A stretch of 64,000 nucleotides of DNA, from NCBI GenBank assembly GCA_001919865.1, contig MNIR01000052.1:1-64000 (forward strand), in the 5' to 3' direction. This document shows positions 1 to 64,000 of this stretch, piece after piece. The position numbers and the translations under genes were made by a program. Below the pieces are notes generated by a model. It was not told where the DNA came from and did not search any database. It was given only the letters and a program-made list of their open reading frames with translations. The number at the start of each line of letters is the position of its first letter. The stretch's first letter is position 1. This DNA comes from Gemmatimonadetes bacterium 13_1_20CM_4_69_16. GTDB taxonomy: Bacteria > Gemmatimonadota > Gemmatimonadetes > Gemmatimonadales > GWC2-71-9.

Positions 1-10
1 GGATGCGGTC

Positions 11-931
11 TTGGCGGCCGGAGCGCTACGCGAGCAGGTGTCGGTGACCGGCCCGCTGGGGGCGCCGGTGGCGGGCGTGCTGGGCTGGGTCGACCCCGAA
101 ACCGCGATCTTCGAGAGCGCCACGGCGTGCGGCATCGCCCTGCTTCGGCCTGACCAGCTCGACCCGCTGCGCACCACGACCCGCGGCGTCGGGGAGCTGA
201 TCTGGGAGGCGGGGGAGCGGGGGGCCAAGGTAGTGGTCGTCGGGTTGGGTGGCTCGGCCACGGTCGATGGCGGCACGGGCGCGGCGCGCGGGCTGGGATG
301 GACGTTCCGGGACGCGCGGGGGGAAGCGTTGCCAGAGGGCGGGGGCACACTCGCGCAGCTAGCGGACATGGGCGGCGGTTGGGGCGTCCCGGCACAGGTG
401 CTCGCGCTGACGGACGTGAATACGCCGCTGATCGGCGCGCACGGGGCGGCGCCGGTGTTTGCCCCGCAAAAAGGTGCGGGCCCCGAAGGGGTGAAGCTCC
501 TGTCCCGTGGGCTCGAGCGCCTGGCGGAGTTGATGGGGCGCCATGGTCGGCCGGAGCTCGGGACCCTTCCCGGTGGCGGTGCCGCCGGCGGGCTCGGCGC
601 GGGCCTCGCGTTCTTCGCCAAGGCCCGGCTGGTGCCGGGAGCCGCGTGGGTGCTGGAACGCGTTGGCTTCGACGCCGCACTTGCCAAGGCGGATTTCGTC
701 GTCACCGGCGAAGGCGCCTTCGACCGGACGTCGCTCGCGGGCAAGGCCTCGGGGGAGGTGGTCCGGCGCGCGCAGGCCGCGAAGAAGCGCGTCGCCGTGG
801 TGGCGGGGAAAGTCGAAGGCCTGATCGGCATCCACGCGCTCGACGGGGAGGGACGGATGCTGGATGCCGCGGGGATCGCCGAGCTCGCCGAGCGCGCGGC
901 CCGCCAGGCATTCGGGTTGCCACTGCCCTAG
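11..931 (+). CDS. Glycerate kinase (type 1 family), 5' end probably truncated by window edge
   Basis: ORF with VVVVGLGGSATVDGGTGAARGLGW and FVVTGEGAFDRTSLAGKASGEV, typical of glycerate kinase. Confidence 0.85.
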   Translation: MAAGALREQVSVTGPLGAPVAGVLGWVDPETAIFESATACGIALLRPDQLDPLRTTTRGVGELIWEAGERGAKVVVVGLGGSATVDGGTGAARGLGWTFRDARGEALPEGGGTLAQLADMGGGWGVPAQVLALTDVNTPLIGAHGAAPVFAPQKGAGPEGVKLLSRGLERLAELMGRHGRPELGTLPGGGAAGGLGAGLAFFAKARLVPGAAWVLERVGFDAALAKADFVVTGEGAFDRTSLAGKASGEVVRRAQAAKKRVAVVAGKVEGLIGIHALDGEGRMLDAAGIAELAERAARQAFGLPLP

Positions 932-956
932 CGGCCGGTCTATCTTCCGCCCCTCT

Positions 957-2294
957 ATGCTCCCAACGGACCATCTGATGGAGAAGCTCGTGTCGCTCGC
1001 CAAGCGACGCGGCTTCGTGTTTCAATCGTCGGAGATCTACGGCGGCCTCGGGTCCGTGTGGGACTACGGGCCGCTCGGCGTCGAGCTCAAGAAGAACATC
1101 AAGGAGCGCTGGTGGCGCTCGCTGGTTCACGAGCGCGACGACATCGAGGGCCTCGATGCCGCCATCTTGATGCACCCCAAGGTATGGGAGGCGTCGGGGC
1201 ACGTCGCGGGATTCACCGATCCGCTGGTCGACTGCAAGCATTGCAAGAACCGGTTCCGCGCGGACGACCCCCGCATCAAGGGCACCCCCGGCGAGCCTAC
1301 CGCGCAGTGTCCAGTATGCGGGAGCAAGGGGACCCTCACCGCCCCGCGCATGTTCAATCTCATGTTCAAGACGTTCATGGGCCCCGTCGAGGAGGCCGCG
1401 GCCGTCGTCTACCTGCGGCCGGAGACGGCGCAGGGGATCTACGTCAACTTTCTCAATGTGCTGCAGTCGTCCCGGCAGAAGGTCCCGTTCGGCATCGCCC
1501 AGATCGGCAAGGCGTTCCGCAACGAGATCACGCCCGGAAACTTTACGTTCCGGACCCGGGAGTTCGAGCAGATGGAGATGCAGTTCTTCGTGAAGCCGGG
1601 GACGGACCAGGAGTGGTTCGAGTTCTGGCGCCAGGAGCGGATGAAGTGGCTGGTCGGCCTCGGGATCCGACCGGCGAAGCTGCGGTTTCACCAACACACG
1701 AAGGACGAGCTCGCCCACTATGCCAAGGATGCATACGACATCCAGTACGAGTTTCCCTTCGGCTGGCAGGAGTTCGAGGGCATTCACAACCGCACCAACT
1801 TCGACCTGTCGCGGCATCAGGAGTACTCCGGCAAGAAACTCGAGTACCTGGACGCGGCGACGAACGAGCGCTTCATCCCGTACGTGGTGGAGACGTCGGC
1901 CGGCGCCGACCGCACGACGCTGGTCGTGATGGCGGACGCCTATCACGAGGAGGACGTGGAAGGCGAGAAGCGGGTGGTGCTGCGCGTTCATCCGGCCATC
2001 GCGCCGCTCAAGGCGGCCGTGTTCCCGCTGGTCAACAAGGATGGCATGCCCGACCTGGCGCGCCGCATCTACGACGACCTGCGCAGACACTTCAACGCTT
2101 TCTTCGACGACGGCGGCTCGATCGGCCGACGCTACCGGCGGCAAGACGAGGCGGGGACGCCATTCGGCATCACCGTGGACGGCCAGACCACCCAGGACGG
2201 CACGGTCACAGTGCGGGACCGGGATACGCTGGTCCAGGTCCGCGTCGCGGCCGACGGGCTCGTGGGATACCTGGCCGAACGGTTACGGGGGTGA
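957..2294 (+). CDS. glyS: Glycyl-tRNA synthetase (dimeric, eukaryote/archaeal-like type)
   Basis: MEKLVSLAKRRGFVFQSSEIYGGLGSVWDYGPLGVELKKNIK...RPETAQGIYVNF...GKAFRNEI; start ATG at 957. Confidence 0.95.
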   Translation: MLPTDHLMEKLVSLAKRRGFVFQSSEIYGGLGSVWDYGPLGVELKKNIKERWWRSLVHERDDIEGLDAAILMHPKVWEASGHVAGFTDPLVDCKHCKNRFRADDPRIKGTPGEPTAQCPVCGSKGTLTAPRMFNLMFKTFMGPVEEAAAVVYLRPETAQGIYVNFLNVLQSSRQKVPFGIAQIGKAFRNEITPGNFTFRTREFEQMEMQFFVKPGTDQEWFEFWRQERMKWLVGLGIRPAKLRFHQHTKDELAHYAKDAYDIQYEFPFGWQEFEGIHNRTNFDLSRHQEYSGKKLEYLDAATNERFIPYVVETSAGADRTTLVVMADAYHEEDVEGEKRVVLRVHPAIAPLKAAVFPLVNKDGMPDLARRIYDDLRRHFNAFFDDGGSIGRRYRRQDEAGTPFGITVDGQTTQDGTVTVRDRDTLVQVRVAADGLVGYLAERLRG

Positions 2295-2297
2295 TGT

Positions 2298-2377
2298 CAA
2301 CGCGGAAGTCGGAACGCGGAACGCGGAACAGATTTTCGCCCCTCCGCTCCGCGTTCACACTTCCGCGTTCCGCGTTT
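2298..2377. repeat. Heptad-word inverted-repeat element A (AACGCGG words)
   Basis: AACGCGGAACGCGGAA at 2313-2328 and its perfect reverse complement at 2361-2376, 32-nt loop; extra degenerate heptads on the left arm. Confidence 0.85.
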
Positions 2378-2387
2378 GGGCAGGGCC

Positions 2388-3083
2388 GTGCGGCTGGATG
2401 ACTTCCGCCAGCTCGTCGACGGGCTCGCCCGCGACGTACCCGCCCAATTCTCGGACGGCATCGTCGCCATCGAAGTGAGTCCCAAGAGTCTGCCCCATCC
2501 CCTGCGCGGCGACGTCTACACCCTGGGCGAGTGCATCCCGCTCGACTGGAGCGGCGGCGGCGCCGACCTGCAGTCGCGCGTCGTGCTGTATCACGGCTCG
2601 TTCGCCGCCCTCGCCCGGCTGGGCGACTTCGACTGGCGCGCGGAGGCGTGGGAGACGCTCGCGCACGAGCTGCGGCACCACCTCGAGTGGCGCGCCAACA
2701 CCGGGGCACTCGAGGCGTACGATTGGGCGGCAGAGGAGAACTTCAAGCGCCACGAGGGCGAGGCGTTCGATGCCGGGTTCTACCGCTCGGGCGAACGGAT
2801 CGATGCGGGCATCTGGAAGGTCGATGACGACATGTTCATGGAGCGGAAGGGGCGCAGCGGGAAGGAGGACGGGCTGGACGTGGTGTGGCACGGGCGTCGT
2901 TACCGAGTGCGGCCGCCCGCCGGTCTGCGGCCCCCAGCGTTCCTCGTGCTCCAGGGACTCGCCGAGCCGCCGCCCGGGGATGCGGTCCTGGTGCTGCCGC
3001 GCCGCGCCACGTTGTTGGACCTCGTCCGCAGGGCGCTCCCAGCCACACAGCGAACGGTCACGGCGCAGCCGCTCGATGGCTAA
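2388..3083 (+). CDS. Zinicin-like metallopeptidase family protein
   Basis: HELRHHLEWRAN (HExxH-type) motif; possible TTG start at 2376 or GTG at 2388. Confidence 0.6.
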   Translation: MRLDDFRQLVDGLARDVPAQFSDGIVAIEVSPKSLPHPLRGDVYTLGECIPLDWSGGGADLQSRVVLYHGSFAALARLGDFDWRAEAWETLAHELRHHLEWRANTGALEAYDWAAEENFKRHEGEAFDAGFYRSGERIDAGIWKVDDDMFMERKGRSGKEDGLDVVWHGRRYRVRPPAGLRPPAFLVLQGLAEPPPGDAVLVLPRRATLLDLVRRALPATQRTVTAQPLDG

Positions 3084-3387
3084 GCGCGTCGTGCTCGCGA
3101 CGCGGGACCTGGTGTTCCGCTCGAAGCTCGCGGCCGTCGTGACGGCGGGCGGGGGACGGCTGACGCAGGATGCGAAGGATTGCGATCTGGCGGTCGTCGA
3201 GATCGCCGCTCCCCCGGCTCGCGCGCTGGATGACATCCGGGCGCTGGTCGCGGGCGGGGTCCCGGTACTCGCGTTCGGGTCGCACGTCGCGGCTGACCTG
3301 CTGCGCGCCGCGCGCGAGGCCGGCGCGACGGCGGTGCCCAACTCAGCGATCGTGGAGCGGCTACGGGAACTGCTGGAAGAAAAATAA
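3076..3387 (+). CDS. Small response-regulator-receiver-like protein
   Basis: ORF MAKRVVLATRDLVFRSKLAAVVTAGG...DLAVVEI...GVPVLAFGSHV; CheY-like alternation, by eye. Confidence 0.45.
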   Translation: MAKRVVLATRDLVFRSKLAAVVTAGGGRLTQDAKDCDLAVVEIAAPPARALDDIRALVAGGVPVLAFGSHVAADLLRAAREAGATAVPNSAIVERLRELLEEK

Positions 3388-3409
3388 GGGGCGCACCCGC
3401 TGCGCCCCT
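3387..3409. repeat. GGGGCGCA...TGCGCCCC hairpin overlapping stop codon
   Basis: AGGGGCGCA (3387-3395), CCCGC loop, TGCGCCCCT (3401-3409). Confidence 0.7.
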
Positions 3410-3441
3410 ACCGGCCTGTACAGCTGCGACGTCCAGACCGC

Positions 3442-3912
3442 CTACTTCGATGTGACCTGTACCGCGATCTGCCGCGGCTTCGCCTTCTCGACCTTCGGCA
3501 GGGTCACCGTCAGCACGCCGTTCTCATAGGTTGCCTTGATGGCGTTGGCATCGACGGTGCTGGGCAGCGTGAAGCTGCGCTCGAAGGTGCCGTAAGTCCG
3601 CTCGTAGCGATGTACCCGCTCCGCGCGCTCTTCGGCAACCTGTTCCTTGGTCCCGTGAATCGTGAGGACGTTGTTCTCGAGGGAGATCTTGACGTTCTCC
3701 GGCATCACGCCCGGAAGCTCGGTCATGATGCGGATCGCGTCAGCCTCCTCGACGATGTCCACCGGCGGCACCCACGAGGCGGCGGCGCTGTCGCGCAGCT
3801 GCCAATCGGACCCGGTCAGAGAGTCGCTCAACAGCCGGTTCAGCCTGTTGCTCAAACCGACGAAGTCCACCGCGAAGGGGTCTCTCGTCGAATTGCGAGT
3901 GGTGAGGAACAT
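3442..3912 (-). CDS. Hsp20/alpha-crystallin small heat shock protein
   Basis: WVPPVDIVEEADAIRIMTELPGVMPENVKISLENNVLTIHG...ATYENGVLTVTLPK. Confidence 0.93.
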   Translation of the reverse strand: MFLTTRNSTRDPFAVDFVGLSNRLNRLLSDSLTGSDWQLRDSAAASWVPPVDIVEEADAIRIMTELPGVMPENVKISLENNVLTIHGTKEQVAEERAERVHRYERTYGTFERSFTLPSTVDANAIKATYENGVLTVTLPKVEKAKPRQIAVQVTSK

Positions 3913-4135
3913 ACTTCATCGCCTCCTTTGACGTTGCGTTCGGTTGAGGCCCGTCGCCTCGCCCGCGCGTCCAAGCAACCGGTGTGCCATCCCACGGGCC
4001 CCGCGGCTTGCCGGGATGGCAAGTCGGGCTGCCTCCTGTGACGGTGGCTTGTCAGGATGGCGGAGTCTCGCGCGAGGCGGGGGTGCCAGGGGGGCCGTCG
4101 GAGCCCTATCTTTACGCCTCCCCGAGGGATTGCCG

Positions 4136-5233
4136 ATGATGAAGTCCGCTATCGCCCTGCTCGTCGCCGCCCTGGGAGGGGCGGCGGCAGATGCCCCACC
4201 CGGCTACCGCATCTTCGTTTCGAGCGAGTCGGGAGACGTGGTCACGCAGCTGACGTGGGACGGCACGACGTTCCGGACGGTGAAGGTAGTGCCGGTCGGC
4301 ATCATGCCGGCCGACATCGACGGCCCGCACAACGTGACCATCTCGCCCGACGGGAAGTACTGGTATGTGACCATCGCGCACGGCACGCCGTACGGCACGC
4401 TGTGGAAGATGGCGGTGGACGGGGACACGCTGGTGGGGAGGGCGCCCGTCGAGATGTTCCCCACGACCATTTCGCTCACGCCTGACGGCGAACTCGCGTT
4501 CGTCGCCAACTCCGACTTCCACGGGGACCATCCGCGCATGAACGTGGTCTCCATCATTTACACGCCGCAGATGCTCACCCTCACGAACCTCCGAGCGTGC
4601 GACATGCCGCACGGCGTGAAGGTGAACCACGCCGGGACGAAGGTCTACGTGACCTGTATGAACTCGGACGAAGTGCTGGAGATCGACCGGGCCGCGCTCG
4701 CGATCACGCGGCGCCACAAGACGGGGCCGGGCATGCTGCCGCAGCCGGTGCCGATGAAGATGGGGCACAGCGGGGCGGAAGGAGCGACGCTGCACGACGC
4801 GTGCATGCCCACCTTCGTGTCGGTCTCGCTGGACGACACCCGGTTATACGTCGCCTGCAACCACAGCGACGAACTGATGGTGCTCGACGCGGCGACGCTC
4901 GACCTGGTGAAGGCGGTCGCGACCGGGCACGGGGCCTATAACGTGGAGCCCTCGCCCGACGGGAAGTGGGTCATCGTGACCAACAAGAAGGACCAGAGCG
5001 TTTCGCTCATCGACGCGGTCACGCTCACGGAGGCCGGCCGCATTGCCACCGCCAAGCCGTTCCCGCACGGTGTCGCCTATTCACCCGACAGCCGTTACGC
5101 CTTCATCTCTCAGGAGAGCAAGGGGGTGGATCCCGGCGCGGTGACCGTGATCGACCTGGAAACGAAGACCGCGGTGGCGAGCGTCGCCGTTCCGCTCCAG
5201 CCGACCGGAATCACGATCCTGCGCCGGCCGTGA
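4136..5233 (+). CDS. Secreted YncE/YVTN-type beta-propeller protein
   Basis: Signal peptide plus repeated SPDGKYWYVT / SLDDTRLYVACN / SPDGKWVIVTN / SPDSRYAFISQ blades. Confidence 0.8.
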   Translation: MMKSAIALLVAALGGAAADAPPGYRIFVSSESGDVVTQLTWDGTTFRTVKVVPVGIMPADIDGPHNVTISPDGKYWYVTIAHGTPYGTLWKMAVDGDTLVGRAPVEMFPTTISLTPDGELAFVANSDFHGDHPRMNVVSIIYTPQMLTLTNLRACDMPHGVKVNHAGTKVYVTCMNSDEVLEIDRAALAITRRHKTGPGMLPQPVPMKMGHSGAEGATLHDACMPTFVSVSLDDTRLYVACNHSDELMVLDAATLDLVKAVATGHGAYNVEPSPDGKWVIVTNKKDQSVSLIDAVTLTEAGRIATAKPFPHGVAYSPDSRYAFISQESKGVDPGAVTVIDLETKTAVASVAVPLQPTGITILRRP

Positions 5234-5547
5234 CGCATACCGCTACGGTGGCGCTGGCCACGCAAGAGGTGCTCGAGCGGGCCAAGCGGTTTTTTGCCGA
5301 GCGGATTCCCCACGTGGCCGCGTTCGTGGAGCGGGAGGGCCCGGGCTTCCTGGTGCTGCGCGGCCAAGGGGGGGAAGAAGTGGTGTTCAGCGTGCGGGCG
5401 GACGGGGGGCCCCGGGGGGCCGGAGGGGGCGGGGGGGGCGGGGGGGGCGGTCTCACGCAGGTGCGGGCATCGACCCTGTTCTTCGACCAAGCGGTGGACC
5501 GGTTCTTCTCGACCCTGCCGCTTGCCTCCGGCGTGGTGGTCGCATGA
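5230..5547 (+). CDS. Hypothetical protein with a 10-residue poly-Gly tract
   Basis: GTG start overlaps previous stop; ...RADGGPRGAGGGGGGGGGGLTQVRASTLFFDQAVDRFF. Confidence 0.6.
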   Translation: MTHTATVALATQEVLERAKRFFAERIPHVAAFVEREGPGFLVLRGQGGEEVVFSVRADGGPRGAGGGGGGGGGGLTQVRASTLFFDQAVDRFFSTLPLASGVVVA

Positions 5548-5819
5548 CGGCGGTGGAGGCGCGCATCCCGGTTCGCGTGATGGTGACCGACGTGTGGGAC
5601 CAGATTCCGCTCGCGGTCGCGCCCACGACCACCGTCGCCGAGTTGAAGCGCCAGGCCCTCACCGAGGCGTTGAAACGGGACGGCATCCCGCTGCGGGACT
5701 ACGTCGTCAAGTTCAGGGGAGCGCAGGTGCTGGATGAGGGGACGACCCTCGCGGCGCTCGGCGCCGGTCCCAACTCCCCTTTCATCGTCCTGCCCGCGCG
5801 TCGCCAGCCGGTGCGATGA
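5544..5819 (+). CDS. Small ubiquitin-like (beta-grasp) fold protein
   Basis: PVRVMVTDVWDQIPLAVAPTTTVAELKRQALTEAL...YVVKFRGAQVLDEGTTLAALGAGPNSPFIVLP has the Ubl layout; by-eye assignment. Confidence 0.55.
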   Translation: MTAVEARIPVRVMVTDVWDQIPLAVAPTTTVAELKRQALTEALKRDGIPLRDYVVKFRGAQVLDEGTTLAALGAGPNSPFIVLPARRQPVR

Positions 5820-6082
5820 AGCCCTTCAGCCGGGTGCTCACCCTGCTGGCCGTCGCGTGCCTCGCGCTCGATGCCCTGCTGCTGCTCTACTCGGGCCTCA
5901 GTCTCGGGCGTCCTGTGCTGATCGTGGGCGGCGTCGCCTGTGGCATCGCCGCCGTGCTCGTCGTGCTTGGCTGGCGCCGCTACCGGCGCGCCATGGCTGA
6001 GCTCGAGCAGGCGCGGCGCGAGATGCGGGCGGAGGTGGAATCCATCCGAGCGCTGCTGCACAGCAGGCACTCGTCCAGCTAG
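5816..6082 (+). CDS. Small membrane protein, two TM segments plus charged C-terminal helix
   Basis: VLTLLAVACLALDALLLLYSGLSLG and VLIVGGVACGIAAVLVVLGW; overlaps preceding stop. Confidence 0.6.
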   Translation: MKPFSRVLTLLAVACLALDALLLLYSGLSLGRPVLIVGGVACGIAAVLVVLGWRRYRRAMAELEQARREMRAEVESIRALLHSRHSSS

Positions 6083-6982
6083 ATGGTGGGTGTCGTCTTT
6101 CACCCCGCCTGCCAACGCCATGACCCGGGCCTCGGACATCCCGAGCGCCCCGACCGCATCGTCGCGCTGCTCGCGGCGCTGCGCGCACCCGAGATGGCCT
6201 CCGCCGTAGAATGGTGCGAGGCGCGGCCCGCGACGCGGGAGGCGCTCGAGCGGGTCCATTCCGCACGCTACCTGGACGGCCTCGAGCGGCTGGCGCGCCA
6301 GGGCGGCGGTGCGCTCGATGCGGACACCGTGATGGGCGCCGACAGCTGGGACGCGGCGGTCGCCGCGGCCGGCGTGGCCATCGGCGCCGTGGAGCGCGGC
6401 ATCGCGACCGGGACCGCCTTCGGCGCCACCCGGCCGCCCGGGCACCACGCCTTGGCGGCGCGCGCGATGGGGTTCTGTTTCATCAACAACGTCGTCGTCG
6501 CCGCGCGCCATGCGCAGCAGCTCGACCAGCCGCGCGTGCTGATCGTGGACTGGGATGTGCACCACGGGAACGGCACGCAGGCCTTAGTGGAGCACGATCC
6601 CTCCATCCGCTACGTCTCGATCCATCAGTACCCCTGGTATCCCGGGACCGGCGCCGAGGACGAGCGTGGCGTGGGCAACATCTTCAACGTCCCGCGCCCG
6701 CCGGGCTTGCCGCGCGGCCAGTACGTCGGCGATCTGCTGGCGGCGGTGGACGCCGCGATCGACGCGTGGCCGCCCGATCTACTCCTCGTATCCGCCGGGT
6801 TCGACTCGCTCCAGGGCGACCCGCTGGGCGGCTTCACGCTCGAGCCGGAGGACATGGCGCAGTGGACCGCGCGGTTGCGGGAGCGCGTCGCCCCGGCGCC
6901 GGTGGTGGGGGTGCTCGAAGGCGGCTACCGGCTCGACCTCATCGCGGCAGGCGCGTGCGCTCACGTGCGCGCGCTCGCCTGA
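6083..6982 (+). CDS. Histone deacetylase family (class II/AcuC-like) deacetylase
   Basis: FHPACQRHDPGLGHPERPDRI, RPPGHHA, VDWDVHHGNGTQ, SAGFDSLQGDPLGG. Confidence 0.93.
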   Translation: MVGVVFHPACQRHDPGLGHPERPDRIVALLAALRAPEMASAVEWCEARPATREALERVHSARYLDGLERLARQGGGALDADTVMGADSWDAAVAAAGVAIGAVERGIATGTAFGATRPPGHHALAARAMGFCFINNVVVAARHAQQLDQPRVLIVDWDVHHGNGTQALVEHDPSIRYVSIHQYPWYPGTGAEDERGVGNIFNVPRPPGLPRGQYVGDLLAAVDAAIDAWPPDLLLVSAGFDSLQGDPLGGFTLEPEDMAQWTARLRERVAPAPVVGVLEGGYRLDLIAAGACAHVRALA

Positions 6983-6997
6983 CCCGGGGGGGGGGGC

Positions 6998-8020
6998 ATG
7001 TCGCTGCGCCTCGCCGCCGAAGTCCTGGCCCTGAAGACGACGCACCCCTTCGTAATCGCGCGAGGCGGCGGAGACGATTATCGCGTCGTCTGGGTCCGGC
7101 TTACCGACTCGGACGGTGTGGAGGGGTGGGGCGAAGCCGATCCCGCGAACTACTACGGCGAGACGGCGGACACGGTCCTCGCGAAACTACAGCTACTCGA
7201 GCCGCACCTGCCCAAGGACGCCTTCGACCTGGAAGCGGCGGAGGCTCGGTTCGCGCGGGTCGTGCCGAAGAACGGCGCCGCCCGGGCGGCGCTCTCCGCG
7301 GCGCTCCATGACTTGATGGGAAAGCGGCTCGGCCAGCCGCTGTGGCGACTCTGGGGTCTCGATCCCGCCAAGGCGCCGCGCTCTTCCTTCACCATCGGGA
7401 TCGACACCGCGGAGCGCATCCGGCTCAAGGTGGCGGAGGCGTCTGCCTATCCCATCCTCAAGATCAAGCTCGGGACCGATCGCGACGAGGAGATCCTGCG
7501 CACGATCCGGGACGCCACCGACAAGCCGCTCCGGGTAGACGCGAACGCCGGCTGGACGCGCGAACGGGCAATTGAGATGCTTCCTGTGCTGAAGGCGTAC
7601 GGGGTCGAGTTCGTGGAGCAGCCGCTGCCGCCCGAGGACCTGGAGGGGATCGCGGCCCTGCGCCGCCGGGGCGTCCTCCCCGTCGTCGTGGACGAGAGCT
7701 GCCTCGTCGCGGCTGATATCCCCCGCGTGGCGGACGCGGCCGACGGGATCAACATCAAGCTGGCGAAGTGCGGCTCGCTGCGGGAGGCGCTGCGGATGAT
7801 CGCTACCGCTCGGGCGCATGGGATGCTCGTGATGGTGGGATGCATGATCGAATCGTCGCTCGGCATCACCGCGGCGGCGCACTTCACCCCCCTCGTCGAC
7901 GCGGCGGACCTGGACGGCGCGGCGCTCACGGCGAACGACCCGTTCGTGGGCGCCACGATCGACGGTGGCCAGATCCGGCTCCCGACCGGAGCGGGGCTGG
8001 GAGTCCGGAGGCGGTCGTAG
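6998..8020 (+). CDS. Dipeptide (L-Ala-D/L-Glu) epimerase, enolase superfamily
   Basis: Enolase-superfamily layout: ILKIKLG, LRVDANAGWT, EQPLPPEDLEG, VVDESC, NIKLAKCG. Confidence 0.85.
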   Translation: MSLRLAAEVLALKTTHPFVIARGGGDDYRVVWVRLTDSDGVEGWGEADPANYYGETADTVLAKLQLLEPHLPKDAFDLEAAEARFARVVPKNGAARAALSAALHDLMGKRLGQPLWRLWGLDPAKAPRSSFTIGIDTAERIRLKVAEASAYPILKIKLGTDRDEEILRTIRDATDKPLRVDANAGWTRERAIEMLPVLKAYGVEFVEQPLPPEDLEGIAALRRRGVLPVVVDESCLVAADIPRVADAADGINIKLAKCGSLREALRMIATARAHGMLVMVGCMIESSLGITAAAHFTPLVDAADLDGAALTANDPFVGATIDGGQIRLPTGAGLGVRRRS

Positions 8021-8021
8021 G

Positions 8022-10343
8022 ATGGCCGTGAAAGCTGATCCTGGTGGCGTTGGTGTAGGGGCGCAGCATGCTGCGCCCCTACCAGGTGGGGCCCCCGAGC
8101 CGCGGCTTGAGCCGCGATACGCGGAGGTCGTCCTCCCGATGCCGGTTCCTCGCGGCTACACGTACCAGATTCCCACCGCGCTCGTCGAGCGGGTCGTGCC
8201 GGGGTCGCGGGTGGTGGTGCCGGTTCAGCGACGCCAGGTGGTCGGAGTCGTCGTAACGATCGACACCTCCGCTCCCGACGTCCTGGCAAAGCCGATCGCG
8301 GCCGCGCCCGACGCGGAGCCCGCGCTCAGCCCGGCGTTGATCGAGCTCGGCCGGTGGATCAGCCGGTACTACGGCGCGCCGCTCGGCCTGGCGCTGCGTG
8401 CGCTGCTCCCCGGAGCGCTGTGGAGCGTGCGTCGGCCGACCGGACCGGCGGAGCAGACGGAGCGGGTCGTGGTACTGACGCAGGCGCTTCCGTCGCTGCT
8501 CGAGCGTGAGCGGGCCTTCCGACGCGCGCCCATGCGCCGCGTCGGGTATGAGGCGCTCGAGGCGCTGGGCGGCTCGGCGCCGCTACGCCACCTCGTGACC
8601 CGGCTCGGGCTGTCGCGCGCCGTGCTCGACGGTCTGGTGCAGCAGCGGTTCGCTCGCTACACCGACGTGCCGCGCGCCCGTGATCCATTCACCGGATTGT
8701 CGTCGCCGCCACCACCGATGCTGACCGACGCGCAGCGTCAACTGGTGGCTGGAATCGCGGCCACGCCGGTTGAAAGCCCCGTCTTGATCCATGGCGTCAC
8801 TGGCTCCGGCAAGACGCTCGTGTACCTCGAGGTGCTGCGGACTGTCGTGGCGTTGGGAAAGGGGGCGATTCTCCTCGTCCCCGAGATCGCGCTCACCCCC
8901 CAGACCGTCGCGCGGGTGCGCGGCGTGTTCGGCGATCAGGTCGCCGTGCTCCACTCGGGGCTCTCGGATGGGGAGCGCGCCGACGCCTGGCGTGCGCTAC
9001 GGCGCGGCGAGCGCCTGGTGGCGGTGGGGCCGCGGTCGGCGGTGTTCGCGCCGGTGCAGCGGCTCGCCGCCATCGTGGTCGACGAGGAGCACGAGGCGAG
9101 CTACAAGCAGGGGACGGCGCCGCGTTACCACGCCCGCGATGTGGCGCTCGCCCGCGCCCGGCTCGAGGGCGCGCGGGTAATCCTCGGCAGCGCCACGCCC
9201 TCGCTCGAGACATTGCATCTCGCTCGGACCGGCCGGGTGTGCACCTTCGAGCTCCCGGAGCGCATCGGCGCGCGGCCGCTGCCGCCGGTCGAGGTGATCG
9301 ACCTGCGGAGCGCTCCACGCGTCGCTGAAGCGCGCGGCATCCCGTGGACCGAACCGCTCGATCACGCCGTGCGGAGCGCGCTCTCCCGCGCCGAGCAGGT
9401 GATTCTGCTGCTGAACCGCCGCGGCTTTGCGACGTACCTCCAGTGCCCGGCCTGCGGTGACGTGCGCGTCTGCCCACACTGCGCCATCGCCCTCACCGTC
9501 CACCAGACGCCGCGTGCCCTGCGCTGTCACTACTGCGGGCACGAGGAGCCGATTCCCACGGCTTGCCGGCTGTGTGGCAAGGAGACCCAGCGGATGCGCG
9601 GGCTCGGCACCCAACAGCTTGAGCACTTCGTCGGCCTGCGGTTCCCCGAGGCCCGCATCGCCCGCATGGATCTCGACACCACGAGCACCAAGTGGGCCCA
9701 TCACCGCATCCTCGAGCGCATGGCCGAAGGGAAGCTCGACATCCTGCTCGGTACCCAGATGATCGCCAAGGGGCTGGACTTTCCGAACGTGACCGTCGTG
9801 GGGGTGGTAGACGCGGATACGGGTCTCAATCTGCCCGACTTCCGCGCCGCCGAGCGCACGTTTCAGCTCGTGGCGCAGGTGGCGGGCCGGGCGGGGCGCG
9901 GCCCGAAGGGCGGCCGCGTCTTCGTGCAGACCCGGGCCCCGGACCACCACGCCATCCGTGCCGCCGCTGCCCACTCCGTGGACGCCTTCGCGGCTGCCGA
10001 GCTCCCGCTGCGCGCGCCCCCGAACCCTGCCTACCCGCCGCACGTGGGACTGGCGCGCTTCGTGGCGTCGCACGAGGACGAGCGGCTCGCCCAGGAGGCC
10101 GCCCATCGGGTCGCGGCGTGGCTGCGCCGCGCGAACAGCGAGCGGCTCAGCGGCGCACTCAGCGTGTTGGGTCCCGCACCGTGCCCGATCATGCGGCTCA
10201 AGGGGCGCTGGCGCTGGCACGTGCTCGTCAAGTCGCTCGAGGCCCGGCCGCTCGGGCGCGTGGTGCGCGCCTGGGGACGCGACAGGGGAGCGAGTGCGCG
10301 TGGCGCGGTGGTCGTGGACCGGGATCCGGTGTCGTTGCTCTGA
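8022..10343 (+). CDS. priA: Primosomal protein N' (PriA helicase)
   Basis: VLIHGVTGSGKTLVYLEV, VDEEHEASYK, ILGSATPSLET, CPACG...CPHC...CHYCGHEEPIP...CRLCG; start uncertain. Confidence 0.93.
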   Translation: MAVKADPGGVGVGAQHAAPLPGGAPEPRLEPRYAEVVLPMPVPRGYTYQIPTALVERVVPGSRVVVPVQRRQVVGVVVTIDTSAPDVLAKPIAAAPDAEPALSPALIELGRWISRYYGAPLGLALRALLPGALWSVRRPTGPAEQTERVVVLTQALPSLLERERAFRRAPMRRVGYEALEALGGSAPLRHLVTRLGLSRAVLDGLVQQRFARYTDVPRARDPFTGLSSPPPPMLTDAQRQLVAGIAATPVESPVLIHGVTGSGKTLVYLEVLRTVVALGKGAILLVPEIALTPQTVARVRGVFGDQVAVLHSGLSDGERADAWRALRRGERLVAVGPRSAVFAPVQRLAAIVVDEEHEASYKQGTAPRYHARDVALARARLEGARVILGSATPSLETLHLARTGRVCTFELPERIGARPLPPVEVIDLRSAPRVAEARGIPWTEPLDHAVRSALSRAEQVILLLNRRGFATYLQCPACGDVRVCPHCAIALTVHQTPRALRCHYCGHEEPIPTACRLCGKETQRMRGLGTQQLEHFVGLRFPEARIARMDLDTTSTKWAHHRILERMAEGKLDILLGTQMIAKGLDFPNVTVVGVVDADTGLNLPDFRAAERTFQLVAQVAGRAGRGPKGGRVFVQTRAPDHHAIRAAAAHSVDAFAAAELPLRAPPNPAYPPHVGLARFVASHEDERLAQEAAHRVAAWLRRANSERLSGALSVLGPAPCPIMRLKGRWRWHVLVKSLEARPLGRVVRAWGRDRGASARGAVVVDRDPVSLL
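8055..8082. repeat. 28-bp perfect palindrome GTAGGGGCGCAGCATGCTGCGCCCCTAC
   Basis: Read directly; second hairpin CGCGGCT-TG-AGCCGCG at 8101-8116. Confidence 0.9.
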
Positions 10344-10439
10344 GCTGGGCCGTTGCGTGAGGCGATTCAGCCCCGGTATCTTGTGCCTCCGGCGAGGGGT
10401 AAGGAGTGCGTGCGTGCGAGCTTCAGGGGGTCCTCGAGG

Positions 10440-11570
10440 GTGACGGCTCGTCCCCGCTTCCAGTATCGACCACCCGATTTCGACGCGCCGCCGCTCGCCG
10501 GCGCGCCCGACGCGCGCTTTGAGCCGGCACCGGCCGACGGCGTGCTTCCCGAAGGTTTTTTTTCCACCACGAATCTCCCGACCTACGTGAAGGCCGGGCG
10601 GGGGCCGTGGCGCCGGCCCCGCCTGCCGCGCATGGACTGCGTCGTCGTGCTCCACCCGCCCGCGGACCTCGTCGTCACGGAGCCGCGCAAGGTCAAGAAG
10701 GGGCAGCTGGTGGCGGTCGGCACCGACGAGGACGGCAGCCAAGGCATCCTGGTGCACGCCGAGGGCTTCCTCGGCGGCAGCCACAGCGCGAACGAGTTCG
10801 GCTTCATGCAGACCGCGGTGTCCCGGGAGCGCCCCGTCGATTACTCGGTGCTCGCTCAGCTGCTGGGCGAGGAGAAGCAGCGCGGTGGGAAGATCCTCTG
10901 GGTGGTGGGGCCGGCGCTGGTGCACGCGCGGGCGCGCGAGGACATGATCTGGTTCATCCAGAACGGCTACGTTCAGGCGTTCCTGGGCGGGAACGCCGTG
11001 GCGGTGCACGACTTGGAAGCGGCGATCTTCGGCACCACGCTCGGGATGTCCAGTTCGGGAGAGGGTGTGGAAGGCGGCCACGCACTCCACATGCGCGCCA
11101 TCAACACGATCCGGCGCGCGGGCGGGATCGCGCCGGCCGTGCGGCAAGGGACCGTGACCGCGGGCATCATGCACGCGCTGGTGACGCACGGCGTGCCGTT
11201 CGTGCTCGCGGGCTCGATTCGCGACGACGGGCCACTTCCCGAGGTCCTGTCCGACACGCTCGCGGCGCAGGATGCCATGCGAGAGGTCACCGCCCGAGCC
11301 ACGTTCGCCGTGTTCGTGGCGACCGCGCTGCATGCCATCGCGGTGGGCAACATGTTGCCTGCGTTCGTGGATGCGCCCACGCCAGACGAGCTGCGGCCGC
11401 TCACGACGATCTGCGTCGACCAGACCGAGTTCGTGGTGAACAAGCTGCGCGATCGCGGCACCCATCAGGCGTACGGGGTCGTCACCAACGCGCAGGACTT
11501 CATGCACGTACTGCGTTTCTACGTGGAGCGATGGGAGCAGGCACAGGCCCCGACGCCCATTCTCCGGTAG
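10440..11570 (+). CDS. TIGR00300-like protein (LOR/SDH-domain, archaeal-type ornithine cyclodeaminase family)
   Basis: FSTTNLPTYVKAG...MDCVVVL...PRKVKKGQLVAVG...ILWVVGPALVHARAREDMIWFIQNGYVQAFLGGNAVAVHDLEAAIFGTTLG. Confidence 0.65.
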   Translation: MTARPRFQYRPPDFDAPPLAGAPDARFEPAPADGVLPEGFFSTTNLPTYVKAGRGPWRRPRLPRMDCVVVLHPPADLVVTEPRKVKKGQLVAVGTDEDGSQGILVHAEGFLGGSHSANEFGFMQTAVSRERPVDYSVLAQLLGEEKQRGGKILWVVGPALVHARAREDMIWFIQNGYVQAFLGGNAVAVHDLEAAIFGTTLGMSSSGEGVEGGHALHMRAINTIRRAGGIAPAVRQGTVTAGIMHALVTHGVPFVLAGSIRDDGPLPEVLSDTLAAQDAMREVTARATFAVFVATALHAIAVGNMLPAFVDAPTPDELRPLTTICVDQTEFVVNKLRDRGTHQAYGVVTNAQDFMHVLRFYVERWEQAQAPTPILR

Positions 11571-11926
11571 CGCCGGGCCGGGGGCCTGGGTGGGCGCGGC
11601 TCGCCGAGGCGGTGGCCGGGCACGTCCCGCCCGCCGAGATCGAGACGATCTACCTGTTCCGGCCGCTCAAGCGGGAAGGCCGAGAGTGGGGCACGGCGGT
11701 CGTCGCCCGCCGGTCTGCGGAAGGCAGCGGACGGTTGCGTGTCTACACGGCACGCTACATGCTGGTCGTGCGCGGCAAGGAGCGCGGGCAGACGCGGGTG
11801 GAGGTGGCGGAGACGGGCCTCTCACCGGCCGAGGTGATCGCGCAGGTGATGCAGGCGGCGGCGGACCGGACCGGTGACCCCGAGCCGCCGGTGGCGGTGG
11901 GTCCGGCGGTGTGGTATGACGGTTAG
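11531..11926 (+). CDS. Hypothetical protein between TIGR00300-like and PdaD genes
   Basis: ORF in operon context; IETIYLFRPLKREGREWGTAVVARR...RYMLVVRGKERGQTRVEVAETGLSPAEVIAQV. Confidence 0.6.
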   Translation: MGAGTGPDAHSPVAPGRGPGWARLAEAVAGHVPPAEIETIYLFRPLKREGREWGTAVVARRSAEGSGRLRVYTARYMLVVRGKERGQTRVEVAETGLSPAEVIAQVMQAAADRTGDPEPPVAVGPAVWYDG

Positions 11927-11955
11927 CGAACCCCTTAGCGGCACGAGGTGAGGCG

Positions 11956-12516
11956 TTGATCGACTCGCGAATGTTCGTGCCTACCAAGGCCTTTCTGACG
12001 AAGGGCGTCGGTCGGCACCGGGAAAAACTCACGAGCTTCGAGATGGCGCTACGGGACGCCCATCTCGCCAACTTCAACCTCGTGCGGGTGAGCTCGATCT
12101 TCCCGCCTCACTGCGAGCTGGTGGATCGCGAAGAGGGGCTGTCGCTGATGAAGCCGGGCCAGGTCGTGTTCGCGGTCATCGCCGAGTCCGCGACCAACGA
12201 GCCGAGCCGCCTCATCGCAGCCTCCATCGGCGTCGCCATGCCGACGGACCCATCCCATCACGGCTACATCTCCGAGCACCACAGCTACGGCCAGAACGAA
12301 GTCACGGCGGGCGAATACGCCGAGGACCTCGCCGCCTCGATGCTGGCGACCGTGCTGGGCGTGCCGTTCGACTCCGGCTCGGCGTGGGACGAACGCCGGG
12401 AGCAATGGCTGCTGTCGGGCGAGATCGTCCGCACGATGAACGTCACCTCCACCGCCGAGTGCGGTGACGACGGCCGCTGGACGACCGTCGTCTCGGCGGT
12501 GTGCTTCTGCGGGTGA
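11956..12516 (+). CDS. pdaD: Pyruvoyl-dependent arginine decarboxylase (archaeal type)
   Basis: FNLVRVSSIFPPHC self-cleavage region, MPTDPSHHGYISEHHSYGQNEVTAGEYAEDLAASMLATVLG. Confidence 0.92.
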   Translation: MIDSRMFVPTKAFLTKGVGRHREKLTSFEMALRDAHLANFNLVRVSSIFPPHCELVDREEGLSLMKPGQVVFAVIAESATNEPSRLIAASIGVAMPTDPSHHGYISEHHSYGQNEVTAGEYAEDLAASMLATVLGVPFDSGSAWDERREQWLLSGEIVRTMNVTSTAECGDDGRWTTVVSAVCFCG

Positions 12517-13229
12517 GCCCGTCGCTCGCGCTGGCGTTCGTCGCCGGCCTGCTGAGCTTCCTCTCCCCCTGCGTCCTGCCGCTCATCCCGAGCTACGTCG
12601 GTTTCCTTACCGGGCTGTCGCTCGAGGAGATCGAGGTGCGGCGTGGCACTACCCTGGCGCACGCGTTGTGGTTCGTGGCCGGGTTCTCCCTCATCTTTAT
12701 CGCGCTCGGCGCCACGGCATCCGCACTCGGCGTGCTGCTGCTGCGCTCGCGCGAGTGGATCGGCCGGATCGGCGGCATCGTCGTCATCCTGTTCGGGCTG
12801 TACCTGCTCGGTGTCTTGCGGCCGGCGTTTCTCATGCGCGAGCGCCGGCTCGAGCTGGCGCGCAAGCCGATCGGCTACCTGGGCTCGGCATTCGTCGGCG
12901 TCACTTTCGGCGCGGCATGGACCCCCTGCATTGGACCGATCCTGGGTGCGATTCTCACCCTCGCGGCCGCTCAGGGGAGCGTGTGGCTGGGGACGGCGTT
13001 GCTGGGCGCCTACGCCCTGGGGCTCGCCATCCCGTTTGTCGGCACCGCCCTGGCGCTGGACCGCTTCCTCAGCTGGTTCCAGCGGTTCCGACCCTACCTC
13101 GGTTGGGTGGACCGCATCGCGGGGGCGCTGCTGGTCGTGCTCGGCATCCTCCTGGTCACCGATCGCTTCACGCTGCTCGCGGGGTGGCTGCAGGGCTTGA
13201 CGCCCCAGTTCCTCAAGAGTCGGCTGTAG
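12513..13229 (+). CDS. ccdA: CcdA/DsbD-like cytochrome c biogenesis membrane protein
   Basis: FVAGLLSFLSPCVLPLIPSYVGFLTG ... GVTFGAAWTPCIGPILGAIL; GTG overlaps previous stop. Confidence 0.9.
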   Translation: MSPSLALAFVAGLLSFLSPCVLPLIPSYVGFLTGLSLEEIEVRRGTTLAHALWFVAGFSLIFIALGATASALGVLLLRSREWIGRIGGIVVILFGLYLLGVLRPAFLMRERRLELARKPIGYLGSAFVGVTFGAAWTPCIGPILGAILTLAAAQGSVWLGTALLGAYALGLAIPFVGTALALDRFLSWFQRFRPYLGWVDRIAGALLVVLGILLVTDRFTLLAGWLQGLTPQFLKSRL

Positions 13230-13273
13230 CGATCGGCGCTCGGTACGCGGCGCCCAGCATTCCCACCCTGAGT

Positions 13274-13301
13274 GTCGGGGCGCAGCATGCTGCGCCCCGA
13301 C
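13274..13301. repeat. 28-bp perfect palindrome GTCGGGGCGCAGCATGCTGCGCCCCGAC
   Basis: Read directly; second hairpin CCCAGGCT-TC-AGCCTGGG at 13361-13378. Confidence 0.9.
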
Positions 13302-13446
13302 TCGGCCGTCACTGTGCTAAAGCACACGCGCATTGCCCTTTAGGGGAGTGCACCGCCGAGCCCAGGCTTCAGCCTGGGAACTTCCTGGGAACTTCGAGGG
13401 GCACTTTCCTATATTAGGTCCAGCAAGACCACGAGAGAGGGAATAA

Positions 13447-14229
13447 ATGATCACGCTTCAGAAGCACTTCTCGCACCTTGTCGCGGTGCTGACTGCCGTG
13501 GCTTTGGCCGGGTGCGTCAAGGGTGACCAGGCGAATCAATCGGCCGACTCGACGGCGCGCAACCTGACGCTCGCTCCGACCGAATCCACGGCGGCGATGA
13601 AGGATGTGCCGGCGCCGACGACGGAGCGGGCGAAGCCGGCACCTGAAAAGAAAGCTCCTCAGCCGGCGCCGAAGCCCGCCACCCCGGTGGTACCGAAGAC
13701 GCTGACCGCGGCCGCCGGGACCCGCGTGCCCCTCGCCGCGAGCGAGTCGATCTCCACCCGGCAGGCGAAGCCGGGCGACGCGTTCAGCGCGACCGTCGGC
13801 GAGGATGTCAAGGACGCGTCGGGCCACGTCGTGATCCCGGCGGGTTCGACAGTGCAGGGGACCGTCGTCGCCGCCGAGCCGGCACCGAACCCCAGCTCGA
13901 GCGGTCGGCTGGAGCTCGCCGTGCACAGCATCACCGTGCGCGGGGCCAGCTATCCCGTGGACGCGACCGTCGAGTCCAAAGACACGGTGATGCAGGGTCG
14001 CGGTGTCACCAAGGCGGACGCCGCGAAGGTGGGTGGCGGGGCCGTCGCGGGCGCCATCGTCGGCAAGCTGCTCGGCAAGAACGCGAAGGGCGCGATCATC
14101 GGCGGGGCCGTGGGCGCCGCTGCCGGGGCCGCCGCGGCGCGCGCGTCGCGCGACATCGACGTGGTGCTGCCGAAGGGCGCCACCATCACCATCAAGCTGA
14201 CGAAGCCACTGACGGTGAAGCGGGCCTGA
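13447..14229 (+). CDS. Glycine-zipper lipoprotein
   Basis: Lipobox VALAGC, then GGGAVAGAIVGKLLGKNAKGAIIGGAVGAAAGAAAARA. Confidence 0.75.
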   Translation: MITLQKHFSHLVAVLTAVALAGCVKGDQANQSADSTARNLTLAPTESTAAMKDVPAPTTERAKPAPEKKAPQPAPKPATPVVPKTLTAAAGTRVPLAASESISTRQAKPGDAFSATVGEDVKDASGHVVIPAGSTVQGTVVAAEPAPNPSSSGRLELAVHSITVRGASYPVDATVESKDTVMQGRGVTKADAAKVGGGAVAGAIVGKLLGKNAKGAIIGGAVGAAAGAAAARASRDIDVVLPKGATITIKLTKPLTVKRA

Positions 14230-14237
14230 TGATTGGG

Positions 14238-14259
14238 GGGGCGCGGCATGCCGCGCCCC
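14238..14259. repeat. 22-bp palindrome GGGGCGCGGCATGCCGCGCCCC between convergent genes
   Basis: Read directly; same family as 8055 and 13274 with compensatory change. Confidence 0.85.
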
Positions 14260-14269
14260 GACGGGAAAT

Positions 14270-15985
<1,716 letters not shown>

Positions 15986-16032
15986 AGCACAGATTGGTGT
16001 GCGAGTCTAACTTGGGGCCACCTGACACCATT

Positions 16033-16971
16033 ATGACCGCCCCCGCCCCCGCCCCCGACTTTCGCGACCCGCGCCTCACCGAGCAACGCAATCCCCGAAC
16101 CGAGCGGATCGACGTCGCCACGACGCTCGAGATCGTCGACTTGATCAACGCCGAGGATGCCACCGTCGCCGCCGCGGTGCGCTCGGTCCGCACCGAGCTG
16201 GCCCGGGCCATCGACCTGGTCGTGGACGCGTTCCAGCAGGGCGGGCGCTTGATCTACGTGGGCGCGGGCACCTCGGGCCGGCTCGGCGTGCTCGATGCGA
16301 GCGAATGTCCCCCGACCTTTGGAACCCCGCCCGAGATGGTGGTGGGCATCATCGCGGGAGGCTTCCAGGCGCTCGTGAAGGGGCTGGAAGGGGCGGAAGA
16401 CGATGTGAACGCCGGGTCGCGGGCCATGGACAACGCCGCAGTGACGCCGCGGGACTTTGTCCTCGGGATCGCCGCGAGCGGCACGACGCCGTTCGTACGT
16501 GCGGCGCTGGCCCGCGCGCAGACCATCGGTGCCAAGACCGGGTTTCTGTCGTGCTCCGATCCGCCGCCGGTCCTGGTCGAAACGTGCGACGTGCTGGTCC
16601 TCCCCAAGGTCGGTCCGGAGGCACTCACCGGCTCCACGCGGATGAAGGCGGGGACCGCCACCAAGCTCGTGCTCAACACCCTCTCGACCGGCGCCATGAT
16701 TCGGTTGGGGCGGGCCTACGGGAACCTCATGGTGGACCTCATGGCCTGGAGCGACAAGCTGCGCGACCGCGGCGAGCGCATCGTGATGGAGTGCGGCGGC
16801 GTGGACCGGCAGGCGGCACGCCGCGCGATCGCGGACGCGGGAGGCTCGGTGAAGCTGGCGATCGTGATGGTCATGAAACGGGTGGAGAAAAACGAAGCGG
16901 CGCGCCTGCTGGCGCAGGCGGGCGGCTTCGTGCGGCGGGCGGTCGGCGACCCTCCGCCAGTCCGAAAGTGA
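16033..16971 (+). CDS. murQ: N-acetylmuramic acid 6-phosphate etherase
   Basis: TEQRNPRTERID, YVGAGTSGRLGVLDASECPPTFGTPPEMVVGIIAGG, GPEALTGSTRMKAGTATKL. Confidence 0.96.
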   Translation: MTAPAPAPDFRDPRLTEQRNPRTERIDVATTLEIVDLINAEDATVAAAVRSVRTELARAIDLVVDAFQQGGRLIYVGAGTSGRLGVLDASECPPTFGTPPEMVVGIIAGGFQALVKGLEGAEDDVNAGSRAMDNAAVTPRDFVLGIAASGTTPFVRAALARAQTIGAKTGFLSCSDPPPVLVETCDVLVLPKVGPEALTGSTRMKAGTATKLVLNTLSTGAMIRLGRAYGNLMVDLMAWSDKLRDRGERIVMECGGVDRQAARRAIADAGGSVKLAIVMVMKRVEKNEAARLLAQAGGFVRRAVGDPPPVRK

Positions 16972-18092
16972 CGAGCTGCCTCGCCGTCGGCGTGATGTCG
17001 GGCACGTCGCTCGACGGCGTGTCCGCGGCGTTGGTGCGGCTGACCGATGATCCCCTCGAGGCCCAGCTGGTCGCCTTCCACCAGGAACCATACGCCGCGT
17101 CCGAGCGCGGGCAGATCGTCGATGCGATCGCGCGCGGCGGCTCGAAGGATCTCGCGCTGCTGCACGTCGCGCTGGGCGAGCGCTTCGCCGCCGCCATCCT
17201 GCAGCTCCTCGCGGCAGCCCGAACCTCGCCCAACGACCTGGCCTTCGTCGCCTCGCACGGTCAGACGATCTGGCACGAGCCCGGCCGGGCCACGCTGCAG
17301 CTCGGCGATCCCGCGGTGATCGCCGAGCGGTTGGGCGTGCGGGTGGTCAGCGACTTCCGCGCCCGGGACGTGGCGGCGGGGGGACAAGGCGCGCCGCTCG
17401 TGCCGCTCGCCGACGTGATGCTGTTCGGGCATCCCGACCGCGGACGGTTACTGCTCAACATCGGTGGGATCGCGAACGTCACTTGGGTGCCGCGCCGAGG
17501 CACGGCCGTCGGCGCCCTCGCGTTCGACACCGGGCCGGGGGTAGCGGTGATCGACGCCGTCACTCGCGGGCTCGACCCCGACACGCGGTTCGATCGGGAC
17601 GGCGCGCGCGCCCGGCGCGGCAAGCCGCTCCGCAAGGTGCTCGAACCGCTGCTCGCCGACGCCTACTTCGCCCAACCACCGCCCAAGAGCACCGGACGCG
17701 AGCATTTCGGGCTCGAGTTCGCCGACCGACTGGTCAAGCTCGTGCGGCAGGCGGGCGGCTCGGACAACGACGCGGTGGCGACGGCCACGGCGCTCACCGC
17801 TGAGACGATCGCCCGCGGACTGGAGCGCTGGACGCCCGGAGCGGGCCCGGAGACCGAGCTCGTGATCTCGGGAGGGGGCGCGCGCAACCCGGTGCTCGTG
17901 GAAATGCTGGCCGCGCGGGTGCATCCGCGGCCCGTGCAGCCGTTCGACCGGCTGTTCTTCGACGGCGAGGCGAAGGAGGCGCTCGTGTTCGCGTTCCTCG
18001 GGTTTCTCACCATCTCGGGGCTGCCGGGCAACCTTCCAGCGGCCACCGGCGCCCGGGGCCGGAGAGTGCTCGGCCACATCACCCCGGCGTGA
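16968..18092 (+). CDS. anmK: Anhydro-N-acetylmuramic acid kinase
   Basis: VGVMSGTSLDGVSAALV, SHGQTIWHEP, NIGGIANVTW, FDTGPGVAVID. Confidence 0.95.
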   Translation: MTSCLAVGVMSGTSLDGVSAALVRLTDDPLEAQLVAFHQEPYAASERGQIVDAIARGGSKDLALLHVALGERFAAAILQLLAAARTSPNDLAFVASHGQTIWHEPGRATLQLGDPAVIAERLGVRVVSDFRARDVAAGGQGAPLVPLADVMLFGHPDRGRLLLNIGGIANVTWVPRRGTAVGALAFDTGPGVAVIDAVTRGLDPDTRFDRDGARARRGKPLRKVLEPLLADAYFAQPPPKSTGREHFGLEFADRLVKLVRQAGGSDNDAVATATALTAETIARGLERWTPGAGPETELVISGGGARNPVLVEMLAARVHPRPVQPFDRLFFDGEAKEALVFAFLGFLTISGLPGNLPAATGARGRRVLGHITPA

Positions 18093-19522
18093 ACGGCTCG
18101 CTCGCCCGGCTCGTTTTCCCCGCGCTCCGCTGGCGACGCCAGAGCTTCGACCACGAGCAGGCCAAGATCGACGCGGCGCTCGCCGCCGGCGTCGGTGGGT
18201 TCATCATCTTCGGCGGGACCCGCGAGACGGTGACTGCGCTGACTGGTGAGCTGCGTCGCCAGGCGGGGCGGCCGCTCTTGATCGGCGCCGACGTGGAGCG
18301 CGGGGTCGCCCAGCAGGTGCAGGGGCTCACCGAGTTGCCTCCCCCCGCCGCCCTCGGCTACCTCGACGACCTCGAGGCGACGCGCGGCTGCGGCGTGATC
18401 ACCGCGTCTGAGGCGCGGTCGGTCGGGATCACCTGGGCGTTCGCGCCGGTGTGCGATTTGGACCTCGAGCCCAAGAACCCGATCGTGCAGACCCGCTCGT
18501 TCGGTGCCGACCCGGTTCGGGTCGGTGAGCAAGCCGCGGTATGGATCCGTGCTCTCCAGGAGCACGGCGTGCTCGGGTGCGCGAAGCACTACCCGGGCCA
18601 CGGCCGCACCACGCGGGATTCGCACGAGACGCTGCCGCGCGTCTCGACCTCCGCCGCCGAGCTGCAGCAGGTCGACGTCGCCCCCTTCGAGTACGCGATC
18701 CGGGCGGGCGTAGCAAGCGTCATGAGCGCGTTCGTGGCGTTTCCGGGGTGGGACCCGTCGGGCCGCGCCGCGAGCTTCTCGCCCGAGATCCTCGGGTATC
18801 TCCGCGGGACGCTCAACTTCGCGGGGCTGGTCGTGACCGACGCGCTGATCATGGCCGGCGCGAGCGCGGCCCAGCCGGTGCCCGCCGCGACGGTCGTGGC
18901 GGTCGCCGCGGGATGCGACGTGCTCCTGTATCCCGAGGACTTCCGAGGCGTCATCGCGGCGCTGGACCGCGCCGTCGGGTCCGAGATACCCACTGCGCGG
19001 GCGGACGAAGCGCTCGCGCGCTACACGGATGCCGTCGAGACGTGGACCGCCGGCGCCGATCAAGGGCTGCCCGACCTGGCGGCGCACGGCGCCTTCGCCG
19101 ACGGGCTCGCGGACCGAGCGGTGCACGTGCTGCGCGGCGAGGCGCCGGCGCTGGGTGCCCCACTGGCCGTCTCCATCGTGGATGACGATGTCGGCGGACC
19201 CTACGCGGTGGGGCCGCGAGAGGTGTTCATCCAAACGCTGCGTGACGCGGGCGTGCCCGTTGCACAACGTGCGACAGGCGACGCGCAACGCATCGTCCTG
19301 GTGTACGCCGAACCGCGCTCCTGGAAAGGGCGGGCGGATCTGGGCGCACGCACCATGGCGCAGCTAAGGCGGCTCGCGGCCGATGCCCGGCTCGTGATAC
19401 TGTTCGCGCACCCGCGGCTCGCGCGCCAGATCCCCGGCCGCGCGCCTGTTGTGGGCTGTTGGCACGGTCAGCCGCTGATGCAGCGGGCGGCGGCTCGATG
19501 GGTGCTGGGGCGAATCCGGTGA
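18089..19522 (+). CDS. nagZ: Glycoside hydrolase family 3 (NagZ-like beta-N-acetylhexosaminidase)
   Basis: GADVERGVAQQVQG, CAKHYPGHGRTTRDSHETLPRV. Confidence 0.88.
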   Translation: MNGSLARLVFPALRWRRQSFDHEQAKIDAALAAGVGGFIIFGGTRETVTALTGELRRQAGRPLLIGADVERGVAQQVQGLTELPPPAALGYLDDLEATRGCGVITASEARSVGITWAFAPVCDLDLEPKNPIVQTRSFGADPVRVGEQAAVWIRALQEHGVLGCAKHYPGHGRTTRDSHETLPRVSTSAAELQQVDVAPFEYAIRAGVASVMSAFVAFPGWDPSGRAASFSPEILGYLRGTLNFAGLVVTDALIMAGASAAQPVPAATVVAVAAGCDVLLYPEDFRGVIAALDRAVGSEIPTARADEALARYTDAVETWTAGADQGLPDLAAHGAFADGLADRAVHVLRGEAPALGAPLAVSIVDDDVGGPYAVGPREVFIQTLRDAGVPVAQRATGDAQRIVLVYAEPRSWKGRADLGARTMAQLRRLAADARLVILFAHPRLARQIPGRAPVVGCWHGQPLMQRAAARWVLGRIR

Positions 19523-19552
19523 GTGTCCGGGGGGGGAGGGGGAGGGGGAGGG

Positions 19553-20959
19553 CTACCGGCTCTCCACCAGCTTCTTCAAGTAGCCGGTGATGGCCGCCGC
19601 CGGCACCCCGTAAATGATCTTGCCCTGCGATTCACGGTTCCCCCCATACAGGACCGCGACTACGTGGCCGTCGCGATCGAACACCGGGCTCCCCGACGAG
19701 CCGGGCGCGCCGTAGCCGTCGACCTGTATGACGTCGGACAGCACCTTGCTCACCGTGCCGACCGTCAGCGTCGGATCGGCCACGACGGCGCTCTGGCCCT
19801 GGTGCTCCATCGGCAGGTCCTCGCCCAGGGGATAGCCGATGATGGCGACCGGGTCGCCGCGCTGCAGCCCGTTCGCGTCGCGGGCGAAGCCGAGCACGCG
19901 AGGCGTGCCGCCCCGCACGGCGACCTGCAGGACCCCCACATCCGCCGTGTCGGCCACCCCGAGCAGCCGGCCCTGGAACCACTGCTTTGAGCCCGAGAAC
20001 TTGACGGCGATGGCGCTGGGTCGGCGGTCGCCCGCCTCGCCCACGAGGACGTGCTTGTTGGTGACCAGCGTCCCCTGCGAGTCCACGGCGAACGCGGTGC
20101 CGCTGAAGATTTGGGCGTCGGAGTACTTGACGACGAGCAGCGCGACCGCGTCCTGGTTATTGCGCGATATCGCGCGGTAATCGACGGCGGCCGCGCCCGC
20201 GATCCCGCGCTGGCGCGCTTCGGCGGTATCGAGCTCCGCGCGCAGCCGGGTGACTGAATGAGCGTCATCGCCCGAGCCGGCCGCCGCGAGCTCGCCGCGC
20301 AGCCGCGCCACCTCGGCTTGCGACTGCCGCAGCGCGTCCCGGACGCTCTGCAGCTCGGACTGGAAGCGGGTGAGGAGTCGCTGCGCTTCGCGGCTCAGGC
20401 TGTCCGCGCGAGTCTGGAGTCCGGCGAGCTCGCGCGTGTCGCGCGCGGCCCTCCACTGGCTCCACCCGAACCCGCCCAGGCTCAGCAGCAGCAACCCGAT
20501 CAGCGCCTTGGTCGTGCGCCGCAGGCGCGCGACCTCCGCCACGATGCGCACCGCTGCGCTGGGGCGGCGCCCGGGGTCCGCCCCGGACGGGCGATCGGCC
20601 GAGGCCGAGGCGCGGGCCGCCGGAGAAACCTCGTCCGACGAGCCGTCCGCCGCGATCACCCGAAACTCCACGGCCGGCCCCTTCTGCCCGAAGGCGATGA
20701 CGTCGCCATCCTCGAGCGTGACCTCGCTGCTGATGCGCTGGCCGTTGACGAACGTGCCGTTCTTCGAGCCCAGATCGCGCACGGTGAAACCCTCGCCCTG
20801 ACGCACGATCACCGCGTGCCGCGAGGAAACGTCGAGATCGCGGTCCGCATCGAACCGCAGGTCGGACAGGGGGTGGCGACCGAGCCCGATATACGCTTTG
20901 CGGAAGGTCTCGACCTGCCCGGTGCGCGCGCCCGACAGAAACGTGAACTGAGCGGTCAC
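19553..20959 (-). CDS. FHA domain plus TM plus trypsin-like (HtrA-type) serine protease
   Basis: YIGLGRHPLSDLRFDADRDLDVSSRHAVI...LGSKNGTFVNG; C-term GTAFAVDSQGTLVTNKHV...GAPGSSGSPVFD. Confidence 0.85.
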   Translation of the reverse strand: MTAQFTFLSGARTGQVETFRKAYIGLGRHPLSDLRFDADRDLDVSSRHAVIVRQGEGFTVRDLGSKNGTFVNGQRISSEVTLEDGDVIAFGQKGPAVEFRVIAADGSSDEVSPAARASASADRPSGADPGRRPSAAVRIVAEVARLRRTTKALIGLLLLSLGGFGWSQWRAARDTRELAGLQTRADSLSREAQRLLTRFQSELQSVRDALRQSQAEVARLRGELAAAGSGDDAHSVTRLRAELDTAEARQRGIAGAAAVDYRAISRNNQDAVALLVVKYSDAQIFSGTAFAVDSQGTLVTNKHVLVGEAGDRRPSAIAVKFSGSKQWFQGRLLGVADTADVGVLQVAVRGGTPRVLGFARDANGLQRGDPVAIIGYPLGEDLPMEHQGQSAVVADPTLTVGTVSKVLSDVIQVDGYGAPGSSGSPVFDRDGHVVAVLYGGNRESQGKIIYGVPAAAITGYLKKLVESR

Positions 20960-21963
20960 GGGCTCCGCGTGGCGAGATAGATGGCGATGGCCACGACGCC
21001 CGCCGCGAGCAGGGCCGCGGCGATGACGCGCCAGCGGCTCTCGCGCACGGGCACGGGCGGCCGGCTCCCTCGGTAGACCGGCACGGGCTCGGTGCTCGTC
21101 TCCGTGTCGATCAGGGGGTAGACCTGGTGGCCCACGTCCTCGCCCGCGGTGGCCGCGCGCAGCCCGTCTCCATCGAACCGCACGATGACGACGGTGATGT
21201 TGTCCGGGCCGCCCCGCTCGTTGGCGAGCGCGATGAGCCGGTCGCACGCCGTCTGGAGATCCCGTTCGCGAGCGATCGCCTCGGCGATCTCGTCCCTCTT
21301 GACCTGGCCCGAGAGGCCGTCCGAGCACAACACCAGGATGTCGCCCTTGCGGACGTCCTGGTAGGTGAGGTCCACCTTGACCTTGGGATCGGGGCCGAGC
21401 GCCTGGAGGATGATGTTGCGCCGCTCGCTGCGCGCGGCCTCCTCCTCGGTGAGCTCGCCCGCTTCCACCAACCGCTGCATCAGCGATTGGTCCTTCGTGA
21501 GCTGGACCGCCTGACCGTTGCGGATCAGGTAGGCGCGGCTGTCGCCGACCTGCGTGAGGTAGACGTGGTCGTTCAGGATGCCGACGGCCGTCGTGGTGGT
21601 CCCCATCCCGCGGACCTCGGGGTGGGCGCGGGCATACGCGTGGATCTGGCCGTTCGCCACCTCGACGGCCTCCTTCAGCCGGTACGCGAACCGCTGCGGC
21701 GTGGCTTCCTTCTCGTCACCCCACGCCCGGACCATCTGGTCGTAGATGGTGTCGGTCGCCATCTGGCTGGCGAGCTCACCCGCGGCGGCGCCCCCCATGC
21801 CGTCCGCCACGATGAACAGCGACCCGCGCTCCCCGACCTCGTGCTCGCGCACCGGTGGCTGGAGCGACGCCTCGCCGCGCGTGAGATCCGCCACGAGAAA
21901 GCGGTCCTCGTTATGGTCGCGCGTCTTGCCGAGATCGGTCTTGGCGCAGACCTGGATCTTGAC
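20956..21963 (-). CDS. PP2C-family Ser/Thr phosphatase with C-terminal TM
   Basis: TDLGKTRDHNEDRFLV, FIVADGMGGAAAGELAS, VLCSDGLSGQV, NERGGPDNITVVIV. Confidence 0.95.
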   Translation of the reverse strand, partial: VKIQVCAKTDLGKTRDHNEDRFLVADLTRGEASLQPPVREHEVGERGSLFIVADGMGGAAAGELASQMATDTIYDQMVRAWGDEKEATPQRFAYRLKEAVEVANGQIHAYARAHPEVRGMGTTTTAVGILNDHVYLTQVGDSRAYLIRNGQAVQLTKDQSLMQRLVEAGELTEEEAARSERRNIILQALGPDPKVKVDLTYQDVRKGDILVLCSDGLSGQVKRDEIAEAIARERDLQTACDRLIALANERGGPDNITVVIVRFDGDGLRAATAGEDVGHQVYPLIDTETSTEPVPVYRGSRPPVPVRESRWRVIAAALLAAGVVAIAIYLATRSP

Positions 21964-21989
21964 GGCTTTGGGTGAGCGTCCGAACACGG

Positions 21990-23567
21990 TCAGCCTTGGC
22001 ACAGAGAGACGAGGTCGCGATACGCCGACGACTCCGGGTCGAGCTCCATGGCTTTCCTTACCCAGGCACACCCGTTTGGGCGGTCGGCCTTCCCGGTCGC
22101 GCGGTCATACAACTGAAAGTAGGCGTTACCGACGACGAAGGCGGCGTATGCTTTGTCCTTCAACGTGATGCCGGGGGCCCAGAAAATATGTTGAGCCGAG
22201 TCCAGAACCATGGAGGCGGTCGTAGGCCTGAGTCGGTTGAAGATCAGCGTATCGAGCAGCTCGTGAGCGCGAGCCACGTTGATCCGCGGTCGGGCCGCGG
22301 CGGGCGGCGCCGGCCGCATCGGCCCGCGCGCCACCGTCGTGTCCGCGTGAGCGTCCGTCGTGTCCTTGGGAGGGAGAGTGGCGACCCGCCCCGTGGTGTC
22401 CGCGCGTGCGACGGCCTCGCCTCGCTTGCCACCGCCGAACACCACCACTGCGGCCCCGCCCCCGCCCAGCACCACCGCCGCGCCCACGACGATGGGCACG
22501 AAGGCGCGCTTCCTGAGAAGCGAGGTCCGTCTCGGGGTCGCTCGCCCGGGCGCGCTCCCGGGCGGAGCGTTATCGGCACCCTCACGTGTGATCGGAATCG
22601 TTCCCGACCCCGCCCCCCGTGCGAGGCCCGTCACGCTCGCCACGTCGTTCGCGAACTTGGCGGCCGACTGGTAGCGCGTGACCGGGTTACGGGCGAGCGC
22701 CGAGTCGAGGGTCGCCTGCAGGCCGGGCGGGAAGCGCAGGTCGGCTCGCGCGGCGGCGAGCGTCAGCGGCTCGTCGATGAGCCGCTTGATCATCGCCTCC
22801 TGCACGGTCTCCGCTTCGAACGGCAGCTTCCCGGTCAACATCTGGAAGAGCACCAGGGCGAGCGAGTAGACGTCACTCCGGCCGTCGAGCTTGTCCCCCG
22901 CCAGTTGCTCGGGGCTCATGAACTCCGGCGTGCCGATGACCAGCCCGGTCTTGGTCACCTTCTGGCTATCGTCGCCGCTCACCGCTTTCGCGAGCCCGAA
23001 GTCCACGACCTTCACGACGTCAGCGCCGTCGCGTCCGTAGCTGAGCATGATGTTGTCCGGCTTCAGGTCACGGTGCACGATGCCCAGGTCGTGCGCCGCC
23101 TGGAGCGCGTCCGCCACCTGCGCGAAGATGGCTACCGCCCTCGCCACCGGGAGGGCCTTCTCCCGCTCGAGCAGGCTGGTCAGCGGCTCTCCCTCGATGA
23201 ACTCCATCGCCAGGTAGATCAGGCCTTCGGGCGTCTCACCGAAGTCGTAGACGGCGCACACGCTGGGGTGGCTGATGCGGCTCGCGTTCGCCGCTTCGCG
23301 GTTGAAGCGGGCCACGGCGTCGGGGTCGTACACCATCGTGGGGTTCAGGACCTTGATGGCGCTCTTCCGCCCCATCTTCACGTGCTCGGCGAGATACACC
23401 CGTCCCATGCCGCCCTCACCCAGCTTCTTGAGGACATGGTAGCGGTCGGCCAGCACCTGCCCGACGAGATCCTGCCCGGGCGAGGACGAACGCAGCGTCT
23501 GGCCGTCGTTGGGGCAGAACCGCACGTCGTCTGGGTACTCGGTCGAACAGACGGGGCAGATCTTCAC
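21990..23567 (-). CDS. Zinc-ribbon Ser/Thr protein kinase with TM and C-terminal domain
   Basis: CPVCSTEYPDDVRFCPNDG; KLGEGGMGRVYLAEH, IVHRDLKPDNIMLS, VVDFGLAK. Confidence 0.93.
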   Translation of the reverse strand: MKICPVCSTEYPDDVRFCPNDGQTLRSSSPGQDLVGQVLADRYHVLKKLGEGGMGRVYLAEHVKMGRKSAIKVLNPTMVYDPDAVARFNREAANASRISHPSVCAVYDFGETPEGLIYLAMEFIEGEPLTSLLEREKALPVARAVAIFAQVADALQAAHDLGIVHRDLKPDNIMLSYGRDGADVVKVVDFGLAKAVSGDDSQKVTKTGLVIGTPEFMSPEQLAGDKLDGRSDVYSLALVLFQMLTGKLPFEAETVQEAMIKRLIDEPLTLAAARADLRFPPGLQATLDSALARNPVTRYQSAAKFANDVASVTGLARGAGSGTIPITREGADNAPPGSAPGRATPRRTSLLRKRAFVPIVVGAAVVLGGGGAAVVVFGGGKRGEAVARADTTGRVATLPPKDTTDAHADTTVARGPMRPAPPAAARPRINVARAHELLDTLIFNRLRPTTASMVLDSAQHIFWAPGITLKDKAYAAFVVGNAYFQLYDRATGKADRPNGCAWVRKAMELDPESSAYRDLVSLCQG

Positions 23568-24607
23568 GTCGGGATCTCGATCTGCAGCAGTTTGTCGCCC
23601 ACCAGCAGGCGCGAGTTGTGGCGCAGCGGGATGTCGCCCCGGGCGGCCAGCGCGACGCCGTTGCGGCTGTTGGCGTCGACCGCCACGAAGTCGGCGTCCT
23701 CGGAGCGGATCGTCGCATGGCGGGCACTCATCGAAGGATCGTACGGGAAGGTCCAGTCGCCCTGTTCGCGCCCGATCACAATGTCGCGGCCTGGGGAGAG
23801 CTGGATCACATCGCGCGCGCTGCCGTCCGAGCGGAGCTGGGTGAGACTCGCGATGTCGGCGCTCGGGATCAGGCTCCCCATCCGGCGCGTGGCGTCCGCG
23901 TCCGGCGGATGCGGGCCCGGGTAGCCGAGCCGCCGGAACCGGATCACCTGTGACCCGATGAGCAGCAGGTCGCCGTCGGCAAGGCGGTGCGGTCCCTCCA
24001 AGAACACCCAGGTGCCGTTCCGGCTGCCCAGGTCGCGCACCACGAGCGCGCCGTTCTCCCACGAGACCTTCGCGTGCAGCGGCGAGAGGAACACGTCCTC
24101 CGTAAAGCGGATGTCGCCGTCCAACCGGCCGATCGTGGTGTCAGGACCGGGCCGCTGGAAGCGCTGGACGGTGTTGCCCGCATCGTCCAACAACACGAGC
24201 ACGATGGCGCTCGCGGCGCGCGGCGGCGCCGGCCCCGTGGCGGGGGACGGCCGCGCCGGCATCGGCTCGATGAGCGGTACTCCGCACGTGGGACAGAACT
24301 TCGTCCCCGCGCTGACGGGCGATCCGCAGCGCCCGCAACTGGGGCCGGAGCCGGGAGCGGTGAGCCGGCGGCCGCAATGGGGACAGAAGGGCAGCAGGCC
24401 GCTAGCGCGGCCTCCACAAAAGGGGCAGGTGAGCCCTTCGGGCCGGGTGGGCGCGACGACGGGCGGAGCCACGACGCGCGTCACGGGAATCCCCGCCCCG
24501 GCGGCGGCCGCCTTGAGGCCCGTGGACTGGACCATGGGTTTGCCGCAATCCACGCAGAACTGCGCCCCGGCGTCGTTGTCACGGCCGCAGTAGGGGCAGG
24601 CGGTCAC
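23564..24607 (-). CDS. Zinc-ribbon plus double FHA domain protein
   Basis: CPYCGRDNDAGAQFCVDCGKP and two more zinc ribbons; VRDLGSRNGTWV and SARHATIRSEDADFVAVDANSRNGVAL. Confidence 0.88.
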   Translation of the reverse strand: MTACPYCGRDNDAGAQFCVDCGKPMVQSTGLKAAAAGAGIPVTRVVAPPVVAPTRPEGLTCPFCGGRASGLLPFCPHCGRRLTAPGSGPSCGRCGSPVSAGTKFCPTCGVPLIEPMPARPSPATGPAPPRAASAIVLVLLDDAGNTVQRFQRPGPDTTIGRLDGDIRFTEDVFLSPLHAKVSWENGALVVRDLGSRNGTWVFLEGPHRLADGDLLLIGSQVIRFRRLGYPGPHPPDADATRRMGSLIPSADIASLTQLRSDGSARDVIQLSPGRDIVIGREQGDWTFPYDPSMSARHATIRSEDADFVAVDANSRNGVALAARGDIPLRHNSRLLVGDKLLQIEIPT

Positions 24608-24681
24608 GGGAGGAGGTGCTCCACGAGCGCGAAGTTACGGTCTGCCAATCCATTCGGCAAATTGACGCATCGAAAGGGTCG

Positions 24682-26571
24682 ATGCTAGCTTGCGCGCCTG
24701 TGCGATGGCTCGGCGGAATGGTAACGCTGTGCGCCGTCGGGTGCGCGACCTCGCGCACCGGCGTCGCGCCCGCGCGCCCAACCACCGCTCCCGCGCGCGC
24801 GCCGTTGCAGCTCAGTATCGTGTACCCCGGCCCGACCGACGTCGTTCAGGCGCACGATTCGTGCTTCTTGTTCGGTGCGGTGCGCGGCGGAGCGGGGCCG
24901 GTGACCCTCTCGGTCAACGGGACACCGGTCCGCGTCTTCGCGAACGGCGCCTGGATCGCGTGGCTGCCACTGCCGGACGACACGCTCGCCGTGTTTCGTC
25001 TCGTGGCCCGAGCCGACGGCGATTCGGCGCTGCAGGACTGGACCGCGCGCATCGCGCCGCGCTTCCGCCCCCCCGCCGGGCGCGCGGCGTGGATCGACAC
25101 GACGAGCTTCGCGCCGGCGGGCACCGTCGCGCTACCGCTGGGCGAAGGCATTCGCCTCGCCGTCCGCGCCGCGCCCGGCGCGACGGTGTGGCTGCGGCTT
25201 CCCTGGGGCGCCGCCATCCCGTTCCTCCCCGACACGCTCCCGGGGGAGCCTGCCTGGGGCGTGCGCGCTTTCGCGACCGTCACGGCCGCCTACCGGCTTC
25301 CTCCGGCGGCCGATCGCTACGTCGCGTGGCTCCCGGCCGCGGCGCTGTGCCCCGATGGTAAGGCGGCGTGCGCGACGCTCGAAGTGATCGCGGGACGGGA
25401 CACGGCAACGGCGCGCTGGCCACTCTCGGTCGGCCTCGTGGACCTGACGTTCCCGAGCGTGGTCGTGCTCAACGACGATACCGCTCATGTGGGCACCACG
25501 GACAGTCTGACGCCGGGAAAGGCGGTGCCGTGGGGGACGTACAACTGGTTCTTCCCCACCGGAACCACCTCCGTGCTGTCGGGGCGCTGGAACGACCAAG
25601 TGCGTCTGCAGCTTTCACAGCACGCGGTCGCGTGGGTGAACGCGAGCGACGTGGTTCCACTCCCGGCGGGCACGCCGCCGGCGAGGGGCGTCGTCGGCTC
25701 GGTGCGCCTCGAGCCCGGGCCGGCTGCGGTGACCCTGCGCGTGCCGCTCCCGGGGAAGCTCCCGTTCCAGGTGACGGAGCAGGAGCGGAGCCTGACGCTG
25801 CGCGTCTACGGAGCGGGCTCGGACATCAACTGGATGCAGTACGGCCGGACCGACCCGCTCGTCACGCGCATGAGCTACGCGCAGCCCACGGCGGACGAGG
25901 TGACGATCACGCTCGACCTCGCGCGGCGCGTGTGGGGCTACCGCACGCGCTTCGATGGGCGGGACCTGCTGCTCGAGGTCCGCCGCCCCCCGCAGGTCGA
26001 TCCGGAGCGGCCCCTCAGGGGCCGCACCATCGTGCTCGATCCCGGCCATCCTCCGCTCGGCGCCAAGGGACCCACCGGTCTGTGGGAACCAGTGGCGACG
26101 CTCGCGGTCGCCTCTAAGGCCAAGACGCTGCTCGAGCAGGCGGGCGCGACGGCACTGCTGACGCGCACCGACTCGACGCCGCTCGAGCTGTTCGCCCGCA
26201 CCCATTTCGCCGAGCTGCATGACGCCGACGTGCTGGTCTCGATTCATGCCAACGCGCTCCCCGACGGCGTGAACCCCTTCGTGAACAACGGCACGAGTGT
26301 CTACTACTTCCACCCCCGCAGCGTCGCGCTCGCCCGCGCGCTCGACGTCGCGCTCGTCGCCGAGCTCGGGGTGCGGGACCTCGGGATGGGACGAGGGGAC
26401 TACGCGCTGGTGCGCCCGACCTGGATGCCCGCCGCGCTCACCGAGGGTCTGTTCATCATGCTGCCCGAACAGGAGGCTCTGCTACTGAGCGACGAGGGAC
26501 AGGCGCGCTATGCGCGGGGGGTGGTGCGGGGGATTGAGGCCTTTCTGCGAGAGCGAGCGCAGGAGCCGTGA
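24682..26571 (+). CDS. N-acetylmuramoyl-L-alanine amidase (Amidase_3), lipoprotein-like N-terminus
   Basis: RTIVLDPGHPPLG...LLTRTDSTPLELFARTHFAELHDADVLVSIHANA; start could be GTG 24700. Confidence 0.88.
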   Translation: MLACAPVRWLGGMVTLCAVGCATSRTGVAPARPTTAPARAPLQLSIVYPGPTDVVQAHDSCFLFGAVRGGAGPVTLSVNGTPVRVFANGAWIAWLPLPDDTLAVFRLVARADGDSALQDWTARIAPRFRPPAGRAAWIDTTSFAPAGTVALPLGEGIRLAVRAAPGATVWLRLPWGAAIPFLPDTLPGEPAWGVRAFATVTAAYRLPPAADRYVAWLPAAALCPDGKAACATLEVIAGRDTATARWPLSVGLVDLTFPSVVVLNDDTAHVGTTDSLTPGKAVPWGTYNWFFPTGTTSVLSGRWNDQVRLQLSQHAVAWVNASDVVPLPAGTPPARGVVGSVRLEPGPAAVTLRVPLPGKLPFQVTEQERSLTLRVYGAGSDINWMQYGRTDPLVTRMSYAQPTADEVTITLDLARRVWGYRTRFDGRDLLLEVRRPPQVDPERPLRGRTIVLDPGHPPLGAKGPTGLWEPVATLAVASKAKTLLEQAGATALLTRTDSTPLELFARTHFAELHDADVLVSIHANALPDGVNPFVNNGTSVYYFHPRSVALARALDVALVAELGVRDLGMGRGDYALVRPTWMPAALTEGLFIMLPEQEALLLSDEGQARYARGVVRGIEAFLRERAQEP

Positions 26572-26572
26572 G

Positions 26573-26672
26573 ATTGCGGATTGCGGATTTCGGATTGCGG
26601 ATTGGCACGACGTCCTCACGTCGTCGGCTCGATCTTTCACTGATATTCCGCAATCCGCAATCCGCAATCCGC
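26573..26672. repeat. Heptad-word inverted-repeat element C (ATTGCGG words)
   Basis: ATTGCGGATTGCGGATT at 26573-26589, perfect reverse complement at 26652-26668; inner hairpin ACGACGT-CCTC-ACGTCGT. Confidence 0.85.
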
Positions 26673-29289
26673 ATTCTCTTGCCGCTCCTGCTCGCCGTCC
26701 GCGCCGAGGCTCAGGCCGATCCGTCCGGCCCCTGGCGCACCCTCCACACCCCCCATTTCCGCATCCACTTTCGCCCGCTGTACCGTGACGTGGCGCAGCT
26801 CGCGTCTCGGGAGGCCGAGCGCGCCTACGGGCTGCTCGCGTCGGAGCTTCACCCGCCGCGCCAGGTGGTCGACCTGACGCTGGTGGACGACGTCGACGTC
26901 GCCAACGGCGCGACCATCGTGTTCCCGTCCGACCGCATCCTCGTCTTGCTCCCGCCGCCCGCGAACGAGCCCGGGCTGCAGCACTACGACAGCTGGCTTC
27001 GCTTGGTCACGACGCACGAGCTCACGCACATCTTCCACCTCGACCGCGTGCGCGGCTTCTGGGGTGGGTTACAGGCGGTGTTCGGCCGTGTCCCTGGACT
27101 GTTTCCGAACGCCTATCAGCCGAGCTGGGTAACGGAAGGGCTGGCGACCTACTACGAGTCGAAGTTCACCCACGGCGGGCGCGTGACGGGGAGTCTACAC
27201 ACGCAAGTGCTCGCGGCAGACCACGCCGCGGGCGCCTCGCGCTCCCCGTGGGACGCCGTGTTCTTCACGCGCTGGGCGGACGGGCTCGTGCCCTACGCCT
27301 ATGGTAGCCGCTTCTTTCATTACCTCGCGGGAGAGACAGGAGACTCCGTCGTGCCGCGGTTCGTCGAGGCGACATCCCGCCAGCTGATCCCCTCGCGGGT
27401 GGGCCGCCAGATCGGTCGCGTGGCGTCGGGACGGTCGCTGCAAGCTGAGTGGCCCAAGGGCACGCGGCCCCTGCCGCAGGCGGGCGCCGCCGCCGACGCC
27501 GCCGTCCGCGTGCTCGACCGAGCGCTCCGCACCGAGCCCGTCCCGCAGGTCTCGCCCGACGGCCGGGAGGTCGTCTACATCCGCGACGATGGCAAGGGGC
27601 CGAGCCAGCTGCGTGTGCTCGCTGCCGGTGGGGGGTTCCAAGTCCTGCGGGCGCACCGCGTGAACGGCGAGGTGAGCTACGACTGGCTCGGCGACACGCT
27701 CGTCGTCGCGCAGCTCGACTGGACGTCCCGCTGGCAGGTGCACAGCGACCTGTACCGCTGGTTCCCTGATGGTGAGTGGCGTCGCGTGACACACGCTGCA
27801 CGGCTCGTCACGCCCCGCGCGGGCGGGGGGCGCCTCTCCGTGATCGCGCTCATCCCGGGGGGGAATCGCCCGGTGCTGCCCGTGCCGGCCGGGCCCGGGG
27901 GTGCGACGTGGGGCGAGGTCGTGCCGTCTCCCGATGGACGCCGGGTGGCGGGCACGCGGAACGCGAACGGGCACTGGGCGCTGCTGCGCTGGCCCGCGGA
28001 CTCGCCTCAGGTGGCGACGCTGCTGCGCGCCACGGCCGGCGTGATTTCCGATCCGACGTGGACGCCCGCCGGCGACCTGCTGTTCGTCACCGATCCGACG
28101 GGATTCCCGCAGGTGTATCGCTGGCGCGACGCCGCGGGCGCCGAGCCGCTCACGGCCGAGCCGCTCGGCGCCCGCGCCCCCGCGGCGCTGCCGGACGGCA
28201 CGCTGTTGTACGCAACGCTCACGGCCGCGGGGTGGGAGCTGCGGCGCGGGCCGGGCGTCCCGACGGGGGCGCCCGTGCCCGCCGACCGGCCGGCTCCGTT
28301 CGACTCCGCGCCCCCCGTCACGACGCGCGAGACGGGCTACGCGGCGTGGCCTTCGTTGCGGCCCCACTTCTGGGTGCCGCTGTTTCTCGATGCCGGGCCG
28401 AGTGGGCGATTCTGGGGCGGCGTCACCGCGGGCACCGACGCCGTCGGCCGGTTCTCCTACTTCGCCACGGGCCTCATCGCGCCGCGGCCGTTTCGCGCGC
28501 TGGGGTCGTTCGCGGCGGTATGGAACGGCCTGGGAAACCCGACGTTCGACGTCGCGGCGGCGAGCACGTGGGAGGACGTGCGCGCCGCGATCATCCTGTC
28601 CGAGCAAACCCGGACTGCCGCCCTCGGCGTTTCGTTCGTCGCGCGGCGGTGGCGCAGCGTCGCGAGCCTGCGCTTGGCGGCGGAGTTCAAGGGCACGCGC
28701 TTCGCGACCATCCCCGACACCTCGCTCGCCGCCGTGTGCTCGGGTTGCGAGGGCCACGACCTCGTGGGGGGGTCGGTGACGCTCGGGGTGCGGTACCTCG
28801 TCTCCGCGCCGCTCGCCGTGTCGGCGCAGGACGGGTTCAGCTGGTCGGCCCTGTATCGGCGGCGCGCCGAAGTGAGCGGCGCCCGCTGGTCGAGCGAAGC
28901 GCGCACGCGCCTCGGGGTGTACCTCCACGTGCCGGGTATCGGCGGGTTCGCGCGCCACGTCCTCGCGCTACGGCTCGCCGCCGGGGCCACCGGCGGGCCG
29001 CTCGGTGAGTTGTTCAAGGCGGGTGGAGTGTCGTCGGGGAGCGTCGGCTTGACGGGCCGACAAGCTGTGGCTCAACGCGTTCAGCGACGTGGGCGACGCG
29101 TGGGGCGCCGGGGAGTCGCCGCGGTTCACGCGACTCCGCTCCGCGGGCGTCGAGCTCGCCGGCGATTTCACCATCAACTATGACCTCCCGGTGCAGCTCC
29201 GGGTCGGCGTCGCAGCGCCGCTCGCCGATCCCCCTTCCGGCGCGGCGCGACGCCCTCAGGTCTACCTCGCCTTCGCGTCGGATTTCTGA
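26574..29289 (+). CDS. Zn-metallopeptidase (HELTH) with beta-propeller and outer-membrane-like C-terminus; frameshift near 29050
   Basis: VTTHELTHIFHL...WVTEGLATYYES; continuation ADKLWLNAFSDVGDAWGAGE...PQVYLAFASDF lies in another frame. Confidence 0.7.
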
Positions 29290-29365
29290 GCGTGAAAAGA
29301 TCTCTGGAACTGCGCTGGGAGTGGCCCTCGTGAACGTGCCCTCGGCTGCGGGATATAATTGATCC

Positions 29366-31621
29366 ATGCGACGCCTGCTGGTCGGCCTGCTCGCCCTGTC
29401 CCTCCCTCCGTCCACCCGGCTGCCCGCCCAGTCGCCCGAGGATCGCGCCGCGGTGGCGGCGCTGCGCGACTCACTCGCGGGCGTGACCGACTCGCTCTCG
29501 CTGCAGCGGCTCGAGGCGGCGACGATCCAGGTCGCGAAGCAGCAGCGCGACGATCCACTGCTCCACTGCCGGCTCGGCTTCATCGCGTACCGCCTGGGAG
29601 AGCTCACTAACGCCAAGTCGCACTACGATGACGCGGCTGGAGAGTTCGAATGGGCCGGGGAGCTCCGACCTGACTGGCCCTACGCGTGGTACGGCCTGGG
29701 GCTCGCCGAGCTGGCGCAGGGGGAGCACGCGGTGATCGCGATCGAGAATCTCCGCCAGCAGCTCGGGAAGGACTACCTCACCAAGGCCGCGCGGGCGCTG
29801 GCGCGCGCCGCGCAGGCGGACCCGAGCTTTGCGCAGGCGAGCATCGATCTCGCCAACACGGCGCTCACGCAGCGCATCCAGCCGCGACTCGAGGTTGCCC
29901 TGCAGGCGGTGCGGCTCACCGCCGCCTCGGCGGCGGGTCGGAACGCCGGCGTCCAGCTTGCGCGCGGTCGCGTGGAGCGAGAGGTGGGCGACGCCGACTC
30001 GGCGGTCGCCGGGTTCCAGGCATACCTCAGGGTGGGTGGCGATTCGGGGCTCGGTCTGCTGGAGCTCGCCCGCACCTACTACTATGCCCAGCGCCCGGCG
30101 GACGGGTGGCGGACCTACTTCGCGGGGGCGCGCCTGGCACGCTCCCCCGAAGCGGTGGAGCTGTATCGTGCGGACTTGAGCGTCGTCGCGGGGCCGGACG
30201 AGCTGGCCCCCTTCGACGGGTTCACGTCCCCCGGTCCGCGCGCCGCGTGGCTCGAGCGGTTTTGGCTGCGGCGCGACATCACGGAGGCGCGCGAGCCGGG
30301 CGAGCGCCTTGCCGAGCATTACCGCCGCTGGTTCTACGCGTGGCACAACTTCGGGCTCGTCAGCCGCCATCGGCATTACGACATCACCGAGCGGTATCGC
30401 GCCGATCAGACGACGTTCGACGACCGCGGCGCCATCTACCTGCGCCACGGCTCCCCCGACAAACGCGCCACGTACCCCAGGGTCCTCGACCGGCTCGAGC
30501 CGAATGAAACCTGGCTGTACCGACGCCCTCCCCCCGACGGCGATCTCATCTTCCATTTCGTGGCGCGGGAGGACGTCCAGGACTACAAGCTGGTGGAAAG
30601 CCTGGCGGACGCGTTGTTCACCGGCTTCCGGGGCGCCCTGGCGCTGCAAGGCCACCGCGGTCTCGATCCCCTGACCAGCGACCTGTTCGCTTCGCGCGCG
30701 GATATCAATCCGCTGTATGCGCGGCTGGGGAATACCGTCGGCTCGGCGAACGCCGCCGGCGCGCTCGCCGCCGAGCGGACGCTCGGACAGCACAGCATCG
30801 CCGCGGGCACGACCAGCGACAGCTATCGCCGGGTGTTCGTCACCCCGCTCGACGTCTCGGTGTCGGAGTTCGTCGTAGGCTCGCGCGCCCGCCCGGGACA
30901 GGAGCTGCACGTCGTATTCGCGATTCCCGGCCAACGCCTGACGCCCGTGCCCGACTCGACGCGCGTGCTGTACCCCGTCTCGTTCCGGTTAGTCGTGAGC
31001 GACAGCCTCGACAATCTGGTGGCGCGGCTCGATACCACGCGCGTGTTCGCGGCGCAGGCGCCGCTGCGCCACGGGGCGTATCTGACCGGCCGGCTGGCGC
31101 TCCCGGTCCCGCCGGGGGCTTACCGGTACCGCCTCCTGGTCGAAGAACGGGGCGGCGACACGGGCGACCTCGTGACGCGCGACTCCATCGCCGTCGGCGT
31201 GCTGGATGGCGCGCGCTTCGCGGCGAGCGACCTCGTGCTCGGCCGTCAGGGCTCGGGGCTCGTGTGGACCACCGGGTCCGACACGGTGCCCCTCAACCCG
31301 CTCAGCCGTTTCCCCGAGGGGGGCTCGGCCGAGCTCTATTACGAAGTGTACGGGCTCGCGACCGGCGCGCCCTATCACACCGTCGTCCGACTGGAACGGG
31401 AAGGCGGTCGCTCGCTGTTCCACCGGCTGTTCGGCGGAGGGCAGGCGCCGGTGCTGTTCGAGTTCGACGCGCCGGCCGACGGCCCCGTGACGCGCGTGCG
31501 CCGCGCCGTCGATCTGCGCGACGCGGCCAAAGGGATCTACGTCCTCGCCGTCGAGATCCGCGACCCCACAACCGCCGCGTCGCTCGTCCGCCGTCGCCAG
31601 TTCGTCATCGTGTCACGCTAG
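29366..31621 (+). CDS. GWxTD domain-containing protein, TPR-like N-terminal half
   Basis: GAIYLRHGSPDKRATYPRVLDRLEPNETWLYRRPPPDGDLIFHF; signal peptide MRRLLVGLLALSLPPSTRLPAQS. Confidence 0.8.
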   Translation: MRRLLVGLLALSLPPSTRLPAQSPEDRAAVAALRDSLAGVTDSLSLQRLEAATIQVAKQQRDDPLLHCRLGFIAYRLGELTNAKSHYDDAAGEFEWAGELRPDWPYAWYGLGLAELAQGEHAVIAIENLRQQLGKDYLTKAARALARAAQADPSFAQASIDLANTALTQRIQPRLEVALQAVRLTAASAAGRNAGVQLARGRVEREVGDADSAVAGFQAYLRVGGDSGLGLLELARTYYYAQRPADGWRTYFAGARLARSPEAVELYRADLSVVAGPDELAPFDGFTSPGPRAAWLERFWLRRDITEAREPGERLAEHYRRWFYAWHNFGLVSRHRHYDITERYRADQTTFDDRGAIYLRHGSPDKRATYPRVLDRLEPNETWLYRRPPPDGDLIFHFVAREDVQDYKLVESLADALFTGFRGALALQGHRGLDPLTSDLFASRADINPLYARLGNTVGSANAAGALAAERTLGQHSIAAGTTSDSYRRVFVTPLDVSVSEFVVGSRARPGQELHVVFAIPGQRLTPVPDSTRVLYPVSFRLVVSDSLDNLVARLDTTRVFAAQAPLRHGAYLTGRLALPVPPGAYRYRLLVEERGGDTGDLVTRDSIAVGVLDGARFAASDLVLGRQGSGLVWTTGSDTVPLNPLSRFPEGGSAELYYEVYGLATGAPYHTVVRLEREGGRSLFHRLFGGGQAPVLFEFDAPADGPVTRVRRAVDLRDAAKGIYVLAVEIRDPTTAASLVRRRQFVIVSR

Positions 31622-31678
31622 AGTCGGTTGACACCCCCTCCGATGCGCCCGTAACTTTCCGCGACTCCTCGGAGAACG

Positions 31679-33432
31679 ATGTATTGCTCCCGCTGCGGCA
31701 CCCAGAACGACGACGCCAGTAAGTTCTGCCGCTCCTGCGGCTTGGATCTCGCGGCGACGCCGATCCAGGACCACCAGGAGCTGACCGAGCTCGAGCTCGT
31801 GCGGTCGCAGCTCAAGGACGAATACGAGATCCTCGACGAGCTGGGGCGGGGCGGCATGGCGATAGTCTTCAAGGCGCGCGAGAAGCAGCTGGAGCGCGAG
31901 GTCGCCATCAAGGTGCTACCGTTTTCGCTCGCGTTCGACAAGGAGTTCGTCGAACGGTTCCAGCGCGAGGCGCGCACCTCGGCCAAGCTCGAGCACCCCG
32001 GCATCATCCCGATCTACCGGGTCGGCAAGTCCGGCCGCGTGATCTACTTCGTCATGAAGTTCCTGCGCGGCAAGCCGCTCGCCTCCGTGCTCGCCGCGCG
32101 CGGCTCGCTCCCCCCGGCGGAGATCCGGCAGATCCTGGTGCAGGTCGCGCGGGCCCTCGCGTACGCGCACAAGGGTGGCATCGTGCACCGCGACATCAAG
32201 CCCGACAACATCATGTTCGACGAGCACGGTCAAGCCGTCGTGACGGACTTCGGCATCGCCAAGGCGGCCACGGGCGGGAAACTCACCGGCACGGGCATGT
32301 CGATCGGCACGCCGCACTACATGAGCCCCGAGCAGGCGCGCGCCCAGCAGCTCGACGGGCGCAGCGACGTCTACTCGTTGGGCGTCGTGGCCTACCAGTC
32401 CCTCACGGGCAGCGTGCCGTTCGACGGCGAGGATTCCTTCTCCATCGGCTACAAGCACATCATGGAGGAGATTCCGGCACCGCCGCTCGAGACCTACGAC
32501 CAGCGCACCGTGTTCGAGATCATCCGCAAGATGATGGCGAAGTCGCCGGACGACCGGTTCCAGACCGCCGATGATCTGGTCCAGGCCCTCGAGGCGGGCT
32601 CGCCGCCGCCGTCGAGCCGCACCACCACCGCTCCGTCGCAGCGGGGATCGCGCTTTGGGTGCTCGTGGTCGTCGTTGCGCTCGGTGCCCCCGGCCTGTAC
32701 GCCTACAAGAAGGGCCTGCTCTTCTTCGCGCGGGCCGCGGTGCCCGAGTCCCTCGCGGCCATCCCCCGCGACACACTGGCGCAGCGTCTCCTCGGGGACA
32801 CCGGCGCGGGCGGCGCCCCAGCCGACTCGGCGCCGACACGAGCCACCGTCCCCCCCGCGCCTGACACGAGCCGCCGCCCCATCCCCCCGGGCACGCCGGG
32901 GCGGCTCACGTTGCAGGGCGTACCGGCCGGCGCCCGCATCACCCTCAACGGGCAACCGCTGCGCGGCCCCCAGACAGACGTGCCGCCCGGCACCTACCAG
33001 CTGGCCGTGCGCGCAGCTGGGTTCGCGCCGTTCGAACGGCAGGTCGTGATTACGGCGGGGGCGCCATCCAGCGTGAAGGTCGAGCTGCAGCCGCTGGGCT
33101 CCGGGGACGGCCGGAGCGGCCCCTGCGAGGTGTTCGGACCGGCCTACAATTTCGACAACATCTGCTTCGACACACGGCCGGTCCCGCTCTCTCAGACGCG
33201 GATCCCGGTCCCGGCGGACGCCTCGGTGTTCCCGCGGCAGGCGATCCTCTTGATCCACGTCTCCCAAGAGGGCACCACACTCGAGGCCCGCGTGTACGGC
33301 CCCTCCAACCTCGACACCTTCAACAACCAGGCGCTCGATATGGCGAAGAACCTGCGCTGGAACCCCGCTCAGAAGAACGGCGAGCCGGTGGACGCGTGGG
33401 TGCAGTGGCCATTCCAGCCCGTGAGGCAGTAA
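31679..33432 (+). CDS. Zinc-ribbon Ser/Thr kinase + TM + PEGA + TonB-C-like domain; apparent frameshift between ~32600 and 32640
   Basis: MYCSRCGTQNDDASKFCRSCG, ELGRGGMAIVFKAR, IVHRDIKPDNIMFD; frame 1 continues AGIALWVLVVVVALGAPGLYAYKKG...GRLTLQGVPAGARITLNGQPL. Confidence 0.8.
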
Positions 33433-33938
33433 TCAACATCCACCCGACAGCGTTCATCGCCCCCGGCGCCGTCGTGCTGGGGGACGTGACGCTGGGCGCG
33501 CGCGCCAGCGTCTGGTACGGCGCCGTGCTGCGTGGCGACATGGCGGCGATCAGCGTGGGCGAGGCCACCAACCTGCAGGATGGCACCATCGTCCACGTGG
33601 ACGAGGGGAAGCCGGCACGGATCGGGGCGCGGGTGGGTGTGGGCCATCGTGCCATCCTCCACGCCTGCACGGTCGAGGACGACTGCCTGATCGGCATGGG
33701 CAGCATTCTGCTGAACGATGTCCGGGTCGGCACGGGCAGCGTCGTAGCGGCCGGGGCGGTTGTCCCTGAGGGGACGGTTGTGCCGCCCGGCTCGCTCGTG
33801 GTCGGCGTGCCCGCTCGAGTGACCCGGCGAGTGGACGACGCACTCCGGGAGCGAATCCGGCTCACGTGGGAGCATTATGTGGCGGAGGCGGAACGACACC
33901 GCGGGGGCAGGTTCCCGATTGCGCGAGCAGGTTTGTGA
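33396..33938 (+). CDS. Gamma-carbonic anhydrase-like hexapeptide-repeat protein
   Basis: FIAPGAVVLGDVTLGARASVWYGAVLRGDMAAISVGEATNLQDGTIVHVD...GVGHRAILHACTVEDDCLIGMGS. Confidence 0.92.
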   Translation: MGAVAIPAREAVINIHPTAFIAPGAVVLGDVTLGARASVWYGAVLRGDMAAISVGEATNLQDGTIVHVDEGKPARIGARVGVGHRAILHACTVEDDCLIGMGSILLNDVRVGTGSVVAAGAVVPEGTVVPPGSLVVGVPARVTRRVDDALRERIRLTWEHYVAEAERHRGGRFPIARAGL

Positions 33939-33952
33939 TGTGAATTCCGGAA

Positions 33953-33972
33953 AGCGCCGCGCGGGCGGCGCT
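33953..33972. terminator. Hairpin AGCGCCGC-GCGG-GCGGCGCT downstream of gamma-CA gene
   Basis: Perfect 8-bp stem, 4-nt loop; no adjacent U tract. Confidence 0.4.
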
Positions 33973-34103
33973 GTCGCGCGGGGTTGCTCGGATGCGCCCA
34001 CCGACCTACCTTGCCCTTCCGCGTTTTTTGTCTCGCGCGCCGTTAAATTTCACACATCGCAGGCGCTTTGCGAGTAAGCTCACACCGTGAGGGACGAGCC
34101 AGC

Positions 34104-36584
34104 ATGACCGCTTCCACCCGCAAGGGGACGCTTGATCTGAGCCCCAACGCCATCACCGTGCTCGAGCGGCGCTACCTGGTGAAGGACGACCAGGGCAAGC
34201 CCGTCGAGCAGCCTGAAGACCTGTTCTGGCGCGTGGCCCGGACCGTCGCCGAGCCGGACGCACGCTACGGCGCTTCCGCCAAGGCGGTCGAGGGCCTCGC
34301 CGAGACGTTCTTCGAGCTGATGGCAACACGGGTGTGGATGCCGAACTCGCCCACGCTCATGAACGCGGGTCGACCCCTGGGACAGCTGTCCGCCTGCTTC
34401 GTGCTCCCCGTGGACGACTGTCTCTCGAACGGCCAGAGCGGCATTTATGACACGCTCCGCGCCATGGCCCTCGTGCACCAGTCGGGGGGTGGGACGGGCT
34501 TCTCATTCTCGCGGCTGCGACCCAAGAACGACGTCGTGCGCTCGACGATGGGAGTCGCCTCCGGCCCCGTGTCTTTCATGAAGCTGTACGACGCCTCGAC
34601 CGACGTGGTGAAACAGGGCGGCACCCGCCGCGGCGCGAACATGGGCATCCTGCGGGTGGACCATCCCGACATCCTCGAGTTCGTCAGCTGCAAGGACGAC
34701 CTCACCCAGGTGACGAACTTCAACATCTCGGTGGCCGTCACGGACGCGTTCATGCGGGCGGTGGAAGAGGGCACGAGCTACGACCTCATCGATCCGCGTA
34801 CCGGCAGGGCGGTGGGCCAGCTTGCGGCGCGCGAGGTGTTCCGGAAGATCGTGCACGGCGCATGGCGGACGGGCGAGCCCGGTGTCTACTTCATCGATCG
34901 GGCCAACTACTACAACCCGGTCCCGCGCCTCGGCAGCTACGAAGCCACGAACCCCTGCGGCGAGCAGCCGCTGCTTCCCTACGACGTCTGCAACCTGGGG
35001 TCCGTCAACGTCGGCTTGTTCGTGAAGGAGGGGGGAGGCGAGGTCGATTGGAACCGGCTGCGCACGGCGGTGCACCTCTGCACGCACTTCCTCGACAACG
35101 TGATCGACGCGAACCGGTACCCGCTCCCGGAGATCGACGATCTCGCGAAGCGCATTCGGCGCGTCGGGCTCGGCGTGATGGGATGGGCGGACCTGCTGGT
35201 ACGGCTCCGGCTGCCCTACAACTCGGATGAAGGGGTGGCGCTGGGTCGGAAGCTCATGGAGTTCGTGGACGAAGAGGCGAAGGTTGCGTCGGAGAAGCTG
35301 GCGGAGCAGCGAGGAGTCTTCGCCGAGTGGGAAACGTCGATCTGGGGCCCGGACGCGACCTGCGCCCGGGGCCCGAAGGGCGAGCGGGTGCGCCCACTGC
35401 GCCGGCTCAGGAACTGCAATCTCACCACCGTGGCGCCGACGGGGACGATCTCGATCATCGCGGGCTGCTCTTCGGGGATCGAGCCGCTCTTCGCGGTGGC
35501 TTTCATGCGCAACCAGGCCGGCGTGCTGATGCCCGACGTCAACGAGGACTTCGTGCGTCTCGCGCAACAGGAGGGCTGGTACTCCGAGGCGCTGATGCAG
35601 CGGATCGCCGCGGCGGGCCACATCCACTTCGACGAAGTGCCGGCGACGTGGCAGCGCGTGTTCGTGACGGCGCACGATGTGACCCCCGAATGGCACATCC
35701 AGATGCAGGCCGCCTTCCAGGAGTTCACCGACTCCGCCATCTCCAAGACCTGCAACTTCGCCAACGACGCAACCGAGGAGTACGTCGAGAAGATCTACCG
35801 CGACGCCTACAAGCTTGGCTGCAAGGGCGTGACGGTGTACCGCGACGCGTCGCGCGAGATGCAGGTGCTGTCCACCGGCTCGACTGCGAAAAAGGTGCAG
35901 GAGCAGGCCGCGGGGTCGGGGAAGGATGCCCTGGCGGAGGCGCTGGGGCGGATCGCCGAGCTCGAAGCGGAGCTCGCGCGCACGCGCGATCAGCTGCACG
36001 ACGCAGAGGCGGAAAACCTGCAGCGGCGGGCCAAGCGGTCCCGTCCCGACCTCTTGAAGGGCGCCACCCGGCGGGTGGAGACGCCGCTCGGCACCATGTA
36101 CGTGAACATCACGGAAGACGACAAAGGCCAGCCATTCGAAGTATTCATCTCGCTCGGCAAGGCGGGCGCGCCCTTGATGGCGGACGTCGAGGCCATCGGG
36201 CGGCTCATCTCGCTCGCCCTGCGGTCCGGAATCCCGTTGCGCGAAGTGTACCGCCAGCTGCGGGGCATCTCGTCCGACCGCGTGGTGGGTCTGGGACCGA
36301 ACAAGGTGATGTCGGTGCCCGATGCCATCGGCATCGCCATCGAGAAGTGGATGCAGGACAAGCAGGGGGTGCAGCAGGACCTGCTCGGCACGGCCTCCGT
36401 AGCCACGGCCGGGGACTCGGTGCGGGGGCGTGAGGTCATCCCCGACGAGGGCGGCCTGGCGGCGCTGCGCGCCGGTGGGGCGGACCCGAGCTTCATCGGC
36501 GCCTGCCCGGACTGCGGCTCGCAGCTCGCGTTCAGCGAGGGGTGCGCCAAGTGCCATGTGTGCGGTTTCAGCGAGTGTGGCTGA
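34104..36584 (+). CDS. nrdJ: Vitamin B12-dependent (class II) ribonucleotide reductase
   Basis: WMPNSPTLMNAGRPLGQLSACFVLPVDD...NPCGEQPLLPYDVCNLGSVN; C-terminal CPDCG...CAKCHVCGFSEC. Confidence 0.95.
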   Translation: MTASTRKGTLDLSPNAITVLERRYLVKDDQGKPVEQPEDLFWRVARTVAEPDARYGASAKAVEGLAETFFELMATRVWMPNSPTLMNAGRPLGQLSACFVLPVDDCLSNGQSGIYDTLRAMALVHQSGGGTGFSFSRLRPKNDVVRSTMGVASGPVSFMKLYDASTDVVKQGGTRRGANMGILRVDHPDILEFVSCKDDLTQVTNFNISVAVTDAFMRAVEEGTSYDLIDPRTGRAVGQLAAREVFRKIVHGAWRTGEPGVYFIDRANYYNPVPRLGSYEATNPCGEQPLLPYDVCNLGSVNVGLFVKEGGGEVDWNRLRTAVHLCTHFLDNVIDANRYPLPEIDDLAKRIRRVGLGVMGWADLLVRLRLPYNSDEGVALGRKLMEFVDEEAKVASEKLAEQRGVFAEWETSIWGPDATCARGPKGERVRPLRRLRNCNLTTVAPTGTISIIAGCSSGIEPLFAVAFMRNQAGVLMPDVNEDFVRLAQQEGWYSEALMQRIAAAGHIHFDEVPATWQRVFVTAHDVTPEWHIQMQAAFQEFTDSAISKTCNFANDATEEYVEKIYRDAYKLGCKGVTVYRDASREMQVLSTGSTAKKVQEQAAGSGKDALAEALGRIAELEAELARTRDQLHDAEAENLQRRAKRSRPDLLKGATRRVETPLGTMYVNITEDDKGQPFEVFISLGKAGAPLMADVEAIGRLISLALRSGIPLREVYRQLRGISSDRVVGLGPNKVMSVPDAIGIAIEKWMQDKQGVQQDLLGTASVATAGDSVRGREVIPDEGGLAALRAGGADPSFIGACPDCGSQLAFSEGCAKCHVCGFSECG

Positions 36585-36698
36585 ACCGTCACACCCCGGC
36601 TCCCCGCACGCTAATGGTCACTCGTCACACGTCGCAGGGCATTGGGGCGTGTGACTTCGGTCACGACTGCCGGCCGCCGAGCGGTGCTATTTTCCGGT

Positions 36699-37088
36699 GT
36701 GACGATTCCGCTCCGCCCGATCACGCCGACGCGCCTGCAGGCGAAGGGTTGGGCCCGGGTCGGCAGGCCCGGCGCCCACTTACTGCGCCGCGGCGCCTGG
36801 TATCCCGTGGTTCGCATCTCCTCGAGTCACATCGTGGTGCTGGACGTGAACCGGCGCAACGTGCCGGTCGACCGCCGCTTCCTCGAGATCCGCTACCATC
36901 CCCCCGAGCGCTGGAGCATCGTGCGGTGCGAGCCGCGTGAGATCCAACGGGTGGGCCGCATCTTCCCGCTCACCTATGCGGTCTGCCCCAGCTGCCGGCA
37001 CCGCCAGGCGTTCGGGGCGGAGACCAGGGAGCTCGCGTGCGAACGCTGCAGGAAGACGGCCGGCTTGGCGTGGGACGAGTTGAGCTGA
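36699..37088 (+). CDS. Small CxxC zinc-ribbon protein, paralogue 1
   Basis: HLLRRGAWYPVV...YHPPERWSIV...LTYAVCPSCRHRQAF...CERCRKTAGLAW. Confidence 0.65.
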   Translation: MTIPLRPITPTRLQAKGWARVGRPGAHLLRRGAWYPVVRISSSHIVVLDVNRRNVPVDRRFLEIRYHPPERWSIVRCEPREIQRVGRIFPLTYAVCPSCRHRQAFGAETRELACERCRKTAGLAWDELS

Positions 37089-37092
37089 GCTC

Positions 37093-37686
37093 TCAGAGCA
37101 GCACCACGCGGTCTCCCACCGCCACGATTCCACACCCCACTCCTAGGCAGTAGAAGCCGCGCGTCCCCCCGTCCAGGAATTGGAGGTGGGACTTGAGCGC
37201 CTCCGTCTCCACTCGACCACCCAGGGCCCAGCCGGTGAACGGCCGGCAGGGATGGGCCACGTCGAGCACGCTCAGGCGCACCAGATCCGCCCCCGAGGCC
37301 GAGCGAAGCGCCACCCCGCTGCCCAGGTCCTCCAGCTCGAAGCGCCGATCCGCTTCGACGAGGATGTTGTCCCCCGCGCAGCCCAACGTGATGCGGTCGC
37401 CGAAGCGGTCGCGCATGGCGGCGTAGTGCGTCGTGAACCCGAGCGAGACACCGTGCTGCCCGTCGGGGTTCTTCGTGTCCGGGTGCGCCCCGTGGTGAAT
37501 GTCCACGACCCACGAGTGATCGGCGGCTTCGCCCAGCACGCCCTCGGGAGACACCGCGAGCCGCGGAACCGGGAGCAGCGGGGCAGGGTCGTACACACGG
37601 TTGGGCTTGTCGCCGGTCTTCAACGAGGAGCGTTGGATCTGTAACCGCACGATTCTGCCGATGTCGCGCATAACGAAATCTAGCAA
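37093..37686 (-). CDS. MOSC-domain-like protein
   Basis: GRIVRLQIQRSSLKTG...FGDRITLGCAGDNILVEADRRFELEDLGSGVAL...FLDGGTRGFYCLGV. Confidence 0.6.
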   Translation of the reverse strand: MLDFVMRDIGRIVRLQIQRSSLKTGDKPNRVYDPAPLLPVPRLAVSPEGVLGEAADHSWVVDIHHGAHPDTKNPDGQHGVSLGFTTHYAAMRDRFGDRITLGCAGDNILVEADRRFELEDLGSGVALRSASGADLVRLSVLDVAHPCRPFTGWALGGRVETEALKSHLQFLDGGTRGFYCLGVGCGIVAVGDRVVLL

Positions 37687-37697
37687 AACGTGATATC

Positions 37698-38081
37698 ATG
37701 GGGGTCAACGACCCGATGCGAATCACCTTGGGCTGGGCCCGCTGTGCGGACAACGTGGCGGACGTGCTCCGCCGCGGGGCATGGTATCCCGTCGTGGAAG
37801 AATCGGGTGACGGGCACGTCGTGGTCGAGGTGCGGCGGGAACGGATCCGCCTCAACCGCGCCGACGTGACGGTACGAACCGAGCCTCCCGAACACTGGAG
37901 TGTCGTGGTCCGTACGGGGGTGCTGCGACCGACCCTGGGAGGGAAGGGGATGGAGGTCGTCACCACCTACGCCGTGTGCCCGCTGTGCCATTACCGCCAG
38001 GACTTCGCCGGCAAGCCGGACCGGATGCGCTGCGTGCGCTGCGGCGCGACCTCGCCGGTGGACTGGACGGAGACCTGCTGA
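37698..38081 (+). CDS. Small CxxC zinc-ribbon protein, paralogue 2
   Basis: DVLRRGAWYPVV...EPPEHWSVV...TTYAVCPLCHYRQDF...CVRCGATSPVDW; start may be ATG 37716. Confidence 0.65.
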   Translation: MGVNDPMRITLGWARCADNVADVLRRGAWYPVVEESGDGHVVVEVRRERIRLNRADVTVRTEPPEHWSVVVRTGVLRPTLGGKGMEVVTTYAVCPLCHYRQDFAGKPDRMRCVRCGATSPVDWTETC

Positions 38082-38085
38082 CGTG

Positions 38086-38192
38086 TGAGACGTCAGAAGT
38101 GAGGGTTGCGGAGCCCCGGGAATGTGGTTAGCATATTAACCGTCAACATGTTAACTATTTCCGAGGTCTGACGTCTGATGTCTGACGTCTCA
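38086..38192. repeat. Heptad-word inverted-repeat element D (GACGTCA words)
   Basis: TGAGACGTCAGA 38086-38097 and perfect reverse complement TCTGACGTCTCA 38181-38192. Confidence 0.8.
38127..38155. promoter_or_regulatory. Tandem operator-like palindromes upstream of marR gene
   Basis: GTTAGCATATTAAC (38127-38140) and GTCAACATGTTAAC (38142-38155), consensus GTTAACATGTTAAC, 15-bp phasing. Confidence 0.55.
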
Positions 38193-38653
38193 TGACCGAC
38201 CGCTCCGAGCTGGCCTTGCAGCTGACCGATGCCATCGCGGTCGCGCGGACCGCGGTGGAGCGGGCGGGCGACCGGGCGTTCCGCGCCTACGGACTGTCGC
38301 ACCGCGCTCACGCCGCCCTGAACGCCGTCGATCAAGACGGGCCCGACGGCGCTCGGCCCAAGGACATCGCGGCCGCGCTGGGCGTGTCGCGCGCCGCCGC
38401 CACGACGTTCATGCAGCGGCTCGAGTCGAAGGGGCTGGTCGAGACCACCCCCGATCCGGAGGACGAGCGCGGCGTCCGCGTGACGCTGACCCGGCACGGA
38501 CTGGAGGTGCTGCTGCGGGTCGGGCAGCTCGAGCGGCGGCTCGCCGCCCGCGCCATCGAGGGAATGCCCGCATCCAGCATCGCGCGGGCCGTGCATGTGC
38601 TTGACGAATTCAAGCGGCGGCTCGAGGAAAAACAGATCGGGGTGGTGCGCTGA
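38192..38653 (+). CDS. MarR-family transcriptional regulator
   Basis: wHTH: ALNAVDQDGPDGARPKDIAAALGVSRAAATTFMQRLESKGLVETTPDPEDERGVRVTLTRHG. Confidence 0.9.
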   Translation: MTDRSELALQLTDAIAVARTAVERAGDRAFRAYGLSHRAHAALNAVDQDGPDGARPKDIAAALGVSRAAATTFMQRLESKGLVETTPDPEDERGVRVTLTRHGLEVLLRVGQLERRLAARAIEGMPASSIARAVHVLDEFKRRLEEKQIGVVR

Positions 38654-38871
38654 GCGGTGGGCGGTTTACCAGTGTGCGTATCTTTATGCATGCCGTGGAG
38701 AGTCCGGCGCCGCGCCTGGCGGGCTAGAGACATCACTTGAGGTCCGCGTCGTACTGCAACGTTCAGTAATCACTTACATCGCGTCGTCGCGCCGACTCGT
38801 TTCCTGTCCGCCACACGTTGCAGCAGTGCGCCGCGTGGTGGAGTTTTCCACATCTCGGCTGTCCACCAGGA

Positions 38872-39651
38872 ATGTTGAAAACTGAGGAGAGCCCGATCCA
38901 GGCTGCGGTTCGCGCACTCCACACCGCGCGGCGGGTGGTGGTGGCGACCGGTGCGGGGATGTCCCGGGAGAGCGGCATCCCCACGTTTCGCGAGGCGCTC
39001 ACCGGTCTGTGGGCGCGGTACGATCCGGAGGAGCTCGCGACTGAAGCGGCGTTCCGTCGGCACCCCGCCCGGGTGTTCGGGTGGTACGCGTGGCGGCGCC
39101 GCCTGGTGCGCGCTGCGGTGCCGCACGCCGGCTATCACGCGCTCGTCAGCCTGGAGGGCCTGGTGTCGGAGCTCGCCATCGTGACGCAGAATGTGGACGG
39201 GCTGCACCGGCGCGTGGGGAGCCGGCGGGTGCTGGAGCTGCACGGATCGCTCGATCGGTTCTCCTGCGTCGACGCCCGCCACCCGTTCCCGGCGGACCGG
39301 GCGCCCGAGCCCGAGGCGGACACCGAGTGTGAGCCGCCGCGCTGCGAGCGGTGTGGATCGCCGGTGCGGCCGGACGTGGTGTGGTTCGGTGAGATGCTCG
39401 CCGCCGGGGTGACGGCGGAGGCGTGGGACCTCGCGGCGTCGTGCCGGGCCATGCTGGTGGTGGGGACGTCGGGGCTGGTGCAGCCGGCCGCGCAGCTTCC
39501 TTTTATAGCGCGCGACGCGGGCGCCACCGTCATCGAAGTGAACCCGGAGCCGACCGAGATTTCGGGCGTCGCGCACATCGTCTGCCGCGGACCAGCCGGC
39601 GCGGTGCTGCCCGCGCTGGTCGCGGCTCTCTCGCAAGGAGCGACGAAGTGA
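38872..39651 (+). CDS. SIR2-family (class III-like) NAD-dependent deacylase
   Basis: VVVATGAGMSRESGIPTFRE, VTQNVDGLHRRVGS, LHGSLDRFSC, PDVVWFGEML; GWYAWRRR has the YxxR motif. Confidence 0.92.
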   Translation: MLKTEESPIQAAVRALHTARRVVVATGAGMSRESGIPTFREALTGLWARYDPEELATEAAFRRHPARVFGWYAWRRRLVRAAVPHAGYHALVSLEGLVSELAIVTQNVDGLHRRVGSRRVLELHGSLDRFSCVDARHPFPADRAPEPEADTECEPPRCERCGSPVRPDVVWFGEMLAAGVTAEAWDLAASCRAMLVVGTSGLVQPAAQLPFIARDAGATVIEVNPEPTEISGVAHIVCRGPAGAVLPALVAALSQGATK

Positions 39652-41051
39652 TTCGCCGCACGAAGATCGTCGTCACGCTCGGCCCGGCCACCGGCAAGCA
39701 CGAGCGCATCGCCACCCTGATCGAGGCGGGGGCGAACGTGATCCGCGTGAACGCCTCGCACGGCACGGCGGAGCTGCGAGCCGGTTGGATCGCCGCCGCG
39801 CGGCAGGCGGCGGCGGCGGCCGGCGTCCCGGTCGCGGTGCTGGTCGATCTCCAAGGGCCGCGCATCCGCGTCGGTGAGCTGGCCCGCCCGCGCGTCCTCC
39901 GCCCCGGCGAGATGGTGGTGTTCGCGCCGGAGGACGTGGCGCGCGGCGACGAGCTGCCCACGACCTACGAGGACCTCGCGCGGGACGCGCGCGAGGGAGC
40001 CCGCATCCTGCTCGACGACGGGCTGCTGTCGGTCGAGGTCACGCGGATCGCCCCGCCGCGCGTGGAGGGCCGGGTGGTGGACGGGGGGACCCTCACCTCG
40101 CACAAGGGGATGAACCTTCCCGGGCTCCATGTCAGCGCGCCGGCCCTCACGGAGAAGGACCGCGAGGATGTCGCCCAGGCGGTGGAGCTGGGCGTCGACT
40201 ATCTCGCGCTGTCCTTCGTGCGCCGGGCCGACGACATCGGCGAGCTGCGCGGGCTCGTCCCCGGCTCGGTGAAGCTGGTCGCCAAGATCGAGAAGGCGGC
40301 GGCGCTCGACGACCTCGATGGGATTCTCCAGGCGAGCGACGCCGTGATGGTGGCGCGCGGCGACCTCGGCGTGGAGCTGCCGTTCGAGGAGGTCCCGGTG
40401 GTACAGAAGCGCCTCATCCGGGACGCGAACCGGCACGGCAAGCCGGTGATCACCGCGACGCAGATGCTCGAGTCCATGGTCCATCACCCGCGCCCTACGC
40501 GCGCCGAGGCGTCCGACGTCGCGAACGCGATTCTCGACGGCACCGACGCGGTGATGCTGTCGGCCGAAACCGCGGTCGGCGAGTACCCGCTCGAGGCCGT
40601 GCGGGCGATGGACCGAATCATCCGCGAGATGGAGCGCCAACCGCTGGTCGCGATGCCGGAGGAGCGCCGCCTGCCCCCCGGCCAGGAGGTGTCGGTGGAG
40701 GATGCCATCGCCATCGGCACGAGCGCGGTGGCGCGGATGTTGAAGACCCCGCTCATCGTGACGCTCACCAGGGGGGGGTTCACCGCGCGCAAGGTCGCGG
40801 CGCTGCGGCCGCGGGTCCCGATCCTCGCGGTGACGACCGAGCCCACCACCTACCGGCAGCTCGCGCTGGTGTGGGGCGTGGTGCCGGTCGTGGTGGATCA
40901 CGTGCCCAGCTACGACGCGATGCTCGAGGTGGTGCGCGACCTGATTCTCAAGCGAGGCTACGCGCGCGCCGGAGACCGGATCGTGATGACGGCGGGCGTG
41001 CCGTGGGAGGTCTCCGGCGCCACCAACCTGCTCAAGGTCGAGGTCGTCTGA
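39648..41051 (+). CDS. pyk: Pyruvate kinase
   Basis: RTKIVVTLGPATGKHERIATLIEAGANVIRVNASHG...VMVARGDLGVELPFEEVPVVQK; GTG start at 39648. Confidence 0.96.
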   Translation: MIRRTKIVVTLGPATGKHERIATLIEAGANVIRVNASHGTAELRAGWIAAARQAAAAAGVPVAVLVDLQGPRIRVGELARPRVLRPGEMVVFAPEDVARGDELPTTYEDLARDAREGARILLDDGLLSVEVTRIAPPRVEGRVVDGGTLTSHKGMNLPGLHVSAPALTEKDREDVAQAVELGVDYLALSFVRRADDIGELRGLVPGSVKLVAKIEKAAALDDLDGILQASDAVMVARGDLGVELPFEEVPVVQKRLIRDANRHGKPVITATQMLESMVHHPRPTRAEASDVANAILDGTDAVMLSAETAVGEYPLEAVRAMDRIIREMERQPLVAMPEERRLPPGQEVSVEDAIAIGTSAVARMLKTPLIVTLTRGGFTARKVAALRPRVPILAVTTEPTTYRQLALVWGVVPVVVDHVPSYDAMLEVVRDLILKRGYARAGDRIVMTAGVPWEVSGATNLLKVEVV

Positions 41052-41052
41052 G

Positions 41053-41856
41053 GTGCGGCTCGTGTTCCTCGGGACGGGCACGTCGTACGGCGTACCGCAG
41101 ATCGGGTGCGAATGCCGCACCTGCACCTCTACCGATCCGCGCGACAAGCGCACCCGCACCGCGGCGCTGATCGAATCGGCGGGCCGACGCCTGCTCATCG
41201 ACACCCCCCCCGAGCTGCGGCTCCAGCTGGTGGCGGCGGGGGTGGCGTCGCTCGACGCCGTGCTGTTCACCCACGCCCATGCCGACCACGTCCACGGCAT
41301 CGACGACCTGCGGGCGTTCTCGGCGCGCCAGGGGAGCCGGCTCCCGGTGTACGGCCCGGCGGACGCGCTGTCCGAGCTGGCGCTGCGCTTCGGGTACATC
41401 TTTGACGCGGCGCCCGCACAGCCGGGCACGAGCAAGCCCGAGCTGAGCGCGCACCCGCTCGAGCCGGGGGGGGAGACGGAGATCGCCGGGATGCGGGTGC
41501 GCGCGCTGTCGCTGCCCCACGGCGATCACGTCGTGTTCGGGTATCGAATCGGCCCGCTCGCCTACCTCACCGACGCCAAGGAGATCCCCGACGCCGCGCG
41601 CAGGCACCTCGGAGGGCTCGACGTGCTGGTGCTGAACGCGCTGTTGCCGCGCCCGCACCCGCTCCACCTCTCCATCCCCGAGGCCGTCGCGGCGGCGTTG
41701 CAGATCGGCGCGCGGCGGACGTTCTTGACGCACCTTACCCACGCGACGTCGCACGCGGAGCTCGCCGCGCAGCTTCCTCGCGGCGTCGCGCCGGCATACG
41801 ACGGGCTGGTCATCGACGTGGGTGCGGAATCGGGGATGCCGACCACGGGCTGGTGA
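41053..41856 (+). CDS. MBL-fold metallohydrolase (PhnP-like)
   Basis: VFLGTGTSYGVPQIGCECRTCTSTDPRDKRTRTAALI...FTHAHADHVHGIDDLRAF. Confidence 0.9.
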   Translation: MRLVFLGTGTSYGVPQIGCECRTCTSTDPRDKRTRTAALIESAGRRLLIDTPPELRLQLVAAGVASLDAVLFTHAHADHVHGIDDLRAFSARQGSRLPVYGPADALSELALRFGYIFDAAPAQPGTSKPELSAHPLEPGGETEIAGMRVRALSLPHGDHVVFGYRIGPLAYLTDAKEIPDAARRHLGGLDVLVLNALLPRPHPLHLSIPEAVAAALQIGARRTFLTHLTHATSHAELAAQLPRGVAPAYDGLVIDVGAESGMPTTGW

Positions 41857-41898
41857 TGGGCATGGCTGCGGTCTACATTCGATGCGAGGGGGCCTCTC

Positions 41899-43275
41899 AT
41901 GTCGACTGATCACGCAGCCACGCTGCGGCGGTTCCAGAGTCCGGCGGTGCGCCAGAGCGCCGCGCTGGACGATCTGGTACGCCGGGCGGTGTTCGGGTCC
42001 GCGCCCGAGCGGGAGCAAGCGCGCTGGCTCATCTGGGAGATGGGGCAGCAGGCGGGCGTGCGCCCGGCCTCGATCCACGAGCTCTACCTGGCGCGCGGGC
42101 GGGGGCAGGTCCCCCCCTTCACCACGCCCGCGATCAACGTGCGGGTGCTGGCGTACGACAGCGCGCGCGCGGTGTTCCGCGCGGCGCGTCGCCTCGACGT
42201 CGGCGCGGTGATCTGTGAGATCGCCCGCAGCGAGATCGGCTACACCGAGCAGCGGCCGGCCGAGTACGTGGCCGTCATGACCGCGGCGGCGCTGCGCGAG
42301 GGCTTCCCGGGGCCGATCTTCATCCAGGGCGACCACGTCCAGGTCAATGCGAAGAAGTACGCCGCCGATCCGGAGACCGAGCTCCAGGCGTTACGCACCC
42401 TGATCGAAGAAGAGCTGCACGCCGGCTTCTACAACATCGACGTCGACACTTCCACGCTGGTGGACCTCTCCAAGGGGTCGCTGGACGAGCAGCAGCGCGT
42501 GAACTACGAGCGCGCCGCCGAGCTGACGCAGTTCATCCGCGAGCGGGAGCCGGACGGCGTGACCGTGTCGGTGGGCGCGGAGATCGGCGAGGTGGGCGGC
42601 AAGAACTCGGACGTGCACGAGCTGAAAGCGTTCATGGAAGGGTACAACCGGACGCGGCAGCGGCTCGGCCCCTATCCCGGCATCAGCAAGATCTCGGTGC
42701 AGACGGGCACGAGCCACGGCGGCGTGGTGCTCGCGGACGGCTCCATCGCCAAGGTGCAGCTGGACCTCGAGGCACTGAAAGCCCTGTCGCGCGAGGCGCG
42801 CGCCACGTACGGATTGGGCGGCGCCGTGCAGCACGGCGCCTCGACCCTGCCCCCGGAGGCCTTCGGAAACTTCCCGGCGTGCGAGGCGATCGAGATCCAC
42901 CTCGCCACCAACTTCCAGAACATCGTCTTCGACCACCCCAAGCTGCCGGCCGAGCTGCGCGCGGAAATCACCGAGTGGGTCAAGACGGAGTGCAAGGACG
43001 AGTGGAAGAAAGGCGACACCGAGCAACAGTTCGTTTACAAGGCCCGCAAGAAGGCCATCGGACCCTTCAAGCAGCGGCTGTGGGAGCTGCCGGCTGCGGT
43101 GCGGGAGGCCGTCGCAGCCGACCTGGAAAAGACGTTCGCCTTCCTGTTCGAGCAGCTCAAGGTCACGCACACGCGCGCGATCGTGGACCGTTTCGTGCGG
43201 CCGCCGTTGCAATCGCACGCGCAGCCGCGTGCCGTGGCGGTCGCCGCGCCGGACGACCTGGAGGCGGGCGAGTGA
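41899..43275 (+). CDS. Class II fructose-bisphosphate aldolase-like protein
   Basis: FIQGDHVQVNAKKYA...FYNIDVDTSTLVDL...VSVGAEIGEVGGKNSDVHELKAF...ISKISVQTGTSHGG. Confidence 0.75.
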   Translation: MSTDHAATLRRFQSPAVRQSAALDDLVRRAVFGSAPEREQARWLIWEMGQQAGVRPASIHELYLARGRGQVPPFTTPAINVRVLAYDSARAVFRAARRLDVGAVICEIARSEIGYTEQRPAEYVAVMTAAALREGFPGPIFIQGDHVQVNAKKYAADPETELQALRTLIEEELHAGFYNIDVDTSTLVDLSKGSLDEQQRVNYERAAELTQFIREREPDGVTVSVGAEIGEVGGKNSDVHELKAFMEGYNRTRQRLGPYPGISKISVQTGTSHGGVVLADGSIAKVQLDLEALKALSREARATYGLGGAVQHGASTLPPEAFGNFPACEAIEIHLATNFQNIVFDHPKLPAELRAEITEWVKTECKDEWKKGDTEQQFVYKARKKAIGPFKQRLWELPAAVREAVAADLEKTFAFLFEQLKVTHTRAIVDRFVRPPLQSHAQPRAVAVAAPDDLEAGE

Positions 43276-43616
43276 GCGAGCGAGGAGGAGGGGGAGGGGG
43301 AGGGGGGGGCTCCGCGCTCGGGTCGTTCCTGCTCGGTCTGGGCGTCGGGGCCGTGGTAGGGTTCCTGTTCGCCCCTGAGGGCGAGGCGACCCGCGGCAAG
43401 CTGGAGCGCAAGCTGCGTGGCTTGCGCGACCTGGCGAGCGAGAAGGTGGATGAGCTGGGCCAGCTGCTCGAGGCGGAAGACGATGCGGAGGGCGCGCCCC
43501 CCGCCCGCGAAGCGCTGGCGCGTCGCCTCTCGGAGGCCAAGCGCCGTCGCCGCGGCGCCAAGGCGCTCCCCGGCCAGGTGGCGGACTCCGAGCAGGAGGA
43601 CGAGCCCGTCGCGTGA
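43272..43616 (+). CDS. YtxH-like membrane protein with N-terminal poly-Gly
   Basis: GTG overlaps previous stop; GSFLLGLGVGAVVGFLFAPEGEATRGKLERKLRGL. Confidence 0.65.
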   Translation: MSERGGGGGGGGGSALGSFLLGLGVGAVVGFLFAPEGEATRGKLERKLRGLRDLASEKVDELGQLLEAEDDAEGAPPAREALARRLSEAKRRRRGAKALPGQVADSEQEDEPVA

Positions 43617-44506
43617 AGCCCGAGGGCGGCTGGCATCGGTCGGTGACCGGCGTCGTCCGCCGCACGCTCGAGGCGGCCTACGAAGACAACATCCCGTTCC
43701 TCGCCAGTGCCCTGTCGTTCGATCTGATCCTGACCATCATCCCCTTCGTCGCTGTCCTGCTCGCCACGGTCGGCTATCTCGTCCAGCACCAGGTCACGAC
43801 TCACCAGGTGCAGTTGCACGAGCTGCTCGCGCGGTTCGTGCCGACGACGCCGGGCGGGAGCACCGACCAGGCGTTCCAGACGGTCGAGCGCGTGCTGGGG
43901 AGCGTGGTGCGCCACCGCGGTCGACTGACCGCGTTCGGCCTGCCCCTGTTTCTGTGGTTCTCGACCCGGCTGTTCGGCGGGTTGCGGGCCGCGCTCAACG
44001 AAGTATTCGACACCGACGAGCGACGGCCGTGGCCGGTCGCCAAGCTGCTCGACCTCGCCATGGTGCTCGGCACGGGCGCCCTGCTCGTCGTGAGCGGGCT
44101 CGTCGCCGCGTGGGAAGCGGGCAGCGCGGCGCTCGTGAGCACCTCGAGCTTTGCGCTCGACTGGCTGTGGCGCTTCGGGCTCGAGACGGTGGCGTTCGCC
44201 GCCGGCGTGGTGCTGTTCTTCAGCATCTTCAAGCTGCTTCCCAGCCGCCGGATCCATTGGCGCACAGCGCTCGTGGCCGCCGTGTTCTGCTCGCTCGGCT
44301 TCGAGGTGGCGAAACGGCTGTACGCGCTGTACGTGACGCGGTTCGCCACGCTCGATCAACTCGCGTCGGACGCCAACGTGGTAGCGTTCGCGCTGTTCCT
44401 GCTGTGGGTGTACTACACGGCCTATCTCTTCCTGCTGGGGGGCGAAGTGGCGGAGACCTACGACCTGATGCGCATGCGCCGCTCGCAGCGCGTCCGGCTC
44501 GGATGA
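43613..44506 (+). CDS. YihY/BrkB-family membrane protein
   Basis: AYEDNIPFLASALSFDLILTIIPFVAVLLATVGYL...multiple TM segments. Confidence 0.88.
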   Translation: MKPEGGWHRSVTGVVRRTLEAAYEDNIPFLASALSFDLILTIIPFVAVLLATVGYLVQHQVTTHQVQLHELLARFVPTTPGGSTDQAFQTVERVLGSVVRHRGRLTAFGLPLFLWFSTRLFGGLRAALNEVFDTDERRPWPVAKLLDLAMVLGTGALLVVSGLVAAWEAGSAALVSTSSFALDWLWRFGLETVAFAAGVVLFFSIFKLLPSRRIHWRTALVAAVFCSLGFEVAKRLYALYVTRFATLDQLASDANVVAFALFLLWVYYTAYLFLLGGEVAETYDLMRMRRSQRVRLG

Positions 44507-45537
44507 CCGGTCCCGCGCCGATCGACCTCCGCAGCGACACCGTGACGCGGCCGTCGCCCGCGATGCGCCGCGCCATGGCCGAAGCCGAGGTTGGCGATGA
44601 CGTCCTGGACGGCGACCCCACGACCCGGCGTCTCGAGCAGCGCGTCGCCGAGCTGCTGGGCCAGGAAGCGGCGTTGTTCTTCCCGTCGGGGACGCAGGCG
44701 AACCAGACCGGGATCGCCCTGCTCACCCGCCCCGGGACGGAGCTCGTCCTCGAGGCGGACGCGCACCTGGTCCATTACGAGCTCGCCGGCGTCGCCGCGA
44801 ACTGGGGCGTGCAGATCCGACCGGTCGCGACGCCCGACGGCCTGCTCACCGGCGACTTGGTGCGCGCCGCCCTGCGCCCCGAGTCGCCCCACGTCCCGCG
44901 CACCGGGGCCGTCGCGGTGGAAAACACGCACAATGCGGCGGGCGGTAAGGTGATGCCGCTCGCCGTCATGTCCGGAGTCGTGGCGGCGGCCCGGGAGGCG
45001 AGCCTGCCCGTCCATCTCGACGGCGCCCGGCTGTGGAACGCGAGCGCGGCCCTCGACGTCCCGCCCGCCGGGCTTGCGCGCGGCGCGGCGACGGTGATGG
45101 TGAGCTTCTCAAAGGGACTCGGCTGTCCCGTCGGGTCGTGCTTGGGTTTCGCGGCGCGGGACCGCCCGCGCGCGTGGGAGATCCGGAAGCGGTTGGGGGG
45201 CGGGATGCGGCAGTCCGGCATTCTCGCGGCGGCCGCGCTGTACGCCCTCGACTGCAACCTGAGCCGCCTCGTCGAGGACCACGCGAACGCGAGGCTCCTC
45301 GTGGACCGCCTGTCCGACTGTCCCGCGGTCCGACCGTCTCACCCCGAATCCAACATCGTCATGCTGGATCTCCAGCGTGAGAGAGACACCGCGGACACCG
45401 TGATTCCGAGGCTCGCGCAGGCGGGAGTGCTGGTCGTGCCGTTCGGCGCGCGGCGGCTACGGGCCGTGACGCACCTCGACGTGAGCCGGCAGGACGTGGA
45501 GCGGGCGGCCGGCGTGATCACCCACGTGCTCGCCTGA
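44503..45537 (+). CDS. ltaE: Low-specificity L-threonine aldolase
   Basis: IDLRSDTVTRPSPAMRRAMAEAEVGDDVLDGDPT...LFFPSGTQANQ...HLDGARLWNASAAL...SFSKGLGCPVGS. Confidence 0.94.
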   Translation: MTGPAPIDLRSDTVTRPSPAMRRAMAEAEVGDDVLDGDPTTRRLEQRVAELLGQEAALFFPSGTQANQTGIALLTRPGTELVLEADAHLVHYELAGVAANWGVQIRPVATPDGLLTGDLVRAALRPESPHVPRTGAVAVENTHNAAGGKVMPLAVMSGVVAAAREASLPVHLDGARLWNASAALDVPPAGLARGAATVMVSFSKGLGCPVGSCLGFAARDRPRAWEIRKRLGGGMRQSGILAAAALYALDCNLSRLVEDHANARLLVDRLSDCPAVRPSHPESNIVMLDLQRERDTADTVIPRLAQAGVLVVPFGARRLRAVTHLDVSRQDVERAAGVITHVLA

Positions 45538-45574
45538 GCGGCGCCCGGCTGCGTCGCTTGTTATCTTGGGGCCG

Positions 45575-47188
45575 ATGAGCGCTGGCGCTCCGCTGCAACA
45601 GCCGATTCCGCTCGCCCGGTCTATCCTGTGGAGCCCCGTGAGTGCGGAGGCCCCGGGAGAGGGGGAGGGGGAGCCGCCCGGCGACATCCCGTTTCCCATC
45701 TTCCTGGCGCAGTCCGCCCTCGTGGCCATCCATGAGCACCTCGCCGCGCCGCCGCGCCCGGGGCAGGGGCTGCTGGGGTTTCTCGTCGGGGACCTGTGCC
45801 AATGCCCTGAGACCGATGTCACCTATCTCGTCATCGACGCGGCGCTGCGGCTGAGCCAGCCGATCTACGGCGACCGCACCACCGACATCGTGACCCGCAT
45901 CTGGGACCGGATCGAGGCGCAAGCGCAGGAGGCGAAAGGCCAATTGATCGGCTGGTACCACAGTCATCCACCGCTGCCGCTGTCGTTGTCGCCGGACGAC
46001 ATCGAGACCCACGAGCACTACTTTACCGAGCCGTGGCAGCTCGCCCTCGTGCTCGGCAGCGGAGCTGACGACGAGCCCGTCAGCGGGTTCTTTCGGGCGG
46101 GCGCGGACGAGGCGTGGGCCACGACGTCGCTCCCGTTCTACGAACTGCTGAGCGAGGAGGCCGCTCGCCCGGGCGCGAAACGGCGCTCGTTGGTGACGTG
46201 GAAGAACTACCAGGCGTCCACGCCGGTCGCGGAGCGCGCTGCTCGGCCGCAGCCGCCGCGCGAGCAGGCAGCGCCGCCCTCGCCCCCTGCGCCGCCGCCC
46301 CCGCCCCCTCCGCCGGCGACCGCACCCAAGTCGGACGAGCTCGTATTTCTTACTGCCGCCGACGACTTCGCGTCCAAACCGCCCGCGCGATCGTCCGGAC
46401 CGACACCGCGGCCACCGGCGCCGCCGCGGTCGCCGCCGCGGTCGCCGCCGCCCCCGTACCCGCCGGCGCAGCGGGAAGAGCCGTCCCCGGAGGCTTGGGC
46501 TGCGTCGTTGGAGCAAGCCCCGACCGAGCCAGACCTCGCAGCAGAGCCGTTCGAACAGCCCGCTGAGGTTCCGGTCGAGGAGCCGCCCCCCGCGCGCGCC
46601 CGGCCCGCGGGGCGTTATCGAAAAAGGCGGCGCGGTACTTGGGTCGCCGCAATCGGTCTGCTCCTGCTCGGAGGCGCCGGCGGTTTCTACGTCTGGCTCA
46701 ACGGGGACCTACCCAGTCTTCCCCACTTACCGAGCCTACCGAAGCTGACTAGCCTGCCGAAGCTGCCGAGCCTGCCGAAGCTGCCGAGCCTGTCGAAGCT
46801 GCCGTTTTTGCGACGAGCGCCCCCCCCCGCCGCAGCGCCCAAGCGACGACCGCCGCCACAGCCACCAGCGTCTGCGCTTCCCCCTCGGGGGGAGTCGGCA
46901 CCCGCGCTCCCGGCGCCCGCTGCGCGGCTCGACCGGCTCGCGGACTCGGTGGTGAAGGCGGTGCGCGACTTCGGCGACCGCGGCGCGTTGTTCGAACGAC
47001 GCCAGTTGGCGTGCGACGGGCTGGCGCGCGGACTATTGGCGGTGGAGAATCGCTGGCTCACGTACGGCACCGCTCGCCGCGCCTTCGGCGTGCCGGATCG
47101 GACGCGCGCGGCGCGCGATCAGGCGTTGTATGCCGGCGTGGACTCCGTGGAGCGCCGGTTTGAGAAGTCGGGATGCCAGCGGCCCTAG
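45575..47188 (+). CDS. Membrane-anchored JAMM/MPN-domain protein 1 with Pro-rich linker and (LPS/LPK)n stalk
   Basis: GWYHSHPPLPLSLSPDD fits HxHx7Sx2D exactly; RYRKRRRGTWVAAIGLLLLGGAGGFYVWL TM; C-terminal DRLADSVVKAV...ERRFEKSGCQRP. Confidence 0.8.
   Translation: MSAGAPLQQPIPLARSILWSPVSAEAPGEGEGEPPGDIPFPIFLAQSALVAIHEHLAAPPRPGQGLLGFLVGDLCQCPETDVTYLVIDAALRLSQPIYGDRTTDIVTRIWDRIEAQAQEAKGQLIGWYHSHPPLPLSLSPDDIETHEHYFTEPWQLALVLGSGADDEPVSGFFRAGADEAWATTSLPFYELLSEEAARPGAKRRSLVTWKNYQASTPVAERAARPQPPREQAAPPSPPAPPPPPPPPATAPKSDELVFLTAADDFASKPPARSSGPTPRPPAPPRSPPRSPPPPYPPAQREEPSPEAWAASLEQAPTEPDLAAEPFEQPAEVPVEEPPPARARPAGRYRKRRRGTWVAAIGLLLLGGAGGFYVWLNGDLPSLPHLPSLPKLTSLPKLPSLPKLPSLSKLPFLRRAPPPAAAPKRRPPPQPPASALPPRGESAPALPAPAARLDRLADSVVKAVRDFGDRGALFERRQLACDGLARGLLAVENRWLTYGTARRAFGVPDRTRAARDQALYAGVDSVERRFEKSGCQRP
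46709..46810 (+). repeat. In-frame tandem repeat encoding (L-P-S/K)n
   Basis: LPSLPHLPSLPKLTSLPKLPSLPKLPSLSKLPFL; DNA unit ctgccgaagctgccgagc. Confidence 0.85.
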
Positions 47189-47395
47189 TGTTGCAGAGGT
47201 GCGACACTCATCGGCCCCGGTCCATCGCCTTGGGCTAAGAGCGCCACACCCCTACGCCAGTCCCGAAGCCGGCGCGTTGTTGCCAACCCCACGTCCTTCA
47301 ATACGTTGCCAGCGCCATCCTGAGCCCGCCGCCGCTGCGTCGTCGAGGACCGTGCGGCGTCGCTACGGCGAGGAAGTTGCAGCGCCGTTGAGGCG

Positions 47396-48619
47396 ATGGA
47401 CGGTGTGCGGAGTAGTCTGTCCCGGTTCCGCGTCCCTGATGCGGTCTCTCCTCCCGGCGACGGCCTCGCCGGAAGCGGCACGGAGTATGTCGACCGGCCG
47501 TTGCCCCTCGCGTCGGCGATTCTCTGGACCCCAATGGTCGATCATCCGTCCGCGGAAGACGGCCATCGGATCTTCATCACTCAGGCAGCGCTCGCGTCCG
47601 TCCATGCCCACGTTGCCGCCAAGCCTCGAGGGACTGCTTCGCTCGGTTTCTTGGCCGGCAGTCTGTGCTTGTGTCCCGATAGCGGGGCGCCGTACATCGT
47701 CATCGAATCCATAATCCACCTCCCTTGGTCGATAGCGGGTGACCATCTCAAGCCGGCGCTGTCACAGGGATGGACGGTGGTGCAGGACGAAGTGCACCGG
47801 AACGGGGGTCAGTTACTGGGTTGGTATCACACGCATCACGGAGTCGAGCCCAGACCGTCGCCTGCCGACGTAGACGCGCACCTGGCGCTGTTCGATCAGG
47901 CGTGGCAAGTGGCGTTGGTGGTGACGCCTGGGGAACGGCCCGCGGGCGGCCTGTTCCGGATCTCGGGGGACGGTGTGCGCGCCAACGAGTATCTGCCGTT
48001 TTACGAGCTGCTGGATGCGGGCTCGGTGCTTCCGGACGGGCGGAAGGTCACCGATCTCGCGTGGGTGAACTATCGCACGAGCGAGACGATTATCTCCTCG
48101 GACCGCGTCTCCGACCCGGGGTTCCGGCTGCAGCCGCACCTGCTGTTTCCCGACGACATCGACGAGGAGGTTGCGGCACCGGCGCCGCCGCCCGCGCCAC
48201 CAACCGGCGTCGAGCGCACCGCCCGAGTCGCCGGCTACAGCGTGGCGGGCGTGGTCGCGGCCGCGGTGTTGTTCAACGTCTACCGGGCCCTCGCCTCGTC
48301 GAGCGCAGGAGCGGCGACCAGCGGCCAACCGGTGGCGGTCGCGGCGCCGCGGGAACGGGTCGATCGCATGGCCGATACGGTGGCGCTCGCCGTGGGCGCG
48401 TTCGACCTGCGCGCCCGCTTGTTCGACGGCCGCAAGATGGCGTGTCCGGACCTGGCGCGCGGTCTCATCGATGTGGAAGAGCGCTGGATGTCCTACAACG
48501 TCGCCCGGAAGAATGCCGCCGCGCTCGATTCGGCGCGCAACGCTCGGGACCGGTCCCTGTACAGCGACGTGGACGCGGTCGAGCGCCGGTTCGAGCGCTC
48601 GAAGTGCGCGCGGCCATGA
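47396..48619 (+). CDS. Membrane-anchored JAMM/MPN-domain protein 2 (paralogue of 45575..47188)
   Basis: GWYHTHHGVEPRPSPAD fits HxHx7Sx2D; TM AGYSVAGVVAAAVLFNVY; C-terminal DRMADTVALAV...ERRFERSKCARP. Confidence 0.8.
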   Translation: MDGVRSSLSRFRVPDAVSPPGDGLAGSGTEYVDRPLPLASAILWTPMVDHPSAEDGHRIFITQAALASVHAHVAAKPRGTASLGFLAGSLCLCPDSGAPYIVIESIIHLPWSIAGDHLKPALSQGWTVVQDEVHRNGGQLLGWYHTHHGVEPRPSPADVDAHLALFDQAWQVALVVTPGERPAGGLFRISGDGVRANEYLPFYELLDAGSVLPDGRKVTDLAWVNYRTSETIISSDRVSDPGFRLQPHLLFPDDIDEEVAAPAPPPAPPTGVERTARVAGYSVAGVVAAAVLFNVYRALASSSAGAATSGQPVAVAAPRERVDRMADTVALAVGAFDLRARLFDGRKMACPDLARGLIDVEERWMSYNVARKNAAALDSARNARDRSLYSDVDAVERRFERSKCARP

Positions 48620-50193
48620 AGCGCTTCCTGGCGGGTCTCGGCGGGCTCGTCCTGCCGGCGCTGCTCGCCGCGCAGGGAACCGAGCCGCTCCGCAAGACGG
48701 ATTTGATCCGTCTCCTCTCCAGCCCGATGATTCCCAGAGGAGAGGTCGCCGATCTCGTGCGACGCAACTGCCTCGCCTTCCGGCCCACCGAGCGTGACTG
48801 GGCGGATCTGCGGGGCTTGGGCGCGGACGCGGAGGTGCTGAGCGGCATCGGCGGCTGCGCGGCAAGACAGACCTCACGGGCGGTGGTCACGCTCGCGAGT
48901 GGACAACCTGCGGCGTCGGCACTCGGGACATCGCCCCCCGTTCCCGTCGCCACCCCGCCCGCTCTTCCCGCGGTCGTGACCGTGGCCCCGACCGCGCCAC
49001 GAGCCGTCGGTCTGGCGGGGGGCGAGGCCTTGATCCGCGTGGGCGCACGACGGGGTGACGCGCCGGTGCGGGGGGTGGTGCTCGTGTTACACGGCAGCTC
49101 GGGGATCGCCGGCGGAGCGGGCCGCGACGTGCAGGCGATCACGGACGACAGCGGGCTCGCCGTCTTCCGATTCCCGGCCGGCCGGCAGGTGGCGAACTAC
49201 CATCTCGAAGTCGTCTCCCGTACCGGCGCGGCGCTTCCCGGTCGACCCTCGGTGGAGCTCGCGGTGCGCCCGGGCCGACCAGTGGTCGCCGACGTGCGGC
49301 CGGCCCGGCTGGAGGTGGGTGCCGCGCCGGAGGGGCCGGTCACGATCCAGGTAGCGGTACGTGATTCGTTCGGCAACGCGGTCGCGAACGAGCCGCTTGA
49401 GCTGCGGCCGGAGCGCGGCGACATGGGCGTGGTCTCCGACGCCCGCGTCACCGATTCGCTCGGACGGGCAGCGTTTGTGGTCCAGACGGCCGCGCTGCGG
49501 CGACCGGGTCGCATCGAACTGCGGGCCCGCGGAGAACGGCTGGCGGCGTTCGACGCCGTCTTCAGTGGCACCGCGGCGAGCGCGGGGACCGGATTCGTGT
49601 CGAGCGGTGGGCAACGGGGCGTCGCGCGGATGCTGCTTACGGAGCCGCTCCTGTTCCAGGCGCACACCGTCTCCGGCAGACCGCTCTCGGGCCGCGTGGT
49701 GAGCGTCCGGGGCCGCAACGCCCAGGTGCGGGACAGCGCCGTGACGGATTCGCTCGGCCGCGCCCGGATCGAGGTAACGCTCGGGGCGCAGGCGGGGATG
49801 GCCGTCGTCACCGCCTCGCTCGATTCCGTCCAAGCGGCGGAGACGCTCCGGGTCGATCCCGGTCCCGCCGTCGAGCTCATCCTGGAGCGCGACGGCGTCC
49901 GCGTGGATGGGGGACGCATTCTGGTGGAGCGGGACGTCCCCTTCGCTCTGACGCTCAAGGCGCGCGACGGCTACGGCAACATGGTTCCCACCGCGAGCCT
50001 GTCCCGCACGCTGCTCGACGTGCTGCGGCGCTACAACGTGCGTAGCCAGCTCCTCAAGTTCGTCGGCGTGCAGACGGACAGCCTCACCGCGGCTCTCAAG
50101 TTCAAGCCGGTCGCGCTCGGCAGCACCGACCTGAAGATCTCCGCGGGCCTGGCGGCGACCGTCTCGGTGGAGGTGGTGCGCCCGAGCAGGTAG
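48616..50193 (+). CDS. Secreted protein with Ig-like (invasin/Big-like) repeats
   Basis: Signal peptide MKRFLAGLGGLVLPALLAAQ; repeated VRDSFGNAVANEPLEL / VTDSLGRAAFVV / VTDSLGRARIEV; ATG overlaps upstream TGA. Confidence 0.65.
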   Translation: MKRFLAGLGGLVLPALLAAQGTEPLRKTDLIRLLSSPMIPRGEVADLVRRNCLAFRPTERDWADLRGLGADAEVLSGIGGCAARQTSRAVVTLASGQPAASALGTSPPVPVATPPALPAVVTVAPTAPRAVGLAGGEALIRVGARRGDAPVRGVVLVLHGSSGIAGGAGRDVQAITDDSGLAVFRFPAGRQVANYHLEVVSRTGAALPGRPSVELAVRPGRPVVADVRPARLEVGAAPEGPVTIQVAVRDSFGNAVANEPLELRPERGDMGVVSDARVTDSLGRAAFVVQTAALRRPGRIELRARGERLAAFDAVFSGTAASAGTGFVSSGGQRGVARMLLTEPLLFQAHTVSGRPLSGRVVSVRGRNAQVRDSAVTDSLGRARIEVTLGAQAGMAVVTASLDSVQAAETLRVDPGPAVELILERDGVRVDGGRILVERDVPFALTLKARDGYGNMVPTASLSRTLLDVLRRYNVRSQLLKFVGVQTDSLTAALKFKPVALGSTDLKISAGLAATVSVEVVRPSR

Positions 50194-50201
50194 CGCTTAG
50201 A

Positions 50202-50235
50202 GGTCCTGCGTTCTCCGTCCTCCGTGGTCCGTCCC
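50202..50235. repeat. Single-arm heptad array E (GGACGGA words on minus strand)
   Basis: Reverse complement reads GGACGGA CCACGGA GGACGGA GAACGCA GGACC. Confidence 0.6.
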
Positions 50236-50290
50236 ACGTTCACCGCTGCACGTCTCCCTGTTCTCCCGGTCGCTGATTCACTAGCTTTTG

Positions 50291-50390
50291 GAGCCCCAGG
50301 TCCGTAGGTCGTCCGCTCGTGAACCGCGTCAGGCCCCCGCAGGGAGCAGCGCTAAACGGGTCGAGACTTCGCTGCGTCAACCTGGGGCAT
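50291..50390 (+). ncRNA. ffs: Bacterial small signal recognition particle RNA (4.5S-like)
   Basis: GUGAACC-GCGUCAGG-CCCCCGCAGGG-AGCAGCG-CUAAACGG matches domain IV; terminal stem GCCCCAGGT (50293-50301)/ACCTGGGGC (50380-50388); adjacent to dnaX. Confidence 0.85.
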
Positions 50391-50398
50391 TCCACATG

Positions 50399-50488
50399 CA
50401 AACGCGAAAGTGGGAACGCGGAAGTCGGAACGCGCGGCGACGCCCGTCCGCCTGTTCCGCGTTCCCACTTCCGCGTTCCGCGTTTGCA
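50399..50488. repeat. Heptad-word inverted-repeat element B (AACGCGG words)
   Basis: AAGTGGGAACGCGGAA at 50408-50423 with perfect reverse complement at 50455-50470, 31-nt loop. Confidence 0.85.
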
Positions 50489-50502
50489 GTAGATTCCTTC
50501 CC

Positions 50503-52170
50503 ATGATCGCCCTCGCCCGCAAGTACCGCCCTAAGCGCTTTGCCGACCTGATCGTGCAGACGCACGTGGCCGCGGCGCTGCGGGGTGCCGTGGCGAGTGG
50601 CCGCGTCGCCCATGGCTATCTGTTCGCGGGACCCCGTGGCGTGGGCAAGACCACCGCGGCGCGCGTGCTGGCGATGGCGTTGAACTGTGAGCGGCGCGAG
50701 CCGTCGGGCGAGCCGTGCGGCGTGTGCGAGTCGTGCGTGCGGATCTGGACGGGCGCGGCGAACCTGGACGTGGTCGAGCTCGATGCCGCGTCGAATCGCG
50801 GCGTGGACGACGCGCGCGATTTGCGCGAGCGCGCGATGTACGCCGCGTCGGCGGAGGGACGCTACAAGGTCTACATCGTGGACGAGGCGCACATGCTCAC
50901 CCGCGAGGCGTGGAACGCCTTGCTCAAGATCCTGGAAGAGCCGCCGTCGCGGGTCGTGTTCGTGTTCGCCACCACGGAGCCGCAGAAGATCGCGCAGAGC
51001 GCCGCACCCATCCTCTCGCGGCTCCAACGGTTCGACTTTCGGCGCATCGGTCCGCACGCCATCACCGACCGACTGAAGCAGGTCCTCGCCGCCGAGGATC
51101 TGGCGGCGGACGACGACGCCGTACAGCTCATCGCCAAGAGCGCCGACGGCGGCATGCGGGATGGCCTGTCCATCCTCGACCAGGTGCTCTCGTTCGGGGA
51201 GGGGCCCGTGACCGCGCAGCGCGTGCGCGAGGTGCTCGGGCTCATCCCGGAAGACGTGTACGGCGAGCTGCTCCGCCTCGTCGCCGAGCGGGACGCGAAG
51301 GCCGTATTCCCGGTGGTGGACCGGCTGGTGGACGCGGGTGCCGACCTGGGCGAGTTCGTCGCCGGAGCGGGCGAGACGCTGCGGGCCGTCCTGCTGGTCG
51401 GCCTGGGAGGCAAGCCCGAGGGTACCACGGAGGGGATGGTGGCGCTGATCGAACGGTACGCCTCCCTCCTCCCCGCTCCCGACGTGGTCCGCCTGCTCGC
51501 GGTGCTGTCGGAGATGGAGACGCAGCTGCGCACCAGCGGCAACATGCGACTGACGGTCGAGCTCCTGTTGTTGCGCTGGGCGATGATGGGTCGGACGGTC
51601 GAACTCGAGACGGTCATTCGCGCGCTGAATACAGAGCCGGGGAAAAAGCCGGGGACGGGGGAAATGCTGGGGAAGGGTGATGCGCCGGCCGTCCTCCGGG
51701 ATGCGGCGACCGGCTCGCCCGCGCCCCTTCCCCCTTCCCCGGCCGTTCCACCGGCGGTGCCCCCTCCTGAGAAAGGCCCGTTAACCGTCGATCGGCTGCG
51801 TGATCTCTGGCCGCGCATCATCGAAGACGCGCGCGCCAAGAGTCCCATGCTGGGCGCGCTGCTGCAGGTGACCGAGATCGCGGGTCTCGACGGTTCGACC
51901 GTTTCTGTGCGCCTGCTCGACACCAATCCGGTGCACGCCGAAGGCATCGAGCGCCAGCGGGACGCGCTCGCGCTACTGGTCGGGCGTTACGTCACGGCGC
52001 CGGTTCGCATCAAGCTACAGGCAGCGGCCAGCGGGGAGCGGGCCCCCCCCCAGCGCTCGTCCCGCATGACGGAGGAGGGCGCGCGCGCCGACCGACTCAA
52101 GGCGTTGCGGGCGAAGGACCCCAGCCTCAACGCCGCCATCGACGCGCTGGATCTGGAGTTGCTGGAGTAG
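50503..52170 (+). CDS. dnaX: DNA polymerase III subunit gamma/tau
   Basis: ARKYRPKRFADLIVQTHV...HGYLFAGPRGVGKTTAARVLA...YIVDEAHMLTREAWNALLKILEEPP. Confidence 0.96.
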   Translation: MIALARKYRPKRFADLIVQTHVAAALRGAVASGRVAHGYLFAGPRGVGKTTAARVLAMALNCERREPSGEPCGVCESCVRIWTGAANLDVVELDAASNRGVDDARDLRERAMYAASAEGRYKVYIVDEAHMLTREAWNALLKILEEPPSRVVFVFATTEPQKIAQSAAPILSRLQRFDFRRIGPHAITDRLKQVLAAEDLAADDDAVQLIAKSADGGMRDGLSILDQVLSFGEGPVTAQRVREVLGLIPEDVYGELLRLVAERDAKAVFPVVDRLVDAGADLGEFVAGAGETLRAVLLVGLGGKPEGTTEGMVALIERYASLLPAPDVVRLLAVLSEMETQLRTSGNMRLTVELLLLRWAMMGRTVELETVIRALNTEPGKKPGTGEMLGKGDAPAVLRDAATGSPAPLPPSPAVPPAVPPPEKGPLTVDRLRDLWPRIIEDARAKSPMLGALLQVTEIAGLDGSTVSVRLLDTNPVHAEGIERQRDALALLVGRYVTAPVRIKLQAAASGERAPPQRSSRMTEEGARADRLKALRAKDPSLNAAIDALDLELLE

Positions 52171-52207
52171 CTTGCCACCTGTTTAGGCGAGGGGTAACTT
52201 TCGACGT

Positions 52208-52525
52208 ATGGCGGATTTATCCAACTTGCTCCAGCTGGGGCAGCAGATGCAGTTCCGGCTCTCCGAGATCCAGTCCCAGCTGGCACAGCAGACGGTGACC
52301 GCTTCCGCTGGGGGGGGGATGGTGCAGGCCACCGCCGACGGGCGGGGCCACATCCGCTCGATCAAGATCGATCCCCAGGCGGTGGCCCAGGGCGATATCG
52401 AGATGCTCGAGGACCTCGTGGTCGCGGCGGTCTCGCAAGCGCAGCAGCGCGCCGCCGAGCTCTATCAGGCGGAAGTGAAAAAGCTCGCCTCGGGCCTGCC
52501 GTTCCCGTTTCAGTTGCCACTGTAG
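52208..52525 (+). CDS. YbaB/EbfC nucleoid-associated protein
   Basis: Size, position between dnaX and recR, IKIDPQAVAQGDIEMLEDLVVAAVSQAQQRA. Confidence 0.92.
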   Translation: MADLSNLLQLGQQMQFRLSEIQSQLAQQTVTASAGGGMVQATADGRGHIRSIKIDPQAVAQGDIEMLEDLVVAAVSQAQQRAAELYQAEVKKLASGLPFPFQLPL

Positions 52526-52531
52526 TTCGCC

Positions 52532-53134
52532 GTGTCGGCCATCGAGGATCTCGTGACGGAGCTCGCCAAGCTCCCCGGGATCGGGCGCAAGACGGCGCAG
52601 CGGCTCACGTTTTACCTGTTGAAGCAGCCGGCCGAGACCGCCACGCGCTTGTCGCAGGCGATCCAGCAGGTGCGCGAGCGCGTCACGGCCTGCCGGGTGT
52701 GCGGCACGCTGACCGACGCGGACCCGTGCGGGATCTGCACGGACCCGCGCCGCGACGACGGCCTCGTTTGCGTGGTGGAAGAGGCCTCGGACGTGACGGC
52801 GATCGAGCGGGCGGGCCGGTTCCGGGGGCGCTATCACGTCTTGGGGGGGCGGCTCAGCCCGCTTGAGGGCGTGGGCCCCGAGGCGCTACGCATCGACGGA
52901 TTGCTGACCCGCGTCGCCAACGGGGCGGGGGTGCGCGAGGTGATCATCGCGACCAACCCCTCGATGGAGGGAGAGGTGACGGCGACGTACCTGCAGCAGG
53001 CGCTCAAGCCCAGCGGCGTGCGCGTCACCCGCATCGCGCGCGGCCTGCCGGTGGGGGGGGATCTCGAGTACGCCGACGGCGTGACCATCGCGCAGGCGTT
53101 GCTCGCGCGGCGGGACATGTCCGAGGCCGACTGA
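52532..53134 (+). CDS. recR: Recombination protein RecR
   Basis: LAKLPGIGRKTAQRLTFYLL...CRVCGTLTDADPCGIC...CVVEEASDVTAIERAG. Confidence 0.97.
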   Translation: MSAIEDLVTELAKLPGIGRKTAQRLTFYLLKQPAETATRLSQAIQQVRERVTACRVCGTLTDADPCGICTDPRRDDGLVCVVEEASDVTAIERAGRFRGRYHVLGGRLSPLEGVGPEALRIDGLLTRVANGAGVREVIIATNPSMEGEVTATYLQQALKPSGVRVTRIARGLPVGGDLEYADGVTIAQALLARRDMSEAD

Positions 53135-53147
53135 CCGGGGAAACGCG

Positions 53148-53657
53148 ATGGCGGGTGCGGCGAGCTGGTCGTTTTCGGAAAACGATTTCAAGCAGATCCA
53201 GCAGCATCTCCTGGCGTTCCTGCGCGACTCGAACGCCCGCTGCGCCTTGCTGGTCGATCGCACCGGCCAGCTCGTCGCCACCGTCGGCGACGCTCCCCAG
53301 TTCGACTCCGCCGCCTTCGCCTCCCTCACGGCCGCCGACTTCAGTGCCAACGATCAGCTCGCCAAGATGATCGGCGAGCACGAGTTCGCGTCGCTCGTCC
53401 ACCAGGGTCAAAAGGAGTCAATGTTCCTGGCGGACGTGGCGAAGCGGGTGATCCTGGTCGTGCTGTTCGACCAACGCACCACGCTCGGTCTGGTGAAGCT
53501 CAAGGGGAAAGGAGCGGTCGAGAGCCTGACGAAGATATTCGAGGAGATGTTCAACCGAGTGGGCGCGGGGCCGGGGGGGCAAGCGGGGCCGGGGGGGACG
53601 CCGCAAAAGGGCTTGCTCGAGGGGGCGGAAGACGAAATTGACAAACTCTTCGGATAA
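53148..53657 (+). CDS. Roadblock/LC7-domain protein (MglB-like)
   Basis: QIQQHLLAFLRDSNARCALLVDRTGQLVATVG...; upstream of MglA-like GTPase. Confidence 0.85.
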   Translation: MAGAASWSFSENDFKQIQQHLLAFLRDSNARCALLVDRTGQLVATVGDAPQFDSAAFASLTAADFSANDQLAKMIGEHEFASLVHQGQKESMFLADVAKRVILVVLFDQRTTLGLVKLKGKGAVESLTKIFEEMFNRVGAGPGGQAGPGGTPQKGLLEGAEDEIDKLFG

Positions 53658-53669
53658 GAGGACGCGTCC

Positions 53670-54344
53670 ATGTCGATGATCAACTACGCGTCCCGCGAGA
53701 TCAACTGCAAGCTCGTGTACTACGGCCCGGGCCTGGGCGGCAAGACCACCAACCTCGAGCACATCTATGGCAAGGTGTCGCCCAACACCCGGGGGAAAAT
53801 GATCTCGCTCGCCACCGAGACCGAGCGCACCCTGTTCTTCGACTTCCTGCCGGTCGATCTCGGCACGATCCGGGGCTTCAAGACGCGGTTCCACCTCTAC
53901 ACCGTGCCGGGCCAGGTGTACTACAACGCCAGCCGCAAGCTGATCCTGAAGGGCGTCGACGGCATCGTGTTCGTCGCCGACAGCCAGATCGAGCGCATGG
54001 AAGCGAATGTCGAGTCGATGCAGAACCTGTACGACAACATGTCCGAGTACGGCTACGACCTGACCAGGATCCCGTTCGCGATCCAGTACAACAAGCGCGA
54101 CCTGCCGAACGCCGCGCCGGTGAAGGACCTGCAGGCGTCGCTCAATCCGGGCTGGCCGGTCGAGGACGCCGGCCAGCAGAAGGTCGTCCCCGACCCGGCG
54201 CACCCCGGGGAGAACCTGGTGGACCGGGTGAGCAACGAGTGGATCGGCCACGCCCCCTATCTGGAGGCCGTGGCGGTGCGCGGCGACGGCGTGTTCGACA
54301 CCCTCAAGCTGGTCAGCAAGATGGTATTGAAGACGCTGAGCTAG
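53670..54344 (+). CDS. MglA-like small GTPase
   Basis: [59 protein letters not shown]. Confidence 0.93.
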
Positions 54345-54356
54345 GGGGACGGTCCT

Positions 54357-54998
54357 ATGCGGTGGACCCTGCCCAACATCCTCACCCTCGCGCGCATCTG
54401 CCTCACGCCGGTCATCGCGCTGCTTCCCTTCATTCAAGGCTACTGGCCCAAGGTCATCGCGTTCGTGATCTTCCTCGCGGCGGGCGCCTCGGACGTGGTG
54501 GACGGCTACCTCGCCCGCCGCCGCAACGAAGTGAGCGAGCTGGGGCAGCTGCTCGACCCGATCGCCGACAAGCTGCTGCTGTTCGCGACGCTCATCCCCA
54601 TCTTCTGGCTCACGCGCCATCCGACGATCCTGGTGGATTACCGCATTCCCTGGTGGGGCAGCTTCCCGGTGTGGGTGGCGCTGCTGCTCGTGGGGCGCGA
54701 GCTCCTGATGACGGCGTTCCGGTTCTTCGCCAAGCGGCGCGGCGTCGTGATCCCGGCGATGGGGGCGGGGAAGCTCAAAGCGGTCGTGCAGAACGTCTTC
54801 ATCGGGGCGACGCTGTTCTGGTTCGCGTGGAAGGACGCCCTCGCCGCCCACCGCTGGGCCGGATGGTTCCGGAACTTCTGGAACGAGTTCCACGGCGCCG
54901 TGGTGGCGGTTACGCTCGCCGGGGCGATCCTGCTCACGGTGTACTCTCTCATCGTGTACCTGTACCGCTATCGCGCGCTGCTCAAAGGCGGCGGGTGA
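54357..54998 (+). CDS. pgsA: CDP-diacylglycerol-glycerol-3-phosphate 3-phosphatidyltransferase
   Basis: WTLPNILTLARICLTPVIALL...ASDVVDGYLARRRNEVSELGQLLDPIADKLL. Confidence 0.93.
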   Translation: MRWTLPNILTLARICLTPVIALLPFIQGYWPKVIAFVIFLAAGASDVVDGYLARRRNEVSELGQLLDPIADKLLLFATLIPIFWLTRHPTILVDYRIPWWGSFPVWVALLLVGRELLMTAFRFFAKRRGVVIPAMGAGKLKAVVQNVFIGATLFWFAWKDALAAHRWAGWFRNFWNEFHGAVVAVTLAGAILLTVYSLIVYLYRYRALLKGGG

Positions 54999-56254
54999 AG
55001 CTCGAAATCGTCACGATCGGCACGGAGCTGCTGCTCGGTCATACCGTCGACACCAACGCCGCCGAGCTGGGGCGGGCGCTGGCGGCGGCGGGCGCCGAGA
55101 TCACGCGCCGCACCACGGTCGCCGATCGCCCGGAGGCGATTCGCAGCGCCGTGGCCGAGGCGCTCGAGCGCACCGGGTTCGTCCTCACGACGGGGGGTCT
55201 CGGCCCCACCCGCGACGACATGACCAAGACCGTCGTGGCGGAGCTGTTCGGCAAGCGGCTGGTCACCGACGCCAAGCTCCTGGCCGACATCGAGGCGCGG
55301 TTCCGGCGCATGGGGCGTCCGATGCCTGCCATCAATCGCACGCAGGCGGAGGTGCCGGAAGGGGCGTGCGTCCTCCCCAACCCGCGCGGCACCGCCCCCG
55401 GGCTGTGGATCGAGGACGCGCGCGGCCGCGTTGCCGTGCTGCTGCCCGGCGTGCCGCGCGAGATGCGCGGGCTGCTGGTGGAAGAGGTGCTCCCCCGGCT
55501 GGCGCGCCGCGACGCCGGGGGGGGGGCCGGACCGCCGCACGTCGTCCTGTCGCGCAGCGTGCGCACCACGGGCGTCTCCGAGTCGGCGCTCGCCGAGCGC
55601 ATCGGAGAGATCGAAGCGGAGATCGCCCCGCTCACGCTCGCTTATCTGCCGTCCACGGATGGGGTGGATCTGCGGCTCACGGCCTGGGGGCTGGAGCTGG
55701 GCGACGCCGAGCGCCGGCTCGCCGCCGCCGCGGCGCGACTGAAAGAGCGCGCCGGCGAGCACTGCTACGGTGAAGACGGGGCGGACCTGGCGGCCGTGGT
55801 GCTCGACGCGCTGCGGAAGCAGCGTCGCCGACTCGGCGTTGCCGAGTCGTGCACGGGGGGGATGGTCGCCGAGCGCATCACCAACATCCCGGGCTCTTCG
55901 GACACCTTCATCGGCGGCGTGGTGGCCTACGCCGACGTCATCAAGACCGCCGCTCTCAAGGTGCCGCTCGAGACCATCGCAGCCCACGGGGCCGTGTCGG
56001 AGGAGACGGTGCGCGCGATGGCGGAGGGCGCGCAGCGGCTCTTTTCGGTGGACGCGACCATCGCGGTCACCGGCATCGCGGGCCCCGGGGGTGGGACGCC
56101 CGAAAAGCCGGTGGGAACGGTCTGGCTCGCCGCGCGCGTGCACACCGATACCCGTGCGCTGCACCGCGTATTCCCGGGCGACCGTGATGAGATCCGCCGC
56201 CGCAGCGCGCAGGCGGCGCTCGACCTGCTGCGGCGGCTGCTCGCGCCAGGCTGA
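54995..56254 (+). CDS. cinA: CinA-family competence/damage-inducible protein
   Basis: EIVTIGTELLLGHTVDTNAAELGRALAAAG...TGGLGPTRDDMT; C-term VAESCTGGMVAERITNIPGSS. Confidence 0.95.
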   Translation: MKLEIVTIGTELLLGHTVDTNAAELGRALAAAGAEITRRTTVADRPEAIRSAVAEALERTGFVLTTGGLGPTRDDMTKTVVAELFGKRLVTDAKLLADIEARFRRMGRPMPAINRTQAEVPEGACVLPNPRGTAPGLWIEDARGRVAVLLPGVPREMRGLLVEEVLPRLARRDAGGGAGPPHVVLSRSVRTTGVSESALAERIGEIEAEIAPLTLAYLPSTDGVDLRLTAWGLELGDAERRLAAAAARLKERAGEHCYGEDGADLAAVVLDALRKQRRRLGVAESCTGGMVAERITNIPGSSDTFIGGVVAYADVIKTAALKVPLETIAAHGAVSEETVRAMAEGAQRLFSVDATIAVTGIAGPGGGTPEKPVGTVWLAARVHTDTRALHRVFPGDRDEIRRRSAQAALDLLRRLLAPG

Positions 56255-57078
56255 TGCCGGCCCTCTCCGCACCCGACGGCACCCAGCTCGTGTACGATGC
56301 CTACGAGCCGCGTCAGGCCCGCGCCGCCGTGCTGGTGCTGCACGGCTGGTCGGACCATGCGGGCCGGTGGCGCGAGGTGGGTGAGCGGTTGCGAGACGCT
56401 GGGCTCGCCGCGTACCTGCTCGACCAGCGGGGCCACGGGCGCTCGGGCGGTCGCCGCGGCTATCTGTCGCGCTTCAGCCAGCTGCTGGGCGACCTGCAGG
56501 CATTCCGGCGGGCGGTCCGGCTCCGCACGCAGGGCCCGCAAGTACTGTTGGGCCACTCGTTCGGCGGGCTCGTGACGCTGCGCTACCTCGAGACCCAGCC
56601 GAGCGACCCGATCGCGGCCGCGGTGATTTCATCTCCCTGGCTCGCCTTGGCGTTCCGGCCACCCGCGTGGAAGCGGGTCGCGGGGCGAGTGCTGCAAGAC
56701 CTGTGGGCGACGTTCCCCGTCCCCTTCAGCCTCGATACCGAGCACCTGAGCCGCGATCCCGCGATCAACACGGCCTACGGTGAGGACCCGGCGGTGCACG
56801 GCGTGATGTCGCCGGGCGGGTGGCGCGAGATCAAGTGGGCTCAGGGAGCCGTCATCGCCGACGGCCAGCGCATCGAGTCCCCGCTGCTGTTCCTGCTCGC
56901 GGGCGAAGACCGCATCGCGGACGCGCATCTCGGGCGAGCGTTCGCCGACGGACTCAAGGGCACGGTGCAGGTTCGCTGGTATCCCGAGATGTATCACGAG
57001 ATTCTGCACGACCCGCAGCGGGAGCGTGTGTTTCAGGAGATGCTGCAGTTCGTTGACGCGCATATTGGGCATGCGTAA
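56254..57078 (+). CDS. Alpha/beta hydrolase (monoacylglycerol lipase-like)
   Basis: VLVLHGWSDHAGRW, LDQRGHGRSGG, LLGHSFGGLVTLRYLE, MYHEILHDPQRE. Confidence 0.88.
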   Translation: MPALSAPDGTQLVYDAYEPRQARAAVLVLHGWSDHAGRWREVGERLRDAGLAAYLLDQRGHGRSGGRRGYLSRFSQLLGDLQAFRRAVRLRTQGPQVLLGHSFGGLVTLRYLETQPSDPIAAAVISSPWLALAFRPPAWKRVAGRVLQDLWATFPVPFSLDTEHLSRDPAINTAYGEDPAVHGVMSPGGWREIKWAQGAVIADGQRIESPLLFLLAGEDRIADAHLGRAFADGLKGTVQVRWYPEMYHEILHDPQRERVFQEMLQFVDAHIGHA

Positions 57079-57252
57079 CTCTGAAAGACGACGACTCGTA
57101 AGAGTCCCATCAGCCTGGGACCGGGGGCCTCTCGTCCCGAGTTTACCGGTGCCGTTCTGGCAGCTAGCTTCTCGTGCGATAGCAGGTTCCGAGTCCGTGC
57201 ATGGACCACCTCCGTCAGAACGGCGCGCGGCGGGCGGCATGACGATTGCCTA

Positions 57253-57891
57253 GTGAAGCGGAAACCTATGAAACACGACGACGAGCAGCCGCAGCCGGCG
57301 GAGCAGCCGGGTGCGCCTGAGGCTATCGAGCCTGAGCAGGCCGGGCTGACTCCTGCGGGGGCATTGATCGAGCCTCCGGCGGAGGCGGTGGCGCGGCTCG
57401 AGGCCGAGCTCGCCGCCCTCAAGGATCGCCATCTCCGGCTCGCCGCCGAGTACGACAACTTCCGCAAGCGGACCACCAAAGAGCGGAGTGAGCTGTGGGC
57501 CAAGGCCCAGGCCGATGTGCTGCATCGTCTGGTGGATGCGCTCGACGACCTCGCCCGCTTCGCCCATGTCGATCCCAGCCAGACGGACGCCAAGGCGATC
57601 CACGACGGCGTGGAGATGGTGGAGCGCAAGCTCTGGAAGGAGCTGGACGCGCTCGGCGTGACGCGGGTGGACCAGCTAGGGGTGCCGTTCGATCCCAACC
57701 TGCACGAGGCGGTGACGACTGCGCCGGCGGATCACCCGGCGAAGGACCACACCGTCGGCGCCGTGCTGCAGCCGGGCTACCAACTGGGAGGCGCGTTGAT
57801 CCGTCCGGCGCGGGTGGTGGTGCTCACGTGGCAGGGGGAGCGGCCGGAGGACGGGGGTGCGGCGTCGCGCCCGCGAGGTGAGGGCGGCTGA
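57253..57891 (+). CDS. grpE: Co-chaperone GrpE
   Basis: [15 protein letters not shown]...[12 protein letters not shown]...[24 protein letters not shown]. Confidence 0.93.
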
Positions 57892-58973
57892 TGGCCGCCT
57901 CGAAGGACTATTATCAGGTCCTTGGCGTCTCCGAGACCGCGACGGTGGACGAGATCAAGAAGGCGTTCCGCCGGCTCGCCAAGCAATACCATCCCGATCG
58001 AAACCCCAAAGCCCAGGCGGCCGAGCGCTTCAAGGAGATCAACGAAGCGCACGACGTGCTGAGCGATCCTGAGAAGCGCAAGAAGTACGACCAGTTGCGC
58101 CGCTACGGCGCGTTCGCGGGCCGAGGCGCTGGCCCGGGGGGCGGCGGGGGGGGCGCGTACGGAAACTCGGGGGTCGATTTCGACCTATCGGATCTCGGCT
58201 CGTTTGGCGGACTGGGAGACCTGTTCTCGTCGATCTTCGGCCGGCGTGGCTCGGGTCGGACGGAGGAGGAAGACGAGATCGAGGTGGCGGTCGCGATTCC
58301 GTTCCGCGTGGCCGCGTTGGGCGGCCGGGTCCCCATCGTGCTTCCGATGGCCGAGGTGTGCCCGACCTGCAGCGGCAGCGGCGCCGCGCCGGGCGCCACC
58401 TTGTCGACGTGCCCCGAGTGCAAGGGCAAAGGGACGATCTCGTTCGGGCAGGGTGGCTTTGCCGTGCAGCGGCCCTGCCCCGTCTGCCGCGGCAAAGGCA
58501 AGGTGCCGTCGCAGCGCTGTCCTACGTGCAACGGCAACGGCGAGGTCACGGTCCAGAAGCGCCTGGTGATCACTGTGCCGCCGGGCACGGATGACGGCAC
58601 CAGGCTGCGGCTCAAGGGACAGGGGACGAAGGGGAAGGGCGACGTCGTCGTGGTAGTCCAGGTCGAGCCCGATCGCTTCTTCCGGCGCGAGGGGGCGCTC
58701 GATCTGGTCGGCGTCGTGCCGATCAACGTGGCCCAAGCGCTGCTCGGCTCCAAGGTCAGGGTGAAGACCTTGGACGGCCGACGGGTGGTGCTGAAGATTC
58801 CACCGGGCACTCAGCACGGTCAGAAGTTCCGCATCCCGGGGCAGGGGATCGAGCGGAACGGGCGTCGCGGCGACCTGTTCGTGGAAGTGCACGTCACCAT
58901 TCCGGAGCGTCTCACTCCCGAGCAGGAGGCCGCGCTCAAGTCATTCGCGGAGAAGGCCGGACTGAAATACTAG
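57891..58973 (+). CDS. dnaJ: Chaperone DnaJ
   Basis: [65 protein letters not shown]. Confidence 0.97.
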
Positions 58974-58984
58974 GGAGGTCAGCG

Positions 58985-60040
58985 ATGAAGGCGATCAAAG
59001 GGCCGGCCGTGTTCCTGGCACAGTTCGCCGGCGATGCCCCGCCGTTCAACAGCTTGCAGGCCATCGCCGCTTGGGCTGCCGGGCTCGGCTTCAAGGGAGT
59101 GCAGATCCCGAGCTGGGACCGACGCCTGTTCGACCTCGAGAAAGCCGCCGAGAGCCAGACGTACTGCGACGAGGTGCGGGGCGTCCTGGCCGAGCGCGGC
59201 CTCCAGGTGACGGAGCTCTCAACCCACTTGCAGGGCCAGTTGGTCGCCGTGCATCCCGCCTACGACACCGCGTTTGACGGATTCGCGGCGCCGCAAGTGC
59301 GTGGCAAGCCGCAGGCGCGTGCCGCCTGGGCGGTCGAGCAGCTCAAGCTCGCGGCGCGCGCGTCGCGCCGGCTCGGGATCAGCGAGCATGCGACGTTTTC
59401 CGGCGCGCTGGCGTGGCCGTATCTCTATCCCTGGCCCCCGCGGCCGGCGGGCCTGGTCGAGACGGCGTTCGACGAGCTGGCGCGGCGCTGGCGGCCGATT
59501 CTCGACGCGTTCGATGAGGCGGGCGTCAACGTCTGCTACGAGATCCATCCCGGTGAGGATCTGCATGACGGGGTGACGTTCGAGATGTTCCTCGATCGCG
59601 TCGGTGGTCACAAGCGTTGCAATCTCCTCTACGACCCCAGCCATTTCGTGCTGCAGCAGCTCGACTATCTCGAGTACATCGATCTCTATCACGAGCGGAT
59701 TCGCATGTTCCACGTCAAGGACGCCGAGTTCAACCCGACCGGCCGCCAGGGCGTGTACGGTGGGTTCCAGCCGTGGATCGATCGGGCCGGACGGTTCCGT
59801 TCGCTGGGCGATGGCCAGGTGAACTTCAAAGCGATCTTCTCCAAGCTCGCCCAGTACGACTATCCTGGCTGGGCGGTGCTCGAATGGGAATGCTGTCTCA
59901 AGCACCCCGAGGACGGCGCTCGCGAAGGGGCGAAGTTCATCGCCGACCACATCATCCGCGTCACCGAGAAGGCGTTCGACGATTTCGCCGGTGCCGGCAC
60001 CGACGTAGCGGCGAACCGCCGCATGCTCGGCGTCACCTGA
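58985..60040 (+). CDS. Sugar phosphate isomerase/epimerase (AP-endonuclease-2-like TIM barrel)
   Basis: VCYEIHPGEDLHDGVTFEMFLD...LLYDPSHFVLQQLDYLEYIDLYHERIRMFHVKDAEF. Confidence 0.9.
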   Translation: MKAIKGPAVFLAQFAGDAPPFNSLQAIAAWAAGLGFKGVQIPSWDRRLFDLEKAAESQTYCDEVRGVLAERGLQVTELSTHLQGQLVAVHPAYDTAFDGFAAPQVRGKPQARAAWAVEQLKLAARASRRLGISEHATFSGALAWPYLYPWPPRPAGLVETAFDELARRWRPILDAFDEAGVNVCYEIHPGEDLHDGVTFEMFLDRVGGHKRCNLLYDPSHFVLQQLDYLEYIDLYHERIRMFHVKDAEFNPTGRQGVYGGFQPWIDRAGRFRSLGDGQVNFKAIFSKLAQYDYPGWAVLEWECCLKHPEDGAREGAKFIADHIIRVTEKAFDDFAGAGTDVAANRRMLGVT

Positions 60041-60057
60041 CAGCGGGAGAGCTGAGC

Positions 60058-61242
60058 ATGGTGGACGCGACATCGGACGCGCGCACCACTCGCCCGCTGC
60101 GGCTCGGCATGGTGGGGGGCGGGCGCGGTGCGTTCATCGGCGCCGTGCACCGCTTGTGCGCCCGCATGGACGGGCAGTTCGAGCTGGTCGCGGGCGCCCT
60201 CTCGTCCGACGCACAGCGCGCCAGGGACTCAGGCGCCGATCTCGGTCTGGCACCGGACCGCGCGTATATGAGCTTCGCCCAGATGGCGGCGGCGGAAGCC
60301 AAGCGGCCCGACGGCATCGAGGTCGTCAGCATCGTCACGCCGAACGACAGTCATCACGCCATCGCTCGCGCCTTTCTCGACCGCGGCATAGACGTGATCT
60401 GTGACAAGCCGATGACGACGACGGTGGAGGACGCCCTCGACCTGGTGCAGGCGGTACGGCGCAGCGGTCTCGTGTTCGGCCTCACCCACAACTACACCGG
60501 CTACCCCCTGGTGCGTCAGGCGCGCGAGATGGTGGCGGCTGGCGAGCTGGGCCCCATCCGCGTCGTCCAGGTGGAGTACGTGCAGGACTGGCTGACCACC
60601 AAGCTGGAAGACACGGGGCACAAGCAGGCCGGCTGGCGGGTCGATCCGCAGCGTGCCGGCGCGGGCGGCTGCCTCGGTGATATCGGCACCCACGCCTACA
60701 ACCTCGCCGACTTCGTCACGGGACTGCACGTACGCGAGCTGGCGGCGGACCTGGGCCGTTTCGTAGAAGGCCGCCGGCTCGACGACAACGTCCACGTCCT
60801 ACTGCGCTACGAGAGCGGCGTGCGCGGTATGCTGTGGGCGAGTCAGGTGGCGCCGGGTAACGAGAACGGGTTGCGGCTGCGCGTGTACGGCGAAACGGCC
60901 GGCCTGGAATGGAGCCAGGAGCACCCCAACCAGCTGCGCTTCGCCCTGGTGGGCCGGCCGCCGCAGATCCTGTCACGGGGAGGGCCCAGCCTCGGTCCGG
61001 CCGCGGCGCGCGCCACCCGAATTCCCTCCGGCCATCCCGAGGGCTATCTCGAGGGTTTCGCCAACCTGTATCGCGATCTCGCCGAGCAGATCAGGGCGCG
61101 TCGCGCCAAGCGCGCTCCCGATGGGCAGGCGCTGCTGGTCCCCACGGTCGAAGACGGTGCGCGCGGCGTCAAGTTCATCGCCGCGGCGGTGGAGTCAAGC
61201 GCCCAGAACGGCGCCTGGGTGGATGCACGCGTGACCGTCTAG
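60058..61242 (+). CDS. Gfo/Idh/MocA-family oxidoreductase
   Basis: LRLGMVGGGRGAFIGAVHR...VVSIVTPNDSHHAIARAFLDRGIDVICDKPMTTT...GGCLGDIGTHAYNLADF. Confidence 0.94.
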   Translation: MVDATSDARTTRPLRLGMVGGGRGAFIGAVHRLCARMDGQFELVAGALSSDAQRARDSGADLGLAPDRAYMSFAQMAAAEAKRPDGIEVVSIVTPNDSHHAIARAFLDRGIDVICDKPMTTTVEDALDLVQAVRRSGLVFGLTHNYTGYPLVRQAREMVAAGELGPIRVVQVEYVQDWLTTKLEDTGHKQAGWRVDPQRAGAGGCLGDIGTHAYNLADFVTGLHVRELAADLGRFVEGRRLDDNVHVLLRYESGVRGMLWASQVAPGNENGLRLRVYGETAGLEWSQEHPNQLRFALVGRPPQILSRGGPSLGPAAARATRIPSGHPEGYLEGFANLYRDLAEQIRARRAKRAPDGQALLVPTVEDGARGVKFIAAAVESSAQNGAWVDARVTV

Positions 61243-61291
61243 CGTAGTGTGATGTGACGGTCTCATGCGACGTGCGACGTGGAGCGTGCAA

Positions 61292-62260
61292 CTAGCCTTT
61301 CGCGATATTCGCGACCGTCATGGTGGTCCGCTCCCAGAAATGCCAGAACGCCCGGTTCAGGCTGGCCGCCACTGCCCGGTTCCCGCCGACGCGGATGCGC
61401 CGCAGCGCCACGGCTCTGGCGAGGCTCGTGATCCCTGTGATTGCGGCCACCGTGTCTTCGGCGCGCGCGGGCCCGCGGATCCAGTCCACCGCGCGGGCTA
61501 CTCGGCCGACCCACGGCGCGGCGCGGGCCTGCGCTGCGGCGAAGAGGTCCTCGGCCTCGGCCACGAGCGTGACGTCGACCCGGCCGTCCCCGCCGCGTTC
61601 CACGCGGCAGGCGCCATCGGTCACCGTCAGGGTCCAGTCGCCGCCGCCTGGGCCGCGCAGCCGGTAGCGCATCGCGGCCCGGAGCTCGCGGGCGCGCTCG
61701 GGACGAAACATGGCGGGCCGAAGCTCTCGCAAGAACCAGTCGACCAGTGGCGCCGCGTACTCCGCGTCGAGCCCCTTCCACCGGCCGTTGGCGCGGAGCA
61801 GGTCCCGTTCGTGGAACACATTATCGGCAAACTGCGCGAGAAACAGCGTGCGCACGCGGACGCGCCCCACGAAGAACCACGCCGGCTTCTCCCACTCGGC
61901 GTCGCTCATGCGGCCGTACGTCGCCAGCAGGGCGTCCAGCTCCCGGTGGAACTCGTCCAGCAGGGTGGCGACCGGGGTCGTCCGTCGCCGCCTGACCTCG
62001 CGAGCGTTGCGGGTGAATGTGTCAAACTCGGGCGGGGCCGACGGGTTGTCGGCGAGCGCACGGCCCAGCACCTCGCGAAAATTCACCGGCATGGCGCTCG
62101 TCATGTGGGCCAAGACGTCGCGGGCGCGCCAGCCGAAATACGAGGTCGGGCGCTCCCACGCCAACGCCGTAAGCCCCGCGCAGGTCGCGTCCAGGTGCCG
62201 GTAGAAACGGTCCGCCAGGTCGAGCCACTCCGTGCGGGTGAGCCGGGTGAAGTCGGTCAT
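61292..62260 (-). CDS. DinB/maleylpyruvate-isomerase N-terminal-like protein
   Basis: DLADRFYRHLDATCAGLTALAW...GWRARDVLAHMTSAMPVN...FADNVFHERDLL. Confidence 0.7.
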   Translation of the reverse strand: MTDFTRLTRTEWLDLADRFYRHLDATCAGLTALAWERPTSYFGWRARDVLAHMTSAMPVNFREVLGRALADNPSAPPEFDTFTRNAREVRRRRTTPVATLLDEFHRELDALLATYGRMSDAEWEKPAWFFVGRVRVRTLFLAQFADNVFHERDLLRANGRWKGLDAEYAAPLVDWFLRELRPAMFRPERARELRAAMRYRLRGPGGGDWTLTVTDGACRVERGGDGRVDVTLVAEAEDLFAAAQARAAPWVGRVARAVDWIRGPARAEDTVAAITGITSLARAVALRRIRVGGNRAVAASLNRAFWHFWERTTMTVANIAKG

Positions 62261-62694
62261 TCGAGCGACCGTGCCATCACCAGCGCGCTCACGGGGCAGG
62301 CGGTGGTGAACTCGGGAGAGTCCAGCACCGCCTGGTCCACGTCGGAGCGGGGGATGGGGCGGAAGCCGAATCGCGGGAAGAAGTCGCCGGCGGTTTCCGT
62401 GAGTAGATAGACGGTGCGCACACCGCGCCGGTGGGCGAGATCGAGTGCCGCCGCGGTGAGGGTCTGGCCGAGGCCCTGCCCGCGCCGCTCAGCGGCGACG
62501 GCGACGGAGCGGAGCAGCGCCGCGGAGCCGTACAGCTCGAGCGCCGCGGAGCCGACGACCCGCTTGCTCTCCTTCGCGACGAGTGTCGTCCCGAGATGCT
62601 GATCGAGCCCCGCGCGCGGCAGCTTGCTCTGGTCGAGCAGATCGAAGATCGCGGGGAGGTCGCTCGGTGTCGCGGGCGAGATGACGGGGGGCAT
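62257..62694 (-). CDS. GNAT N-acetyltransferase (ArsN2-like)
   Basis: LLRSVAVAAERRGQGLGQTLTAAALDLAHRRGVRTVYLLTETAGDFFPRFGF. Confidence 0.8.
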   Translation of the reverse strand: MPPVISPATPSDLPAIFDLLDQSKLPRAGLDQHLGTTLVAKESKRVVGSAALELYGSAALLRSVAVAAERRGQGLGQTLTAAALDLAHRRGVRTVYLLTETAGDFFPRFGFRPIPRSDVDQAVLDSPEFTTACPVSALVMARSLE

Positions 62695-62837
62695 GGGGTC
62701 CCTTGCTAGCGGCTCGGTGCGGCAGTAGTGTAGGCGTGTGATCACGTTCGCCGTTCTCGGGTCGAATCGCAACCGGAACCTGAATTCAAATTCCGGGGGC
62801 CGTGCGGCGTAGCGAATCGAAAGTGTCGGAAATGCGC

Positions 62838-62868
62838 GCGCCCCCGGATACAGCGGCTTCGGGGGCGC
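62838..62868. terminator. Strong GC hairpin GCGCCCCCG...CGGGGGCGC followed by ACGTTTTCC
   Basis: 9-bp perfect stem (62838-62846/62860-62868), 13-nt loop, short T run on + strand. Confidence 0.45.
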
Positions 62869-62963
62869 ACGTTTTCCTGGCCCCTCACTCCTGTTCACCG
62901 CTGCGCGTCTGTGCGTCTAGTTCCTGGCGGCTGTTAACGGGGTGAGGGGCGGCTGCGGTGCAA

Positions 62964-63036
62964 TGGGGTGTAGGTCAACTGGCAGACCGCCCGGCTGTTA
63001 ACCGGGAAGTTGGAGGTTCGAGTCCTCCCGCCCCAG
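62964..63036 (+). tRNA. tRNA-Asn (GTT)
   Basis: Acceptor TGGGGTG/CGCCCCA; anticodon arm CCCGG-CTGTTAA-CCGGG; T arm GGAGG-TTCGAGT-CCTCC; CCA not encoded. Confidence 0.95.
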
Positions 63037-63114
63037 CTTGTTTCTCGCGCTCGTTTCCATGAACGACCCCGTGATTCACATCAAGCAGAAACCCCGATGG
63101 CTGGTTGGGTGAGC

Positions 63115-63918
63115 ATGAAGCGGGCAAGCCTCCTCATTGCGGTCCTCGCGTGCCACACCTCCGGGCCGGACCGTGCGACGCCCGCCCCAGCGGGGTTCGT
63201 CGCGCGGACCACGGCCGTAGACGGCGCGACGTACCGCTACCAGGTGTTCGTGCCGCGTCACATGGGCCGGGCGCGCCCGCCCGTCATCCTCTCGCTGCAC
63301 GGGGCGGGGGAGCGGGGATCGGACGGCGAGCTGCAAACCATGGTTGGCCTCGGTCCCGTTGTCCGTGGCCGGGCCGAGTCATTTCCCGCCGTCGTGGTGT
63401 TCCCACAGGCGCCACTGGACAGCCTGTGGCGCGGCGCACCAGCGCGGGCGGCGCTGCAGGCGCTCGACGCCAGCCTGCTCGAGTTCCGCGGTGACTCCAC
63501 CCGCGTCTATCTCACCGGCCTCTCGATGGGTGGCTACGGCACGTGGCAGCTCGCGCTGGAGCACCCCAGCCGGTTCGCGGCCCTGGTGCCGGTGTGCGGC
63601 GGCGTCGGCCCGTTGCCCGGGTTCCCGAGCATCCGCGTCGACGCTATTCCGGCCACCGCGGAAGATCCGTACGCGTACGTCGCCACACACCTCGCCTCCA
63701 CTCCGGTGTGGCTGTTCCACGGCGCGGCCGACCGGACCGTTCCTCCCGCAGACTCGCGCGGCCTGGCGGAGGCGCTGCGCCGCGCGGGTGCGCCGGTACG
63801 CTACACCGAATACCCGGGCGTGGGACACAACTCCTGGGAATCGGCCTACAACGAGCCCGAGCTGTGGGGCTGGCTCTGGGCGCAGCGTCTCGACCGCCGC
63901 TCCGCAACACCACGCTGA
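63115..63918 (+). CDS. Secreted/lipoprotein esterase, predicted phospholipase/feruloyl-esterase-like peptidase
   Basis: VILSLHGAGERGSDGE...VYLTGLSMGGYGTWQLALEHPSRFAALVPVCGG...WLFHGAADRTVPP. Confidence 0.85.
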   Translation: MKRASLLIAVLACHTSGPDRATPAPAGFVARTTAVDGATYRYQVFVPRHMGRARPPVILSLHGAGERGSDGELQTMVGLGPVVRGRAESFPAVVVFPQAPLDSLWRGAPARAALQALDASLLEFRGDSTRVYLTGLSMGGYGTWQLALEHPSRFAALVPVCGGVGPLPGFPSIRVDAIPATAEDPYAYVATHLASTPVWLFHGAADRTVPPADSRGLAEALRRAGAPVRYTEYPGVGHNSWESAYNEPELWGWLWAQRLDRRSATPR

Positions 63919-64000
63919 GATGCGGGCCGCGGTTGGGTTCCGCGTCAAGTCCGGCTGGGCCACCGCCGTGTTGCTCGCTGGCCCGGCGGCCGCGCCCCGC

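Follow-up and report, generated by a model that had tools for sequence, protein, structure and literature searches.

Short heptamer repeats have been noticed in bacterial genomes since the 1990s, and to our knowledge there is no agreed origin or function for them. In Xanthomonas, GGGAATC heptamers show a preference for four units and form 70 to 75 facing pairs and potential stem-loops, as set out in the portions considered here of Rehm et al. (2015, PMC4692102). The same portions place these repeats a short way after the 5' ORF, in most cases with co-directional genes on either side, and describe two species in which the gene neighbours agree but the sequence varies (PMC4692102). In the Nostoc trnL (tRNALeu UAA) intron, the P6b stem consists of 7-nt repeats on both sides, and at this one fixed site the repeat class (Class I or II) has been replaced repeatedly between lineages with the fold kept, according to the relevant parts of Kaasalainen et al. 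(2015, PMC4476775). Other dispersed repeats share single traits with these systems, as far as the parts of the reports considered here describe them: the heptanucleotide STRR sequences of filamentous cyanobacteria (Calothrix, Anabaena, Nostoc) are short intergenic tandem heptamers, REPINs and REP sequences (PMC3116915; PMC3733652) are short extragenic palindromic pairs with a spacer that form hairpins, and the TAACTGA repeats of Beggiatoaceae (PMC4679880) are intergenic heptamers in many copies.

We analyzed a 64,000-nt stretch (the window) of a 2.82-Mb Gemmatimonadota draft MAG (G000; its congeners are G001 to G004), in which an inverted pair of heptamer arrays, element B, lies upstream of dnaX. 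On the portions of the two main accounts considered here, element B and the heptamer elements of Xanthomonas and Nostoc are of the same kind. Its family resembles the Xanthomonas repeats in having a 7-nt period, usually four units, facing arrays and an intergenic position just after the upstream ORF, but it uses other words and belongs to another phylum. The G-rich Xanthomonas unit has been studied as a G-quadruplex (PMC4692102), whereas the units here differ from the G4-forming GGGAATC/GGGGAYT, the main words AACGCGG and ATTGCGG having only GG runs and GGGGAAG-type words occurring at other sites. Unlike Nostoc P6b, a single locus inside a group I intron with two classes, the elements occupy dozens of dispersed sites with many words. 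STRR sequences differ in that Anabaena has few paired inverted arrays (PMC4692102), REP sequences in being a fixed sequence with a GTAG- or CGTC-type tag (PMC3733652), whereas the arms here change word, and the Beggiatoaceae repeats in being direct repeats with only one indirect repeat and no inverted arms (PMC4679880), again within the parts of those sources considered. In the portions of PMC4692102 that we compared, we found neither genome-specific replacement of the word in both arms, nor cores that are kept or inverted, nor sites in coding linkers. Within the open literature, then, word identity across the genome and the coordinated replacement of words at many orthologous sites, one of them in a coding linker, exceed the accounts given in those parts of PMC4692102 and PMC4476775.

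Element B, its dnaX neighborhood and its family

Element B (50397-50488) comprises about four to five units of AACGCGG/AAGTSGG, a core of about 20 nt and then the reverse-complement array. TRF together with inverted-repeat and period scans placed the left arm at 50401..50434 on the forward strand (tandem heptamers AACGCGA/AAGTGGG/AACGCGG/AAGTCGG/AACGCG), the core, or loop between the arms, at 50435..50453 (forward strand) and the right arm, a reverse-complement heptamer array, at 50454..50484 (reverse strand); the unit AAGTGGG is common to both arms. The original prediction of a 16-bp perfect inverted repeat was confirmed (AAGTGGGAACGCGGAA, 50408-50423 and 50455-50470, 31 nt between), and the arms proved longer than it had seen, at 41 nt with 73% complementarity (50397-50437 and 50448-50488). 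The near-identical geometry that it noted in element A (2299-2376), which carries AACGCGG words between two co-directional genes, is real, with a 16-bp perfect repeat and 32 nt between its halves. With up to 3 mismatches allowed, the 16-mer of B occurs 7 times against 0.42 expected, a number reached by 0 of 100 shuffles, and the predicted RNA fold of B has an energy of -58.7 kcal/mol (z = -7.0). The window holds 3 paired inverted arrays of period 7 versus 0 in 10 Markov-shuffled windows, and none of period 5, 6, 8, 9, 10, or 11. The bare 7-mer AACGCGG occurs there 22 times versus 20 expected; in the window, therefore, enrichment is confined to the tandem, inverted arrangement and does not extend to the bare word.

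The neighbors of B are also as predicted. Directly upstream lies the SRP RNA gene (50293..50391, forward strand; Rfam RF00169, bacterial small SRP RNA, 41.9 bits against a cut-off of 40), and about 14 nt downstream is the ATG of dnaX (50503..52170, forward strand), which encodes the DNA polymerase III tau/gamma subunit. By-eye comparison of the congeners revealed a -10-like TAGATT 7 nt before this ATG (50490..50495, forward strand), conserved in most of them with or without the element; a sigma-70 consensus scan at B and dnaX found no promoter. With the SRP RNA gene on one side and the conserved TAGATT on the other, B is probably not an mRNA leader. As read from the sequence, B probably lies upstream of the -10 of the dnaX promoter, and the dnaX transcript may be leaderless. 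At Rfam gathering thresholds, the SRP RNA and a tRNA were the only matches, with no known RNA family at B, and no intrinsic terminator (a G+C hairpin with a T-run after it) was found at B, which is followed by TTTGCAGTAGATT. An ordinary dnaX leader, conserved in sister genomes and lacking other copies, was ruled out, as G003 has an empty site and the genome holds about 45 other copies. Just upstream of the SRP RNA gene is a single heptamer-like array, GTTCTCC GTCCTCC GTGGTCC (50203-50234), which is degenerate in the congeners. In two relatives (L118 of G034 and L123 of G014), no SRP RNA was seen by eye upstream of dnaX, unlike in most relatives, possibly owing to a move of the gene.

Element B belongs to a family of inverted heptamer-array elements dispersed through the genome, each with about four tandem 7-nt units, a core of 20 to 60 nt and about four reverse-complement units. 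Elements were sampled via pattern searches and fetched stretches. A generic pattern of three CGGA-type heptamers matched G000 at 95 positions versus 0 for the reversed control, and these matches collapse to about 43 to 46 elements with two main word families, AACGCGG (variants AAGTCGG, AAGGCGG, and AAGTGGG) and ATTGCGG (ATTTCGG and ATTGTGG). Exactly four units were present in 128 of 192 arms from G000, G001, and G004 together, a table from which unit counts alone were used, with ATTGCGG arms partly read in a shifted frame. Both arms had the same word family in 81 of 82 scorable elements, the remaining one being an unclassified variant. In the window, the family also includes element A and element C (26569-26678), the latter with ATTGCGG words and present in all five congeners in three different words. 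Two further inverted arrays are a weak one of TGACGTC-type words (38085-38192), with a right arm that runs up to the ATG of the following ORF, and one in the coding linker of dnaX (51647-51743), with GGGGAAG-type arms round a retained core coding for P(V/A)LRDA. Elsewhere in G000 (C27, L061:3802-4289), left and right ATTGCGG arms stand about 350 nt apart, far beyond the usual distance. Lone GGGGAAG arrays of three to four units with no inverted partner nearby occur in G034 (L384-L388) and G004 (L389-L390), some apparently in coding sequence, so pairing is not obligatory.

Positions relative to genes were determined with a home-made codon-model gene caller. The distance from the upstream stop codon was 26 nt or less in 59 of 62 cases (median, 9 nt), and many elements begin directly after TGA. 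Among 67 elements lying between two genes, the pairs were co-directional in 58 cases, divergent in 7, and convergent in 2, a mix close to that of all neighboring gene pairs in the window (49/5/5), indicating no concentration of the elements at places that need a terminator. Called ORFs contain another 31 elements; the cases examined are often near the gene end, with the arm read in frame.

Words and cores at orthologous sites

The junction orthologous to an element of G000 was also occupied at 23 sites, giving 35 comparisons with G001 to G004, of which 17 had the same word and 18 a different word in both arms; this tally was made by hand with the majority word used for mixed elements, and it does not give unbiased rates, as G002 and G003 loci were partly fetched via an AACGCGG search and absences were unsampled. 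By genome, AACGCGG made up 29 of 30 elements in G004 and ATTGCGG 16 of 19 in G001, and G000 had 20 ATTGCGG and 14 AACGCGG elements. On these counts, word identity goes with the genome and not with the site. Mixed-word elements are rare, and no word-conversion intermediate was seen among the elements compared.

Site C is occupied at the same junction in five of five species, with ATTGCGG in G000, G001, and G003, AATGCGG in G002, and AACGCGG in G004. In a pairing test at this site, 6 base pairs and 10 cells had changed on both sides; the cell count was reached by 0 of 500 shuffles, and slid registers gave at most 2. Judged from these alignments, the arms change word together. The paired changes alone do not demonstrate selection on an RNA fold, since copying from arm to arm gives the same result. 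Where sister species share a junction and its hairpin architecture but differ in the word of every unit of both arms, the site, which would be inherited, can be separated from the sequence, which would be replaced.

At site B, the word is ATTGCGG in G001, AATGCGG in G002, G022, G066, and G067, and AACGCGG in G000, G004, and G075, and the site is empty in G003 and G076. The cores of G002, G066, and G067 match by eye across three genera, implying that site B is old. At site A, occupied in 6 of the 10 genomes compared, the word is AACGCGG in G000, ATTGCGG in G001 and G022, and AATGCGG in G066; G034 has a TGGGGAG pair, G075 a short pair with AGGTGTC and G004 a GGGGAAG-like stretch on one side only, and in G028 the downstream gene is a different one; in G002 and G003 the site is empty, and the junction is 7 to 12 nt long. 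The single array at site 6 has ATTGCGG/AATGCGG in G000 and G001, AATGCGG in G002, and GGGGAAG in G034 (by eye). By these comparisons, elements are gained or lost at gene junctions. At the empty A and B sites, whose gaps are very divergent, no clear target-site duplication, as expected of a classical MITE or IS-derived element, was seen by eye.

Cores from non-orthologous elements resemble one another more than shuffled cores do and thus form a loose family. At site 19, the core is inverted in place in G001 (reverse score 50 versus 16 forward; 0 of 171 unrelated pairs as high), and at site 34 it is inverted in G004, where the word also differs (39 versus 18; 1 of 171 unrelated pairs as high). 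At site C, G004 has a new word round a retained core, a match of modest significance (7 of 171 unrelated pairs of long cores score as high). At site B, the G000 core is unrelated to those of G002 and G066, so replacement of the whole element or re-insertion is possible there. As aligned here, a core can be retained, exchanged for another, or flipped in place.

In the dnaX linker, the P(V/A)LRDA-coding core is kept and the inverted arms (words read by eye) differ by lineage: GGGGAAG in G000, G001, G003, G004, G034, G078, and G028, GGGATGC in G075, GGGGACT in G022, GGGGGAC in G068, and 8-nt words in G002 and G014. Most of these word types are also abundant elsewhere in the genome concerned, namely GGGGAAG- in G004, G034, and G002, GGGGACT- in G022, GGGGACG- in G068, and octamers in G014 and G035; the linker octamer of G002 is not common genome-wide. 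Arrays inside coding linkers such as that of dnaX change protein sequence by a route other than point mutation.

How the elements may arise

The original prediction held that B is a mobile or templated element rather than a product of chance, and it looked to sister genomes for empty sites at dnaX, which G003 supplied. With about 45 copies and empty sites, the family is indeed beyond chance, and the prediction is largely supported; it is refined in that the shared geometry has no single fixed sequence behind it. Loops vary from one element to the next and the arm word changes between species at the same site, so "templated" fits better than a classical mobile element of fixed sequence. Word change in both stacks suggests that something copies or rewrites the stacks across the genome, and copying or rewriting between arrays within a genome is the overall explanation towards which we lean. 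The mechanism that we infer for word replacement is that resident elements are copied to give new ones and that DNA synthesis templated by a foreign or opposite array rewrites the arms, the possible routes being template switching between facing arms, ectopic gene conversion or copying between elements, and slippage inside an array. Such rewriting would homogenize words across the genome and keep each hairpin paired. A word set by the genome, matched arms, cores kept or flipped, and old sites with young words all fit copying between arrays. The element RNA would form a very stable predicted hairpin just after a stop codon or, at B, in the gap that separates the SRP RNA gene from the dnaX promoter region; it may be tolerated at junctions and could serve as an insulating hairpin or one at the mRNA 3' end.

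The main rival to copying is loss and re-insertion at limited tolerated junctions, and both may operate. Gain and loss would then be frequent, and few tolerant places (gaps after stop codons, disordered linkers) would be refilled independently by the active word of each genome. Empty A and B sites with gaps of 7 to 26 nt, unrelated cores at several sites with different words, the existence of single arrays, and flanking-gene orientations equal to those of all gene pairs accord with this reading. It is nevertheless rather unlikely, as roughly 50 to 150 elements (partly estimated) are spread over some thousands of junctions and yet the 7- to 12-nt A junction was filled in 6 of 10 genomes and site C in all five. 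Nor does it readily account for a dnaX linker core kept between same-word inverted arms in lineages with different words, or for the inverted core homology at site 34, matched by only 1 of 171 unrelated pairs.

A bolder proposal, which we put forward as doubtful, is that a dedicated trans-acting process, common to several phyla, writes genome-specific 7-nt words, usually four units at a time and as facing pairs, into junctions and disordered coding linkers and rewrites the slots when the word of the genome changes. The slot would then be inherited and the text replaced. No transposase or reverse transcriptase linked to the elements was found in searches for the families Y1_Tnp and RVT_1. An element templated by a reverse transcriptase (DGR, retron, or telomerase-like) was rejected, RVT_1 being present in only 1 of 14 element-rich genomes.

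REPINs and REP sequences are associated with a RAYT transposase. A REPIN-like element moved by such a REP-associated Y1 transposase would have two inverted arms and a spacer forming a hairpin, and an extragenic position next to stop codons, as seen here, and Y1_Tnp genes are present in all five congeners. However, no heptamer element lies within about 1.5 kb of the one RAYT locus taken from each of G000 to G004, RAYT is also found in element-poor genomes, and the arms are heptamer arrays of changing word instead of a fixed REP, which makes this origin quite improbable.

We give equally little credence to selected RNA hairpins (a terminator, an mRNA stabilizer, or an RNase III site) kept by compensatory point mutations. 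Strong predicted folding, paired changes, and a position just after stop codons speak for such selection, but point compensation leaves unexplained both the same new word at nearly all sites of one genome and the tandem state in which the words stay. At B there is neither a T-run nor a terminator match, enrichment between convergent genes is absent (2 of 67), and sites are empty in close relatives. Least credible of all are ordinary slippage-made tandem repeats that face each other by chance: heptameric simple repeats are over-represented in many bacteria, according to the parts of PMC4692102 considered here, but slippage alone makes no inverted partners, and period-7 pairs number 3 versus 0 in shuffled sequence for the window and 15 versus 0 for the dnaX loci.

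Distribution across bacteria

Among 200 Gemmatimonadota genomes, CGGA-word arrays reach a high density in some genera of this bacterial family and in scattered genera elsewhere, with reversed controls near zero in nearly all 200. Many of the array-sharing records are MAGs titled Gemmatimonadetes, and the exact AACGCGG array is also found in records titled Verrucomicrobia, Planctomycetes (Gemmata, Limnoglobus), Chloroflexi, Acidobacteria, Bacteroidetes, and others. In 269 kb of non-Gemmatimonadota loci, inverted period-7 elements numbered 21, with a wide range of words, versus 0 in the shuffled control; this density is biased, as the loci were picked by one heptamer array, but many of the 21 elements use other words. 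Loci from Verrucomicrobia, Planctomycetes, Chloroflexi, and Bacteroidetes hold such inverted arrays with other words. The same loci held 0, 0, 1, 2, and 0 inverted arrays at periods 5, 6, 8, 9, and 10, respectively. Across 124 kb of dnaX loci from 33 genomes, none were found at periods 5, 6, 9, 10, or 11 or in the shuffled control, and there were 15 inverted arrays of period 7 and 3 of period 8. Inverted arrays of the 8-nt unit GGTCGGAC (L398-L401, from G035 and G014) are abundant in both genomes and have the same architecture with a period of 8.
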